A DNA stretch of 64,000 nt from Chloroflexota bacterium (GTDB taxonomy: Bacteria; Chloroflexota; Dehalococcoidia; Lucifugimonadales; UBA3495): contig JAPPGG010000014.1 of NCBI GenBank assembly GCA_028875055.1, forward strand, positions 196,722-260,721, in the 5' to 3' direction. The notes under the pieces were generated by a model. The model did no database searches. It was not told the origin of the DNA and saw only the letters and a list, made by a program, of their open reading frames with translations. Both the position numbers and the translations under genes were made by a program. Below are positions 1 to 64,000 of this stretch, piece by piece; within the stretch, counting starts at the first letter, position 1, and the number at the start of each line of letters is the position of its first letter.

Positions 1-2
1 GG

Positions 3-575
3 GCGATAGTGGACGTATCCACGCAGCTTTCCGGGCGCACTATGGCCCTGTTTACCTCACACTCGGCCCTGCGCAACGTGGCCAACCGCATTCGCAACCG
101 CCTGGAGCAGCAGGGCATCGAAGTCCTGGCCCAGGGCGTGGACGGTGGCCCGGCCCAGCTCAGCCGGCGTTTCATCGAGAACCGGAAGTCGGTTCTCCTG
201 GGAACCAGCAGCTTCTGGGAAGGAGTGGATTTCCCCGGCGGCGTCCTGCGCGCCCTGGTCATCACCCGCCTCCCGTTCCAGGTACCGACCGATCCCGTGG
301 TGAAGGCCCGGTCAGACCAGTACGATAATGCGTTCAATGACTTTTCAATTCCCCAGGCGGTCCTTCGCTTCCGGCAGGGCATGGGACGCTTGATACGAAA
401 CAAGGGCGACAGCGGCGCCATAGTGGTCCTGGACAAGCGCATAACGGGACGAAACTATGGGCAGGCTTTCCTTCATTCAATTCCTCCCTGCACGCTGAAA
501 CCCAGCAGCCTTTCCAATCTGGGAATCCAGGCGGCCCAGTGGATAGAAGAGGCGGACCGTGGAACTGCGCGTTGA
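3..575 (+). CDS. DinG/XPD-family ATP-dependent helicase, C-terminal part (5' end outside window)
   Basis: Open frame from window start; GTSSFWEGVDFPGG, LVITRLPFQVPTDP and QAVLRFRQGMGRLIRNKGDSGAIVVLDKR motifs of DinG helicase C-terminus. Confidence 0.9.
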   Translation, partial: AIVDVSTQLSGRTMALFTSHSALRNVANRIRNRLEQQGIEVLAQGVDGGPAQLSRRFIENRKSVLLGTSSFWEGVDFPGGVLRALVITRLPFQVPTDPVVKARSDQYDNAFNDFSIPQAVLRFRQGMGRLIRNKGDSGAIVVLDKRITGRNYGQAFLHSIPPCTLKPSSLSNLGIQAAQWIEEADRGTAR

Positions 576-1464
576 CCATCCCCTCGACCTGGAGGCCAGC
601 CTCCTTGGCGGACAAGCCCACCGTTGGCGGCTGGAAGGGACCGAAGATGAACCCTGGTTCTCAGGAGTGGTGCGTGGCAACTTCATCCGCCTTAGGCAGA
701 TGGACACCCACCGGGTCGAATTTCACGCTTCCCCCTGGCCCGAATCGTCGGTAATCCCCATCCTCCAGCACTATTTCCGCCTGGACGATGACCTTCCCTG
801 CATCCAGGAGGACATCAGCCACGACTGGCGGGTCCGGGAAATGGTGGAAAAGTACCCGGGACTGCGCGTCCTGAGGCAGGAACCCTGGGAATGCCTGGTG
901 GCCTATATCTGTTCCGCCAACTCAAACATCCAGCGCATCCACCAGGTACTGGAAAACATGGCCCAGGCCTTCGGCAGTCCGGTGGAACTGGACGGCCAGG
1001 TAAGGCACACTTTTCCTTCACCCGTTCAGCTGGTGGAAGCAGGGGAAATGGAATTGCGCCGGCTGGGACTGGGTTTTCGCGCGCCCTACGTGGACCGGGC
1101 AACGCGGGAAGTTGTGGAGGGTTCCCTGGACCTTAACGGCCTCGTGCGCATGCCCTACCCGCCCGCCAAGGAACGGCTGATGGAGTGCTACGGCATAGGC
1201 ACAAAGATAGCCGATTGCATCGCCGTTTTCTCCCTGGAAAAACTGGAGGCCTTCCCCATAGACGTATGGGTGCGCCGGGCCCTGGGAGAGTGGTACTTCC
1301 CAGGCGAGAAACCGCCGCCGGACCGGGAAATGCTTGCCTGGGCGCAGGGCTATTTCGGCCGTTACGCCGGCTACGCCCAGCAGTACCTGTTCCACGGAAG
1401 AAGACTGCAAAAGCGGGGGAAAAAGGGCACGGAGGAGTCTGCATCCGCTGAAAACGTGGAGTGA
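559..1464 (+). CDS. 8-oxoguanine DNA glycosylase (OGG1-like, HhH-GPD superfamily)
   Basis: WECLVAYICSANSNIQRI, LGLGFRAPYV, and HhH-GPD-like LMECYGIGTKIADCIAVFSLEKLEAFPIDVWVRRAL. Confidence 0.85.
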   Translation: MELRVDHPLDLEASLLGGQAHRWRLEGTEDEPWFSGVVRGNFIRLRQMDTHRVEFHASPWPESSVIPILQHYFRLDDDLPCIQEDISHDWRVREMVEKYPGLRVLRQEPWECLVAYICSANSNIQRIHQVLENMAQAFGSPVELDGQVRHTFPSPVQLVEAGEMELRRLGLGFRAPYVDRATREVVEGSLDLNGLVRMPYPPAKERLMECYGIGTKIADCIAVFSLEKLEAFPIDVWVRRALGEWYFPGEKPPPDREMLAWAQGYFGRYAGYAQQYLFHGRRLQKRGKKGTEESASAENVE

Positions 1465-1510
1465 ACGTACTCCGCGCCTCGCCGCCTGCGGCTTGAATCC
1501 GCAAGGGCCC

Positions 1511-2548
1511 TTAAGGCCTCAGCAGCAATTTGCCGAAGAAGTTAGTCTCTTCCATGGTCTCGTGGGCGGTGGCGGCATCTGCCAGGGGGAACACCTGGTG
1601 TATGGCCGGCTGGATTACCCCTTTGTTCAGCATCTCCACTATCTGCCGCATGTCTTCCTTGCTGCCCATGAAGGTGCCGTAAATTTCAATCTGGCGGGTA
1701 AACAGCAGTCCCAAGTGTAGTTCCGCCCTCAAGCCCGTCGTGGCGCCGCAGATGGTATAGCGGCCACCGGGACGCAGGGAGTTGAGGGCGCTGGCGAAAA
1801 ACTCCGCCCCCACATGGTCCACCAGTACATCCGCGCCAACTCCGCCGGTCAGCGCCTTCACCCGTTCCGTAACGTCTTCATCCCTGTAGTTGATGACCTC
1901 ATCGGCCCCCAGTTCCCTTGCCTTGGCTGCCTTCTCTTCCGTGCTGGTGGTGGCGATAACTCTCGCGCCCACCACGTTCTTTGCCACCTGGATCGCCGCC
2001 GTGCCCACGCCAGCGGAAGCCGACAGCACCAGGACCGTCTCCCAAGGCTGCAACTGCGCTCGGCGCACCATCATGTTCCACACGGGCAGGAATGTTGTTG
2101 GCACCGCCGCCGCCGCCTCGTAGGTAACCGAGTCGGCAATCTTGTGAGCGTTGACCGCCGGAACAGTTACGAACTCGGCATAGCTGCCATCGGAGGCGCT
2201 GCCCATAAACCTGGACCTGGGGCAAAGATCATCCCGGCCCGACATACAGGCCGCGCACTGGTTGCAGCTGATCCGGGGGTTGACTACCACCCGGTCTCCC
2301 GACTGCAGGCTTCTGACGTTCTCGCCGACTTCGACAACATCTCCGGCGCAGTCCCCGCCAAGAATCAGCGGAGGCGGAAAGTCGCGGCGCAGTCCCCGGC
2401 CGCCTTCCCGTGTATAGAGGTCCAGGCGATTAAGGGCTGTCGCGCGAACCTGTATTTTCACTTCGCCCGCCCCGGGAACCGGTTCCGGTCGTTCGCCATA
2501 GGTCAGCGCCTCGGTCCCGCCATGCGCTTCAATGTAAACTGCCTTCAT
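1511..2548 (-). CDS. Zinc-binding MDR/quinone oxidoreductase-type alcohol dehydrogenase
   Basis: GGDCAGDVVEVGENV, CNQCAACMSGRDDLCPRSRFMG, SASAGVGTAAIQVAK nucleotide-binding motif. Confidence 0.9.
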   Translation of the reverse strand: MKAVYIEAHGGTEALTYGERPEPVPGAGEVKIQVRATALNRLDLYTREGGRGLRRDFPPPLILGGDCAGDVVEVGENVRSLQSGDRVVVNPRISCNQCAACMSGRDDLCPRSRFMGSASDGSYAEFVTVPAVNAHKIADSVTYEAAAAVPTTFLPVWNMMVRRAQLQPWETVLVLSASAGVGTAAIQVAKNVVGARVIATTSTEEKAAKARELGADEVINYRDEDVTERVKALTGGVGADVLVDHVGAEFFASALNSLRPGGRYTICGATTGLRAELHLGLLFTRQIEIYGTFMGSKEDMRQIVEMLNKGVIQPAIHQVFPLADAATAHETMEETNFFGKLLLRP

Positions 2549-2617
2549 AAGGTGTAGTCTCCCGGTACGTAGGTCATAGTTTATAATTTTGAGAGTTTGG
2601 GGCGGGGCCCCGTCCTG

Positions 2618-2830
2618 TCAGGGTCGGCGGCCTTCGTAGCAGTCGTTGCAGAGGTAAACAATCGCCAGGGCCTCTTCATGGCTGGAAATGCGGCCGCACC
2701 TGGGTATATCGCTGTCCTGGCTCCACGGTTGATGAAACTTGCCCCCGCACATCTGGCAAGACGTCTGGTGAATGCCGTCAAGGGCTTCTTCACATATCAC
2801 GCAGGACTCTCGCTCCAGGTCTTCCAACAT
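2618..2830 (-). CDS. Small Cys-rich zinc-finger (RING/treble-clef-like) protein
   Basis: MLEDLERESCVICEEALDGIHQTSCQMCGGKFHQPWSQ...RCGRIS...YLCNDCYEGRRP: paired CxxC motifs; GGAGG SD upstream of the internal ATG at 2830. Confidence 0.6.
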   Translation of the reverse strand: MLEDLERESCVICEEALDGIHQTSCQMCGGKFHQPWSQDSDIPRCGRISSHEEALAIVYLCNDCYEGRRP

Positions 2831-2871
2831 CTCCAGGTTACCTCCGCCCGAACCACAGGCGGCGACGCGCG

Positions 2872-4179
2872 TCAGGTCGCCCGTGGGGTCCAATAGTTCT
2901 TTGAGGATACCATCCCCCGCACCCATTCCCTCTCCTCTTCTTCGGTATTGATTTTCCGGTCAATTCGCAGGTCCCGCAGGGATGCCAGCGCCCGGCCCAC
3001 AGCGGGTCCAGGCGGCACTCCCATTTCCAGCAGGTCATTTCCGTTCAGGACGGGCCTGGTGCTCCCGTATTCCTCCAGGAAGCGTTCCAGGTTCCTTGCC
3101 ACCTCGGGCTGTCCGGTGATTCTGGCGGCAACTGCTACAGTCCGGATATCGAAGTCTCCCAACTTTCGGTTGAGTTCTGAAGACGCCATTCCCGGGCCAT
3201 TAAGCGCCGGTTCCAGATGGCGCAGCCTGACCGCCTCACGCACGGCCCTTGCCCAGCCGCCCGGCATGTTGAGCCGCCCTATCAGGCCTTCGGCTTCACC
3301 CGTGGAGAGTGGATATGCCAGGGCCACAATCCAGGAAATGGGATCGCTGACTTCAAACTCGCCATCAAGCGTCGCTGCCGCCAGCCTTCCAACTTGCTCG
3401 CCATGGACCAGCGCTGGAAACACCGAGGCCAGCAAACCCGTTTCCAGGGCCCGCAGAATTGGTTTGGCGGGGTCTTTCTCCTCCAGGGATTTCTCAAGCT
3501 CCCGCCGAATCCTGTCGCCGCTTACGGTGTCGCAATACTTTCCTGCCACCGCTGCCTGGAACTGCTTCCCCGTACCTTCCTCCAGTCCAAATCCCAGCCT
3601 TTGCTCATACTTCAAAGCACGGAAAAGACGGGTTGGGTCGTGCTGGAAGCTCTGGGAATGAATTGTCCGGATGCGGCCCAGCCTCAGGTCCTCCTGGCCT
3701 CCCAGCGGGTCGACCAGCGATGCCATTGGGTCTCCGCCTTCCAGGTGCAGGGCCATCGCGTTGATGGTGAAATCCCGCCGCGCCAGGTCATCGGCCAAAT
3801 TCGAAGGCTCAACTTCCGGCAGCGACCCGGGGAAAGGGTAAACTTCTCTCCTGGCGGTCACCAGGTCAAGGTGTCCGGAGCCCAGCGCCACCGTGGCAGT
3901 CCCGAATTTGCTGTAAGAGGTAACTCGGCCGCCCACCCTGTCGGCCAGGGTTCTGGCCAGCGCGGCAGCGTCACCCTCCACAACGAAATCCAGGTCGCGG
4001 GAACGAAGGCCCAGCAGCCAGTCCCTTACAGGGCCACCCACCAGGAAAACGGAAAGTCCAAGCTCAGAAGCCAGTTCCTTCAGCGCAAGGTACAGGGGGA
4101 GGTTGTCTCTATCGACGAGACTTTCGATAGGGGTGAGGGCACAGGCGCCAGGTGAAGGTCCGTCGGAAAGAGGGTTCAT
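2872..4179 (-). CDS. cca: CCA tRNA nucleotidyltransferase / poly(A) polymerase family
   Basis: VFLVGGPVRDWLLGLRSRDLDFVVEGDA and RRDFTINAMALHL motifs. Confidence 0.92.
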   Translation of the reverse strand: MNPLSDGPSPGACALTPIESLVDRDNLPLYLALKELASELGLSVFLVGGPVRDWLLGLRSRDLDFVVEGDAAALARTLADRVGGRVTSYSKFGTATVALGSGHLDLVTARREVYPFPGSLPEVEPSNLADDLARRDFTINAMALHLEGGDPMASLVDPLGGQEDLRLGRIRTIHSQSFQHDPTRLFRALKYEQRLGFGLEEGTGKQFQAAVAGKYCDTVSGDRIRRELEKSLEEKDPAKPILRALETGLLASVFPALVHGEQVGRLAAATLDGEFEVSDPISWIVALAYPLSTGEAEGLIGRLNMPGGWARAVREAVRLRHLEPALNGPGMASSELNRKLGDFDIRTVAVAARITGQPEVARNLERFLEEYGSTRPVLNGNDLLEMGVPPGPAVGRALASLRDLRIDRKINTEEEEREWVRGMVSSKNYWTPRAT

Positions 4180-4340
4180 CTCGGGTAAAATTATAGCATA
4201 AGGCAGTTTTTGCCCTTCTCATGGAAGAGCCAGTCGGCCAGTTCTGGTGGCGTTTCGCAACGGGCGGTCCGGCGGGAAAACTGCAATGGGCCTGGCGGCC
4301 TTCCCACCCGACTGGAGACGCCCCCGAAGCTTCCCGAGTG

Positions 4341-4369
4341 TTGGCGGGCAGGGGAGTATGTGCTAGAAT
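4341..4369 (+). promoter_or_regulatory. Putative sigma70-type promoter for the DsbA-like gene (TTGGCG-17 nt-TAGAAT)
   Basis: -35 TTGGCG at 4341-4346, -10 TAGAAT at 4364-4369, then AGGAGGT SD and ATG at 4397. Confidence 0.5.
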
Positions 4370-4396
4370 CGGGGCAATCGAACAGGAGGTGTCGAC

Positions 4397-5029
4397 ATGT
4401 CCGAGGCCGATTTCAAGACCTATTACGATTTTCGTTGACCCTACGTATATAACGCCGCCATGTGGCTGGCGCAGGTACGTGAGACCACTGACCAAGAGGT
4501 TAATGTTGACTGGCAGCCCTTCTCCCTTGAACAGGTAAACAGCGACAAGGGCGAAGACTTCAAATTCTGGGAACAGCCCGGCGCCCTGGATGGCACCGAT
4601 AACACCCTGTTGGCCCACCGCGCTGGGCTCGCCGCCAAGCGACAGGGCAAGGAAGCTTTCGAATCTTTCTTCATCTCCCTCCTCAAGCTGCGCCACGAAG
4701 AGCGACGCAGCCTGACCGAGATGGAAGTGATGGAAGAGGCTGTAGCCAACTCCGGCATCGACATAGCTCGCTTCCGGGAAGACCTGGCCGACCCGGATCT
4801 GCTCAGGGAAATCGCCGAAAGTCACACCGAGGCCGTCGAGACCTACGGCGCCTTTGGCGTGCCCACCTATGTCTTCCCCAACGGCAGTTCCGCTTTCGTC
4901 AAGATGCACATTCCCCCGGCGGAACAGTCTGCTGAAATCTACGAGTCCCTGACCCGTGTGATTACCGACGCCCAGCATGTGGGCGAGGTGAAGCGCCCAT
5001 CCCCGCCGTGGCCCCACGGCATCATTTAA
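4397..5029 (+). CDS. DsbA-family thioredoxin-fold oxidoreductase, predicted selenoprotein (in-frame UGA at 4436-4438)
   Basis: ATG 4397 after AGGAGGT SD; MSEADFKTYYDFR-U-PYVYNAAMWL... continues in frame with the listed ORF 4460-5029; GVPTYVF cis-Pro loop; UGA is at the first Cys of the CPxC/CPYV motif. Confidence 0.82.
4443..4480 (+). promoter_or_regulatory. Putative bSECIS stem-loop
   Basis: ACGTA(4443-4447)/TACGT(4476-4480) outer stem; CGCCGCC-ATGT-GGC-T-GGCG apical stem with bulged T; loop starts 21 nt after the UGA. Confidence 0.5.
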
Positions 5030-5050
5030 GGCCGCCTTCCAGGTATTGAT

Positions 5051-6016
5051 TTGGCCATCGAAGACCTGGAATCCAGCCTGGGTATAACCTTCAAGAACCA
5101 GGGCCTGTTGCGGCAGGCCCTGGTCCACCGCTCTTACCTGAACGAACACGGCGGGTCTTCGCTGGACTCCTATGAGCGTATGGAGTTCCTGGGGGATGCG
5201 GTTCTGGAACTGATTGTTTCCACGGAACTCTACGCAAACCTGCCCCACATAACTGAAGGAGAGCTGACCAAGGGCCGCTCATCCCTGGTCTGCCGCCCCA
5301 GCCTCGCCAGGGCCGCGCAGCGGCTGTCCATTGGCAGGCATCTTGCCCTGGGCAAGGGAGAGGTGGAGTCCGGTGGTCACAATCGTGAGTCCATCCTGGA
5401 AGAGGCCTACGAGTCGGTAGTCGCCGCCATTTACCTGGACCAGGGCTACGACGCTGCCCGAGACTTCGTTCTCCGCAGCCTGGAACCCGACCTCGAAGAG
5501 ATTTTTCGACGCGGTCGCCCGGTGGAAAATCCCAAGTCCCGGCTTCAGGAACTCATCCAGGGAATTGGCCTGCCGACTCCTCGCTACGAGTTGGTCTCCG
5601 CCGAGGGCCCCGACCATCAGCCCGTTTTCACCGTTCAAGTGCTGGTTGATGACGAGATACTGGGGCAGGGAACCGGAAGCAAGAAGGCGGACGCCGAGCG
5701 GGCCGCTGCCCAGATGGCCCTGGACCGGCAGCCCATTCTCGATGCCCGCCTTTCCCGCGGCGCCCGGTTGACCGGCGCCAAAACCGAGGCAGACGCCCTC
5801 AACGTGGCCCAGGCGCAATACCGAAATCAACAGCCCGGAATTAACGCAAGCGATATTCAATGCTCTCATTCTTTCAACGAAACAGGGAAAATAACCGGGA
5901 AAAAACCGACGAAGGCGTCAAGAGGAGCCGGGAGCGCTGGTTCGGGCGCATTCTTGACGTTCTCCGCTCCTCTGACCTGGATGAAGCGGTTTGGGAAGAG
6001 CTTGAAGAAATCCTGA
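5051..6016 (+). CDS. rnc: Ribonuclease III
   Basis: YERMEFLGDAVLELIVS, EAYESVVAAIYLDQGYDAA, dsRBD GTGSKKADAERAAAQMAL; TTG start. Confidence 0.93.
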   Translation: MAIEDLESSLGITFKNQGLLRQALVHRSYLNEHGGSSLDSYERMEFLGDAVLELIVSTELYANLPHITEGELTKGRSSLVCRPSLARAAQRLSIGRHLALGKGEVESGGHNRESILEEAYESVVAAIYLDQGYDAARDFVLRSLEPDLEEIFRRGRPVENPKSRLQELIQGIGLPTPRYELVSAEGPDHQPVFTVQVLVDDEILGQGTGSKKADAERAAAQMALDRQPILDARLSRGARLTGAKTEADALNVAQAQYRNQQPGINASDIQCSHSFNETGKITGKKPTKASRGAGSAGSGAFLTFSAPLTWMKRFGKSLKKS

Positions 6017-6816
6017 TCTCCGCCGACGTGGGCGTGGAAACTTCCCAGCGGGTCCTGGACGAACTCAAGGACAGAATCCGGAGCGAAGGTATAACGGACG
6101 CTGAAACCGCTTTTGCCCTTCTGAAAGCAACCCTGGCCAGAAATCTGGAGTCCAGCGGTATTTCAGAAACCTGGGAGGAAGATCCCTCCAGGGACTCACC
6201 CTACGTCATCCTGATGGTGGGGGTAAATGGCGTTGGCAAGACCACCAGCATCGCCAAACTGGCCCACCACTTCACCCGCGAGGGAAAGCGGGTAGTGCTC
6301 GGAGCGGCCGACACCTTCAGGGCCGCCGCCGAAGAGCAGCTGGAAATCCTTGGCGACCGCGCGGGCGTAGAAGTTATCAGCCACCAGCCAGGTGCGGACC
6401 CCGGCGCGGTGGCCTACGATGCGTGGCAGGCCAGCAAGGCCCGGGGCGCCGACGTCCTTATTGTGGACACCGCCGGCAGGCTTCACACCCGCTCCAACCT
6501 GATGGAGGAGTTGAAGAAGGTCCACCGCGTAATTAACCGCCTGGACCCGCAGGCTCCCCAGCAGGTTTTGCTGACCCTGGATGCCACGACCGGCCTGAAC
6601 GGGTTGACCCAGGCCAAGGCTTTTACCGAAGCCGTCGGCTGCACCGGCATTTTTCTCGCCAAGCTGGACGGAACCGCCCGGGGCGGCATAGTGCTCGCAA
6701 TCAAGCAGGAACTGAATGTCCCAATTCTCTTCATCGGCACCGGGGAATCACTGGACGACATCGCTCCCTTTGATGCCGGCCAGTTCGTGGAATCCCTGTT
6801 GGCGCCAGTCTCCTGA
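5860..6816 (+). CDS. ftsY: Signal recognition particle receptor FtsY
   Basis: [60 protein letters not shown]. Confidence 0.95.
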
Positions 6817-6938
6817 CCTCGTCGGCAACCGAGCGGAGCGTTTCAGGTCTCCGATGAATCTCCAGGCTCAAGCTGCCCTTTCCCCCAGTGGCCTGCTCCC
6901 GGTTTCTGCACCTTCTCCGGCGCCCAAAGGATCGCCCC

Positions 6939-9341
6939 ATGTCTGACACTCTGGCGTGGGTGCTGGTTATCGAGTTGATGGGCCTGTTGGGATTTGCCCT
7001 GTCCTTCCTCCTGTTTTCCCGACTGCCCGACCGGGGCTATTCCATGTCCAAGGCCCTCTCCCTGTTGCTGGCGGGGTACCTGCTCTGGGTACTGGGCCTG
7101 ACCGGACTGGCGCCCAATGCCCCCCTTACAGTCGCGGGAATACTGGTGGCCGGGTTAGCATCGTTCGTATGGATCTACTACCGGCACTGGCCGGCAATGG
7201 AGCGCTTCATACGAACCCAATGGCGGTTCATACTCCTGGTGGAAGCCCTCTTTCTGTGTGTCTTCCTGGTCTGGCTGTACATCGTCTCCGAAGTCCCCGC
7301 CATCAACCACACCGAAAAGCCCATGGACTTCGCCTTCCTGACCAGCATCCTGCAGAGCCGCTTCTTCCCCCCCGACGACCCGTGGCTGGCCGGGCACTCC
7401 ATCAGCTATTACTACTTCGGCCATTTCATAATGGCTTTGCCCATGAAGCTGGCTGGCATCCCCTCCAACGTTGGCTACAACCTGGCCCTGGCCACCCTTC
7501 CGGCCCTGGTTTCCATCGGTGTCTTGGGCCTGGCTTACAACTTGGTACGTCTTTCCGGCGGAGGCCTCCGCGCCGGCGCCCTGACCGGAATCGCCGCCGG
7601 GTTCCTGGTCGTGGTGATGGGTAATCTGATCGGCGCCCTCGAGTTCCTCAGCCTGCGAGGCTGGCTGGGAGAGGGATTCTGGCAGTGGGCAGGCATTAAG
7701 GACCTGGGAGGAAGCGCGGCAGGAGGAATATTCCCGGAAAGCGGCTGGTGGTGGTGGAAGGCCACGCGAGTGATTGACACGGTTGAAAACGGAGCCAGCC
7801 TGGACTACACCATCACCGAGTTCCCCTTCTTCAGTTTCCTGCTGGGCGACCTCCATTCCCATGTGCTGGCCCTTCCCTTTGCGATAATTGCCCTGTCGCT
7901 GGCGTTGAATCTGCTGCGCACCGATGTACCCATCGGGTGGAGGTGGCTGACCGCCCACAGGCTGGAAGCTGTGGCAATTTCCCTTTGCTTCGGTGGTCTG
8001 GCCTTCATAAATTCCTGGGACTTCCCTGTATATGCCGCCATCCTGGGCGCCGTGGCCCTGACCAGGGCCTGGGCCGACTCTGGTGCAGCCATGGCCGCCG
8101 ATGCGGGACTGGACATTCAGGGCGGGATCAGGGCGCTGCGCCGAGCCGTCTGGTCCTCGGCGGCCCTGATGTTTCCGTTGCTGGGACTGGCAGTCCTGCT
8201 CTATTTCCCCTTCTACCTGGATTTCAGCTCCCAGGCATCGGGGATATTGCCCCACCTGGGGCCCGGCACGAGGCCGCTGCACTTCGCCGTGGTGATGGGA
8301 CTGCCGGCGCTGCTGGGACTGCTACTGCTCTGGAAGCAGCTACAGGGATTCCCCAGGCCCCTTCCCTTTGAAGCCCCGGTAATTGTCACCGTAACCATTG
8401 CCTCCGTCGTCCCGCTTCTCCTGTGGCTGGGCCTGGCCCTCACCTGGGGCCCGCTGGTTCAGGGCACGGAAGCCGTCACCGAAACTGTGACATTTCGAGT
8501 CCTTACGGTCTTGCCCCCATTGGCAATCGGCGGACTGGCCGTCTTTCTCGCCCTGCTCCTGTCGGGCAGGGAGCGTCGGCCCTATGACGTATTTTCGCTG
8601 CTAATGCTGGCCGCCGCCTTTTTTCTCCTTTCCGGAGCGGAACTTTTCAGGCTGGCAGACTTCTTCGGCAACCGCATGAACACCGTCTTCAAGGTCTATT
8701 ACCAGGCGTGGCTGCTGCTGGGCATAGCAGGCTCATACGGCATATATCTGCTGTGGGCCAGGCGAGCCGGCGTGCGACATATTGGGCGGGTCCTGCAGTG
8801 GACCTGGGCCCCGGTACTCCTGGTACTGGCGCTGGTTGGATCCTACTACACGGTTGGCGCCACCCTCGACCGGACCGGATTGCTGCGAGAGAGCCACAGC
8901 TTCCAGGACAATACCCTGGACGGCCTGGACTACATCAGGACTCAAAGCCGGCCCGAATACGAGGCCATCCTCTGGCTGCGAGACGAAGCCTTACCGGGAA
9001 ACATTGTCGAGGCCTTGGGCAACGATTACTCGGAATACGGCAGAGTCTCAGCGGCCTCCGGCCAGCCGGCCCTGCTGGGGTGGAAAGGCCACGAGCATCA
9101 GTGGCGGGGCAGCACCGAACCCTTCGAAGGGAGGGAGGAAGACATAGCAACCATTTACCAGAGCGACAGCCCCCAGATTGTGCGCCGGCTGCTCGCTGGT
9201 TATGATGTGCGCTACGTTTATATGGGACACCGGGAAAGGGCCACTTATGGGATTGACCTCCCGCCCACTGCCGGAAGCGTTCTGGAACCAGCCTTTGCCA
9301 GGGACGACGTGACTGTTTATCAATGGACTCCCAACCCCTGA
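6939..9341 (+). CDS. DUF2298 / Chlor_Arch_YYY-type polytopic membrane protein
   Basis: Large multi-TM protein with AINHTEKPMDFAFLTSIL, PDDPWLAGHSISYYYFGHFIMA, GDLHSHVLALPF, and FFGNRMNTVFKVYYQAW. Confidence 0.85.
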   Translation: MSDTLAWVLVIELMGLLGFALSFLLFSRLPDRGYSMSKALSLLLAGYLLWVLGLTGLAPNAPLTVAGILVAGLASFVWIYYRHWPAMERFIRTQWRFILLVEALFLCVFLVWLYIVSEVPAINHTEKPMDFAFLTSILQSRFFPPDDPWLAGHSISYYYFGHFIMALPMKLAGIPSNVGYNLALATLPALVSIGVLGLAYNLVRLSGGGLRAGALTGIAAGFLVVVMGNLIGALEFLSLRGWLGEGFWQWAGIKDLGGSAAGGIFPESGWWWWKATRVIDTVENGASLDYTITEFPFFSFLLGDLHSHVLALPFAIIALSLALNLLRTDVPIGWRWLTAHRLEAVAISLCFGGLAFINSWDFPVYAAILGAVALTRAWADSGAAMAADAGLDIQGGIRALRRAVWSSAALMFPLLGLAVLLYFPFYLDFSSQASGILPHLGPGTRPLHFAVVMGLPALLGLLLLWKQLQGFPRPLPFEAPVIVTVTIASVVPLLLWLGLALTWGPLVQGTEAVTETVTFRVLTVLPPLAIGGLAVFLALLLSGRERRPYDVFSLLMLAAAFFLLSGAELFRLADFFGNRMNTVFKVYYQAWLLLGIAGSYGIYLLWARRAGVRHIGRVLQWTWAPVLLVLALVGSYYTVGATLDRTGLLRESHSFQDNTLDGLDYIRTQSRPEYEAILWLRDEALPGNIVEALGNDYSEYGRVSAASGQPALLGWKGHEHQWRGSTEPFEGREEDIATIYQSDSPQIVRRLLAGYDVRYVYMGHRERATYGIDLPPTAGSVLEPAFARDDVTVYQWTPNP

Positions 9342-12175
9342 ACCCGACCACCGCCGTTGACCAGGTGACGGAATCCGGCGTTCCTGCTGCTTCCAGCCTC
9401 CGGTCCGGCAACCAATCATTCAGCGGGTCCTGGTTGGGACGCGCCTTCGGATACTTGACCCGCTCCACATCGGTCAGGTACCAGGCAGCCTTCGTTCTGC
9501 TCCTTCTGCTTGCCCTTGCTCTGCGCCTCTGGGAACTCTCCGGGCGCACCATGCACTACGACGAAGCCATCCACCTTTACTACTCCTGGCGCCTGTCCAA
9601 CCTGGAGGGCTTTATTCATTCCCCGTGGATGCACGGGCCCCTTCAGATAGACCTGGTGGCAGCATTCATTCGCCTGTTTGGTGACACCGACTTTTCCGCC
9701 CGGCTGGTATATGCCCTGTTTGGCGCCTTACTGGTGGTCCTGCCTTACTTCTTGCGCCAATGGCTGGGCAGGTCCGGCGCTCTGCTGACCGGCCTGCTGT
9801 TGGCAATCTCGCCATCGCTGCTCTACTTCAGCAGATTCGGACGCAACGACATTCTTATGGCGGTATTTGCCGTCTCGCTCTTCGCTCTGCTTTGGCACTA
9901 CGCCCACGACCCCAGACGCCGCTACCTCTTTATGGCTTCGGCCGCGCTGGCCCTCGCCTTCTCCGCCAAGGAATCAGCCTACATCCTTGCCGCCATATTC
10001 GGATTGCTGGCCTTGCTGCTGGCGCTGGCAGACACCAATATCCTGGCCCGCTTCTCCTTCCGCGCAAGGGCCGCGAATCCTGTCGATGCCGAACCCACAT
10101 CCTCTGAGGGCCAAGCCCTGGAGGAAAACATACGGGCCGGAGGACTTGAAAACGGCCGCCATCGTTTCTCCCGATGGAAACAATGGCTGACCCTGGGAGA
10201 CCTGCATCCTGCCGCGGGTTTCCTGGTCCTGCTGGTCACCCTGACCTTGCCCCTGTGGTCAGCCGGAATAGAGCTGATCCGGGAGATTGCGGCCAGCCTG
10301 GCCTCCCGTGTCAGCTGGGACTCGGCCGCCGCCGCCCTGGACGAGGGGTTTGGCCTCACCCTGGTTGGCAGAGACGCCGCCAGCCAGGGAATCGTCGGGG
10401 CGCCGGTCTGGGAGGCTCCTTTCGTGTCCCTGCCGTTAACTCAGCTGGGAATCTGGGCCCCGGGCATTGTCGCGCTCCTGTTGGCCGCAGCCTGCATTTA
10501 CGCCGCCTGGAGGGCAACTCCCACGTGGAAAGCTAAAGCCGCGTCAGTCTGCATTCCCGTGGCCATCGCCTGGGCAGCAGTCCTGGCCCTGCTGCGGCCC
10601 ATGGGCTCCGGCGCGGACCTGGTCCTGGCCCTGGTCCTGGCAGTCCTTTCCACCGCAGCGTTCAAATACCTGGCCATACCCTGGCGACACACCTTCTTCC
10701 TGGTGTTTGCCCCCCTCGCCCTTGCCCTAACCTATGTGCTGCTGTTTCTGCCGGCGCTCAAGGTAGATTCCCTGCTGCTGCAGATACTGCCGGAGGGTGT
10801 GCAGGTGGCCAGCAGCAGCAACGCCATACCACTGAACATCCTGGTGGCTGCCGGAATACTGCTGTTTATGACGCTGGCATCCCTGACGGTTGGCCTGCGC
10901 TGGAAGGGAGGCGTGTGGCTCGGATGCGCCGCCATTTTCTGGGGGACCTGGGCAACCCTCTACACCACCTTTTTCACCAACTTCGCCGGGTTATTCAGCG
11001 GGACGTGGCAGGGTCTGGGATACTGGATCGCCCAGCAGGAGGTCGCCAGGGGCAACCAGCCCTGGTATTACTACTTCGTCGGCCTGTCGGTTTACGAGTT
11101 TCTGCCGGTTGTAGTTGGAGTCATAGGAGCCGTCCACTTTGTCCGGCAGCGCGACCGTTTCGGCATTGCCCTGGCCTTTTGGGCCGGCCTCAATCTCCTG
11201 GCTTACACCGTGGCCAGCGAGAAAATGCCCTGGCTGCTGGTAAACATCACTCTCCCCTTCATTTTCCTGGCGGGCAAAGCCCTGGGAGAACTGGTGGACC
11301 GCGTCCATTGGAGAAGGGTAGTTACCTGGGGCGTGGCCGCAAATACACTTTTGTGCCTCCTGGTTCCCGGCGCGGCCGTAGCGCTGGGTCTCTATTCTGC
11401 GCTCCGCTTCACCGACTCCCAGGGAGAACTGCCCTACGCGGCGGCAGTTACGCTCATTTTGTGCCTGGCATTGGCCGCAACCGGAGCCTGGGCAGTCCGC
11501 CGGTCTGACAGAACCAGCGGGCCGGCCCTGGCCGCTCTGGGCGCCGCCGGCTTTCTCGCCATACTGACCGCCTGGACCGCCACCCAGGCCGCCTATACCT
11601 ACGACGACTCGCGAAGGGAAATACTCGTTTACGCCCAGGGAAGCTCCAACCTGAGGGAGAGTTTCGCGGAACTCGACGGCCGGTTTTTCACCGACGCCGG
11701 TTCCCAACTGGCTGCCAGGCCCGTTCGGATTGACTACGACACCTGGTATCCCCTTCAATGGTACCTGCGTCATCTCGAAAGGGAAGGCTATGCCAGGTTC
11801 TCCTGCTTCCGGGACGAAGGGGGCCAGGACGGCTGCCTGGCCCCGGCGGCTGGCTCCGAGGGGTCAGCCCTGCTGGTCGCGTCCCACCATCGGCCATCCG
11901 GCTCCCTGGCGGGCTTTGACGAGTCCGGCCCCCGCCGGAATCTGCTCTGGTACCCGGAAACCTACCGGCGGCCCGGTGAGGACCGCCAGTCCGAAAATAT
12001 AATCGAGGAAATCAAAGAGGATTTGGCCTACTTCGGAGACGCGGCAACTTCAAGGGACAAATGGCATCAAGCTTTGAAGTACTTCCTGAGCCGGGGCATG
12101 GAAGCCGACTGGTTCAACTCGGAGTATTATACTTACGTGCGCCAGGAACCCGAACAGTCGGGGGACGGCCAGTGA
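9323..12175 (+). CDS. Agl23-type (TIGR03663-like) flippase-activity-associated / GT39-like membrane protein
   Basis: MHYDEAIHLYYSWRL, MHGPLQIDLVAAFIRLFGDTDFSARLVYALFG, RFGRNDILMAVFAV, ASEKMPWLLVN. Confidence 0.85.
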   Translation: MDSQPLNPTTAVDQVTESGVPAASSLRSGNQSFSGSWLGRAFGYLTRSTSVRYQAAFVLLLLLALALRLWELSGRTMHYDEAIHLYYSWRLSNLEGFIHSPWMHGPLQIDLVAAFIRLFGDTDFSARLVYALFGALLVVLPYFLRQWLGRSGALLTGLLLAISPSLLYFSRFGRNDILMAVFAVSLFALLWHYAHDPRRRYLFMASAALALAFSAKESAYILAAIFGLLALLLALADTNILARFSFRARAANPVDAEPTSSEGQALEENIRAGGLENGRHRFSRWKQWLTLGDLHPAAGFLVLLVTLTLPLWSAGIELIREIAASLASRVSWDSAAAALDEGFGLTLVGRDAASQGIVGAPVWEAPFVSLPLTQLGIWAPGIVALLLAAACIYAAWRATPTWKAKAASVCIPVAIAWAAVLALLRPMGSGADLVLALVLAVLSTAAFKYLAIPWRHTFFLVFAPLALALTYVLLFLPALKVDSLLLQILPEGVQVASSSNAIPLNILVAAGILLFMTLASLTVGLRWKGGVWLGCAAIFWGTWATLYTTFFTNFAGLFSGTWQGLGYWIAQQEVARGNQPWYYYFVGLSVYEFLPVVVGVIGAVHFVRQRDRFGIALAFWAGLNLLAYTVASEKMPWLLVNITLPFIFLAGKALGELVDRVHWRRVVTWGVAANTLLCLLVPGAAVALGLYSALRFTDSQGELPYAAAVTLILCLALAATGAWAVRRSDRTSGPALAALGAAGFLAILTAWTATQAAYTYDDSRREILVYAQGSSNLRESFAELDGRFFTDAGSQLAARPVRIDYDTWYPLQWYLRHLEREGYARFSCFRDEGGQDGCLAPAAGSEGSALLVASHHRPSGSLAGFDESGPRRNLLWYPETYRRPGEDRQSENIIEEIKEDLAYFGDAATSRDKWHQALKYFLSRGMEADWFNSEYYTYVRQEPEQSGDGQ

Positions 12176-12212
12176 CCCTCCGTCCCTACCTTGTGGACAA
12201 AGGAAAGTCCGT

Positions 12213-13295
12213 TTGACACTCAAGAACTGGCGTCTGTGGCTCGGCATCGGAGTCAGCACGATTTTCCTGGTGTTCCTCATCTGGACTATCGACCTTGACG
12301 ACCTTGCCCGGGCCCTGAAGGAAGCCAACTACCTCTACATCGCCCCAGCAGTTTTCATCTATTTCGTGGGAATCTACTTTCGCTCTCTCAGGTGGCGATA
12401 CATCCTGTCTCCCCTTCAGGATATCGGGACCCTCCGGCTGTATCCCGTCGTAGTAATTGGATACGCCGCCAACAACGTGCTGCCGGCCCGGGCTGGAGAA
12501 CTTGTTCGCTCCTACTACCTGGCCCAGCGGGAGCAGGTCAGCGGCAGCAGCGCTTTGGCCACCATTGGAGTAGAGCGAATCTACGACGCCATCACCCTGT
12601 TCACAATCAGCGTAGCCTCCGCCCTGATCCTGCTCCTCCTGGGGGTTTTCGGCGACGCGGCGGACAGGTACCGGGGCACCGGCATAGTCCTGGCCGCCAT
12701 CGCCGGGGTCGCTTTGCTGGCGGGGCTGGCAGCTATTACCGTCATAGCCACCAACCCACGCACTCTGCCGGTCATCGACCGCCTGATTTCGCTGTTTCCC
12801 GAGCGACTGAGGCCCAAACTCCGCGAGCTGGCTGCCCACTTCATCCAGGGCCTCAGTATTCTGAACTCGCCACGCCAGCACCTGGTAATGTTCCTGCTTT
12901 CCCTGCCAGTCTGGGCCGGCGAAATTGCCGTTTACCTTACGGTGGCATACTCCTTTGGTCTTCAGGACTACTTCGGCTCCCACCTGGCCCTCGTCCTTGC
13001 CATTCTCCTGGTAACGGCGACGTCAAATCTGTCCACAGCTTTGCCCATATCCATCGGTGGTATTGGACCCTTTGAGCTCATTGCCCAGCAGACACTTGGC
13101 GTAATGGGTGTGGGGGCCGCCGTAGCCGCCAGCTACGCTTTGGTCGTCCACCTGGTGGCGCTCTGGCTGCCGGTAAACCTGGCCGGCCTGGCGTTTATGT
13201 GGCGCGAAAACCTCTCCCTACGCCAGTTGACCGCCGCCGCCAATGACGGGGCCCAACCGGAGACGGAGACAATCCAGCAAGGAGGCCCGGGCTGA
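12213..13295 (+). CDS. Lysylphosphatidylglycerol synthase TM region / YbhN-AglD2-type membrane protein
   Basis: YFRSLRWRYILSPL, NNVLPARAGELVRSYYLAQRE, GVERIYDAITLF, ALPISIGGIGPFE. Confidence 0.85.
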   Translation: MTLKNWRLWLGIGVSTIFLVFLIWTIDLDDLARALKEANYLYIAPAVFIYFVGIYFRSLRWRYILSPLQDIGTLRLYPVVVIGYAANNVLPARAGELVRSYYLAQREQVSGSSALATIGVERIYDAITLFTISVASALILLLLGVFGDAADRYRGTGIVLAAIAGVALLAGLAAITVIATNPRTLPVIDRLISLFPERLRPKLRELAAHFIQGLSILNSPRQHLVMFLLSLPVWAGEIAVYLTVAYSFGLQDYFGSHLALVLAILLVTATSNLSTALPISIGGIGPFELIAQQTLGVMGVGAAVAASYALVVHLVALWLPVNLAGLAFMWRENLSLRQLTAAANDGAQPETETIQQGGPG

Positions 13296-14635
13296 TGCGA
13301 GTGGGAATAATTGGCGGGGGCGCCGCCGGCCTGGCAGCCGCCTATGAACTGACCGCCCAGGGGCACTTTGCAGAAGTTTTCGAGGTTGCTCCCTTTCTGG
13401 GGGGACAGGCCTCCACCTTCGACATTGGCGGCGGAAGACTTGAGCGGGGCTACCACCATCTCTTCGTCAGCGATACTGCCATCACCGAGCTGATTCACGA
13501 ATTGGGGCTGGGCGAAAAACTGGCCTGGCTGGAATCCAGGGTAGGCGTATATCACAGCGGCCAGATCTGGGACTTTGCCACGCCCATGGACCTCCTTAAG
13601 TTCAAGCCCCTAAGCCTCGTCCAGAGAATCCGGTTGGGACTCCTCACTTTTGTCCTCCAGAAGACCAGGGACTGGCGCAAGTTTGAGGGCGTCACGGCCC
13701 AGGACTGGCTTACCCGCAACCTGGGCCAGGACATTTACCAGGCCATCTGGGAACCCATGCTGCGGGGCAAGTTTGGCGAATACTACGACCAGATCAGCAT
13801 GACCTGGCTCTGGGGCAAGATTTACTTGCGGGTGGCATCCCGGGGAAAAACACTGCAGAAAGAACGCCTGGGCTATCCCATGGGCAGCTTCGGCGAGGTA
13901 TTCGACCGCCTGGAGGAGGTTATCTCCCAGCGCGGCGGGAGAATCCATCTGTCAGCCCGGGTCAACCGTATCCCCGTGGAAGAAGGTGCGGCCACCGGGC
14001 TGGAGACCCAGCTTGAAGGGCAGGAGCCCCAGGCCAACCTTTACGATGCTGTCATCGCCACAACGCCGTCGTATGTATTCACTCGGCTGGTGCCCCCGCT
14101 GCCCCGGGACTACGAGGAAAAACTCCTGGGTGTGCGGTATCTCTCCGCCGTTCTGGTGATTCTGGCCCTGGACCGCCCGTTAACCGCCAAGTACTGGCTC
14201 AACGTGGCGGACCGCAGCCTTCCCTTCGTGGGAGTCATCGAGCATACGAACATGATCGATCCGTCCCTCTACGGGGGAAACCACATTGTTTACCTGACCA
14301 ACTACACCCCCAGGGACAGTGAACTGTATTCCCGGTCCGGCGACGAATTGCTGGAGGATTTCATACCCCACCTCCAGAAGCTGAACCCGGACTTCAGGCG
14401 GGAATGGATTCGCGAGTACTACCACCACAAGGTGGACGGTGCGCAGCCCATCATCGGCGTGAATTACGGCAGCCAGATTCCGGACCACCGGACTCCAATC
14501 CGCAACCTGTACCTCGCCAATACTACGCAGATATATCCCGAAGACCGGGGCACCAACTATTCGGTCAGAATGGGTCGTGAAGTGGCCCGAATGGTGATGG
14601 AAGATCTGGGCCAGAACCCGGGTGACCAGCGGTGA
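13295..14635 (+). CDS. FAD-dependent amine oxidase/protoporphyrinogen oxidase-like oxidoreductase
   Basis: MRVGIIGGGAAGLAAAYELTAQGH; LGGQASTFDIGGGRLERGYHHLF; YLANTTQIYPEDRGTNYSVRMGREVA. Confidence 0.85.
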   Translation: MRVGIIGGGAAGLAAAYELTAQGHFAEVFEVAPFLGGQASTFDIGGGRLERGYHHLFVSDTAITELIHELGLGEKLAWLESRVGVYHSGQIWDFATPMDLLKFKPLSLVQRIRLGLLTFVLQKTRDWRKFEGVTAQDWLTRNLGQDIYQAIWEPMLRGKFGEYYDQISMTWLWGKIYLRVASRGKTLQKERLGYPMGSFGEVFDRLEEVISQRGGRIHLSARVNRIPVEEGAATGLETQLEGQEPQANLYDAVIATTPSYVFTRLVPPLPRDYEEKLLGVRYLSAVLVILALDRPLTAKYWLNVADRSLPFVGVIEHTNMIDPSLYGGNHIVYLTNYTPRDSELYSRSGDELLEDFIPHLQKLNPDFRREWIREYYHHKVDGAQPIIGVNYGSQIPDHRTPIRNLYLANTTQIYPEDRGTNYSVRMGREVARMVMEDLGQNPGDQR

Positions 14636-14740
14636 TGCGCCCGCTGGTGCGTACTGCTATAATGTCACCGAAATTCCGAAAAGCGTAATGGAGCGATTCA
14701 AGCTCGTTCCCTCCTGCTTCACCCCTCAAATACACCGGAG

Positions 14741-14962
14741 TTGACAGTGCTAAGCAAGAAGTCCGAGGCAAACCAGGGCGGAGAGAGCCGCCGCAGCTTT
14801 TTGGCCAAAATGGGAGTGGGAATCGCCGCCATGGCCGGCGTTTCTGCAGGTCTCGTCAAGTTCGGCGGCAAGCAGGAATCTGGCGGGAATGAGTTTCCCG
14901 GTCCCGATTCCATATTTCATCCCGCCCAGGACCCCAGGCAGGATCCCCGCCGCCGGAGCTGA
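14741..14962 (+). CDS. Very small protein with twin-arginine (Tat) signal
   Basis: TTG start; GESRRSFLAKMGVGIAAMAGVSAGL Tat-like motif; total 73 aa. Confidence 0.6.
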   Translation: MTVLSKKSEANQGGESRRSFLAKMGVGIAAMAGVSAGLVKFGGKQESGGNEFPGPDSIFHPAQDPRQDPRRRS

Positions 14963-15004
14963 CCACAGTTTCTCCGAATACGGTGGTCACAACCTGGCCC
15001 TCCC

Positions 15005-16777
15005 CTAACGGCGACCGAACTCCCGCTCCATGTGATAGGAACTGAAGTGGATCAGCGTTGGCCTGCCGTGGGGGCACGTATGGGGATTATCCGTTAACTC
15101 CAGCTGTTCCAGCAGGGCCCGCATCTCAGGTTCCGTCATCGACTGGCCGGCGCGGATAGCGCTGTGACAGGCCAGGGTTGCCGCCACCGTGTCCTTCCGG
15201 TCTTTAATCACCTCTTCAAGGGCGACCATATCCAGCAGGTCCAGCAACGACCTGCCCGGGTCCTGGGTTGTCAGCACCGAAGGTACGGCCCTGACCAGGT
15301 AGCCACTTCCCCCGAACTCCTCCAGGTCGAACCCATAGTCTCTCAGGAAAGCGCGGTGCTCTTCCAGGGTGGCGACCTGCCCGGGGCTCAGTTCTATATG
15401 CGCCGCCGTCAACAGGGGCTGGGACTGGACCTCCTCAGAATCTGTTCGCCGGATGATGGCGTCATAGAGCACTCGCTCGTGGGCGGCATGCTGGTCAACC
15501 AGGTACATGCCGTCAGGGCTCTCGGCCACTATATAGGTCAACCTCACCTGCCCCACAACCCGCAACGCGGGAAGGGCCTGCTGCGGAGTCATTGCCGCCC
15601 CGGCAGGGCCAAATCCTTCAACTTCGGCCAGGCCGGCCGAGCTTCCCCAATTCTGGCCGGGCACGGCGGGCGTTGGCGCGCCAGCTCTCCCGTCAAAGGG
15701 ACTGCGAAAGAATCCGGGTGACCCAAGCCCTCCACTCTGTGGGATGGGCTGCCCGCTGGGGGCGGTGCGAAAGCCGCGTACCGGAGAATGGGCCACAAGG
15801 GCCCCCCGAACGGCTCTCTGCAGGGCCGAAAAGACGACTCCATCCTGGCGGAACCTTACTTCCCGCTTGGCAGGGTGGGAGTTGACGTCCACATCCTCAT
15901 AGGGAACGCCGAGGTCCAACGCCGCCAGGGGATAGCGCCGCTCGGGAAGCATCCCCTGGTAAGCTTCCTCAAGGGCGAAGGTCAGCATCCGGCTCTGAAT
16001 CCATCGCCGGTTCACGAAGAAGGTCATGTAGGTTCGATTAGCGCGGTGCAGGCCCGGGTTTCCAATGAATCCCTGTACCCTGTAACCGGTTTCGGGGTCT
16101 TCCTCTGAGACCTCCAGCAGATTTGCTGCAACGCTGGGTCCGTAAACTGCCACCGCCGCGTTCTCACCATTGCCGTCGCCCGGCGTGGCCAATGCCGTTC
16201 GTTCCCCAACCTTCAACGTAAAGGAAATATCCGGATATGCCAGCGCATACCGTACAACCAGGTCGTGGATGCGACCTGACTCGGCTGCCGCCGATTTTAG
16301 AAATTTTCTGCGGGCAGGCAGATTCCCAAACAGGTCATCAACTCTCACCGTTGTACCCGGGGGACAACCCTGGGAACCCAGTTTCTCCGTCTGACCCCAG
16401 TTGACTTGCGCCCGGAAACCCTCGTCGGCATCCGCCTCCCTGGTGGTCAACGACATTCGGGAAACGGCAGCAATGCTGGGCAAGGCCTCCCCCCTGAATC
16501 CCAGGGTGGGTATGGCGTCCAGAATTTCAATGGAGTCCAGCTTGCTGGTGGCGTGACGCTGGAAGGCCAGCGCAACTTCCTGTGCAGGAATGCCGGCGCC
16601 GTTATCGGTTACCTGGACCTGCTCGATTCCCCCGCCTCGGATTTCGATGGAAACCCGGGTGGCTCCGGCGTCTATGGAGTTTTCCAGCAGCTCCTTGACG
16701 ACGGATACCGGACGCTCGACAACTTCGCCGGCCGCAATCTTGCCGGCCAGTTCTGGGGAAAGCTGCCTGATGGGCAT
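15005..16777 (-). CDS. mutL: DNA mismatch repair endonuclease MutL
   Basis: IRQLSPELAGKIAAGEVVERPVSVVKELLENSIDAGATRV, GFRGEALPSI, C-terminal ACHSAIRAGQSM and CPHGRPT. Confidence 0.96.
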   Translation of the reverse strand: MPIRQLSPELAGKIAAGEVVERPVSVVKELLENSIDAGATRVSIEIRGGGIEQVQVTDNGAGIPAQEVALAFQRHATSKLDSIEILDAIPTLGFRGEALPSIAAVSRMSLTTREADADEGFRAQVNWGQTEKLGSQGCPPGTTVRVDDLFGNLPARRKFLKSAAAESGRIHDLVVRYALAYPDISFTLKVGERTALATPGDGNGENAAVAVYGPSVAANLLEVSEEDPETGYRVQGFIGNPGLHRANRTYMTFFVNRRWIQSRMLTFALEEAYQGMLPERRYPLAALDLGVPYEDVDVNSHPAKREVRFRQDGVVFSALQRAVRGALVAHSPVRGFRTAPSGQPIPQSGGLGSPGFFRSPFDGRAGAPTPAVPGQNWGSSAGLAEVEGFGPAGAAMTPQQALPALRVVGQVRLTYIVAESPDGMYLVDQHAAHERVLYDAIIRRTDSEEVQSQPLLTAAHIELSPGQVATLEEHRAFLRDYGFDLEEFGGSGYLVRAVPSVLTTQDPGRSLLDLLDMVALEEVIKDRKDTVAATLACHSAIRAGQSMTEPEMRALLEQLELTDNPHTCPHGRPTLIHFSSYHMEREFGRR

Positions 16778-16858
16778 GAGGAACCTGCCTTGCCGCTAAT
16801 TGTGCCCCAGAGGCGCCGGGGCAGGATAATTATAGCTTCCGGCGGCAATTCCGGGGGT

Positions 16859-17296
16859 CTAAAAGAGGGGAAGGACGGTGCCCTTGGCCTTGTACTGAGT
16901 GTCTTCAGAGGTGCCATCACTGGCGAAGTCGCACACTATCCGATATACGCGGTCCATCTGCTGGTCCACATTACGCGCGAAAAAGTAGGGAGGAACCCAG
17001 GCGCCGCCAAAAGCCGCGACCACTTCGGGGTAGTCGTCAATCACGAACTCGGGCTCAAAGGGGATTTTCAGCTCTTCCAGTCGTTCGTGGAAGTGGTTGG
17101 TGGGTTTTTCATAGACTCCGCTGACAAAGTGGCCCAGTTCATGCTTCTCTATTACTTCCCACCGCTCGCCCATTCCCGACCAGATGTAGATTTCGTGATT
17201 GTCATCCAGCAGCCTTTGAAATACTTCCTTGGTTCCCGGCCGCAGGGTGTCATCCAACCCCAGGATGGTGTAATCGACATCGAAGAAGATTTTCAT
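16859..17296 (-). CDS. HAD-family hydrolase
   Basis: MKIFFDVDYTILGLDDTLRPGTKEVF; EFVIDDYPEVVAAFGGAWVPPYF. Confidence 0.7.
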   Translation of the reverse strand: MKIFFDVDYTILGLDDTLRPGTKEVFQRLLDDNHEIYIWSGMGERWEVIEKHELGHFVSGVYEKPTNHFHERLEELKIPFEPEFVIDDYPEVVAAFGGAWVPPYFFARNVDQQMDRVYRIVCDFASDGTSEDTQYKAKGTVLPLF

Positions 17297-17851
17297 GGTA
17301 TGACGCCCGTCTCCCCAGCATTAAATCGCACCAAAGATTATCACAAAAAATGATATGTTGGCAATTCCAAGATTAACAACTTTGCCCATGATAGTTGGGG
17401 GGTCTTCTGGCCCAATGGACTTCCCCCATAAAATAGGGGCAAGGCTGACAATAAAGGATACCCTTTAGAATCATTCACGGATGGTGCGAGCCAAACCATG
17501 GGCGATTTCCCTTGGAGAGTCTCTCAAGTTTCCAATGGGAGTTCCTGGCAGGAGGCGCGGCAACAAATCGCAAGAGGCCAGAGTTGGTGGGATTCTCGTG
17601 CCACCCTGCTCCGACAAACCGGCGATTGCCGGCGTGACACCAGCCTTGCCGCGCTTGACAGGTCTGCTTTCTCGGCATTGCCGGATACCGACGCCGACCG
17701 AATTACGCGTGGCCGGCCACGGCGAACCATAAACCCCGAACCGTTACGGTGCGTTTGCCGAATATGAAGAGGGGCCGACTCAAGCCGTTGCCCTTGCCGG
17801 CAAGACGCCCCATCCCTTTTGCCCATTCACGCCTGCAGTCGCAGGAGACCG

Positions 17852-18211
17852 CTACCCCAGGTTAGCCAGTTCCTGCTCCAGCGTTTTCTGATTGGACCCG
17901 ATGATAAGTTTGTCTCCGACCCGGGTCACGGGACGACGAATCAGGCGGGGCTCTTCCAGCATCAACCGCAGCATTTCCGACTCCGATACATCCTCGGCCG
18001 CCAGTCCCATCTTTTTGAAGCTGGGACTGCGCCAGGCAAACAGCTCGGCGGGTGATGCCAGGGACGCCAGTTCCTGAAGTTCCGACTCGCTCAAGGGTTC
18101 CTTGAAATAGTCCCTTTCCTCCAGTTCCAGGCCATTCTGCAAGAGCAACTCCCTTGCTTTACGGCAGGAGGATCAACGGGGCCACCAGTAGAAAGTCGCG
18201 GCGCTGCTCAT
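17852..18211 (-). CDS. ArsC/Spx-family thioredoxin-fold protein, predicted selenoprotein (in-frame UGA at 18173-18175)
   Basis: ATG 18211 preceded by AAAAGGAGGAG; MSSAATFYWWPR-U-SSCRKARELLLQNGLELEERDYFKEPLSESEL...RLIRRPVTRVGDKLIIG; UGA at the CxxC-RKA first Cys; frame joins the listed 98-aa ORF. Confidence 0.85.
18137..18167 (-). promoter_or_regulatory. Putative bSECIS stem-loop
   Basis: Minus strand: CTGC-CGT-AA-AGCAA-(GGGAG)-TTGCT-C-TT-GCAG; loop starts 19 nt after the UGA. Confidence 0.5.
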
Positions 18212-18407
18212 AACTCCTCCTTTTAGGGACGCCTGACCGCACAGCCCGATGGCCGCGCGTTCACGCCAGGGATGTGGGACATTGTAGCCGATGAGTGGCA
18301 AAATTAAAGGCACGCCCGGCGCAGACAGGCTTCAGTTTGGCGGCGCGCCAGGTGTTGGCTTCTTCCACCTAGCGCAGGCTAGAACCCCGTTGCCGAAGCC
18401 TCAAGCC

Positions 18408-21050
18408 CTATTGCTCGCCTTCCCTGGCCCGCTCCTGCAGCTCGTACAGCTTGTTTATTGCCTCCAGCGGCGTCAGGTTGGCCACGTCCAGGCCAAGAAC
18501 CGCGTCCTTCAGCGGCTGTTCCGGCTGAAACAATGGCATCTGAATTGCCGCCTCGGACTTTCTCCTCGGGCTGGCAGTATGGCGGCCATTGCCCGCTTGC
18601 TCCAGGTCCTCCAACACCTCCCAGGCCCGGCTGACCACCGACCGCGGTAACCCGGCAAGCTGGGCCACGTGAACTCCGTAGCTCCGGTCGGCCCCTCCGG
18701 GCACGATCCGGTGCAGGAAAACCACCCTTCCCTCTTCCTCAGTCACCGCCACGCTGAAATTGCGCACCCCCGGCAGCGTCTTGGCCAGCTCCGTAAGCTC
18801 ATGGTAGTGGGTGGCGAACAGGGACTTGCAGCCCAGTCTCGGGTCGTTGTGCAGATACTCGATCACCGAACGGGCAATGGAAAGCCCGTCGTAAGTGCTG
18901 GTGCCCCGGCCTATTTCGTCCAGGACCACCAGGGAACGGGGTGTTGCCTGATTCAATATGGCCGCGGTTTCTACCATTTCGACCATGAAGGTTGACTGGC
19001 CGGTGGCAAGGTCGTCCTGCAGGCCTACCCGCGTAAAAATCCGGTCCACCAGGCCAATGGTAGCTTCGTCCGCCGGCACGAAACTTCCAACCTGGGCCAT
19101 CAGCACGATTATGGCGGCCTGCCTGATGAAAGTGGACTTCCCCGCCATATTGGGTCCCGTCAAAACTACTACCCTGGCATCGTTGTTGGACAACTCCACG
19201 TCGTTTGGCACAAAACTCCCGGTTCCCAGGTGCCGCTCGACCACCGGGTGCCGACCGTTCTTGACGGAAATGGACTGCCCCTCGTCAATCCGGGGGCGAA
19301 CGTAGCGGTGCTGCGCCGCCACCTCAGCCAGCGAGGCGAAAACATCAACCGCCGCAATGGCGGACGCCAGCCGGCCAATCGCCTCCGCGTGCCCGCCTAT
19401 CTGGGCGCATACCTGCCGGTACAGGCTCCTCTCCAGTTCACCCAGGCGTTCCCGGGCGTTGAGCACCAGAGATTCATACTCTTTCAACTCTGGGACTATA
19501 TACCGCTCTCCATTGGTCAGCGTTTGACGCCGTATATAGTCATCCGGCACCTGCCCCAGGTTCGATTTGCTGACCTCCAGGTAGTACCCAAAAACCTGGT
19601 TGTAGCCAACCCGCAAATTGCGGATTCCGGTGCGGTCTCGTTCCCTCTCCTCCAGGCCGGCAATGAATGACCGGGCGTTGGTCGAAGCCTCCTTCAGCTC
19701 ATCCAGTTCAGTGGAAAACCCTTCCCTGATGACGCCTCCATCTCCCACGCCGCCCGATGGCTCCGGATTTATGGCCTCATCGATCAGGTTACCCAATTCA
19801 GGTATCGAGACAATCTGCCGGCACAGCCATCCTATCCTGCCTGTCTCATCGTTACTCAGGGCCTCCCGCAGAGCATCTCCGGCCGCGATACCGGCTCTGA
19901 GCGCCACCAGATCCCGGGGGGCGGCCGTTTCCGTCTGCACCCGTCCCAGAATCCGTTCCAGGTCCGATAGGCCCGAAAGAGTTTCCCTGGTTCGTGCCCG
20001 CTGCAATCCTCCGTCCACGAAGCACTCCACCGCATCCAGCCGCTGCTGCAGGGCAGCCAGATCCAGCAAGGGTTGACCGACCCACCGGCGCAGCAGGCGT
20101 CCGCCCATGGGCGTGCGGGTCTGGTCCAGGGCCGCGAAAAGGGAAAGGCTGCGATTCTCCCACCGCCCCGCCTGGAACAATTCCAGGTTGCGGCGAGTCT
20201 GTTCGTCCAGGGTCATGAAGCTTTCGGAGGAATAAACGGACAGGGCGGCCAGCCGGGGCGCCACTGCCTTGTGAGTCTGGGAAAGGTAGTCCACAATGGC
20301 GCCGGCGGCCCTTGTGGCCAGCATAAGGTGTTCGCACCCGAAGGATTCCAGGGTCTGGATCTCAAAGTGGTCCAGCAGGGCCCCTTTCGCCAGGTCGTGG
20401 TCAAATGCTGCCGGATTGACCTGGGTAATGGGAAGTCCATCCCCGGGTTCCTGCTGGGCCACCCCAGTCAGCCTCGGCCTGGCATCCTCCGGGATCCATC
20501 GGGGGAGTTCTTCGCCCGCCGGTATCAGGATCTCCGCCGGAGCAATCCGGGCCAGTTCCGGAGCAAGACCGCTCCGGCCAATTTCTGTGGCGGCAAACTC
20601 CCCCGTGGTTATGTCAACGTAGGCCAGCCCTGTCCGATCCCCATCTTCGACAACTGCCGCCAGGTAATTGTTGGCATCCTGTTCCAGCAGGGCCGACTCG
20701 AACACTGTTCCCGGCGTAACCACCCTCACCACATCCCGCTCGACCAGCCCCCGCGACTTGGCGGGGTCGGTAAGCTGCTCGCAAATGGCAACTTTGTGGC
20801 CCTTCTTGATGAGCCGCGCCAGGTAGTTCTCCAGGGAATGAGCGGGGACTCCGGCCATGGGAACCCTGATGTTGCGTCCCAGGGTACGGGAGGTGAGGGT
20901 TATCTCCAGTGCCCGCGACGCCACCTCGGCGTCCTCGTCAAAGGTCTCGTAAAAGTCCCCCATACGAAAGAGGACAATGGCGTCCGGGTGGGCGCTCTTG
21001 ACCTTCAAGTATTGGCGGCGGACCGGAGTAAGTGTGGTTCCAGAAGCCAA
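18408..21050 (-). CDS. mutS: DNA mismatch repair protein MutS
   Basis: TPVRRQYLKVKSAHPDAIVLFRMGDFYETF; TGPNMAGKSTFIRQAA; LDEIGRGTSTYDGLSIA; FATHYHELTEL. Confidence 0.97.
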   Translation of the reverse strand: MASGTTLTPVRRQYLKVKSAHPDAIVLFRMGDFYETFDEDAEVASRALEITLTSRTLGRNIRVPMAGVPAHSLENYLARLIKKGHKVAICEQLTDPAKSRGLVERDVVRVVTPGTVFESALLEQDANNYLAAVVEDGDRTGLAYVDITTGEFAATEIGRSGLAPELARIAPAEILIPAGEELPRWIPEDARPRLTGVAQQEPGDGLPITQVNPAAFDHDLAKGALLDHFEIQTLESFGCEHLMLATRAAGAIVDYLSQTHKAVAPRLAALSVYSSESFMTLDEQTRRNLELFQAGRWENRSLSLFAALDQTRTPMGGRLLRRWVGQPLLDLAALQQRLDAVECFVDGGLQRARTRETLSGLSDLERILGRVQTETAAPRDLVALRAGIAAGDALREALSNDETGRIGWLCRQIVSIPELGNLIDEAINPEPSGGVGDGGVIREGFSTELDELKEASTNARSFIAGLEERERDRTGIRNLRVGYNQVFGYYLEVSKSNLGQVPDDYIRRQTLTNGERYIVPELKEYESLVLNARERLGELERSLYRQVCAQIGGHAEAIGRLASAIAAVDVFASLAEVAAQHRYVRPRIDEGQSISVKNGRHPVVERHLGTGSFVPNDVELSNNDARVVVLTGPNMAGKSTFIRQAAIIVLMAQVGSFVPADEATIGLVDRIFTRVGLQDDLATGQSTFMVEMVETAAILNQATPRSLVVLDEIGRGTSTYDGLSIARSVIEYLHNDPRLGCKSLFATHYHELTELAKTLPGVRNFSVAVTEEEGRVVFLHRIVPGGADRSYGVHVAQLAGLPRSVVSRAWEVLEDLEQAGNGRHTASPRRKSEAAIQMPLFQPEQPLKDAVLGLDVANLTPLEAINKLYELQERAREGEQ

Positions 21051-21154
21051 ACCGGATTCATCCTCGGAAGCGGCAGGGTCACTATCATTCTACTGCAAGG
21101 GATACCATTCAACAAAAGGATGCCATCTCCGCCTTAATCAGCCAAGAAAGAAGG

Positions 21155-21179
21155 AAGGGCAGCCGCGATGGCCGCCCTT
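21155..21179 (-). terminator. Stem-loop followed by a pyrimidine-rich tract downstream of the ferredoxin reductase gene
   Basis: Minus: AAGGGCGGCCATCGCGGCTGCCCTT then CCTTCTTTCTT. Confidence 0.5.
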
Positions 21180-21221
21180 ACCACATTGCCTGGAGTATCC
21201 CGGTGTCGAAGCCGGTGGTGG

Positions 21222-22001
21222 CTACTCCTTCCAGAATCGTTCCTCCCTGAACTCCCAGCCCAGGGGAGTAACCTGTTCCTTAACATCTGCGATCATACCG
21301 GGGTGGCCGCAGGTATAAACCATGGTATCGTCCAGAGGCAGGTTAAACTCGGCCAGGTACTTCTGTACCAGGGTATTGACCCGGCCCCGTTCGCCGTCCC
21401 ACTGGGCGTTCCGCTCGTCCTCCGGCCGGCTGACCGTGCCCACATATTTCACGCATTCCGGATGGTCTGCCGCCAGCTGCCTCAGTTCTTCGTCGTAGGT
21501 GAGTTCATCCTGGTAGCTGGCTCCAAACAGCACATAAAAGAAGTGACCCTCGCCACCCTGATGCAGATATTCCCGGATGATGCTCAGATAGGGCCCCACC
21601 CCGGTCACTGTCGCAACCATCAGGTGGTGATGAACTTTCTCATTCAGGACAAAGATGCCCTTGGGCCTGGGACGGATAGACATGGAATCCCCGATGTTGA
21701 GCTTCCACATCCTGGGCGTCAGCTCCCCATCAGGGACCAGTTCTACGAAAATCTCCAGCAATGGCTCATAGGGAGCGGACACAATGGAATAAGCCCTTTC
21801 CACGCCCTCAGCGCCCAGGGTGCAGTATTGGCCGGGCTTGAAGTTAAACTGCCCGTCTTCAGGCTCCAGCTTGATTATCATCAACTCTTCGGAGATGTCC
21901 TGCCGGTCCACCAGCCTGGCCTGGGGCAAGCTGTCGGTCTTGTATTGGGGCTTGCTATACCCCGACTCGCTGGCAGTTATGCTCTTTTCCCCTGTGGTCA
22001 T
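21222..22001 (-). CDS. Ferredoxin/flavodoxin-NADP+ reductase-type FAD oxidoreductase
   Basis: FKPGQYCTLGAEGVERAYSIVSAP; VATVTGVGPYLSIIREY; TMVYTCGHPGMIADVKEQV. Confidence 0.88.
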   Translation of the reverse strand: MTTGEKSITASESGYSKPQYKTDSLPQARLVDRQDISEELMIIKLEPEDGQFNFKPGQYCTLGAEGVERAYSIVSAPYEPLLEIFVELVPDGELTPRMWKLNIGDSMSIRPRPKGIFVLNEKVHHHLMVATVTGVGPYLSIIREYLHQGGEGHFFYVLFGASYQDELTYDEELRQLAADHPECVKYVGTVSRPEDERNAQWDGERGRVNTLVQKYLAEFNLPLDDTMVYTCGHPGMIADVKEQVTPLGWEFREERFWKE

Positions 22002-22109
22002 TCCTTCACCTCTATAAACTGCATCCACCAATCTAAACCGGAAAATTCTCCTCGGAGTATTGAAGGGACCCGTACCAGACTAAAGTCCCGGCATTATGGT
22101 AAACAATTA

Positions 22110-24950
22110 CTAAGTGCCAATGTCCTTCACTATTCTTGCGGGAACTACGTCCAATCCCGGCGTTCTGGCCATTGGATTGGGATCGTCGGAGCCCTCAAGT
22201 TCCACGGCCAGTTGTCCGAAAAGCCCGGTAACGCCAATTACACCCGTCGGCAAGGTAGCGTTAAAGCGCACTTCGCCGGCAATTTCCGCCTGGGCGCTCT
22301 CAATCCGTACCAGGTCGCCCTCAGCAACCGACCATCTTGCCCCTTCGCTTTCATTCAGTTCTATCAATTCCGTTCGGGCAATCGAATTTCGCTTCGACCC
22401 GGCATCCAGTTCGACGCTGCTGTCCCGGTCTCGCTGCAATAGCACCCGTCCCGGAGCCAGCCAGGCGGGATAGTCGGGCGCTGGAACGGCCTCTGCCGCG
22501 CGGAACTCCGGCGCCACCAGGTTGGCCCTTCCCATCGGAAATTCCTGGCTGTATAGGGTCGCGGTACCCTTCTTCTGCCCTTCCAATACGGGCCACTGGA
22601 TTCCCCGGCTAGTCCGCCCGGCATATAGCATCTGGGTAGGCTTGGGACTGTCCAACCCCGATGTGAACACCAGGGAGGATGCACCTTCCAGGGCAGCATG
22701 GGACACCCCGGCATACACCGGCGCCACCCGGGCTATTTCCTCCATAACTTCCGCAGCCGAGGAGTGATCAAATCCCGGTACGCCAAGCCTTTTCGCCAGC
22801 TGGCCCAGTACCCACAGTTCCGACCTTGCTTCACCATTGCCTGGCTGGAATGCCGGCTCTATACGTTGTATGCGGCGTTCCAGGTTGGTAACTGATCCGG
22901 TCTTCTCGGCCAGGGTAACCCGAGGTAGGACCACATCGGCCCGCCCGGCTGCCTCCGACAGGAACGTGTCCATCACCACGAGAAAATCCAGACTATCCAG
23001 GGCGTCCAGGCAATTGCCCAGGCGTCCATTGGTCAGGTTGGGGCTGTCTCCAACCAGCGCCATGGCCTTGATACGACCGTCAGCCGCTCCCTCCAGGCAC
23101 TCGGCCGGCGCCAGGCCCCGACCAGTCGGCAAACTGCACTGCAGAATTTCTTCCAGCTCGCTCCTTGCCCGTTCGTTTCGGGCGGTGCCGCGGCCGGGCA
23201 GCCGGTTGGCAATACAGCCAACGTCCCACGCCCCCTGCTCGTTGGCCCCCTGCCGGACCGGATAGAGACCGGCGCCCGGCTCCCCTACGTTGCCCGTCAA
23301 CAGGGCCAGGTCAACCAGCGCGCTGGCGCAGTCCCGCTGCAGTTCTACCGGTATGTTGTCCAGGGCAAAACAGACGGCAGACTTCTCGGCTTCACCAAAG
23401 AGCCGCGCTGCTTCAGCCATCATCTCCCGTGTTACCTGAGTGGCCGCCGCAATCTCGTCCAGGTCCAGGCTATTCAGATAATAGACCAGGGTGGTCGGGT
23501 CTTCGCAGTGCTCTTCAACCCAGTCCTTCTTGTCCAGTCCCTGGTCCATAGTCTCCCTGAGAATTCCACCCAGCAGCAGGAGCTCCGTTCCAGGAACAGG
23601 CCTCAGCCACAGGCTGGCGTGCCTGGTCAGTTCGACCTCCCGCACGTCTATAACCACCAGCGATGCCCCTTCCCTTACTGCCCTCTTGATGGGCAAGGCC
23701 AGCACATTGTTGTCTTCGGTAACGTTCGTATTGAAGGTCAGGATGCAGTTGGAATGCTCCAGGTCCCAGATGGAGTTCGTGGCCGCGCCGTAGCCCATCC
23801 CCCGTTCCAGGGCCAGGGTCTGCTCCGGCTGCAGGTTCGAAGTGACGTCCACGTTATTGGAAGCCATCGCGACCCGAGCGAACTTCTGTGCCAGGTAAAG
23901 TTCCTCGTTGGTGCCGTCAGGAGCAGCCAGCAGCGCAAAAGACTCGCCTTTGTAGTCCGCCAGCCGGGAAGCCACATAGTCCAGCACCTCGTCCCAGGCG
24001 GCTTCGCTCAGTTCACCGTCCCTGCGAATCAGGGGACGGTCCAGGCGGTCCTTCCGACTGATGAACTCCATCCCGAACTTGCCCTTGAAACAGGCCTGTC
24101 CCCGGTTGGCGGGCGCATTGAATTCGGGCACTACCCGAATCGGCTCTCCCGCGCCGTTCAGCTCCAGGTTAAGCTGGCACCCCACCGGACAATGGGGACA
24201 TACGGTGCTCTCGATCTTCCGGGGTTTTTCCCATTTGTGGTCCCGTTCCACCAGGGCACCCACCGGGCAGACGTCAATGCAGGCGCCACAGAACTCGCAG
24301 CCGGACTCCAGCAGCGAAGAACCGAAGGAAGTGCCCACCAGCGCCTTGCCCGAACGTTCCGTAAAGCAGATGGCGTCATCGACCCGAATTTCTTCGCAGG
24401 CGCGAACGCACCGGCCGCAGGCAATGCACAGGTTGTAATCCCGGTCGTAAAAGGGGTCCGCAACTTCCAGGGGAATCTGCTTGTACTTGTAATTCAGGGG
24501 AGATTCCAGCTCCATCCCCAGGTATCGGACCGTATCCTTGAACTCACAGCGCTCATTTTTGGGACAGGTGACGCAGCGGTCGTTAACCGAGACATGCCGC
24601 AGGCAAACGTCGGTGGGACCGCAGATGTCGACTCGGTGGCAGGTAAGGCAGCCATTAGGGTGTTCAGCGATAAGCATCTGCATCACGCTGCGGCGCAGTT
24701 CGTTCACGTCCTGCGACTCGCTGCTGATGCGCATGCCGTCTGCCACGGGCAGGGTGCAGGCGGCGGGGTAGCCCCTGCCCCCCTCGACTGAGACGACGCA
24801 CATGCGGCAGGCGGCAAAGGGCTTCATGCCCGGGTGGTAGCACAGATAGGGCAGGTATATGCCGGCGTCAATGGCCGCTTCCAGCACCATTTTGCCCGGT
24901 TGCGTCTTGATCTCTACGCCGTCAATGGAAATTGTTATGTCATCAGGCAT
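22110..24950 (-). CDS. NuoG-like / molybdopterin-oxidoreductase-fold Fe-S subunit
   Basis: N-terminal 2Fe-2S motif YLPYLCYHPGMKPFAACRMC, CIACGRCVRACEE, CEFCGACIDVCPVGA, CPHCPVGCQL; no Cys/Sec at the FDH active-site position (NNVDVTSNLQPEQ). Confidence 0.85.
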   Translation of the reverse strand: MPDDITISIDGVEIKTQPGKMVLEAAIDAGIYLPYLCYHPGMKPFAACRMCVVSVEGGRGYPAACTLPVADGMRISSESQDVNELRRSVMQMLIAEHPNGCLTCHRVDICGPTDVCLRHVSVNDRCVTCPKNERCEFKDTVRYLGMELESPLNYKYKQIPLEVADPFYDRDYNLCIACGRCVRACEEIRVDDAICFTERSGKALVGTSFGSSLLESGCEFCGACIDVCPVGALVERDHKWEKPRKIESTVCPHCPVGCQLNLELNGAGEPIRVVPEFNAPANRGQACFKGKFGMEFISRKDRLDRPLIRRDGELSEAAWDEVLDYVASRLADYKGESFALLAAPDGTNEELYLAQKFARVAMASNNVDVTSNLQPEQTLALERGMGYGAATNSIWDLEHSNCILTFNTNVTEDNNVLALPIKRAVREGASLVVIDVREVELTRHASLWLRPVPGTELLLLGGILRETMDQGLDKKDWVEEHCEDPTTLVYYLNSLDLDEIAAATQVTREMMAEAARLFGEAEKSAVCFALDNIPVELQRDCASALVDLALLTGNVGEPGAGLYPVRQGANEQGAWDVGCIANRLPGRGTARNERARSELEEILQCSLPTGRGLAPAECLEGAADGRIKAMALVGDSPNLTNGRLGNCLDALDSLDFLVVMDTFLSEAAGRADVVLPRVTLAEKTGSVTNLERRIQRIEPAFQPGNGEARSELWVLGQLAKRLGVPGFDHSSAAEVMEEIARVAPVYAGVSHAALEGASSLVFTSGLDSPKPTQMLYAGRTSRGIQWPVLEGQKKGTATLYSQEFPMGRANLVAPEFRAAEAVPAPDYPAWLAPGRVLLQRDRDSSVELDAGSKRNSIARTELIELNESEGARWSVAEGDLVRIESAQAEIAGEVRFNATLPTGVIGVTGLFGQLAVELEGSDDPNPMARTPGLDVVPARIVKDIGT

Positions 24951-24977
24951 TCGGTGATCTCCCGCCCCTGGCTCTTT

Positions 24978-26690
24978 CTACCGCCTGCTCAGCCGGGGCG
25001 AAAAGTGAGGTACCTGGCACCTGCCGGTGGGACAGCGCTTGTCCACGATGTGCGCCTCGAACTGTTCGGGAAAATAGCGCAGGGCGGATGCCACGGGGTT
25101 GAATCCAAGCTGGCCGTGCCCGCAAAGCGACCCCGCCTGCATGTTTTCGCCGATGTTTCTCATCAGGGCCAGGTCGTCCGGAGTTCCCTCCAGCCGGCAT
25201 ATCCGCTCCAGCACTTCCAGCATGTGACTCATGCCCATCCGGCAGGGAAAGCACTTTCCGCAGGACTCGTACTGGCAGAAGGCGATCAGGACCCGGGTCA
25301 GATCGACCACACAGGTATCCTCATCCGCCGCGATGATACCGCCGGATCCCAGAATCGCGCCGGCGGCCCGAAAAATGTCGAAGTCCAGCACCAGGTCGGT
25401 CGCCGCCGCGCTCAAGACTCCCCCCAGCGGCCCGCCCGTCTGGATAAAGCTCAGCTGCTTGCCCCCTGGAACCCCTCCCGCCACATCCTGGAGTACCTCG
25501 GTCAGGTTGATTCCCATGGGCAGTTCTACCATACCCGTGTAGTTCAGGGTGCCCGACAGGCAGAGAATCGCCGTGCCCGTGCTCTGTTCGTGACCGATTC
25601 CCGCGTACCACTCGCCGCCACGGGCGATGATCTCCGGTACATAAGCCATGGTCTTGACGTTGTTGATATTGGTAGGTTTCCCGAACACCCCAACCTGGGC
25701 GGGAAACGGCGGCCGATACCTGGGCATGGCCCTGCTGCCCTCAATGGCTTCCATCAGGGCGGTCTCCTCTCCAGAAACATAGGAGTCGCCCGTCAGCGCC
25801 ACTTCCAGGTCAAAGGTGAAGTCGGTACCCAGAATATCCTCGCCCAGCAGTCCCAGCTCATAGGCCTGGGCAACTGCCGCCCGGGCCCGGTCTATGGGGC
25901 CATCATGCCCGTGGCGAATGAATATGTACCCGTGATTGGCGCCGGTGGCGTATCCGGCCAGGATGATACCCTCGACTACCGTTCCCGGGTCGCTCTCCAG
26001 GATGCCCTTGTCGTTGAACGCTCCCGGGTCTCCTTCCTCGCAGTTGCACAGGATGTACTTGTCAGGAGCATTGGACCCGGCCAGGAATCGCCATTTGGTC
26101 CCGGCGGGAAAGGCCGCCCCGCCCCTGCCTCGCAGTCCGGAGGTATTCACCTCCTCCAGCGCCTCGGCCGGGGTCATCTCGGTTAAGGCCCGATTCAAGG
26201 CTTCGTAGCCTCCCCTGGCGATGTACTGGTAAATGTCCAGCGGGTCAATATGCCCGGCGTTGCGCAGCGCAATTCGCTGCTCCCTTACCTTCATGGGATG
26301 CTGCTGCAAATCGGGCAGGTCGTCCCCGATTTCATCCCCCAGGCAACCCACAACCATCTCGGCGACGGGTTGTCCCCGTCCGATGTGACTGGCAACGAGC
26401 TCAGGAACCTGGTCCAGCCCGACGTTGCCGTACACTACCCTGGCCCGCCCCGGCAGCAAAACGTCCACCATGGGTTCTGCGAAACAAAGCCCGAGGCATC
26501 CCACACGGCTTACCCGGGCTTTCAGGCCTTGCTTTTCCAGTTCCTGCTGGATAACGTCGGCCACCTGCTCCGCCCCGGCAGCCTGGCCGCAGAGGGCGGT
26601 ACCCACCCGTATCCAGGGAGTCTCGCCGGCGGCAAGGTCCTGCCACCGCTCTGCCGCCTGGTCGCGAATTTCCCAAAAGCTAGCGGCCAT
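24978..26690 (-). CDS. NuoF-like NADH-binding flavoprotein with N-terminal thioredoxin-like 2Fe-2S domain
   Basis: GLRGRGGAAFPAGTKWRF, CNCEEGDPGAFNDKGILESDPG, EETALMEAIEG, ESCGKCFPCRMG. Confidence 0.93.
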   Translation of the reverse strand: MAASFWEIRDQAAERWQDLAAGETPWIRVGTALCGQAAGAEQVADVIQQELEKQGLKARVSRVGCLGLCFAEPMVDVLLPGRARVVYGNVGLDQVPELVASHIGRGQPVAEMVVGCLGDEIGDDLPDLQQHPMKVREQRIALRNAGHIDPLDIYQYIARGGYEALNRALTEMTPAEALEEVNTSGLRGRGGAAFPAGTKWRFLAGSNAPDKYILCNCEEGDPGAFNDKGILESDPGTVVEGIILAGYATGANHGYIFIRHGHDGPIDRARAAVAQAYELGLLGEDILGTDFTFDLEVALTGDSYVSGEETALMEAIEGSRAMPRYRPPFPAQVGVFGKPTNINNVKTMAYVPEIIARGGEWYAGIGHEQSTGTAILCLSGTLNYTGMVELPMGINLTEVLQDVAGGVPGGKQLSFIQTGGPLGGVLSAAATDLVLDFDIFRAAGAILGSGGIIAADEDTCVVDLTRVLIAFCQYESCGKCFPCRMGMSHMLEVLERICRLEGTPDDLALMRNIGENMQAGSLCGHGQLGFNPVASALRYFPEQFEAHIVDKRCPTGRCQVPHFSPRLSRR

Positions 26691-26755
26691 TCCACCGCCT
26701 ATGGAGACGCCGGAAATCAGGTTTCGAAGCCAGTCCTGGGTTAAACACGACTCGC

Positions 26756-27259
26756 CTACTCCGCCCTTTCTTCCTGGGACTCCAGCACCTCGGACACCAG
26801 GGCGCTGCCCTTCTGGGGAGTCACGCGGCCCACGAGTTGATGGTCAACAGACATTACCGGCGCCAGCGCGCAAGCTCCCAGGCAGGTGTTGTACCGCACC
26901 GTCAGCCTGCCGTCCGGGGTGTCTCCTTCATCTTCCAGGCCTGCCGCCTCGAGAACCGCGGCAACAACCGGCATGGCCCCCACCAGGTGGCATGACGGAC
27001 CCCAGCAAATCTCAACCTTATGCTCGCAAGGGGGAACTGTGCGGAAATTGGGGTAAAAGGAAACCACCGCCCACACATCGTTGATGGTGGCCCGGTTGAA
27101 TGCGGCGACTTCTTCTACGGCTTCCCTGGGAATGTAGCCCAGCTCATCTTCCACTGCCAGGAGGGAAGAGAGAATAGTAACAGTGGTTTGAGGTTGACAG
27201 TGGACGGCCTTTTCGATTCGCTGCTTCAGCCCATCCATTTCCTGGGCTCCTTGGCCCAT
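26756..27259 (-). CDS. NuoE-like 2Fe-2S subunit
   Basis: ILSSLLAVEDELGYIPREAVEEVAAF, CWGPSCHLVGA, VRYNTCLGACALAPVM. Confidence 0.92.
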   Translation of the reverse strand: MGQGAQEMDGLKQRIEKAVHCQPQTTVTILSSLLAVEDELGYIPREAVEEVAAFNRATINDVWAVVSFYPNFRTVPPCEHKVEICWGPSCHLVGAMPVVAAVLEAAGLEDEGDTPDGRLTVRYNTCLGACALAPVMSVDHQLVGRVTPQKGSALVSEVLESQEERAE

Positions 27260-27563
27260 CCACCTCTGGAATGTGTTTGATCCGATGGAGGAAAACTTCG
27301 TGAATTCTGTAACAATCTACCTGCACATAATATCACAGCCACAAAAGCCGATTCAATGCAGTGCAATCGCGTCTTCAATGGAGGCTGATAATTTGGACAG
27401 TGATCATGTAGCCTAGAGCCAGGCCGAAGGGCTCGGAGCGCCGGTCAGTTGAGGCGCGATTGTCCTGGGATTCATTGACGCCCAAACCCGAACCACGCCA
27501 GGAGCAGCGTCGGACCGGGTCTCCGGAATCCACCTTCACTGCCTTCAACAAGCCAAAGGAAGA

Positions 27564-27584
27564 GGGGCGGAAAGTATCCGCCCC
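27564..27584 (-). terminator. Stem-loop downstream of the FrnE-like gene
   Basis: GGGGCGGA-AAGTA-TCCGCCCC; minus strand continues TCTTCCTTT. Confidence 0.45.
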
Positions 27585-27616
27585 CTTATAATCCCGGGCA
27601 TTCCGCTTCCAACACC

Positions 27617-28252
27617 TTACTGTGATTCCAGGTATTGATTCATGGCGGACTTGAAAATGTCATAGGGATGGGCCCCGGTAAACAGCAGGTTCCCCACCAC
27701 GAAGGTCGGAATCCCGCGGATACCGTGCTGGAGGGCTTCCTGGTACTGCCCCATCACCCTGTTGGAGAATTCATGGGTTTCGAGGCACTGGATCATCTCG
27801 TCAGCGTCGAGGGATACTGAACTGGCCACCTCAGCCAGAACGTCCAGCTGCCCCAGGTCCTTACGGTCCTCCCAGTAGGCCTTGTACGCCGCATGGTGAA
27901 ACTCCATGAATTTTCCATGCTGCTGGGCGTATTCCGTTGCCTCCAGGGCATACAGGGTGTTGGGCGTTACCGGCGGCGGCCGCATGATCAATCCCGCCTC
28001 CCTTACCTGCGACCGGATCGGCTCACTAAGTTCATCCTCCGTCTCCCCGGATCGCGCCTGCCGCAGCAGTCCCTCCTTGGGAGTATCGGGGCGCAGCAGA
28101 TAGGCCCTGCCTTCCACCTCAATATTGTAGTCCTGTCCCAGCTTGTCAACTCTCTCCAGGCCGACGTAGCACCAGGGTCAAATGTAGTCGTACCAAACTA
28201 TCACCCGAACCGGGTCGGCGCCGTTGGGTGGCTGCTGAAGGTTTTCTGCCAT
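27617..28252 (-). CDS. FrnE/DsbA-family oxidoreductase, predicted selenoprotein (in-frame UGA at 28178-28180)
   Basis: ATG 28252 preceded by AAGGAGG at 6-nt spacing; MAENLQQPPNGADPVRVIVWYDYI-U-PWCYVGLERVDKL...GIRGIPTFVVGNLLFTGAHPYDIF; UGA replaces first Cys of CPWC. Confidence 0.88.
28145..28165 (-). promoter_or_regulatory. Candidate bSECIS stem-loop (weaker)
   Basis: Minus: GTCGGC-CTGGAGAGA-GTTGAC, 6 bp including two G-U; loop starts 18 nt after the UGA. Confidence 0.35.
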
Positions 28253-28346
28253 TAGTGGCCTCCTTGGCTGACGTTGGGGAGGGCCCGACTTCAGCGAGAC
28301 ACTTGCGAGCTCGCCAGGGCCGCGACAGCTCTCCGCTCCGGGCCGG

Positions 28347-29123
28347 CTATTCCGCAGCCTGCTCGTCGGGGTAGAAGGAAGGGGTTCCCGACTCCTTCCG
28401 GCTTGCCTGGAGGGACTCAGGGGCGTTTACCAGCAAGTCTTCCAGCTCATGGAGGCTGGCAACCCTTACCGTGTTGTCCACGGCCTCATGCCAGTTCCCG
28501 CGGTCCAGCAGCACGGCATGAAGGCCCGCGCCGCGAGCGCCCACCAGGTCGGAGCGAGGCTGGTCACCGACATGCACAGCCTCGGCCGGCTTGACCCCGG
28601 CCTTCTCCAGTGCGGCAACAAAAATGGCCGGGTCCGGCTTTTCGGCACCTACATCCGAGGAGGTCAGGCAGAAGTCCACGTAGGGAGCCAGCTTCAGTTC
28701 TTCGCACAGCTGGTCCATGTCTCGCCTCAGGTTGGTCAGAACGCCCAGGCGGTAGCCCTTGCCCTTCAGCCGTTCCAGCGAACCCAGGGTCTCGTCGAAG
28801 ACAATAAAATCCTTGGGGACACTGATTGCTATTTGCCAGATTTGCCTGGCCAACCCGTGGGTCACCGAAAGTCCGGCATGTTCCAGGAGAATCTGCTCGT
28901 AGCTGGAAAAAAATTCCAGGCGTTCCTCTTCCGTCCGGGTGGCGAGGGGCTTGATTTCGTTCTCCCGGTTGAAGTAAACGTCCGCCACCGAGTAACCGTA
29001 ATTCAGGGCCTCGGTCTCCAGCCTGAACCCGAATTCCAGGCAGGCGGCCTGCTGAATCTGGTCCAGGGGCGGCCAGAAACGCACCAGCGTGTTATAGAAG
29101 TCAAAAAATACGGCCTTAATCAT
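28347..29123 (-). CDS. HAD-superfamily hydrolase
   Basis: MIKAVFFDFYNTLVRFWPP, LGVLTNLRRD, EKPDPAIFVAALEKAGVKPAEAVHVGDQPRSDLVGARGAGL. Confidence 0.9.
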   Translation of the reverse strand: MIKAVFFDFYNTLVRFWPPLDQIQQAACLEFGFRLETEALNYGYSVADVYFNRENEIKPLATRTEEERLEFFSSYEQILLEHAGLSVTHGLARQIWQIAISVPKDFIVFDETLGSLERLKGKGYRLGVLTNLRRDMDQLCEELKLAPYVDFCLTSSDVGAEKPDPAIFVAALEKAGVKPAEAVHVGDQPRSDLVGARGAGLHAVLLDRGNWHEAVDNTVRVASLHELEDLLVNAPESLQASRKESGTPSFYPDEQAAE

Positions 29124-29367
29124 CCGGAGGAATCTTACTCCCGGCTCCCTGGCCGATTCCAGTAATTATTTGCGGTTTCAATGAAACATGCCATAGAGTA
29201 TTTGCTCCGGGCTCGCTTCAGTTAGCGCATTCTAGCATAGCCCGCAACTCTTGTGAATCGTGTAACAATATACCTTTTCGGACCGAATAAAGCCCCTTGC
29301 TCTCCAACGTGTTTCATTCTATGCTGATTTCCAGACAGGGGCCCACGCCCGCCGCGGAGCAAAGAAA

Positions 29368-29817
29368 ATGCAAATTGCTATTGGCGCCGACCATGCCGGT
29401 TTCGCCCTCAAGGAACAGCTGAAACCCTGGCTGGAGGCTGCCGGCCACCAGATTATCGACCTGGGAGCCCACGACCTGGACCCGGATGACGACTACCCCG
29501 ACTTCGCCGCGGCAGTGGCCCGCTCCATCCAGGCCGGCCAGGCGCAACGGGGCATTATATGCTGCGGCAGCGGTGTGGGCGCCAGCATAACCGCCAACAA
29601 GATTGCGGGCGTACGCGCCGGCCTGTGCCACGATACCTACAGCAGTCACCAGGGCGTGGAACACGACGATATGAACGTCATTTGCCTGGGGGCTCGGATA
29701 ATCGGCCTGGACTTGTCAAAGGAAATTGTTGCTTCCTTCATCGGCGCCAGCTTCATGCCTGAACCGCGCTTCCAGCGCCGCCTGGACAAGCTGATCCAGG
29801 TAGAGACCGAGGGATAA
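29368..29817 (+). CDS. rpiB: Ribose-5-phosphate isomerase B
   Basis: IAIGADHAGFALKEQLKPWL, GIICCGSGVGASITANKIAGVRAGLCHDTYS. Confidence 0.95.
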   Translation: MQIAIGADHAGFALKEQLKPWLEAAGHQIIDLGAHDLDPDDDYPDFAAAVARSIQAGQAQRGIICCGSGVGASITANKIAGVRAGLCHDTYSSHQGVEHDDMNVICLGARIIGLDLSKEIVASFIGASFMPEPRFQRRLDKLIQVETEG

Positions 29818-29838
29818 CTTCTCCGGTACCCCCGGCTC

Positions 29839-30621
29839 CTACAGCCGGGCGATCAGCTCCAGCGCAGTCGCCACCTCGCGGGGGTCATCTACCCGGTAGA
29901 GGGCTCGGGTGGGCTGCCTGGGGGGACCCACAAACACCGATATGCCGTTCAGTTCGTGAACGGCGGCGAATCCGTCCTCGTCGGTCAGATCGTCCCCAAA
30001 ATAAATGGCAAGCGACCCGGGCGGCGCAGATGCGGCAACCCTCAGGATTGCCTTGCCCTTGTCCCAGTCCACCTTCGGACGGACCTCCACCACTTCCTTG
30101 CCCCGGGTTACCCGCAGGTCATCTCCCCTTCCGAATTCTTCCAGTGCGTAGTCCAGCGACCGGAAAAACTCCTCCCGCAAGGACTGGGGAGTGAGCCTGT
30201 AGTGGACACTCAGGGTGAGGCCCTTGCCTTCCACCAGGGCTCCCTCCAAGTTCCCCAGTCCCTCTTTCAGGACATCGCCGAGTTTCGCCAGGAGCGGCGC
30301 CAGTTTACCGGCCTGCGAATGAACGAACTGCCACCCCGGACCCTCCATCTCCATTCCGTGGTTGCCGGCATAGACCAGGCCGGGAATGGCAACCATTTCC
30401 TTCAGGTCCGCAAGTCCCCGGCCGCTTACCACGCCGGCGGTGATTCTGTCAGACTCTTTAAGTGACGTCAGCAACTCCCGCGAGCACTCGGGCAACGCGG
30501 CCAGTTCCGGACGCTGGGCGATGGGAGCCAGCGTCCCGTCATAATCAGAAAGCAGCAGGACGTGAGAAGCCCCGGAAATCAGCTGGCTGACCCGGGGCCA
30601 AACGTTAAGCAGATGTGGCAT
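29839..30621 (-). CDS. otsB: Trehalose-6-phosphate phosphatase
   Basis: LLLSDYDGTLAPIAQRPELA, YAGNHGMEMEGPGWQ, IYFGDDLTDEDGFAAV. Confidence 0.92.
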   Translation of the reverse strand: MPHLLNVWPRVSQLISGASHVLLLSDYDGTLAPIAQRPELAALPECSRELLTSLKESDRITAGVVSGRGLADLKEMVAIPGLVYAGNHGMEMEGPGWQFVHSQAGKLAPLLAKLGDVLKEGLGNLEGALVEGKGLTLSVHYRLTPQSLREEFFRSLDYALEEFGRGDDLRVTRGKEVVEVRPKVDWDKGKAILRVAASAPPGSLAIYFGDDLTDEDGFAAVHELNGISVFVGPPRQPTRALYRVDDPREVATALELIARL

Positions 30622-30649
30622 GGCGTTTCGCTGGTAACTGTTGAATGGT

Positions 30650-32164
30650 TTAGCCCAGGGGAAGAGCGACGTAGCGCGAGCGGCCAAAGGCGGAACCCCG
30701 GGCGCACTGCATCAACTCCACCAGTATGCGGGCTGCCCACTTGTAAATGTTGTTCTCCCGCACAATTGCCCTCATGTGCATCATGCGGTATCGGCGTTCA
30801 TCTTCCGGCATAATCACCGCATCGCGAATTGCCTCCGCCATCTCCTCGGTGGCATACGGATTAACTATCAGGGACTGGGTCAATTCCAGGGCCGCCCCGG
30901 CAAAGGGACTCAGTATGAGCACGCCGTCGTTGTCGAACCTGCTGGCCGCGAATTCCTTGGCTACCAGATTCATCCCGTCGTGCAGGGAGCTGACAATACA
31001 GAACCTGGACAGTCGCCGCAGGGCCATCAGGGTAACGGCCGGCAGGTCGTCGGGCTTGTAAACAATCGGCTGCCATCCATTGCGCCCGTAGCGCTCGTTG
31101 ATGTCATTGACCAGGTTGTTTATCTGCTCGCCAAGCAGCTGGTAGGCCTCAATGTCGCTGCGACTCAGGACGCCGGCCTGGACAAACACCACCTTTTCCA
31201 GGTGCTCCGGGTATTTCTCGAAGAAGCGGCCAATGGCCCGGAACCGGTGGGGAATGCCCTTGGTGTAGTCCACCCGGTCGATTCCCAACCCGATCAGCTT
31301 TCCCCCCAGCCCCCACTCATCCTGGATCCGCTCCATCTCTCTCTCCACCTCGTCACTGGCGGAAAAGGAGCAGATGTCATCAAAGTCGATGCTGATGGGG
31401 AAGGGCCGCACCAGGGTCGTATCTCCCCGGTAGTCAATACGGTTATATTCGGTGTCCACCCTCACCGGCAAAGTACGGGCGGCCGTGTCCATAAAGTTGC
31501 TGCAGTGGTCTCCGATATGAAACCCCAGCAGGTTGTTTCCCAGCAGCCCTTCAACAATCTCCGCCTGCCAGGGACAGATGCGGAAGATTTCGGAATGGGG
31601 CCACGGGATGTGCCAGAACTGCCCGGTAACTATGGGCGCGCCCGACTCCCGCAGAAACTGGGGCAGCAGCGCCAGGTGATAGTCCTGGGTAAGGACCACC
31701 GCGGGCCGGTCTCCTACCTCGTCCAGGACCAGGTCGGCAAATTTGCGGTTCACCGACTGGTAGGTGCGCCAGTCCCTGGCATCGAAGATAGGCTCGGTGT
31801 AAGCATTGTGGCAAAGGGGCCACAGCGCCTCATTGGAAAATCCGTAATAGTATCCCTGTTCCTCTTCCTCCGTCAGCCACACCAGCCGCAGCGAGTACGC
31901 CGGGTCATCCGGCGGCACCATAACCCGGTTGTCCTTGTCAACAATGTAGCGGTCTCCCTGCCCCCCGCCGTAGGCAATCCACGTTCCGCCGCAGGCCTGC
32001 ATCAGCGGGTCCAGCGCGCTGGTCAGGCCTCCCACAGGCATGGCCGATTGAGGTTCACCATTCACCAGGTTATGAATGTATGGTTGACGATTGGATACTA
32101 TGATCAGCTGGTATTCCCCGGTTTGCCGATATACCAGGCTCTGTAAGTCTTCTTTTGTCCACAT
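30650..32164 (-). CDS. otsA: Trehalose-6-phosphate synthase (GT20)
   Basis: GGTWIAYGGGQGDR, VVLTQDYHLALLPQFLRE, FWHIPWPHSEIF, IDRVDYTKGIPHRFRAI; start placed at MWTKEDLQ. Confidence 0.93.
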   Translation of the reverse strand: MWTKEDLQSLVYRQTGEYQLIIVSNRQPYIHNLVNGEPQSAMPVGGLTSALDPLMQACGGTWIAYGGGQGDRYIVDKDNRVMVPPDDPAYSLRLVWLTEEEEQGYYYGFSNEALWPLCHNAYTEPIFDARDWRTYQSVNRKFADLVLDEVGDRPAVVLTQDYHLALLPQFLRESGAPIVTGQFWHIPWPHSEIFRICPWQAEIVEGLLGNNLLGFHIGDHCSNFMDTAARTLPVRVDTEYNRIDYRGDTTLVRPFPISIDFDDICSFSASDEVEREMERIQDEWGLGGKLIGLGIDRVDYTKGIPHRFRAIGRFFEKYPEHLEKVVFVQAGVLSRSDIEAYQLLGEQINNLVNDINERYGRNGWQPIVYKPDDLPAVTLMALRRLSRFCIVSSLHDGMNLVAKEFAASRFDNDGVLILSPFAGAALELTQSLIVNPYATEEMAEAIRDAVIMPEDERRYRMMHMRAIVRENNIYKWAARILVELMQCARGSAFGRSRYVALPLG

Positions 32165-32925
32165 AGGCACCTTCCCTGCGCCGGAGCAGCCAGAGAGAGA
32201 CCACCCTGCATAACTTTGGATACAGTTTATATGTTGCCACACTAAATCCCAAAAAGCAAATAATATATTAAATATTTCCAAATGTTAGGTATGCATGGCG
32301 CTCCAAGCGCAAACTGGGCTGGCAATTACCCGGCGCGGGCAGAGAAAGGGGCTCGCTCCCGTTCCATGGCTGGCAATTGCGGATTTTTGGATGACTCAAA
32401 GTTGCTAAGCGTAGCATTCCTTCCTTTAGTCGACATTGCCAGGTGACAATTGCCCCTTTCGTGGTTGCATTAACATCACCTACCATTCATTGCATTGAAT
32501 GGAGGCCATTAGCAGTGTCCCGTATTGGAACCTGGCGGCAAACCCGGCAACGGCATCCAACATTTCCGCCCTGGCCCTGAGGGATTTCCCTGCGAATCTC
32601 AACTAGTGTAGCTTTCATCCTGGATTCGCTATAGGGATCTCCTCCAATGGAACGCTCTAACCCGTTGGTCGATTCTAGAGGCGGCTTCCAGAGGTGAGCT
32701 GACCCTCTCCTGAAATTTCACAAAAGGCGATTTTTCGAAGAAATAGCTTTGTGCGAATGAAATTTCTCCTCAAATTGCCAGGTGCAGACCACTTTCCGGC
32801 AAAGTTCTCCAGCTACTAAATGAGGTCAAATGAGATCAAATTCGCCAATAAATCAATTTTTACCAGACCCGCAGGGGGTCTGGACATCCAGGCGTGTCGT
32901 GTGCTTGCCGTGGACGGCACGCAAA

Positions 32926-32955
32926 TTGACATACCGGGCAGGGTCTGGCTAGGAT
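32926..32955 (+). promoter_or_regulatory. Putative sigma70 promoter TTGACA-18 nt-TAGGAT upstream of the alpha/beta hydrolase
   Basis: TTGACA 32926-32931, TAGGAT 32950-32955, ORF start 33008. Confidence 0.5.
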
Positions 32956-33007
32956 AGGGGCAACCTTTCAGATTCTTGATTTCGCTCCCACAGGGTAAGG
33001 AGGGGCT

Positions 33008-33808
33008 ATGTTTGTCCGCAGGGACTTGACCGACAGCGTTCCCACCAGGGAAGGCAATATGCACTTTATGAAGCAGGGTTCCGGGTTTCCCCTTGTTATG
33101 CTTCATCCCCTGGGTACCTCAACCTGGGCCTGGCACACCGTCATTGACGGGTTGAGCCAGCACTACACCTGTTACGCCTTCGATATGCTGGGCCACGGCG
33201 AGTCCGACAAGCCCAGTCGCCATTTCAACATCCCTGATTATGCCCGCGCCCTGGACGACGCCTGCCAGGTCCTGAACATTCATCGAGGCCACTACGTGGG
33301 CAACTCGGTGGGCGCCTGCCTGGCCACCGAAATGGCCGCCAGTTTCCCCGAACGCGTGGACAAACTTGCCCTCGTAGGCTGCCCTCTGTGGAACCCGTGG
33401 GGAGGCAATCAGCGAGTAGCCGACACCGCCGCCGACTACGACGCCAGCGGCATGCCGTCGCCCCGCACCCTCGAGCAGCTGAAGGAGCGGGCCACTTTCG
33501 CCGAACCCCGCCAGGAGTGGGTGGAAGCCACCAACGAGACCCGGGCCCAGGCCGGTGAATGGGTACGCAACCTGCACCAGTCCCTCTCCTACTACGACAT
33601 CCTCTCGCGCCTGCCCCTTATCAGAGCATCTTCAACCCTGGTAATGTACGGCGAGAAGGACATGCTGCGGGACGGCGAGGAACTGCTTCACAACAACATC
33701 GCCAACGCCAGCAAGACCATCCTTCCGGGGCTGGGCCACATTCCCCAGATAGAAGACCCTGAGGGCTTCATTGATGCCCTGCTGGCATTCCTCCAGCCCC
33801 AGGGCTAG
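33008..33808 (+). CDS. Alpha/beta hydrolase
   Basis: MLHPLGTSTWAWHTVIDGLSQHYTCYAFDMLGHGESDKP; GNSVGACLATEMAASFPERV; GLGHIPQIEDPEGF. Confidence 0.9.
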   Translation: MFVRRDLTDSVPTREGNMHFMKQGSGFPLVMLHPLGTSTWAWHTVIDGLSQHYTCYAFDMLGHGESDKPSRHFNIPDYARALDDACQVLNIHRGHYVGNSVGACLATEMAASFPERVDKLALVGCPLWNPWGGNQRVADTAADYDASGMPSPRTLEQLKERATFAEPRQEWVEATNETRAQAGEWVRNLHQSLSYYDILSRLPLIRASSTLVMYGEKDMLRDGEELLHNNIANASKTILPGLGHIPQIEDPEGFIDALLAFLQPQG

Positions 33809-33928
33809 ACCGGGAATGCCGCAACGATTTCAGTCGGTACCGGGGTGCGCTGCGGTGTGCCCCTTCCCGTCTCGTGCCCACCACCCATAGGCGGCTTCAA
33901 ACCTGACGCTCCCCTGAGGAGAACCATA

Positions 33929-34852
33929 GTGACCACCGAGAGATACCGGCTCCGCCTCATGGAGACCTTCCGCACCGTCTTCTATACGCCCATATACGTC
34001 GCCGTGGCCGGAGGCTACCTGGAGTCGGAGGGGCTGGACGTTGACTTCCAGACCTGTCCTTCGCAGTTCCCCCACCCCCTCAGCGCGCTGAACCACGGAG
34101 CGGCGGACATAGTCCAGAGCGGAATCATGCGCTCCATCATCGCCTCCGATTGGGGCGCCGAGGTTGTCCCCCGCCACTTTGCGGAAATTAACAGCCGTGA
34201 CGGGTTTTTCGTCATCGGCCGTCAACCCGGCGAGGCGTTCCAATGGGCGGATTTCGCTGATTCCACAATAATCCCCGTGGGGTTCTCCCCCATGCCCTGG
34301 GCCTCATTCCAGTACGCCCTGCGCAACAGCGGCGTTGCCCTGGAGGGCCTAAAGTTAATGCACGGACTGGGTCTGAACGAAGCCATCGAGGCTTTCCAGG
34401 GAGGCCAGGCCGACTTCATCCACCTCCCGGAACCGGCCGCCGAAAAGCTGCTGGCCGACGGTGTTGGCCACCTGGTGGCTGCCCTGGGACAGGTCAACGG
34501 CCACATCGCTTACAGTTCCTTCGCCGCCACCAGCGCCTTCCTGAACGGCCGCCCCGACGCAGTTCACCGATTCGTGGCGGGATACTCCAGCGCGTTGCTT
34601 TGGCTTGCCGGCGCTTCGGCCGCGCAAACCTGCGAAGTTGTAAAGTCCTTCTTCCCGGATACCGATCCCGACCTGATCACGGCCTCCATCGCCCGCTACA
34701 AGGAGCAGGGGACATGGCCAGCCACGCCCCACCTGGGCCGCCATGAATATGGGGGTCTGCAGGAAATCCTGATGGCTGCCGGGATGGTCAGGCAGTGGCA
34801 ACCCTACGAAAAGGTGGTTACGACTGCCTTTACCGAGGGGCAGGAACAGTAA
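33929..34852 (+). CDS. NMT1/THI5-like ABC transporter substrate-binding protein
   Basis: TPIYVAVAGGYLESEGLDVDF; GAADIVQSGIMRSIIA; GTG start likely at 33929. Confidence 0.75.
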   Translation: MTTERYRLRLMETFRTVFYTPIYVAVAGGYLESEGLDVDFQTCPSQFPHPLSALNHGAADIVQSGIMRSIIASDWGAEVVPRHFAEINSRDGFFVIGRQPGEAFQWADFADSTIIPVGFSPMPWASFQYALRNSGVALEGLKLMHGLGLNEAIEAFQGGQADFIHLPEPAAEKLLADGVGHLVAALGQVNGHIAYSSFAATSAFLNGRPDAVHRFVAGYSSALLWLAGASAAQTCEVVKSFFPDTDPDLITASIARYKEQGTWPATPHLGRHEYGGLQEILMAAGMVRQWQPYEKVVTTAFTEGQEQ

Positions 34853-34947
34853 GAAAGACCGGACTCGCTAGCGAGATGCCTGCATCCCGCGAATCCGGTC
34901 ACAAGAGGCGCTGCCGGGACTATGGACCGTGAACTGGATTGGTGGAC

Positions 34948-35991
34948 CTAGCTTCTGCCAACCAGCCGCTGCACTGTTCCCACTACTCGCGCGGCATTGG
35001 GCACGTAGGCATTCTCCAGGGGGCGACTGTAGGGGACCGGCGTGTGGGGAGCGGTAACCCGGGAGGGAGGAGCGTCCAGGTAGTCAAAGGCCTCCTCCGC
35101 CACCCGCGCGCATATGTCCGACGCCAGGCTGCACACCGGGGTATCCTCGTCCACCACTACCAGCCGGTGCGTGCGCCGGACTGAATCAATGATCAGGTCG
35201 TAGTCAATGGGCGAAACGCTGAGCAGGTCCACCACTTCAGCATTCACGCCATCCTTGGCCAGTTCTTCGGCGGCCTCCGTGCACACCCAGGTCATGCGGG
35301 AAATGCCAACCAGCGTAATGTCGGTGCCGGAACGCACGGTTCGCGCTTTGCCCAGGGGAATCGCGTAGGGTTCCTCAGGTACCGGACCGGTATCGCCGTA
35401 AAGGCCTTTGTGCTCGAAGTACACCACCGGGTCGTCATCGCGAATGGAGGCAATCAGCAAGCCCTTGGCCGTGTAGGGGTCCGATGGCACCACGCCCTTG
35501 AGGCCGGGAATATGGCTGAAGATGGAGTAAAAGGACTCGGAATGCTGGGCGGCGCTCCCGAAACCAGCGCCAATGCGGGTCAACATGGTGAAGGGCACGG
35601 CCACCTGGCCCCCGAACATATACCGCATCTTGGCGGCGTTGTTCAGGAGTTGGTCCATGCAAACGCCCACGAAGTCCACGAACATCAGCTCCGCCACCGC
35701 GCGCATGCCAGTGGAAGCGGCGCCGATAGCCGTGCCCACGAATGCCGCCTCGGACAGGGGCGTGTCCAGTACCCGCTGGTTTCCAAACTGCTGGATCAGA
35801 CCCACAGTAGTCCGGAAAGGTCCTCCCCAGGCGTCCACTATGCCCAGATGCTCCCGACCGGCGCCACCGGCAATTTCTTCACCCATGATAATGACGGTCT
35901 CGTCCCGCTCCATTTCCTGGCGCAGGGCTTCATTGATGGCCTCTCGGTAACGCAGTTCCCGGGTTGTGGTGGGAGTCATGGCAGTGGTCAT
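34948..35991 (-). CDS. 2-oxoacid (pyruvate/acetoin) dehydrogenase E1 beta subunit
   Basis: TRELRYREAINEALRQEMERDETVIIMGEEIAGGAG; DTPLSEAAFVGTAIGAA; EDTPVCSLASDICARVAEEAFDYLDAP. Confidence 0.92.
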   Translation of the reverse strand: MTTAMTPTTTRELRYREAINEALRQEMERDETVIIMGEEIAGGAGREHLGIVDAWGGPFRTTVGLIQQFGNQRVLDTPLSEAAFVGTAIGAASTGMRAVAELMFVDFVGVCMDQLLNNAAKMRYMFGGQVAVPFTMLTRIGAGFGSAAQHSESFYSIFSHIPGLKGVVPSDPYTAKGLLIASIRDDDPVVYFEHKGLYGDTGPVPEEPYAIPLGKARTVRSGTDITLVGISRMTWVCTEAAEELAKDGVNAEVVDLLSVSPIDYDLIIDSVRRTHRLVVVDEDTPVCSLASDICARVAEEAFDYLDAPPSRVTAPHTPVPYSRPLENAYVPNAARVVGTVQRLVGRS

Positions 35992-36037
35992 GGTGATGCT
36001 CCTTCCTGTGGAGTTGTCCCGCTTTTGAACTGAAGGC

Positions 36038-37045
36038 TCAGACTTCCAGGTTGATGCCCCGCTTCATCATATCGACGGGGTAGTCCACGTAAACGTCGTC
36101 GTAGATTTCCGGCGGTTCGGGCAGGGGGCTCTCGTCGGCGAACTGGATGGCTTCTTCCATCAGTTCCCTAGCCTCGTCGTCCATTTGGCCCAGTTCCGAC
36201 AACGAAACCAGGCCGCCGTCGGCTACACGCTCGCGGAAGAGCTTCAGGGGGTCCCGGTTCCTCCAGTAGTCCTGCTCCTCCTGGGTGCGGTAGCTGAGGG
36301 GGTTGTCGAAAACGGTGTGCCCGTAGTAGCGATAGGTACGGCACTCCAGCAGAGAGGGGCCTTCTCCGGCCCTCGCCCGCCGCACCGCTTCTCCGGCGGC
36401 TTCAAAGACATCAAAGACGTCCATCCCATCCACGTGGATTCCCGGCATATCATAGCCCGCCGCGCGGTCGGCAACCCGCGCGGTGGACAGGGCGTACTCC
36501 ACCGGAGTGGACTCCGCATAGCCGTTGTTCTCACAGCAGAATATGACCGGCAACTTCCATACGGAGGCCAGGTTCATGCACTCGTGCAAAACGCCCTGAT
36601 TGGCCCCGCCGTCCCCGAAGAAAGCGACGGCAACCCGTCCCAGGTTTCGCAGTTTGGAGGTCAGCCCCGCACCCACGGCCAGGGGTATGCTGGCGGCCAC
36701 AACGCCGTTGGTACCCAGCATTCCCTTGCTCATGTCGGCGATGTGCATGGACCCACCCTTGCCCTTGTTGGGACCGGTGGAGCGCCCGAACAGTTCAGCC
36801 ATCATCAGCTTGGGATCGACACCCTTGGCGATGCAGTGACCGTGTCCCCGGTGGGTGCTTCCAATATAGTCATCCACAGTCAGGTGGGCGCAAATGCCGG
36901 TGGGCACAGCCTCCTGCCCTGCTGAAGAATGGACGGACCCCGACATCCCGCGCTGACCGGTTTCAGGAATTCCCCGCTCCTCAAAGTGGCGAATTGTTGT
37001 CATCGTCCTGTACAGTTGCAGAAGCATCTCTCGATCGAGTTCCAT
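36038..37045 (-). CDS. 2-oxoacid (pyruvate/acetoin) dehydrogenase E1 alpha subunit
   Basis: STHRGHGHCIAKGVDPKLMMAELFGRSTGPNKGKGGSMHI; AFFGDGGANQGVLHECMNLASVWKLPVIFCCENN. Confidence 0.94.
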   Translation of the reverse strand: MELDREMLLQLYRTMTTIRHFEERGIPETGQRGMSGSVHSSAGQEAVPTGICAHLTVDDYIGSTHRGHGHCIAKGVDPKLMMAELFGRSTGPNKGKGGSMHIADMSKGMLGTNGVVAASIPLAVGAGLTSKLRNLGRVAVAFFGDGGANQGVLHECMNLASVWKLPVIFCCENNGYAESTPVEYALSTARVADRAAGYDMPGIHVDGMDVFDVFEAAGEAVRRARAGEGPSLLECRTYRYYGHTVFDNPLSYRTQEEQDYWRNRDPLKLFRERVADGGLVSLSELGQMDDEARELMEEAIQFADESPLPEPPEIYDDVYVDYPVDMMKRGINLEV

Positions 37046-37147
37046 ATCTCCCTCGTCAATGCCAGGATAGGTCCACACAGCTACCAAAGGCGAAATTTTT
37101 CCAATAGTAGCACGGGGGTAAGGGATGTCAATAGCGATAAGAAACGA

Positions 37148-38035
37148 CTAGGGCTTGAAGTTGACGCGCACCTTTGTACCCACGCCAGTGCCCAGGGATG
37201 CTGATGCGTTCCCGTCCGTCACTGCGATTTCCAGAAAGCCGTTACTGCCGAAGAGCGCAACCAGGGGCAGACCGTCCGGCTGTGCCAGGTCACAGGAAAC
37301 CGGGTCTTGGAAAGTCCTGCTAATGCCCCCTATCTCCCGATCTTTCACCTGAACCCTGGATGGCCGTCGACTCAGACGTTCTTGGGAGAGCGCGCTAACC
37401 TCTACGTTGGTGATCAGGTTTCCAAAACGATCGATGTAAATGACCTCTCCGTATAAAACGTGGTCCCGGAGCTCCGGCTCAGGCAAGGGCTCGTAAACCA
37501 GGTCCGGCAGCCGGGGGCCCATCTCCTCACACAGCACGCCCAACGACAGGTGGGCGGCAGCCGGCGAGAAAATGTCCCGACCGTGGAAGGTACTGCTGAC
37601 GACGGGCAGACGATACCTGGGGTTGGTCAGTTCGAAGGCCCGTATCTCTGCGGGCAATATCACCCTGCCAGAGCTGGCCAATTCAGGACGCTGGGCTGGC
37701 AGGTTGGCCCTGATAACCTCGCTCAACAGGCCGTTATCGGGTGCGACGAACTTCGCACGGGGAGTCTCCAGCACAATCGGCCTGCGGTCGGTCCCAACGC
37801 CGGGGTCCACTACCGCAACATGGATGGCTCCAATAGGAAAGTAGGAGTGATTGGCGCCCAGGACGAAGGCGCCCTGCCTGACGTTTTGAGGCGCGATCTC
37901 GTGGGTAAGGTCCACTATGGAAGCATGGGGATTGATACCGAAAATGACGCCCTTCATTACTCCAACGAAGGCGTCCGAGGTACCGAAGTCGGTGGTCAGT
38001 ACTATGGGGGAAGTTACCAGAGAATGGCCGGTCAT
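37148..38035 (-). CDS. SAM hydroxide adenosyltransferase (DUF62 family)
   Basis: IVLTTDFGTSDAFVGVMKGVIFGINPHASIVDLTHEIAPQNVRQGAF; HVAVVDPGVGTDRRPI; FVAPDNGLLS. Confidence 0.92.
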   Translation of the reverse strand: MTGHSLVTSPIVLTTDFGTSDAFVGVMKGVIFGINPHASIVDLTHEIAPQNVRQGAFVLGANHSYFPIGAIHVAVVDPGVGTDRRPIVLETPRAKFVAPDNGLLSEVIRANLPAQRPELASSGRVILPAEIRAFELTNPRYRLPVVSSTFHGRDIFSPAAAHLSLGVLCEEMGPRLPDLVYEPLPEPELRDHVLYGEVIYIDRFGNLITNVEVSALSQERLSRRPSRVQVKDREIGGISRTFQDPVSCDLAQPDGLPLVALFGSNGFLEIAVTDGNASASLGTGVGTKVRVNFKP

Positions 38036-38083
38036 TGGCCTCTTTCCAGAGCCCTGGCGCAAGACATCGGCCGCAACCGGAAG

Positions 38084-38302
38084 CTAACCGGAAAAGAGTC
38101 CAACACTGATAATGGAGACGATGATGAACAGGACCGACAGCGCAATTGTGAACTGAAACAGTGTCTTTTCCAGTCCGCGCCGCGTTCGGACCGTGGACTG
38201 GGCGCTGCCGAAAAGGCCGCTGCCACTTTCCTTGACCTGGCTAAGGATTACCAGGACCAGGACAATGGATACCAGGACCTGTGCTATGTTGAGGTAAACC
38301 AA
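38084..38302 (-). CDS. secG: Preprotein translocase subunit SecG
   Basis: 72 aa, two TM segments, LVILSQVKESGSGLFGSAQSTVRTRRGLEKTLFQFTI. Confidence 0.85.
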   Translation of the reverse strand: MVYLNIAQVLVSIVLVLVILSQVKESGSGLFGSAQSTVRTRRGLEKTLFQFTIALSVLFIIVSIISVGLFSG

Positions 38303-38410
38303 CTCTTTCCCCTGTTTCCCGAGTCCCAGGTCTCCTGGCGAGACACTGGACTCGAAAGCTGTTTATTTGCTTGATACGCGGATTTCGGGATCAACGCAGT
38401 GGCGCTTGGC

Positions 38411-39889
38411 CTACCCGTCCCGCTCAGTTTCCAGGGCCGCCTGAACCAGTTCCTGGACCAGGTCCGGCTTGGCCTGCCCCCTGGTAATCTTCATAACCTG
38501 GCCAACCAGGAACTTGGCGGCAGTTTCCTTTCCCCCAATGAAATCGGCGACTGCCTTAGGATTGTCCGCCAGCGCCTGGGTCACGGCAGAATCTACAATG
38601 GAACTGTCGTTAATCTGACTCAGGCCCTTGTCCTTAACGATTTTACCCGGTTGCTCACCCGATACAAAGGCCTCTTCCAGCACTGTCTTGGCCATCGTGT
38701 TGCTGAGAGTTCCGCTATCAATCAGGCTCTGCAATTCTGCCAGGTGCGCCGGCCTGACCTTCACCTCGCCAATGGAGAGGTTTTCCAGGTTCATCAATCG
38801 GCTAAGGTCTCCCAAAATCCAGTTGCTGATATTCTTGGAATAAGCAGCCAAGTCATCGCAACTGGCCCGGCCCAGGGAAACGGAGTCCTCAAAGTACTCG
38901 GCAACGGCGCGGGAACCGGTAAGCAGGTCCGCATCATAGAGCGGCAGCCCGTATTGCTCGACAAAGCGTCCCCGGCGCTGGCCAGCCAGCTCAGGAAGGC
39001 TGGAGCGGATCTCATCAACCCAGTCCTTTTCGATCCGCAGTGGTGGCAGGTCCGGTTCCGGGAAATACCGGTAATCGTGGGCGTGCTCCTTGCTGCGCTG
39101 GGACACGGTTACGCCGCGTTCCTCTATCCAGCCCCGAGTCTCCTGGGTGATTCTTCCGCCATCTTCAAGAATCCGCTTCTGCCGGTCCACCTCGTGATTG
39201 AGGGCCAGATAAACGGAACGGAAGCTGTTCATGTTCTTGATTTCGGTACGGGTGCCGAATTCCTGGCTTCCCTCGAGCCGGATGCTTACGTTGGCGTCGC
39301 ACCGGAAGTTGCCGTCCTGCATATTGCCGGCGGAAACGCCCAGGTACTGCATTATGGAATGCAGGGTTACCAGGTACGCCCGGGCCTCTTCCGGAGACCG
39401 CATGTCCGGCGCGCTTACGACTTCCATCAACGGTGAGCCCGCCCGATTTACGTCCACCAGGCTGTAGGGCCCACCGGGCTCGCCGGGGAAATGCATCAGC
39501 TTGGCCGCGTCCTCCTCCAGGTGTACCCGCATTACCCCTACGGACCTGGACTCGCCGTCCACTTCGATTTCCAGTAAGCCATCTTCCGCCAGGGGCAGGT
39601 CATACTGGGAAATCTGGTAGCCCTTCATCAAGTCCGGATACGGGTAATTCTTGCGGTCAAACTTGGAATACTCCGGAATCCGGCATCCCAAAGCCAGCCC
39701 GGTCATTATGGTGTATTCCACGGCCTTCCTGTTTATGACCGGCAGCGAACCCGGCAGGCCCAGGCACACGGGGCACACCCGGCTGTTGGGCGGAGCATAC
39801 TGGTAGTCGGCGGGACACCCGCAGAACATCTTGCTGCGGGTCTGCAGCTGGACGTGGACTTCAAGCCCAATGACGGTTTCGTAGCTCAT
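38411..39889 (-). CDS. gatB: Asp-tRNA(Asn)/Glu-tRNA(Gln) amidotransferase subunit B
   Basis: [55 protein letters not shown]-terminal YqeY/GatB domain. Confidence 0.96.
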
Positions 39890-40012
39890 GCGAAAGTGGC
39901 GCCAGGCAAATCTCGTAAGGGGTCCTGGTGGCAAGCCGGAAGTATTATATCAGGCTTTGCGCATCAGGCAGTTACACGTCCTGGATGGCGGAAGCAAGAT
40001 TTCGCAACCTGG

Positions 40013-41158
40013 CTAGGTAACAAAAATGGTGTAATTGGTCAGGGCTACTCTTTCCTCGCCCTGCCTGCCCCAAACTTGCAGCGTGTAAACTCCGGGCCCC
40101 ACCTCTGGTAGGACATGCGACAAGTCGGCCGACAGGTAGAAGGATTCGCCGGACTGCTCCCAGCGGATTGCCGTAGCCCAGGGAATTGCGGCCGAGCGCT
40201 CAACCTCCACAGGAAGGGGAGGCGATGAACTTCTGGGCAGCCGGAAGTCCAGCGTATAGGGGTCGATGCCGGCTGCCCAGTTGTACGTGGCCGCTCTCTC
40301 CGGGTAGTACCGGCCCTCGGGAAGTGGAGGCCTGAGGAGGGCAACCGGCCTCTGGCCATAGTCGTAGTGGTAAGTGGCATCCAGCTGGCCCAAACTGAGG
40401 GGACGGGGATAGGGATGATGCCAAACGGCCAGCCCTTCCAGGACCAGACCTGGATTGAGCGCACCTTCGATTGTCAGCCGGCCATTGCTGAAGACAGGTA
40501 CCGCGCTAAACCGCAACAGTGCGCTTTCGAACTGCTGCACTATCCAGCACTGGGAATGGCTGCAGCTAACGCCGATGGTCACCTTCCCGTGCCACCGGTC
40601 CAGGATGTTGGCTCGGCTTATGCGAGATTCCATCAGTCCTTTATGTACCGACTCCGCCAGGTCCCGCCAATTCAACGGCCTATTGCCCTCGGTGTAATCG
40701 GACAGGTCAATCGGGCCCGCGATATTCTGGCGGACCCGGTTCGTTCCGCCGCTCATGGAATAGCGCATATGCGGAGTGAAGCCATTTACGTCCCAGTGAG
40801 ACCGATAGCCGTAAGTCATCATGCTGCTGGCATGTAGCTGGACTGAGGGGTCGGATCCGGAAGAGAGCGGCGGAACCCTGGCAAGCACCCGTTCCACATT
40901 GACCAGGTAGAACAGCTCGGTCTTTAGCGCCTCCGGTCCGTGACCGGGCAGTTCACCAGCCGCTGGATTTGCACCGGGGACGTCTTGCCCCCCACCGGCG
41001 GCAGACTCGTTTGCCGCCTTCGGCAGGGCGTCCTCGACAGCCCTGCTCAATGAGACCGAACCATGCTTTTCGTAGTCACGCCAAGCCGTGACCGCCACTA
41101 TCTGAATAACAACGGTCAGGCACAGGACAGCGAGCAGGAATACCAGCACGCGATACAT
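40013..41158 (-). CDS. CAP/SCP-domain secreted/anchored protein
   Basis: N-terminal MYRVLVFLLAVLCLTVVIQIV; LVNVERVLARVPPL...HASSMMTYGYRSHWDVNGFTPHMRYSMSGG; VTIGVSCSHSQCWIVQQF. Confidence 0.7.
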   Translation of the reverse strand: MYRVLVFLLAVLCLTVVIQIVAVTAWRDYEKHGSVSLSRAVEDALPKAANESAAGGGQDVPGANPAAGELPGHGPEALKTELFYLVNVERVLARVPPLSSGSDPSVQLHASSMMTYGYRSHWDVNGFTPHMRYSMSGGTNRVRQNIAGPIDLSDYTEGNRPLNWRDLAESVHKGLMESRISRANILDRWHGKVTIGVSCSHSQCWIVQQFESALLRFSAVPVFSNGRLTIEGALNPGLVLEGLAVWHHPYPRPLSLGQLDATYHYDYGQRPVALLRPPLPEGRYYPERAATYNWAAGIDPYTLDFRLPRSSSPPLPVEVERSAAIPWATAIRWEQSGESFYLSADLSHVLPEVGPGVYTLQVWGRQGEERVALTNYTIFVT

Positions 41159-41196
41159 TCTGGCGGCAACACCCCCGGGAAACCCTCTGAAAGAAA

Positions 41197-41226
41197 GGAC
41201 GCCAATATCATTGAATACTGGCGTCC
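41197..41226 (-). terminator. Terminator downstream of acs
   Basis: GGACGCCA-loop-TGGCGTCC; minus strand continues TTTCTTTC. Confidence 0.6.
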
Positions 41227-41284
41227 CTGGCAAAGCCTATCAGAAAACTGGAGCCGCTAAAACTGTCTCGCTATGCGGGGTAAA

Positions 41285-43237
41285 TTACTCCTCGTCGCCG
41301 TACTGGGCCTTGAGGGACTCGACGACCGCCGGGTCTGCGAGGGTCGTAGTGTCGCCCAGGGCCCTCCCTTCCGCCACATCCCGGAGGAGCCGGCGCATAA
41401 TCTTGCCACTGCGGGTCTTGGGCAACTCGGCGGCAAAATAGATATCGTCGGGCCGCGCCATGGGTCCGATCTTGGTAGCGACGTGGGCCTTGAGTTCGGT
41501 TATGAGGCCATCAGAGGTTGGCACCTGGTCCTTGATGGTGACGAAAGCCACGATGGCCTGACCCTTGATTTCGTGGGCACGCCCGATGCAGGCGGCCTCG
41601 GCAACCTTGGAGTTGTCCACCAGCGCGCTCTCTACTTCCATGGTGCTGATGCGGTGGGCCGAAACGTTGATTACGTCGTCCACCCGGCCCAGCAGCCAGT
41701 AGTACCCTTCTTCATCCAGCTTGGCGCCGTCGGAAGTGAAATAGGTGTCGGGATAGCGGGACCAGTACTGTTGCACAAAGCGTTCCGGGTCGCCGTAGAT
41801 GCCCCTGAGCATGGATGGCCACGGGCGTTTGATCGTCAGGTACCCGCCACCGCCGGGTCCCACGGGATTACCGGATTCATCCAGAATCTCGGCCTCGATA
41901 CCCGGGAAGGGCTGGGTGGCGGAACCGGGCTTGAGAGTGGTGATGCCCGGCAAGGGCGCGATCAAAATGGAGCCTGTTTCAGTCTGCCACCAGGTGTCCA
42001 CCACCGGGCACCGGCCTCCGCCTATGTGCTGCCAGTACCACACCCATGCCTCCGGGTTAATGGGCTCTCCCACTGAACCCAGGAGCCTCAGGGTGGACAT
42101 ATCGTGGCGGTTGGGGTACTCCTCGCCCCAGCGCATGAAAGTGCGGATGGCCGTGGGCGCGGTGTAGCAGATGGTGCATCCATACTTTTCCACTATCGCC
42201 CAGAAGCGGTCCCGGTCCGGGTAATCGGGGGATCCCTCGTACATCACCGAGGTGGCCCCGTTGGCCAGCGGGCCATAGACGATGTAGCTGTGACCGGTAA
42301 CCCAGCCGATGTCGGCGGTACACCAGTAAACGTCGTCCTCCTTCAGGTCGAATATCCACTTGGAGGTGGCGTAAGTGCCGGTCATGTAGCCACCGGTAGT
42401 ATGGACGATTCCCTTGGGTTTGCCGGTGGTGCCGCTGGTGTAGAGCATGTACAGCATGTCCTCGCTGTCCATGGGCTCAGGTTCGCACGTCGGGGGCTGG
42501 TCTTCCACCAGGTCATGCCACCAGACGTCCCTGCCGGCCACCATCTTGTCGTCGGCGCTGCCGGTGCGGCGGACCACTACAACTTTTTCGACCGGGGTCT
42601 CGCCTTCGAGAGACTCGTCGGCGTTCTGCTTGAGGGGCACAATGCCGCCCCTGCGATAGCCACCGTCGGCGGTGATCATCACCTTGGACTGGGAATCGTC
42701 AATCCGGTCACGAATAGAGTCGGCGCTGAAACCACCGAAGATGACGCTGTGGGCCGCACCGATGCGGGCGCAGGCCAGCATCGAAATGGGAAGCTCCGGA
42801 ACCATGGGAAGGTAAATGGTGACACGGTCGCCCTTCTGGACGCCAAGGCTCTTGAGTCCATTGGCGAAGCGGCACACTTCCCGCTGCAGGTCCCAGTAGG
42901 TGTACACCTTCCAGTCGCCCGGCTCACCCTCCCAGATAATGGCCGCCTTGTTGCGCCGCCCATTCTTCACATGCCGGTCAACGCAGTTGTACGAGGCGTT
43001 GAGTTTGCCGCCCACGAACCACTTGGCATACGGGGGCTGCCAGTCCAGGACCTGGTCCCAGGGCTGGAACCAGTCCAGCTCGCTGGCGAACCGGGCCCAG
43101 AAAGCCTCCGGGTCCTTGCGAGCTTCCTCGTAAACATTGGGATCCTTGATATTAGCGTTTCTCATGAACTCTTCAGGAGGCGGAAAGGTACGATCTTCCT
43201 GCAACAGCGCTTCGATACCGCCTGTATTCTCAACCAT
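41285..43237 (-). CDS. acs: Acetyl-CoA synthetase
   Basis: [78 protein letters not shown]. Confidence 0.96.
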
Positions 43238-43795
43238 CGCTCTACCCCTTAAGCACAATGGAATTGGGCGTTAAATCAACCTGGAGAGGGGAGCGCTCCC
43301 CGTCTTCCAAAGGAGGTGTTGCCATTTTAGGCAAAGGAAAGACTCTATGCAAACGAAACTGCCGGGAAACGTCCTCTAACTGCCGGGACGGGGTGACTGA
43401 GAGAAAAAGTTTTTTGCGGCAACAGGTCTCATTTGGCCTCATACCTATCCGGGGCCTCCACGCTTCCGTTAGCCCGGCGGTCGCCGAAGTGTATGCAGGA
43501 ATCTCCAGCGCCCCGGTTTTGGATCAGAAATGAGACCAGGTGAAGAGCTTGATGCCTTTCCCTGAGTTATGGTGATTCAAACTTTGGTGATTGCCTCCCA
43601 GGAACTATGTTAGCCAAGTGTTTCGCAAGGTGTCGACAAGGGGATGTCGGCAACCTTACACGGGCAAGGGTGTTGCTCCCGAACCTGGGCAATAGACCAG
43701 ACACCTCTTCCCTGCTTTTGAAAGCAGGGCATCTCGCCAGCGCCATGGGAGGGCGAGCCCGGGGTCAGGATTAATCGGTGGAACGAAACGAAACG

Positions 43796-44479
43796 CTAAA
43801 TCGCGCCAACTTCGATCAGCTTTTCAAACAGCCTTTGCGTTTGTACCACGTCGCCGTGGGCACGGTGGGCACGCACTCGGGAGGTTGATATACCCAGGTC
43901 CTGGCAGGCCGCCTGTAAGCTGTAACGCAGGCCGGCCGGAGTCCGCATATCCAGGATGCGCTGGACGTATTCGGTATGACTTTCGCCCCCGGTGGGGTAT
44001 TGGCCCATTTTGTAACCCTTGAAAAGGGCCATGGTATCGATGAACCGCCGGGCGGGCAGGTGGTCAACCTCGTCTATCACCCGCCTGGGATATCTTCCCT
44101 CCTCGACAGACCTCCGGTGGACCCTCGCCGCCTCCAGCAGGAACGCCCGGTCGAATCGGACAATGTTGTGCCCTACCAGGGGCAGGTCGGCAGTACGGTC
44201 CACAAACCAGTGCAGGGCTTCGTCAATACCCATTCCCCTGGAGGCCAGGTCCCGGTCCGTAATCCCGGTGAGGCGGACTATAACGTCCGGCAGCTGGCGG
44301 TCAATTTTCACCAGGACGGAATCGGTTTCAGGATTCTGGCCCGGTCTCGCCACGGTGACACCGATTTCTATGATCAGATCATCCCAGCAGTCCAGTCCCG
44401 AGGTCTCCAGGTCAACCACCGCATACCCGTTCCGGAGGTCCATATATTTCTCCATTTCCCTGCTGACAAGGTTGTTCAA
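43796..44479 (-). CDS. DnaQ-like 3'-5' exonuclease (DEDD)
   Basis: YAVVDLETSGLDCWDDLIIEIGV; VGHNIVRFDRAFL; RAHRAHGDVVQTQRLFEKL. Confidence 0.88.
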   Translation of the reverse strand: MNNLVSREMEKYMDLRNGYAVVDLETSGLDCWDDLIIEIGVTVARPGQNPETDSVLVKIDRQLPDVIVRLTGITDRDLASRGMGIDEALHWFVDRTADLPLVGHNIVRFDRAFLLEAARVHRRSVEEGRYPRRVIDEVDHLPARRFIDTMALFKGYKMGQYPTGGESHTEYVQRILDMRTPAGLRYSLQAACQDLGISTSRVRAHRAHGDVVQTQRLFEKLIEVGAI

Positions 44480-44613
44480 GTCCGATTTCAGTGTACTACA
44501 TCAGATTCGGAGACTTTCCCATTCGTCCCTTCACGCCTTTATAATGGGTGGGCGAACAATGCCAGCCTTCACCTGGGTCGTATTGAATCTGCGTACCCAT
44601 CCGGAGAGGAAGA

Positions 44614-45318
44614 ATGAACACTCAAGCCAGCGGGAACCTGGAAGGGAAGCGCGTGGGGCTCATCGTGCCCTCCACCAACACAGTTATGGAGCCCGACCTG
44701 TATCGTCACTTGCCCCCGGGCGCCACGGTACACACTTCGCGGATGCTGCTGGAAGGCAGCGTGACCATTGAAGCGGAAGAGTTGATGCTGGACGTTTACC
44801 TGCCCGAGTGCGCCAGGCAGATCGGGACCCTGATGCCCGACGTGGTGGTCTTCGGCTGCACCTCGGCGGGCGCCCTGCGTGGGCCCGAGTATGAACAGGA
44901 ACTGGCCGGGGAGATATCGAAAACTACCGGCGCTCCCACCATTACCATCATGGGCGCCGTGGTGGACGAGCTTACCCGGCTGGACGTCAAGAGCGTGGCC
45001 GTCCTGACTCCCTATTCCGAAGAGATAAACGACACCATCAAGGATTCGCTGGAAGCCTCGGGTTTCACAGTACCCCACATCAACGGAATGGACGTTAAGG
45101 GAGCCTTCAACATTGCCGCCGTATCACCCGGTGAAATTGTGGACTACGTCCGCCAGGAACTGGAAGGGGTAAATTCGGATTGCCTGTTCGTATCCTGCGC
45201 CAACCTCAAGTCGGTGGACATCCTGGAAGACTTGCGGCAGGTGGCCGGCCGGCCGGTAGTAACCAGCAACCAGGCGGTGCTGGAAAGCGTCAAGCGTACT
45301 ATAAGGGTGGACGACTGA
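44614..45318 (+). CDS. Maleate isomerase / Asp-Glu racemase superfamily protein
   Basis: VGLIVPSTNTVMEPDLYRHLPPGATVHTSRM; VVVFGCTSAGAL; LFVSCANLKSVDILEDL. Confidence 0.85.
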   Translation: MNTQASGNLEGKRVGLIVPSTNTVMEPDLYRHLPPGATVHTSRMLLEGSVTIEAEELMLDVYLPECARQIGTLMPDVVVFGCTSAGALRGPEYEQELAGEISKTTGAPTITIMGAVVDELTRLDVKSVAVLTPYSEEINDTIKDSLEASGFTVPHINGMDVKGAFNIAAVSPGEIVDYVRQELEGVNSDCLFVSCANLKSVDILEDLRQVAGRPVVTSNQAVLESVKRTIRVDD

Positions 45319-45499
45319 ACCTGTTCCACCACGGCCCTTGCCGGCGGCGAGCCGGACCGGCCAGGCAGTGTTTCCCGCATCCACGACAGTCTGCGGGCGT
45401 ACTGAAGCGGCCAGTTGTGCCGGGGTGTAACTTCGTTGACGCCCTCTGACGGCCAAAACTATAATCGGTGGAAAACTATAGGGAAGGTTTAGACAGATC

Positions 45500-45796
45500 A
45501 TGGTGAAAACGGGCCAAAGATATGTAAGCCCCGGCGGCGCGGAAATGGTGGTAACCAAGGGCGGCGACGGGGATTTTTCCGACGGGGAGACGCCCCTGCA
45601 GCTGAAGGGTTCCGAAGCTTCTTTTGAGGGAGTCGAAGTGTCCTCCGGGGCCATCGATATGGCTCTGGGCAAACGCTTCACTTCCGCCGATGGTTCCGTA
45701 TCTGTCCTGGTAACCAAGGCGGGCCGCTGCGATCTCCGGTACGGCGGAGAACCGATGGAGTTGCAGCAACCGAAGGAACTCCCGTCTTCAGACTAG
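45500..45796 (+). CDS. Small protein of unknown function with internal duplication
   Basis: 98 aa; GQRYVSPGGAEMVVTKGGDGDFSDGETPLQLK resembles GKRFTSADGSVSVLVTKAGRCDLRYGGEPMELQ; followed by a strong terminator. Confidence 0.65.
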   Translation: MVKTGQRYVSPGGAEMVVTKGGDGDFSDGETPLQLKGSEASFEGVEVSSGAIDMALGKRFTSADGSVSVLVTKAGRCDLRYGGEPMELQQPKELPSSD

Positions 45797-45825
45797 ACCA
45801 ACTCGGGCCTGGCATTCCGAATTGG

Positions 45826-45867
45826 ACCCCTTCCGCCGATCCGGGCGGAAGGGGTTGCGTTCTTTTT
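45826..45867 (+). terminator. Rho-independent terminator
   Basis: ACCCCTTCCGCC-loop-GGCGGAAGGGGT then TGCGTTCTTTTT. Confidence 0.8.
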
Positions 45868-45923
45868 CCCGAACCCAATCCACTTACCGGACATGGATCG
45901 TATTCTCTCGTGAAGTCCTGCCA

Positions 45924-46985
45924 GTGAGGAAGGGATTGAAGTTCCCCTGGGCCAACATAGTTATTCTCTTGCTCGGGGCCGCGGAACTGGTCACGGGCTA
46001 TCTGTCCCTTACCCAAGGCACGCCCGAATGGGCCGCAGCCCTGCATGTCCACCGCATTCTTGGCTTCGGCATCGTGGCGCTCCTGTTCTGGAAGGCGCGC
46101 AACATTCTGGCCCGGCTGCTTGTGTGGCGCCTCTGGAAACGCCATTGGCTTGCTTATTCACTGTCACTGTTCCTGCTGGCTGCGCTGCTCGCCGCGCTGG
46201 GCCTGGGCATCGCCTGGAGCCACCTGGGTTATTTCTCCTTCGCCGGAATCAGCGGCGTAAGCTGGCACATTTACCTCTCCCTGGCCCTTGCCCCTGTCCT
46301 GGTATGGCACGTCCTGCGCCACCGGTATAACCTCCAGACCCGCTACTGGGCCGAACGGAGAAACGCGCTGCGCCTGGGAGGCCTGGCCCTGGCCGGACTG
46401 GCGCTGTGGCAGGCCGGTGAACTGGCCAATCGGCTGGCCTCCCTGCCCGGGGCGGACAGACGGTTTACCGGCTCTTACCTGAAGGGCCAACTGGCCGGCA
46501 ACGGATTCCCAGCCACATCTTGGCTGAACGACTCTCCCGAACCGGTGGAAATTTCCGGATGGCAACTCAAGGTGACCGGCCTGGTGGGACGGCCCCTGGA
46601 AATTTCCCATTCCGACCTCGCCGGCTGGACGGAGTCGTACCGGACGATACGCGCCACCCTGGACTGCACTGGAGGCTGGCACACAACCCAGGACTGGACC
46701 GGGCTGCCGCTGTCGGCGGTGCTGGAACTGGCAGAAATACGTCCCCAGGCCGCCAGTATCACGGTGCGTTCGGTTACCGGCTACTTCCGGCGGTTTTCGC
46801 TGGAGGAGGCCGAGGGTTACCTGCTGGCCACGGCCGTAGGAAATGAACGCCTGTCGCACTGGCACGGCTTTCCCTTGCGGCTGGTGGCGACGGGGAAAAG
46901 GGGGTTTGAGTGGGTAAAGTGGGTGGACAACATTGAGGTCAACGACACCAGCAAGTGGTGGCAGCCGCCCCTTCCAGTAACGTAA
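45924..46985 (+). CDS. Membrane cytochrome-b-like domain fused to sulfite-oxidase/MsrP-like molybdopterin domain
   Basis: N-terminal TM helices with His residues; C-terminal LDCTGGWHTTQDWTGLPLSAVLELAEI and RLSHWHGFPLRLVATGKRGFEWVKWVDNIEV; GTG start after terminator. Confidence 0.8.
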   Translation: MRKGLKFPWANIVILLLGAAELVTGYLSLTQGTPEWAAALHVHRILGFGIVALLFWKARNILARLLVWRLWKRHWLAYSLSLFLLAALLAALGLGIAWSHLGYFSFAGISGVSWHIYLSLALAPVLVWHVLRHRYNLQTRYWAERRNALRLGGLALAGLALWQAGELANRLASLPGADRRFTGSYLKGQLAGNGFPATSWLNDSPEPVEISGWQLKVTGLVGRPLEISHSDLAGWTESYRTIRATLDCTGGWHTTQDWTGLPLSAVLELAEIRPQAASITVRSVTGYFRRFSLEEAEGYLLATAVGNERLSHWHGFPLRLVATGKRGFEWVKWVDNIEVNDTSKWWQPPLPVT

Positions 46986-47003
46986 CGGCACCTCGCCGGC
47001 AAA

Positions 47004-47035
47004 GAGACGGGGCAGACCGTTGTCCGCCCCGTCTG
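47004..47035. terminator. Shared hairpin between convergent genes
   Basis: AGACGGGGC...GCCCCGTCT between stops at 46985 (+) and 47062 (-). Confidence 0.55.
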
Positions 47036-47061
47036 TCTTGCTGCCCGGAAGTTTCGGCTCT

Positions 47062-48168
47062 CTAAGGCACCAGCATCGCCCGGGTAATTTCCGTCTGGCG
47101 CTGGTCCCACTCTGCGCGGGTGAAGGCTTCATTTACTTCCGCCAGGGGGAACTTATGGGAGACCACCCTGTGGAAGGGCAGTTTATCCTGGTTTCGCACC
47201 AGGAAAGCCAGCAGGGTGGGCAGCAGATCGGGCCGGTACATCCGTGAGCCGAGAATGTTTTTGCCCGACAGGAGCTTCGAAGGGTCAATGGAAACTTCCT
47301 TGCCGCGGACAATGTCTCCGATTTCGACGAAGCTGCCGCCATTGCTGAGCATGTCTATGCCTTCCGACAGCAGGTCGGCTCTGCCCACCAACTCCATTAC
47401 AACGTCGGCGCCGCGACCGTTGGTCAACTCCCACACCCGGCGGATGCGGGTCTCCGGAGTATTGAATTCTTCAATATTGATGGTGTAGTCGGCGCCAAAT
47501 TCCTCAGCCAGTTCCAGGCGGTTTTCCAGTCGGTCCAGTACAATTACCCGGTCGGCGCCCATATCCTTGGCCATGGCCGTGGCATTGAGGCCGAGGCCGC
47601 CGGCCCCCTGAATTACAACGTACTGACCTTCGCGGGCGCCGGCCCGCATCAGGCCGGTGGTCACGGTGCCCATTGCACAGTTGACCGGGCCGAGGAGGTC
47701 GTCGGGAAGCTCGTCGGGCACCCGGAAGAAGGGATGCCGGGGAGGAAGGTAAAGGAAGTCGGCGTAAGTACCCGTGAAATAAGGGTACACCCCGGCGGTG
47801 GGGTAGGCCCGGTTGGCGCACCAGTTAGTGTCGCCCCGGAGGCACAGGTGGCAGCGGTGACAGGGGAAAATGGCCGAATAGACCACCCGGTCGCCCTCAT
47901 CGACGGGTGTACCCAGGGTATCCGTGGCCACGCCCTCGCCCAGAACTTCGACGACACCGGTACCCTCGTGGCCCATCACCCGGCCTGTGGGGGGGATGGG
48001 CATATGCTCCTGGGTCTGGTCGCCCCGCCAGGTATGCAGGTCAGAACCGCAAATGCCTGCCTGGGTCATGCGCAGCAGTACCGCGCCGGGTTCGGGTTCC
48101 GGGACATCGTACTCTTCGATTTCAAAGGGTTTCCCATATTCCTTGACAACTACGATTCTGCCTTTCAT
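47062..48168 (-). CDS. Zinc-dependent alcohol dehydrogenase (MDR)
   Basis: AGICGSDLHTWRG, GHEGTGVVEVLGEG, CHRCHLCLRGDTNWC, GAGGLGLNATAMAKDMGADRVIVLD. Confidence 0.92.
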   Translation of the reverse strand: MKGRIVVVKEYGKPFEIEEYDVPEPEPGAVLLRMTQAGICGSDLHTWRGDQTQEHMPIPPTGRVMGHEGTGVVEVLGEGVATDTLGTPVDEGDRVVYSAIFPCHRCHLCLRGDTNWCANRAYPTAGVYPYFTGTYADFLYLPPRHPFFRVPDELPDDLLGPVNCAMGTVTTGLMRAGAREGQYVVIQGAGGLGLNATAMAKDMGADRVIVLDRLENRLELAEEFGADYTINIEEFNTPETRIRRVWELTNGRGADVVMELVGRADLLSEGIDMLSNGGSFVEIGDIVRGKEVSIDPSKLLSGKNILGSRMYRPDLLPTLLAFLVRNQDKLPFHRVVSHKFPLAEVNEAFTRAEWDQRQTEITRAMLVP

Positions 48169-48272
48169 GAAGCGCCTCGCATTTTATGGAAATGGGGTGA
48201 ACCAACCGGAATGCCGGGGTATGCGTCAGCTCGTCTTCAGAAATCCGCCCGGCCACCGGTGGAACTGCACAT

Positions 48273-48944
48273 TTACCCGGCTCCAACCGCCTGGGGAGAC
48301 CGGGCATTGGTCACTCCAATCATGCTGTCCCGGGTAACCAGTTCCGCCAGTTGTTCTTCGGTCATTTCTTGGGAGCCTTCCGGGCGTCGGGGCAGCACCA
48401 GGTACCTCAGGTCGGCGGTACTGTCCAGCACCAGGACCTCCACATCATCCCCCAGGTCAAGCCCAAACTCGCTGATCACGCCCCGCGGGTCCACCACGGC
48501 CCGGGAACGGTAAGCGAGGCTCTTGTACCAGTCCGGGGGCCGGCCCAGGAGGGCCCTGGGATAGCAGGAGCAGAGGGTACAGACGACCAGGTGGTGTAGT
48601 TTGTCGGTGTTCTCAACTACGTCCAGCTTCGGCGTGGTTACCGGTAGGGAATAGCCCAACTGGGCCAGAGCGGCCTCCGGGTCGGACAACAGAAGGGCCT
48701 TGAACTCTGGGTCGGCCCAGGCCCGGGCAACCACCCGGGCGCCGTCGGCCGGGGACCGGGCCTCCACCCGGTCAACCATGCCCTGGATCTCGTCCGGGGA
48801 ACAGATACCTTTTTCCACCAGCAGGGCCTCCATGGCCCTGGCGCGTAGGGCGTAATACCCCATCTCCTCATCGTGAGCCATGCCGGGATGGTCTTCGTGG
48901 TCATGTCCGTCGTGGCCGTTGCCCGGCGTCTCCGGTATTGTCAT
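48273..48944 (-). CDS. Nitrile hydratase alpha / thiocyanate hydrolase gamma-like subunit (Co-type motif)
   Basis: VVCTLCSCYPRALLGRPPDWYKSLAYRSRAVVDPRGV; ELVTRDSMIGV; His-rich N-terminus HDGHDHEDHPGMAH. Confidence 0.92.
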   Translation of the reverse strand: MTIPETPGNGHDGHDHEDHPGMAHDEEMGYYALRARAMEALLVEKGICSPDEIQGMVDRVEARSPADGARVVARAWADPEFKALLLSDPEAALAQLGYSLPVTTPKLDVVENTDKLHHLVVCTLCSCYPRALLGRPPDWYKSLAYRSRAVVDPRGVISEFGLDLGDDVEVLVLDSTADLRYLVLPRRPEGSQEMTEEQLAELVTRDSMIGVTNARSPQAVGAG

Positions 48945-48976
48945 GGTTGCCTCCTCGGTCGGGGCTGAAACCCGCT

Positions 48977-49291
48977 CTAAACGGGTTCCAGCCAGTGCTG
49001 GTAAATATCGACGTGAATCTTGTCGGATACTGGGCCCCGGTATTCCGGCCACACCTGTTTCTGGGAGAATTCAACCCGGTAGAGGGGTTGGGCAGGCTGT
49101 CCGTCACCGCCATAGGCCAGGGACTCGGGGTTTGGAAAGACGCCACACAGCTTGTGCACCCGGCCGGCCTGTCCCTGGATATAAGCGGGCGTTCTGAAGT
49201 GGCCGCCAGGATTGTCAACCCGGACCCTTACCTCGTCACCGGCTCGAAATCTCGCTGATTCGCCACCGGATGAAGTTGGACCTTGATTCAT
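48977..49291 (-). CDS. Nitrile hydratase beta C-terminal-like subunit (separate ORF)
   Basis: RFRAGDEVRVRVDNPGGHFRTPAYIQGQAGRVHKLCGVFPNPESLAYGGDG...PLYRVEF...VDIYQHWLEPV. Confidence 0.85.
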   Translation of the reverse strand: MNQGPTSSGGESARFRAGDEVRVRVDNPGGHFRTPAYIQGQAGRVHKLCGVFPNPESLAYGGDGQPAQPLYRVEFSQKQVWPEYRGPVSDKIHVDIYQHWLEPV

Positions 49292-49293
49292 AG

Positions 49294-49605
49294 CTACACC
49301 CGGTTCCTGATTTCCTCGAACTTGCCGTCCAGTTCCTCCCTGGTAATGACGCCTTTTTCCAGCAGCATTATTTCCAGGGCGGCAGTCCAGCGTTCGTAAT
49401 AGGAACAGGCCTCATAGGTCGCCGGGTCAAGGCTCTCGATGGCACGGCGCATCTCATCCGTGCGTCGCAGTCCCTTTTCGCTGAGGACATTGTGCATGGC
49501 ATCTACCCGCCTTTCCCAGTCGGACAGGTTGTGTTCTTCCTGGTCGATTGGATCTTCGTTGGGCCACCCGCCCCGGTCATGTACTTGCGGCATAAGTCGC
49601 TCCAT
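49294..49605 (-). CDS. Nitrile hydratase beta N-terminal-like / accessory subunit
   Basis: LSDWERRVDAMHNVLSEKGLRRTDEMRRAIESLDPATYEACSYYERWTAALEIMLLEKGVITREEL. Confidence 0.85.
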   Translation of the reverse strand: MERLMPQVHDRGGWPNEDPIDQEEHNLSDWERRVDAMHNVLSEKGLRRTDEMRRAIESLDPATYEACSYYERWTAALEIMLLEKGVITREELDGKFEEIRNRV

Positions 49606-49684
49606 TCAGGTAAGGCCGATTGCGGCCTATGATAATGTCGGCGGAAGGGCGTTACAAGCGGAATCCCATTGGTCTTGACGCGGG

Positions 49685-50500
49685 CTATGCTGGCCGCCAT
49701 AAATCAGCTACATCGCACACCCGCATGAACTCCACGTTGGGAAATGTGCGGATATGGCTGATCAGCCGCTCCAGCATCAACAGGCGCCCGGGACGCCCAA
49801 TGTATTGAGGGTGCATGGTCAGGTTGAAGGCGCGGCCGTAACGATAGAGTCCCTCAAACTCCGCCGACCACGACCCGAACACCTCGTCCGGATTGCGCAT
49901 GGGACCCACCCTGTTGGCGGCCGGGGCATAGACGAAATTGGGCGCGTCATCCAGCCCCCAGTGCACCGGTACTTCCACCAACCGTTTCGCCGGATCATCG
50001 GGGTTCAGCACGTAGGGTGCATCATCACCCATCAGGCTGCTGTCGTAGGCGAAACCGTGGGATGCCAGCAGATCCACCGACACCTCGCTCAGTTCCCAGC
50101 TGGGCGATCTGTATCCCGTGGGAGCCTGCCCGGTTATTCCCTGGAGAATCTCAATCCCCTTCTCGAGAATCTCCCGTTCCTGTTCGGGGTCCAGATAACC
50201 CGGCGGCTCGTGCATGTAGCCGTGGTGGCCCACCTCGTGTCCACGCCGGGCGATATCTTCAACCAGGTCCACATGGGTCTCGGCTACATAGCCCGGCACG
50301 TAAAAGCTGGCCTTGATTCCGTGGGCATCCAGAAAGTCCAATATGCGGGGAGCGGCCACTGAAGGACCGTACTCGGCCATGGACATCAGGCTGGGGAATT
50401 TGGCGAAGTTGGGGTCCCGCCACAGCCAGGAGGAAACGCCGTCCACGTCAAAGGTGAGCATCGCCACACACTGGGTATTTCCGGGCCAGATTCCCGACAT
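49685..50500 (-). CDS. Polysaccharide deacetylase family protein
   Basis: AMLTFDVDGVSSWLW; GHEVGHHGYMHEPPGYLDPEQE; GYRSPSWELSEVSVDLLASHGFAYDSSLMGDDAPY. Confidence 0.9.
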   Translation of the reverse strand: MSGIWPGNTQCVAMLTFDVDGVSSWLWRDPNFAKFPSLMSMAEYGPSVAAPRILDFLDAHGIKASFYVPGYVAETHVDLVEDIARRGHEVGHHGYMHEPPGYLDPEQEREILEKGIEILQGITGQAPTGYRSPSWELSEVSVDLLASHGFAYDSSLMGDDAPYVLNPDDPAKRLVEVPVHWGLDDAPNFVYAPAANRVGPMRNPDEVFGSWSAEFEGLYRYGRAFNLTMHPQYIGRPGRLLMLERLISHIRTFPNVEFMRVCDVADLWRPA

Positions 50501-50648
50501 TACGGTACCTCCAGGTCCAGGTCATCTTACATAGAGTTGAGCAGAGGCAGCATCAAAATACAAGAGAACCCTGCCCATAAGCGGGGCCTCACCCCCAGGA
50601 AGCGGTACTGGCAAGGCTTGGGAACATACCAGGAATGGCGCTCCCCGG

Positions 50649-51932
50649 CTAGCTTCCCGGGGCGGGTATCACATCAAACCCGGTGTAGGGCCGCAGCGCC
50701 TCGGGAATGACCACCGAGCCATCGGGCTGCTGGTTGTTCTCCAGGATGGCGATGATTACCCGGGGCAGCGCGAGGCCGGAGCCGTTCAAGGTGTGGACAA
50801 ATTCGGGACGGGCGCCCGCCGCCGACCGGTACCGGATGTTCGCCCGCCGGGCCTGAAAGTCAGTGCAGTTGGAGCAGGAACTGGCTTCCAGCCATTCCTC
50901 GCACCCGGCCGACCATATTTCAATGTCAAAGGTCTTCGCCGAAGGGAAAGAGATATCGCCGGTACACAGTTGCAGCACCCGGTATGCCAGACCCAGCCTC
51001 TGGCACACGTCCTCGGCGTCGGCCACCAGCCTGTCCAGTTCTTCGTCGGAGCTCTCCGGGGCCACGAATTTATACATTTCTACCTTGTTGAACTGGTGCA
51101 CTCGCTTGATGCCCCGGGTGTCCCTGCCGGCCGCCGCCTTTTCCCGGCGAAAGCACGGAGTCTGGGCCACGTAATACCGGGGAAGGGACTCAGGCGGAAG
51201 AATTTCATCCCGGTAAAGATTGGTAATAGGTACCTCGGCCGTGGGGATGAGCCAGAGGTCATCCTCTTCGTCCCAGTAGAGGTTCTCGGCAAACTTGGGC
51301 AAATTCCCGGAACCCTCCATGACCTCCCGGCGCACCAGTATCGGCAGCATCAACTCGGTGTAGCCGTGCTCCCGGCTGTGCAAGTCGAGCATCCAGGCGA
51401 TAGTTGCCCGTTCCAGCTTGGCCCCGTAACCCGACATGGTGTAGAAGCGGCTGCCGGAAAGCTTCACGCCCCGTTGAAAGTCGATAATTCCCAGGTCCTC
51501 CGCCAAGTCCCAGTGAGGTTTGCCGGGGAATTCCAGCGTTTTGGGTTCGCCCCAATGGCGCACGACTACGTTCTCTTCCTCGCTCAACCCCCTGGGAACA
51601 TCGGGGCGCGGTAAGTTGGGCAGTTCCAGCAGGATGGAGTGAATCCGGTCGTCCAGTTCCCTGGATTCCTGCTCCAGTATTTCAATCTCCTGGCCGACCT
51701 GGCGCATTTCCTGCACCACGTCTTCGGGAGCTTCGTTACCCTGGGAACGAAGCCGACCTATTTCGCGGCTGGCCTGGTTCCTGCGGGCACGCAACTCGTC
51801 GCCCTGGCTGATGGCCTGGCGTCTCCGGGCATCAAGTTCCAGCAATTCTTCCAGCGGGTCGTCTTCTCCCCGGGAAGCCAGGGCCTGCCGTACCGATTCT
51901 GGGTCACGCCTTATTTGTTCGATGGAAAGCAT
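50649..51932 (-). CDS. serS: Seryl-tRNA synthetase
   Basis: [77 protein letters not shown]. Confidence 0.97.
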
Positions 51933-52015
51933 ACCTTTAATCTTTGCTCAAAATGTTTGGATACGGGGTGTTCAGCAGGCGAATGCCCCAAGGCCGCCCG
52001 GGACCGGATTGGCGC

Positions 52016-53557
52016 TCACTGCAAAGCATCGGCTTCCCCAGACTCCGCTTCCCCCTGATCCTCTCTCCGGGAACGCATCTGTGGAAACAACAAGACATCC
52101 CGGATGCTGGCCTGTCCGGTAAGCAGCATCACCAGGCGGTCAATGCCCACGCCCAGGCCGCCGGTGGGGGGCATGCCGTACTCCAGGGCAGTCAGGAAAT
52201 CCTCGTCCAGGCGGTCCACTTCTTCGTCCTGGTATCTCTCACGGATGGACTCCTGGGCTTCAAATCGTTCCCGCTGCACGGCAGGGTCATTCAGCTCAGT
52301 GTAGGAGTTGGCAATTTCCATGCCGGCCGCGAAGGCTTCAAACCGTTCCACGTACCCTGGCGACCCGGGCTTGGCCTTGGCCAGGGGCGACATGTCCTCA
52401 GGATAGTCCAACAGGAACGTGGGTTGCACCAGGTTAGGTTCTACAAAGGTGGATACCAGCTTGTCTATCAGGCGTCCCCGGCTCTCCCGGACCCCCACGT
52501 CGATGCCCAGCTGGAGCATTTTTCTGACCAGGGCCTCATCACCGGGATATTCATCAATGTCCACGCCACTGCGGCGATACAGCTCATCCTTCAGCTGGAG
52601 GCGCGGCCAGGGAGGCGCGAAATCAATAATCTCCTCGCCGTACGGGATGGACATGGTTCCCCGCGCATCCAGGGCAGCGGTTGAAATCATGCCCTCCACC
52701 ATTGTCATCACGTCGTTGTAATCGGCGTAGGCTTCGTAGCTTTCGAGGAGGGTAAACTCCGGGTTGTGGTCCTGGTCTATACCCTCGTTGCGAAAGACGC
52801 GGCCGATTTCATAAACACGGTCAAAACCGCCCACAATGAGCCGTTTCAGGTAAAGCTCGGTGGCGATGCGAAGGTACAGGCGCTGGTTGAGAGCATTGTG
52901 GTGGGTGTCGAAGGGGCGGGCATGGGCGCCGGCCGCCACTGGCACCAATATAGGGGTATCCACCTCCAGAAAACCCCGACCGTCCAGGTAGCGCCTGATG
53001 CTGTTGATGACCCGGCTCCGCTGGGCAAATGCCTCCATAACCTCTGGGTCGGCAATAAGGTCCAGGTAACGTTGCCTGTACCTGATTTCAACATCGCGTA
53101 AACCGTGGTACTTCTCGGGGAGGGGCCGCATTCCCTTGGCCAGGACGGTCACATCCCGGGCTTCGATGGTCACTTCTCCGGTGCGGGTGCGCAGCATTTG
53201 TCCCCCAACACCGATAAAGTCACCCAGGTCCAGATCTTTCAGCAGCTCATAGCCATCCCCCAGTACGTTCTGCCGGAACATGACCTGCACGGCGCCGGAA
53301 CCGTCCCTGATATCCAGAAAGGCGGCCCGTCCCATAACTCTCATGGAAACAATGCGTCCGGCCAGGGCATGTTCGGGAGCCGGACTGGCTTCTTCGTCCT
53401 GGCTTCCCGCCTTTTCCCATGCTTCAAACTCGGCAACGGCGGCGGCCGTGTCGCTGGTCCGCCTGTAACGGGGCGGGTAGGGGTCTATGCCCTTCTCCCG
53501 CAGCCTGTCCAGCTTTACTATGCGGCTTCCAACCAGTGAGTCTTCTCGGTCTTGCAT
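52016..53557 (-). CDS. lysS: Lysyl-tRNA synthetase (class II)
   Basis: GFLEVDTPILVPVAAGAHARPFDTHHNALNQRLYLRIATELYLKRLIVGGFDRVYEIGRVFRNEGI; GLGVGIDRLVMLLTGQASIRDVLLFP. Confidence 0.97.
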   Translation of the reverse strand: MQDREDSLVGSRIVKLDRLREKGIDPYPPRYRRTSDTAAAVAEFEAWEKAGSQDEEASPAPEHALAGRIVSMRVMGRAAFLDIRDGSGAVQVMFRQNVLGDGYELLKDLDLGDFIGVGGQMLRTRTGEVTIEARDVTVLAKGMRPLPEKYHGLRDVEIRYRQRYLDLIADPEVMEAFAQRSRVINSIRRYLDGRGFLEVDTPILVPVAAGAHARPFDTHHNALNQRLYLRIATELYLKRLIVGGFDRVYEIGRVFRNEGIDQDHNPEFTLLESYEAYADYNDVMTMVEGMISTAALDARGTMSIPYGEEIIDFAPPWPRLQLKDELYRRSGVDIDEYPGDEALVRKMLQLGIDVGVRESRGRLIDKLVSTFVEPNLVQPTFLLDYPEDMSPLAKAKPGSPGYVERFEAFAAGMEIANSYTELNDPAVQRERFEAQESIRERYQDEEVDRLDEDFLTALEYGMPPTGGLGVGIDRLVMLLTGQASIRDVLLFPQMRSRREDQGEAESGEADALQ

Positions 53558-53880
53558 GTGCAACAGTTTACAACCTGCATTGCTGGAATTGAAGCCTTGC
53601 TCAACGGGCGGCCAGCGCCGGGAAGTGGAAGCGGCCAGGAAAGCGACAGAACAGGCCCGAATGCCGCTCCTCTCAATTCCTGCTGCGGGGAATGCCACCT
53701 CAGTAATTCCGCGCCAGGGCAGTTGCCCCGTTCAATTGTTACAGAAGCATTCCAAAATTACGAATTCTGACGAAATAGTTAACAAACCTGAAAAACTATT
53801 GTTACAACGGGGCAATATTCGGCACAAATGGGAGCAATACAATTCTGGCTAGCATATTGCCAGGAGGAGAGTATCTCACC

Positions 53881-55233
53881 ATGCTTACCAGAATTTGGGA
53901 CCCCGGCTTAAACCCTTTAACCTTGCGGCGGTTTCTGCCCTATGTCCTGGCCGGGCTACTTGCCTCGGCCATCATGATGGGTTGGAACATCGCGTTTGCG
54001 CAGGACGACCCCACCGTAGAGGAAGTAGCGGCCACCGCGGCCACCGATGTTGGCAACCTTACCACCATGATGGCGGCTTTCCTGGTCTTCTTTATGCAGG
54101 CCGGTTTCGCCTTCCTGGGGGCAGGCCTCATCCGGTCCAAGAGCACAGTCAACTACATGACCAAGAGCTTTATGGACTTTGCCATTGCCTCCCTGTCGTT
54201 CTGGGCCTTCGGCTTCGCCATAATGATGGGGGCATCCGCCGCCGGCATCGCCGGAACTGACAACTTCTTCCTGCTCAATGGCGGCGATGACTGGCAGGTT
54301 TACGTGGACTGGATGTTCCAGATGGTGTTTGCCGGCACGGCGGCTACCATCGTGGCCGGCGCGGTGGCCGAGCGCACCAAGACCCAGGCTTACTTCGCCT
54401 ACAGCTTCCTGATTGGCGCGGTAATCTACCCCCTGTATGGCCACTGGGTCTGGAACGGCGATGGCTGGCTGGCAGCCCTGGGCGCGGCCGACTATGCCGG
54501 TTCCGGCGTGGTCCACGCCGTGGGCGGCTTCATTGCCCTGGCCGGCGCCGCTGTGGTTGGCCCCCGGACCGGCAAGTTCAACGCCGACGGCTCCGCCAAC
54601 CAGCTATACGGACACAACGTACCATATGTGATCATAGGTACCTTCATTCTTTTCTTCGGCTGGTTTGGATTCAACATAAACACGGGCGATTCCATTGGCC
54701 TGAACGCCGTTAACACGCTGCTGGCGGGAGCCACCGGCGCTATAGTCGCCCTTTACATCCAGCTGATCAAATCGGGCAAGATCGACATTCTGATGTCTTG
54801 CAACGGCGCGCTGGCGGGCCTGGTGGGCATAACCGCTCCGGTGGCCTATGTGGACCCCTGGGCTGCCGTAGTCATAGGCGCGCTGGCCGCGCCGATTATG
54901 ATGATTTCCGTATCAGTCATCGAAAAGGTGCTTAAAATCGACGACCCGGTGGGAGCGGCATCAGTGCACGGCGTTTGCGGCCTCTGGGGGCTGCTGGCCG
55001 TAGCCATATTCGCCAGCGGCAACAACGGAACGACCGGGCTGGTCGGTGGCAGCATCGACCTGCTGGTACCCCAGCTGGTCAGCATGGCGGTGGTACTGGC
55101 CTGGGCCCTGGGAACCGGCTTCCTGATGTTCTTCATCCTGAAGGTTGGCATGGGAGTCCGGTTGACCGAGGAGGAAGAACTGGCAGGGGTGGATGCTTCC
55201 GAGCACGGGATGGAAGCCTACCAGATGAGTTAG
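53881..55233 (+). CDS. amt: Ammonium transporter (Amt), with N-terminal signal-like extension
   Basis: AFLVFFMQAGFAFLGAGLIRSKSTVNYM; DYAGSGVVHAVGG; FGWFGFNINTGDS; VHGVCGLWG. Confidence 0.95.
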   Translation: MLTRIWDPGLNPLTLRRFLPYVLAGLLASAIMMGWNIAFAQDDPTVEEVAATAATDVGNLTTMMAAFLVFFMQAGFAFLGAGLIRSKSTVNYMTKSFMDFAIASLSFWAFGFAIMMGASAAGIAGTDNFFLLNGGDDWQVYVDWMFQMVFAGTAATIVAGAVAERTKTQAYFAYSFLIGAVIYPLYGHWVWNGDGWLAALGAADYAGSGVVHAVGGFIALAGAAVVGPRTGKFNADGSANQLYGHNVPYVIIGTFILFFGWFGFNINTGDSIGLNAVNTLLAGATGAIVALYIQLIKSGKIDILMSCNGALAGLVGITAPVAYVDPWAAVVIGALAAPIMMISVSVIEKVLKIDDPVGAASVHGVCGLWGLLAVAIFASGNNGTTGLVGGSIDLLVPQLVSMAVVLAWALGTGFLMFFILKVGMGVRLTEEEELAGVDASEHGMEAYQMS

Positions 55234-55442
55234 CTCCGGTCTCTTCGACCAGCTTCTACTCCGCAACTCAGTGGGGGCAGCCCTTGTGGCTGCCCTCTTC
55301 TTTCCCCAACATTGAGGCCGGCGTCGGCCAAGCCTCCAGAAAGTGTCTGGCAAATTAACACAAAGTTTACCTTTGCGATATTTCCCTGAAACACCTTGAT
55401 TCCAGAATAAGTTCATCAGCAAATTCAAGGGAGTACGAAACG

Positions 55443-55526
55443 ATGGAAATCATTCTTGCAGCAGCAGCCTTCATTGGTCTCTTCAGCATGTGGGTAATAG
55501 TCCCCAGGATGCTGCTCAAGAAGTAG
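55443..55526 (+). CDS. 27-aa single-TM microprotein, copy 1
   Basis: MEIILAAAAFIGLFSMWVIVPRMLLKK*; SD AGGGAG; paralog at 55717. Confidence 0.75.
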   Translation: MEIILAAAAFIGLFSMWVIVPRMLLKK

Positions 55527-55716
55527 GCCTAATCCGCCGGTCGGTCCAGCGCCCATGGACCCGCCCCGTGGTCGGATGTCCAACTCGGAAAACGCGGACC
55601 ACCGGCCAGGGAAAAAGCCAGGTTCTTGTAACAAAAAGTTAACAAGTTGGTAAATTCCCCGAAACATTAGGATTCCAAAATCTGGGCCATAAACCATTGG
55701 CGAGGAGCAACGAAAA

Positions 55717-55800
55717 ATGGAAATCATCGCGGCGGGGGCAGCATTCATCGGACTCTTCAGCATGTGGGTAGTGCTGCCAAAACTGTTCCTGAAGAAGTAG
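55717..55800 (+). CDS. 27-aa single-TM microprotein, copy 2
   Basis: MEIIAAGAAFIGLFSMWVVLPKLFLKK*; SD GAGGAG; 20/27 identical to copy 1. Confidence 0.75.
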   Translation: MEIIAAGAAFIGLFSMWVVLPKLFLKK

Positions 55801-55999
55801 TCGGGACTCGAAACCCCGGTACTTCAGGAAGGGCGGCCTGACTGAAACCCTGAAAGGTCCATACTTCGAGCGCTTGGATTGGAGTATGGGCTGTTTCTAT
55901 TCCTGCAGTGAAGGTTGTGGCCCGCCCAGCTCGTTTGGGCCGTAGCGTTTAAATTCCAAACTTCGTTCGCCGGATTCGCCAAAAGGGAGATGGCAAAGT

Positions 56000-57214
56000 A
56001 TGAATACTGGAGATACTGCCTGGATTCTGGCTTGCTCGGCGCTGGTCCTCCTTATGACCCCGGGTCTGGCCTTCTTCTACGGGGGCCTGGTCCGCCGGAA
56101 AAACGCCACCGCGACCATAATGCACAGCCTTATGTGCATGGGCCTGGTTGGAGTGGTCTGGGTCCTGTGGGGCTACAGCCTGGCATTCAGCGGAGATTTC
56201 AACGGCTGGGGCATTGTTGGAGATCTGCAGTGGTTTGGCCTTGCCGGCGTAAGCGCAGACGAAACAGGCCCCTACGCCGATAACATCTCTCACCAGACCT
56301 TTATGGTCTTCCAGGGAATGTTCGCCATCATTACGCCGGCGCTGATAACCGGCGGATTTGCCGAGCGAATGAAGTTCAGCGCCTTTGTCATTTTCACCGT
56401 GGTATGGGTGACCGTCGTTTACGCCCCCGTAACCCACTGGGTGTGGGGCGGCGGCTGGCTGGGCAACCTGGGCGCGCTGGACTTCGCCGGCGGCACGGTG
56501 GTCCACATCAACTCCGGTATAGCAGCCCTGGCCGCTGCATTGATCATCGGAAAACGCATTGGCTTTGGCGAGCAGCCCATGCCGCCTCACAACGTCCCGA
56601 TGATTGTCCTCGGAGCCGGTCTGCTGTGGTTCGGCTGGTTCGGCTTTAACGCCGGAAGCGCCCTGGCTGCCGATGGTGTGGCGGTTAACGCCTTTGTAGT
56701 GACCAATACTGCCGCAGCGGCCGCGCTGGTTTCCTGGGTAGCGATGTCCTGGATATTCGGGAAGCGCCCCAGCATCATCGGCGCCGCTTCGGGTGCGGTG
56801 GCCGGCCTGGTGGCGATAACCCCGGCGGCAGGCTTTGTGGGCGCAATGCCGGCGGTTATAATTGGTCTCGTGGCAGGTGCAATCTGTTACGGCGCCATTG
56901 AACTGCTGCTCAAGCTGAAAGTGGACGACGCCCTGGCGGTCTGGGGTGTTCACGGCATGGGCGGCACCTGGGGCGCCCTGGCCACCGGCCTTTTCGTGGG
57001 CATCGGATACAGCGCCCTGCCCGATGGGACGGGCCGCGGCGAGCAGGTACTGATTCAGTTGATCGGTATCGTTGGCACCGCCATATGGTCCTTCATCGCT
57101 ACCAGCGCAATCCTGCTGGCCCTGAAATACACCATCGGCCTCAGGGTTGATGAAAGCGAGGAACAGCTGGGTCTGGATGCTTCCACCCACGGCGAAGGCG
57201 CATACACAATCTAG
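56000..57214 (+). CDS. amt: Ammonium transporter (Amt), second paralog
   Basis: LLMTPGLAFFYGGLVRRKN; DFAGGTVVHINSGIAALAAAL; FGWFGFNAGSAL; WGVHGMGGTWGALATG. Confidence 0.95.
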   Translation: MNTGDTAWILACSALVLLMTPGLAFFYGGLVRRKNATATIMHSLMCMGLVGVVWVLWGYSLAFSGDFNGWGIVGDLQWFGLAGVSADETGPYADNISHQTFMVFQGMFAIITPALITGGFAERMKFSAFVIFTVVWVTVVYAPVTHWVWGGGWLGNLGALDFAGGTVVHINSGIAALAAALIIGKRIGFGEQPMPPHNVPMIVLGAGLLWFGWFGFNAGSALAADGVAVNAFVVTNTAAAAALVSWVAMSWIFGKRPSIIGAASGAVAGLVAITPAAGFVGAMPAVIIGLVAGAICYGAIELLLKLKVDDALAVWGVHGMGGTWGALATGLFVGIGYSALPDGTGRGEQVLIQLIGIVGTAIWSFIATSAILLALKYTIGLRVDESEEQLGLDASTHGEGAYTI

Positions 57215-57290
57215 ATTTTCGGCGGCCCATTAACGCCTCAATTGAGGTATGGAGTCCGCCAGGGAAAAACAAACAGCGAGGTTTTAGTAA

Positions 57291-58316
57291 ATGAGCTACA
57301 AGGCTGAGTACATATGGATTGACGGTCAGGAGCCCACGGCGAAGCTGCGTTCCAAGGGCAAGATCGTGCCCGATGGCGAAGAGCCCCCTGTCTGGGGATT
57401 TGACGGCTCCAGCACCAACCAGGCGCCAGGCGAAGCTTCGGACTGTGTTCTGAATCCCGTGCTGGTCGTACCCGACCCGATTCGCGGCGGCGACAACAAG
57501 CTGGTCATGTGCGAGGTCCTGCTGACCGACATGACCGCCCATCCTTCCAACACCCGCGCCGGCTGCGCGGCCGCTGCTGCCCAGTACGCCGACCTGGACT
57601 TCTGGTTCGGCATCGAGCAGGAGTACACCTTCTTTGACGGGATCAAGCCCCTGGGCTGGCCCGACAACGGTTTCCCCGCGCCCCAGGGCGGCTACTACTG
57701 CGGCGTGGGATCCGATGAGGTTTTCGGGCGCCCGGTGGTTGAACAGCACATGGACGCCTGCCTTTACGCCGGCCTGGCCATATCCGGCATTAACGGCGAA
57801 GTGATGCCGGCCCAGTGGGAGTTCCAGATCGGGCCCATCGGCGCCCCTGCCGTAGGAGACCACCTCTGGCTGGCCCGCTGGCTCCTTTATCGCATTGGCG
57901 AGGACGTGGAGACGGTGGATGGCCGCCGCGGAATCAGCGCAACCCTGGACCCCAAGCCGGTAAAGGGCGACTGGAACGGCGCCGGGGCCCACACCAACTT
58001 CTCCACCAACCGGATGCGCGAAGACTACGACGCCTGCGTTGCTGCCGCCGAGGCCCTGAGCAAGCGCCACGACCTGCACATCGCCAACTACGGTCACCGG
58101 ATTGAGGAGCGGCTGACCGGCCTGCATGAGACCTGCTCATACCGCGAGTTCCGGTATGGCGTCTCCGACCGGGGCGCCTCCGTGCGGATACCCTGGCAGG
58201 TGGCCAGGGACCGCATGGGCTACATCGAAGACCGCCGCCCCAACGCCAACTCAGACCCCTACGTCGTCACCCGGTTGATTGTTGAGACCGTGGGCGCCGA
58301 CGCCAAGGGACAGTAG
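57291..58316 (+). CDS. glnII: Glutamine synthetase type II (eukaryotic-like)
   Basis: YKAEYIWIDGQEPTAKLRSKGKI; WGFDGSSTNQAPGEASDCVLNPV; GAGAHTNFST. Confidence 0.94.
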   Translation: MSYKAEYIWIDGQEPTAKLRSKGKIVPDGEEPPVWGFDGSSTNQAPGEASDCVLNPVLVVPDPIRGGDNKLVMCEVLLTDMTAHPSNTRAGCAAAAAQYADLDFWFGIEQEYTFFDGIKPLGWPDNGFPAPQGGYYCGVGSDEVFGRPVVEQHMDACLYAGLAISGINGEVMPAQWEFQIGPIGAPAVGDHLWLARWLLYRIGEDVETVDGRRGISATLDPKPVKGDWNGAGAHTNFSTNRMREDYDACVAAAEALSKRHDLHIANYGHRIEERLTGLHETCSYREFRYGVSDRGASVRIPWQVARDRMGYIEDRRPNANSDPYVVTRLIVETVGADAKGQ

Positions 58317-58337
58317 ATCGGTCAGAGAGTCATTGCG

Positions 58338-58367
58338 GAAACGCCGCCTCGGGCGAGGCGGCGTTTT
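58338..58367 (+). terminator. Rho-independent terminator after glnII
   Basis: AACGCCGCCTC-GGGC-GAGGCGGCGTTTTCC. Confidence 0.8.
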
Positions 58368-58483
58368 CCTGTCAGTACGGGTTCCCGCAGTTTGAAGTAA
58401 ATTATGCCATTTGCAGCCTCCGGTAAAGGCAAATGTACCCCTGGCCCCGCCGGACTAACAGAAACGCGCCTCGGGAGTTTGAA

Positions 58484-59863
58484 ATGATGGAATCGCGCAC
58501 CACTGAGCAGGAATACGTGCTGCGCACAGCCAGAGACAACGACGTCAAATTTGTACGTCTCTGGTTCACTGACATTCTGGGCAACCTCAAGGGATTTGCC
58601 ATCAATGTGGATGACCTGGAAGAGGCCATTGTGCAAGGGGTGGGCTTTGACGGGTCGGCTATCGAGGGATTCGCCCGCGCCACCGAAGACTCTTACCGAA
58701 TTGATGAGAGCGACATGCGGGCGTACCCCGATCCCACTACCTTTGCCGTACTTCCCTGGAGGCCCCGGCAAAACGCGGTAGCGCGCATGTTCTGCGACAT
58801 CTATTCACCGGGCGGCGACCCCTTTATGGGGGACCCCCGTCTGGCGCTCAAGCGAAACCTGGAACGCCTGTCGCAAATGGGCTACACCTATTACGTTGGG
58901 CCGGAGCTGGAGTTCTTTTACCTGGAAAAACCGGAAATGGACAGTTCCAACAAACTGCGGCCTCCCCAGCCCCTGGACCTGGACGGGTACTTTGACCAGC
59001 TCTCCAGCAACCCGACCGCCGACCTGCGCCGCGACACGGTGCTGAACCTTTCCGACATGGGCATTCCGGTCAAGTACTCCCACCACGAAGGCGCCCACAG
59101 CCAGCATGAAATAGACCTTCAATACACGGACGCCCTGACAATGGCGGACAGCGTGATAACGGCCAAGCTGGCGATTAAAGAACTGGCCCAGTTGCGGGGT
59201 TTCCACGCCTCGTTTATGCCCAAGCCCTTTACCGGCGTGAACGGTTCCGGAATGCACACTCACCAGTCCCTCTTCAAGGGAGACGTAAACGCGTTCTACG
59301 ACCCCGAGGACGAGTACCGGCTCTCTTCAGTGGCCAAGCGATTTATTTCCGGGCTCATACGCCATGCCCCGGAGATAACGCTGGTTACCAACCAGTGGAT
59401 CAACTCCTACAAGCGGCTGGTACCCGGTTACGAGGCCCCGGTCTATATTTCCTGGGCTCGAAGCAGGTCCGACCTGGTGCGGGTCCCGTCCTACAAGCCC
59501 GGTTACGAAACATCGGTCCGGATCGAGTACCGGGCCCCGGACCCGGCCTGCAATCCCTACCTGGCTTTCAGCGTTATGCTGGCGGCGGGTATGAAGGGAA
59601 TCGAGGAGGAATACCCGGAAGTTCCGCCGGTTGAGGGCAATGTATTTGCCATGTCCCGCGATGAGTTCCAGGCCCAGGGTATAAGGGTCCTGCCCGGCAG
59701 CCTGGGGGAAGCCATTTCCATCGCGGAAGACAGCGCCCTTTTGCGGGAAGCGCTTGGCGACCACATCCTGGAGAGCTACATTCGCAACAAGCGCCTGGAA
59801 TGGCAGAAATACCGGGCCACAGTCACGGACTATGAGATAGAACAATACCTCCCGACTTTATAG
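58484..59863 (+). CDS. glnA: Glutamine synthetase type I
   Basis: VKFVRLWFTDILGNLKGFAI; GFDGSAIEGF; GPELEFFYLE; FMPKPFTGVNGSGMHTHQSL. Confidence 0.95.
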   Translation: MMESRTTEQEYVLRTARDNDVKFVRLWFTDILGNLKGFAINVDDLEEAIVQGVGFDGSAIEGFARATEDSYRIDESDMRAYPDPTTFAVLPWRPRQNAVARMFCDIYSPGGDPFMGDPRLALKRNLERLSQMGYTYYVGPELEFFYLEKPEMDSSNKLRPPQPLDLDGYFDQLSSNPTADLRRDTVLNLSDMGIPVKYSHHEGAHSQHEIDLQYTDALTMADSVITAKLAIKELAQLRGFHASFMPKPFTGVNGSGMHTHQSLFKGDVNAFYDPEDEYRLSSVAKRFISGLIRHAPEITLVTNQWINSYKRLVPGYEAPVYISWARSRSDLVRVPSYKPGYETSVRIEYRAPDPACNPYLAFSVMLAAGMKGIEEEYPEVPPVEGNVFAMSRDEFQAQGIRVLPGSLGEAISIAEDSALLREALGDHILESYIRNKRLEWQKYRATVTDYEIEQYLPTL

Positions 59864-60341
59864 CCGCACTGACTTGAGCTGTTCGCGGCAGGCCAAGGGC
59901 ACTGTAATTCCACCTCAATTTGTGCGAGAGGCTGGCGGCAGGGACTTATGCCACCCTGTGCAGGCGGAAAGGTCCCAACTCCTGGCTGGGAGCACGGGCT
60001 GGTAACACAGTTCCTGGCCAGAATTTGCGGGCCCGAACCAAAGCAACCGGGGGGCGTCTGCCTGGCATTCTCCTTCTCCTAAGCGCGGCCTGCAATCCGG
60101 TCTTGCCAGGATAAACCCAACGCAATCAAAGCCGGCATCCCAGGCCTGCTGGCTTCTTTCGGCTTGACGGTGATATCCCAGCGAATCACTACAAACGCGC
60201 CTTTCGCCCGGGTTTCGGTTCAGGTGTCCCAATTTCGCTTCGCACGACTGTCAGCAAGACTAAATTGTCCTGAAATTTGGGATGGGAGAGCAATGCCCCC
60301 TCCCTCTTTACTTCTCGAAGGTGCAAGCGGCTTTCCCAGCT

Positions 60342-61343
60342 TCAGGGGTGTTCCAGGTATCTGACGTTCTCGACTTCGCCTGACCTGGCGGACTTGTAGG
60401 CTGTTTTCACCAGTATCAAGTCCTTCAGGCCTTCCCTACCCGATATCTCCGGTTCTCGGCTCTCCGCTACACACTCGATAAACTCCTGGACCATGGCGGG
60501 TATGCCCCGGTTGTCCGGCGGGAAGCGCCACGTCCGTTCCGAGCTCCCGGACTCCACCGTTAGCTGACCGCTTCCGACTTCAAACGAGATGCGGCCACTG
60601 GAACCGGCAACCTGGACGGCAGGGGGAAGTGGCTTGCCCGAAGTCCAGGAATGATTTATGACACCCACGGTTCCATTGGACCACCGCAGGGTGGCTACCA
60701 TGCCGTCTTCGCCCTCCTGTCCCGTCATGGACTTGGGCAATTCCGTGGCAAAGACGGAATCGGGCTCCCCGGCCAGGAACCTCATAAAGTGAAACTTGTG
60801 AATGCCTCCATCAATGATGACTCCGCCACCGTTGAGTCTCTCCTGGCTTCGCCACCCTCCCGCGCGGAAGGGATATTCTTCCTGGAAGTTAATCAGCCTC
60901 AGGTCGCCTATTGCGCCTTCCGACACCAGCCGTTTGCACCGGCGGACCTGCGAGAAGTAGCGGATATTCTCGGCCACCATGAGTGTAATACCCAATGACT
61001 CTGCGTCCCTGATGATGGCGGCGGCGTCTTCCACAGTATGGGCCAGGGGCTTTTCCACAAGGACGTGCTTGCCATTCTCAGCGCCCAGGCGGCAGTGTTC
61101 CCGGTGCAGATGGTGAGGCGTACAAACGTACAACGCATCTACTTCATCACTTTCAGCGGCTTCAACGTACCCGCCAAAGTAACTCCTGCCTCCAAACCGG
61201 CGAGTGTACGCTTCTGCTTTTCTCAAATCTCTGCTGGCGAAATGCAGGTCAATGTCATGCCGGACCTTGCCCAGGCTTCCGGCAAATTCTGCGGCATAGG
61301 CGCCGCAGCCAATTACGCAAAGGCCAAGCCTTGATTGCTTCAT
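60342..61343 (-). CDS. Gfo/Idh/MocA-family oxidoreductase
   Basis: LCVIGCGAYAAEFAGSLGKV; DEVDALYVCTPHHLHREHCRLGAENGKHVLVEKPLAHT; IDGGIHKFHFMRFL. Confidence 0.93.
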   Translation of the reverse strand: MKQSRLGLCVIGCGAYAAEFAGSLGKVRHDIDLHFASRDLRKAEAYTRRFGGRSYFGGYVEAAESDEVDALYVCTPHHLHREHCRLGAENGKHVLVEKPLAHTVEDAAAIIRDAESLGITLMVAENIRYFSQVRRCKRLVSEGAIGDLRLINFQEEYPFRAGGWRSQERLNGGGVIIDGGIHKFHFMRFLAGEPDSVFATELPKSMTGQEGEDGMVATLRWSNGTVGVINHSWTSGKPLPPAVQVAGSSGRISFEVGSGQLTVESGSSERTWRFPPDNRGIPAMVQEFIECVAESREPEISGREGLKDLILVKTAYKSARSGEVENVRYLEHP

Positions 61344-61500
61344 GCCATTGTTCCCATACCGAATCCCTGGACGGCAAGTTCAACCTTGAATCGCCGCCCT
61401 CTCTTCATCGTCGGGCAGGGGACCATCACCCGGGGCAATTGCCCTTGTTCATGCACGCATGGGAATCCGGCATATAATCGGCATTTGCCGCCAGGGCCGC

Positions 61501-63690
61501 CTACGGTTCGGCTCGATCAACCGTCAGCACGTAGCCGGCTTTCTCCCTGGTAGCCGGGGCGGTGGGAGTTATAGCCAGCATGGTACGTTCCAGTCCCGGA
61601 TAGGGTTCCACTGTGAATTCCCCACGCCAGTCGCCAACGCCATTCCGCTCAAGGGGGACTTGATACACCCTGTTAGTTTCCCCTCTCTGAATTACCTGAA
61701 CCATGAATTCCTGGGCGACAATATTCCGCACCAGCACAAACCCCCTGGGGTCCCAGCCTCCGTCCATGGGCAATACACCAGCGTCGGCTATAGCCAGGTC
61801 TTTAAGGCACATCCCGATATCATTCAAAGCGTCGTCGGTCACGTATTGGAATCGCACCTTTATGACCTTTCCGGCATACGGCGACAGATCAACCTCTTCG
61901 CTAATCCAGTCCTTGACCCGGCCGGTATAGCCCGGCCCGAAGGCTACTCCAATGGGATTTGCCGTCGAGGAATGTTCCGACTCCAGGATTTCCCAGTGGT
62001 CGCCGCCATCGGTGGAGACTTCCAGGTAAACGTAGTCCCAGTCTTTTTCGATGTGGTGCCACCCGTCGAAAGTCAAGGTTGCCGAGGTCAGTTCCGTCAG
62101 GTCCACCTCCCTGGTCAGGGTAGATGTTATTGAATCTCCTGAATTGCTCCACCAGCATCCTTCCTCGGGCACATCCACCGGCAGCAGCCGATTGTACCCC
62201 TGGCCCTCAAACTCAATCCGCGCCGGGCCATCCTTCAGGCTGCCACCCAGCTCTATGTAGTGAGTCCCATACTGGTTGCCTTCGCGGTCAACTTTGCCCG
62301 GGCGGCTCAGCCGGCGGCTGGCCTGTACTTCCACTTCAAGATCGCTGTAGCCATGGACGCCACCCTTTTCATCCAGGAAGTTGGCCGCAATCCAGTCTCG
62401 GAACACTCCGTGAAAGTCCATGTCATACCCGACTTGCTCCAGGTAACTGTCTATCCCCGCCACGTTGTCGCCGGATTCGGCCATCAAAATTCGCATGCCC
62501 GACCGGTCGGGGCCGCTATAGTGCTCATAAAGGTAGTGCATGAACAGGGATGCCCCTCCGTAGTGGGCGCCAATAGACGAACTGTCCAGCGGCCAATGCA
62601 CCAGGGAAACGAAGGGTCGTCTGAGGAAATGCCTGATTCCATCTCCCCGGTAACCAGCCAGGGTGACGGACAGCTCGGCAAAGCCCTCGCTCACCCAGGT
62701 ATCTTCCGAGCGGTCGTGATTCCACATTACGGCGTGATTGAGTTCATGGGCCAGAACGTGGTAATAGATATCCGACCCCACCGCCAGGTACCTTGAGTTA
62801 ATGTAGATCATCTCGCGCTGGTTGCTGTGCGGTCGAATGGCCGACGGATATTCGTCGGTAGAGCTGAAATAGCCGGCCGCGCCCCGAATGTCGCCATGTA
62901 CTATGGTCAGGTGAGGGTCGTTGTCCACACCCGGTGTCCATTCCGAACCAAAATACTCTGTAACCCCGGGGTAGATTACCTCCTCAAATTCCACCGCGGC
63001 CCGCTCAATGTCACCCTGGTCCACCCTCATACCCTCCTCGACATACCAATAGGCGCGAGGGGAAACGTGCCTTAGCTCAAAACTGGACTGGTACTTCTCC
63101 TCAGTTTCCAGATCAACCAGGAAAAACTGATCAACCCTCCCTGGCTCATAGCTGACGGATTCCTCACTCACCACAGCATCTACCTTGGGGTGACCTGGCG
63201 GCAGCATCAGTTCGTAGGCCAGTTGGAAGAGGTCCCGGTCCGGGGCCGAAGGCTGCTCATGCATGGCGCCTGAGTTGTCTCGTGGTGGCTGAGGGGCAAC
63301 CTCCTCAGGCCTTGCTGCTGCCTCCGGCACATCGGTGGGAGCAGGGTAGGACGGGGGGCTGGCGTCAGCCTCAGGTAAAGGGGCAGCTGCGGAGGGAATA
63401 ACAGCTACGTCCGCAGCGCCCGAGGGAGCGGAAACTTCTGTGGCGGGACTGGGAGATTCCTGGATATTGGGCGTTGGCTTTTCTTCACGTTCCTGGAGGT
63501 CGTGCGCCGTACAACCCGCTACCGTCGCGACCAGCAGCAGGACCGCGAATATTCCAAGAGTGCGAAACAAGGCTCTGTAGCTGGTGGAAAGGCTGAACGA
63601 TCCTGGCGAGTTCCTTTGACAGCGCCTTTTTGCCAAGCTACGGGCGGAACGGATCAAGAGGGAAGGACGTCCATACATACTCAGGCTCAA
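61501..63690 (-). CDS. Large lipoprotein metalloprotease-like protein (HExxH-type zincin with immune inhibitor A/MAM-like C-terminus)
   Basis: Lipobox-like VATVAGC; Pro/Ala/Glu-rich linker; YYHVLAHELNHAVMWNHDRSEDTWVSEGFAELSVTLAGY; SATLTFDGWHHIEKDWDYVYLEVSTDGG. Confidence 0.75.
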   Translation of the reverse strand: MSLSMYGRPSLLIRSARSLAKRRCQRNSPGSFSLSTSYRALFRTLGIFAVLLLVATVAGCTAHDLQEREEKPTPNIQESPSPATEVSAPSGAADVAVIPSAAAPLPEADASPPSYPAPTDVPEAAARPEEVAPQPPRDNSGAMHEQPSAPDRDLFQLAYELMLPPGHPKVDAVVSEESVSYEPGRVDQFFLVDLETEEKYQSSFELRHVSPRAYWYVEEGMRVDQGDIERAAVEFEEVIYPGVTEYFGSEWTPGVDNDPHLTIVHGDIRGAAGYFSSTDEYPSAIRPHSNQREMIYINSRYLAVGSDIYYHVLAHELNHAVMWNHDRSEDTWVSEGFAELSVTLAGYRGDGIRHFLRRPFVSLVHWPLDSSSIGAHYGGASLFMHYLYEHYSGPDRSGMRILMAESGDNVAGIDSYLEQVGYDMDFHGVFRDWIAANFLDEKGGVHGYSDLEVEVQASRRLSRPGKVDREGNQYGTHYIELGGSLKDGPARIEFEGQGYNRLLPVDVPEEGCWWSNSGDSITSTLTREVDLTELTSATLTFDGWHHIEKDWDYVYLEVSTDGGDHWEILESEHSSTANPIGVAFGPGYTGRVKDWISEEVDLSPYAGKVIKVRFQYVTDDALNDIGMCLKDLAIADAGVLPMDGGWDPRGFVLVRNIVAQEFMVQVIQRGETNRVYQVPLERNGVGDWRGEFTVEPYPGLERTMLAITPTAPATREKAGYVLTVDRAEP

Positions 63691-63831
63691 CTCACGACAA
63701 AATGGGCTTGCTCTTGCATCCAGTCCGCTGAACCGGCAAGGGTTTACCCTGTATGCCCTGGCTATACGTTCGACACAATCAGTTCAGACTTGCCGGCAGC
63801 CTGCGGCTTTCCATCAGGGAGTGGCAATAGA

Positions 63832-63868
63832 AACCGCCGAAGACCTGCAAATACGGCCTTCGGCGGTT
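63832..63868 (-). terminator. Hairpin terminator downstream of the DUF1501 gene
   Basis: AACCGCCGAAG...CTTCGGCGGTT; minus strand continues TTCTATT. Confidence 0.6.
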
Positions 63869-63891
63869 ATGATCGTTGCAGTTAACGATTA

Positions 63892-64000
63892 CTACCTGGG
63901 CAGGAAACCGATCTGCTCAAACTGGCCGTGGACTATCGGGTCCGGGTCCAGGCCCAGCCACCGGTCGAGGATGGTGGAGTAGGTGGACCGAAAATCATTA
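63892..64000 (-). CDS. DUF1501-family protein, C-terminal fragment (5' end outside window)
   Basis: Minus-strand translation ...NDFRSTYSTILDRWLGLDPDPIVHGQFEQIGFLPR*. Confidence 0.7.
   Translation of the reverse strand, partial: NDFRSTYSTILDRWLGLDPDPIVHGQFEQIGFLPR

Follow-up and report, generated by a model that had tools for sequence, protein, structure and literature searches.

The window analysed here, the whole stretch of 64,000 nucleotides from a Chloroflexota genome, carries on its forward strand two ammonium transporter genes, amt1 (53881..55233) and amt2 (56000..57214), between which lie two short open reading frames, s1 (55443..55526) and s2 (55717..55800). An earlier note on this DNA had read both flanking genes as ammonium transporters, and the PF00909 matches (398.5 bits for amt1 and 424.3 bits for amt2) agree with it. 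3' of amt2, tandem glutamine synthetase genes of two types occupy 57291-59863 on the same strand: the first (57291..58316, 341 aa, PF03951/PF00120) is labelled glnII from its length and weak Pfam scores, and the second (58433..59863, 476 aa, PF00120 389 bits) is of the GlnA type. The PII genes of this genome are located on other contigs, outside the amt/glutamine synthetase cluster.

The translation of s1 is MEIILAAAAFIGLFSMWVIVPRMLLKK and that of s2, its tandem paralogue, is MEIIAAGAAFIGLFSMWVVLPKLFLKK; both products are 27 aa long, a size at which genes are easily overlooked, and are identical at 20/27 positions. SD-like sequences, AAGGGAG and GCGAGGAG, precede s1 and s2 respectively. The two reading frames with their exact coordinates and identity, as well as a plausible start signal for each, had been described in the earlier note and were all recovered here. 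Gaps of 209 nt separate amt1 from s1 and of 199 nt separate s2 from amt2, and the end of s1 is 473 nt from amt2. What was duplicated is the reading frame together with an array resembling an operator, some 90 nt 5' of it.

Conservation of s1 and s2 and their predicted helix

The closest relative found is Chloroflexi MAG SB0662_bin_28 (locus L032), whose amt2 is 93% identical and which has the same pair of small reading frames at the same location. By the Nei-Gojobori method, dN/dS against L032 is 0.05 for s1, 0.057 for s2 and 0.07 for the pair pooled (0.03 for amt2), the ratios of s1 and s2 being only approximate because dS is near saturation. Substitutions at the three codon positions number 5, 3 and 14 in s1 and 2, 2 and 12 in s2, so that third positions account for 14/22 and 12/16 respectively. 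The intergenic DNA of the window aligns poorly with that of L032, the exceptions being the reading frames and short boxes that precede them by about 90 nt. Low dN/dS, the excess of third-position changes and the diverged spacers together show that s1 and s2 are real genes, kept as peptides by purifying selection and not as DNA alone. The selection that the earlier note had argued for is thus confirmed. It had also staked its case on presence in related genomes, and there the pair was found in L032 and a family of such peptides across Chloroflexota.

The peptides are hydrophobic, with a Kyte-Doolittle maximum of 2.1-2.4 over 19 residues in s1 and s2. An AlphaFold2 model of a 43-aa relative (L119) is a single helix from residue 3 to 32, with pLDDT 93-96 across the first 20 residues. 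As a prediction, therefore, the single transmembrane helix proposed earlier holds. The conservation moment is strongest at the angle of an alpha helix, 100 degrees (p 0.007 by permutation), and the conserved residues therefore form a stripe on one side of the predicted helix, as expected if the helix is packed on something. Positive charge is higher on the C-terminal than on the N-terminal side in 23/23 peptides of the Amt1 type and 29/40 of the Amt2 type (the two types are described below). This charge excess predicts an N-out/C-in orientation by the positive-inside rule, less certainly for the Amt2 type, in which the C-terminal charge is weaker.

A microprotein family linked to amt across Chloroflexota

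A tblastn search with s2 against 396 genomes of the class returned weak but well-placed relatives, and a first profile built from 20 of these reached further than tblastn. A second profile (36 sequences), run against 399 genomes of the phylum, matched 99 at E<=0.05, many of the weakest matches being chance. The family so defined comprises peptides of 25-50 aa that begin with a hydrophobic helix and carry an exactly spaced F-x6-W-x3-P signature, features that s1 and s2, which match the family profile, share. Across 74 aligned sequences the W is replaced by F in three, position F-4 is a small residue (A, G or S) in all 74, and position F-8 is Glu in 53, giving the pattern [E]-x3-[AGS]-x3-F-x2-[LM]-x3-W-x3-P. 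Within the 64 kb of the window the only two occurrences of the signature are s1 and s2, and Markov-shuffled sequence totalling about 2.4 Mb yielded none. The microproteins had no significant match in Pfam, NCBIfam, Rfam or PDB, and no publication on the family was found in a literature whose coverage is thin for subscription journals and preprints; it is apparently undescribed.

Most members are single. The tandem arrangement singled out in the earlier note does recur (L032, L116) and is not essential to the family. Second copies of the small reading frame were also seen in G430, G559, G001 and L116, and at L236 a seemingly frame-broken second copy (4922-5044) stands between amt2 and the intact copy. 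In G372, the sole sampled genome of the window's own taxonomic family, the profile missed the copy; a variant reading frame (W-x4-P) is found directly after amt (L289).

The neighbourhoods of 73 matches were checked for Amt, PII and glutamine synthetase genes, and 71 were counted after exclusion of the very weak L169 and L170. An amt gene was found less than 1 kb away in 54/71, on the same strand in 54/54, and s1 and s2 share this location. With random placement and about three amt genes per genome, the chance of such linkage is negligible; the probability is inexact because several matches come from related genomes. The 17 unlinked matches, in which L174 and L240 are included, comprise among others glnA-linked copies (L156, L161) and a copy at a contig edge (L233). 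Members distant from amt are those of L113, L118, L215, L221, L224, L227, L235 and the f108 genomes (L205-L209). In the latter, the Amt1-type small reading frame is accompanied by about 290 conserved surrounding bases with no amt within about 5 kb, the amt genes of these genomes being at other locations. Short hydrophobic F..W..P reading frames distant from amt were also noted in L170, L174 and L240, the one in L174 (1396-1533) adjoining an ArsP-like permease gene; these may be unrelated to the family, possibly a separate one.

Seen from the transporter, the signature is present in 13/30 top-scoring Chloroflexota Amt loci and a variant of it in a 14th (L270). A blind scan of about 60 Amt loci for SD-preceded, N-terminally hydrophobic short reading frames returned almost solely this family. 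Among 68 Amt loci whose titles name other phyla there was no case of the signature, and none of an SD-preceded hydrophobic short reading frame within 200 nt after amt; within the limits of this 68-locus sample the family therefore looks confined to Chloroflexota. Many amt genes, the window's own order included, are without a detectable partner, which means that Amt can work without the microprotein.

Unsupervised clustering of the 74 peptide cores by their sequence gave two groups. The first contained 15/15 Amt1-linked peptides and eight located between amt1 and amt2, s1 being of this Amt1 type, while the second contained 40/40 Amt2-linked peptides (Fisher p 8e-14 for the split against the Amt1-linked ones). 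The small gene of Chloroflexia-type loci mostly stands 13-60 nt after amt2. Dehalococcoidia have one type after amt2-glnB and another before or after amt1, and the two kinds occur together in a single cluster of G023 (L120), where one adjoins amt1 and its counterpart lies past amt2-glnB. Paralogue-specific partners would give such a split, although inheritance of intact cassettes, and not binding, could lie behind part of the linkage and co-clustering. A genomic partnership between microprotein and amt is strongly supported, and the tie to Amt drawn in the earlier note from a single locus extends, specific to partner type, across the phylum.

GlnR-type operator arrays and probable transcription units

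The published actinomycete GlnR box is gTnAc-n6-GaAAc (PMC10704036). A matrix written from this consensus, and not fitted, was scored along the window, the regulator of the present host being a candidate only. The matrix has its top three distinct sites of the 64 kb in the amt region, on the forward strand. The best, 5' of s2 (55628..55665, score 24.7), reads GTAAC-n6-TTAAC-n6-GTAAA-n6-GAAAC; the second, 5' of s1 (55355..55392, score 23.6), reads TTAAC-n6-TTTAC-n6-GATAT-n6-GAAAC, four 5-mers with an 11-bp period; and the third, 5' of amt1 (53779..53816, score 17.7), reads TTAAC-n6-GAAAA-n6-GTTAC-n6-GCAAT. The boxes 5' of s1 and of s2 are both conserved in L032. The remaining high scores come from the s1 and s2 arrays themselves, read in an overlapping register or on the reverse strand, or from a site at 53066 (15.7). 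In 20 shuffled windows the maxima ranged from 10.5 to 18.3, which puts the sites of s1 and s2 far above what chance would give and leaves that of amt1, taken alone, as a borderline case.

GlnR-type arrays accompany many other Dehalococcoidia members, the orphan L113 included, and none were seen in the family members of other classes that were examined. OmpR-type regulators are encoded in several such clusters, and that of L121 passes the GlnR_1st cut-off (34.9 bits). Besides the three arrays of the window, GlnR-like arrays or OmpR-type regulators were noted in L114, L116, L117, L119, L121, L124, L159 and L173. The best candidate regulator in this genome is an OmpR-type protein (G000:C68) with 40% identity to the L116 regulator; it had no match to GlnR_1st. 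Judged from these motifs and gene contexts, there appears to be a GlnR-like nitrogen regulon in Dehalococcoidia, with 11-bp direct repeats and OmpR-type regulators beside amt, on which no publication was found.

A hairpin resembling an intrinsic terminator (55273..55297, forward strand; 10 pairs, 8 of them G-C; consensus match) lies after amt1 and before s1, in a region where five terminator-like sites were found against 4.2 expected. With this hairpin between amt1 and s1, the two small genes look like separate short transcription units between the two transporters. The s2 operator could serve amt2 as well.

Proposed role of the microproteins

Our preferred interpretation, which we hold to be probable though far from assured, is that s1 and s2 belong to a group of Chloroflexota single-pass subunits of 25-50 aa with an accessory or regulatory function on Amt. 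In such a mechanism, s1 and s2 would be expressed under nitrogen limitation and the helix would insert N-out/C-in. Its conserved face may pack against the transmembrane surface of Amt. The basic tail at its C-terminus would then come to lie at the mouth on the cytoplasmic side, where PII proteins and Amt's own C-terminal region act. Amt might thereby be stabilised, or its activity or PII gating tuned; activating, stabilising or inhibiting effects are alike possible, and we infer both the physical binding to Amt and the direction of the effect. Each of s1 and s2 may serve one Amt, or both may join mixed complexes.

The most serious competitor is that the family consists of membrane microproteins for nitrogen stress that pair with PII, with glutamine synthetase or with some other envelope protein and not with Amt itself, its proximity to amt coming from a co-inherited and co-regulated nitrogen cluster. 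Members directly after glnB and before glnA (L158, L159, L162, L164-L166), the glnA-adjacent copies without amt and the several orphan members are consistent with this, as are basic C-tails that could bind cytosolic proteins. However, the small gene of the Chloroflexia-type loci stands directly after amt2, at 13-60 nt, and neither glnB nor glnA turned up in the vicinity (L216, L217, L223, L225, L228-L232, L238, L242); the peptide type tracks the Amt type, and it is the membrane helix, not the tail, that bears the conserved face. On this evidence we regard a PII or glutamine synthetase partner as unlikely.

Type I toxins are typically small, hydrophobic and duplicated in tandem, each copy with a promoter of its own. 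The resemblance of s1 and s2 to these raises the possibility of a small hydrophobic toxin, either of a type I toxin-antitoxin system or a persistence peptide, with tandem copies as in ldr/ibs. Yet same-strand linkage to amt extends throughout the phylum, with specificity for partner type and with GlnR-type operators, most members are single copies, and no Rfam match was found in 53400-60000; a toxin is thus very improbable. Marginally less probable still is a translated leader or spacer reading frame controlling the downstream amt, its peptide sequence being of minor importance: members do stand directly 5' of amt1 in L117, L119, L120 and L121, but many others are 3' of their amt, the peptide itself is under strong constraint, and the distance to amt2 is 473 nt from the end of s1 and 199 nt from that of s2, both genes having their own operators and s1 a terminator-like hairpin ahead of it. 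These counts against each alternative are the reason for placing an Amt subunit first.

Small proteins attached to transporters have been described in Enterobacteria: AcrZ (on AcrB), MgtS (on MgtA/PitA) and MgtR/MgtU (PMC10710835). Proteins of the AcrZ/MgtS kind have 30-50 aa and mostly a single helix, bind a far larger transporter and are often stress-induced, a likeness that we propose for s1 and s2, which by hydropathy and the AlphaFold2 model of the L119 relative are likewise predicted to have one transmembrane helix. No sequence relation to them was found, and the present family differs in its candidate partner (Amt/Mep/Rh), in its host phylum and in a gene that adjoins the transporter gene. 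KdpF (KdpFABC) and CydX (CydABX) are single-transmembrane subunits of about 30 aa encoded beside their large membrane partner. They resemble s1 and s2, with their predicted single helix, in size, architecture and adjoining gene, whereas sequence and partner are other; unlike them, the present family also occurs as tandem pairs between paralogous transporters and is not universal with Amt. The only small protein found in the literature to act on an Amt is sP36 of Methanosarcina mazei, a soluble protein of 61 aa with no transmembrane helix that is recruited to AmtB1 together with GlnK1 (PMC10714827). An action on an ammonium transporter according to nitrogen status is likewise proposed for s1 and s2; a homologue of sP36 or an AmtB regulator of its type was rejected, since sP36 has about 61 aa and is soluble, and s1 and s2 are hydrophobic helices of 27 aa. 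For Amt/Mep/Rh, the small-protein review lists PII proteins as the only regulators (PMC10710835).

For the phylum as a whole, the chances seem evenly balanced that dedicated single-helix subunits of Amt/Mep/Rh, in paralogue-specific lineages, set the activity, stability or PII gating of the transporter by nitrogen status. If true, this would be, as far as we have found, the first transmembrane microprotein subunit for the superfamily. Few transporters have been studied as well as the Amt/Mep/Rh proteins, which are usually viewed as homotrimers under the control of PII and of their own C-terminal tail. Chloroflexota are abundant in the ocean, in soils and in wastewater plants, and a conserved extra transmembrane subunit would alter both the reconstitution and the interpretation of their Amt transporters. 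The 74 aligned members, with their exact spacing, single conserved face and two partner-specific lineages, make the family a clean case in which to study recognition of a transporter by a minimal helix.
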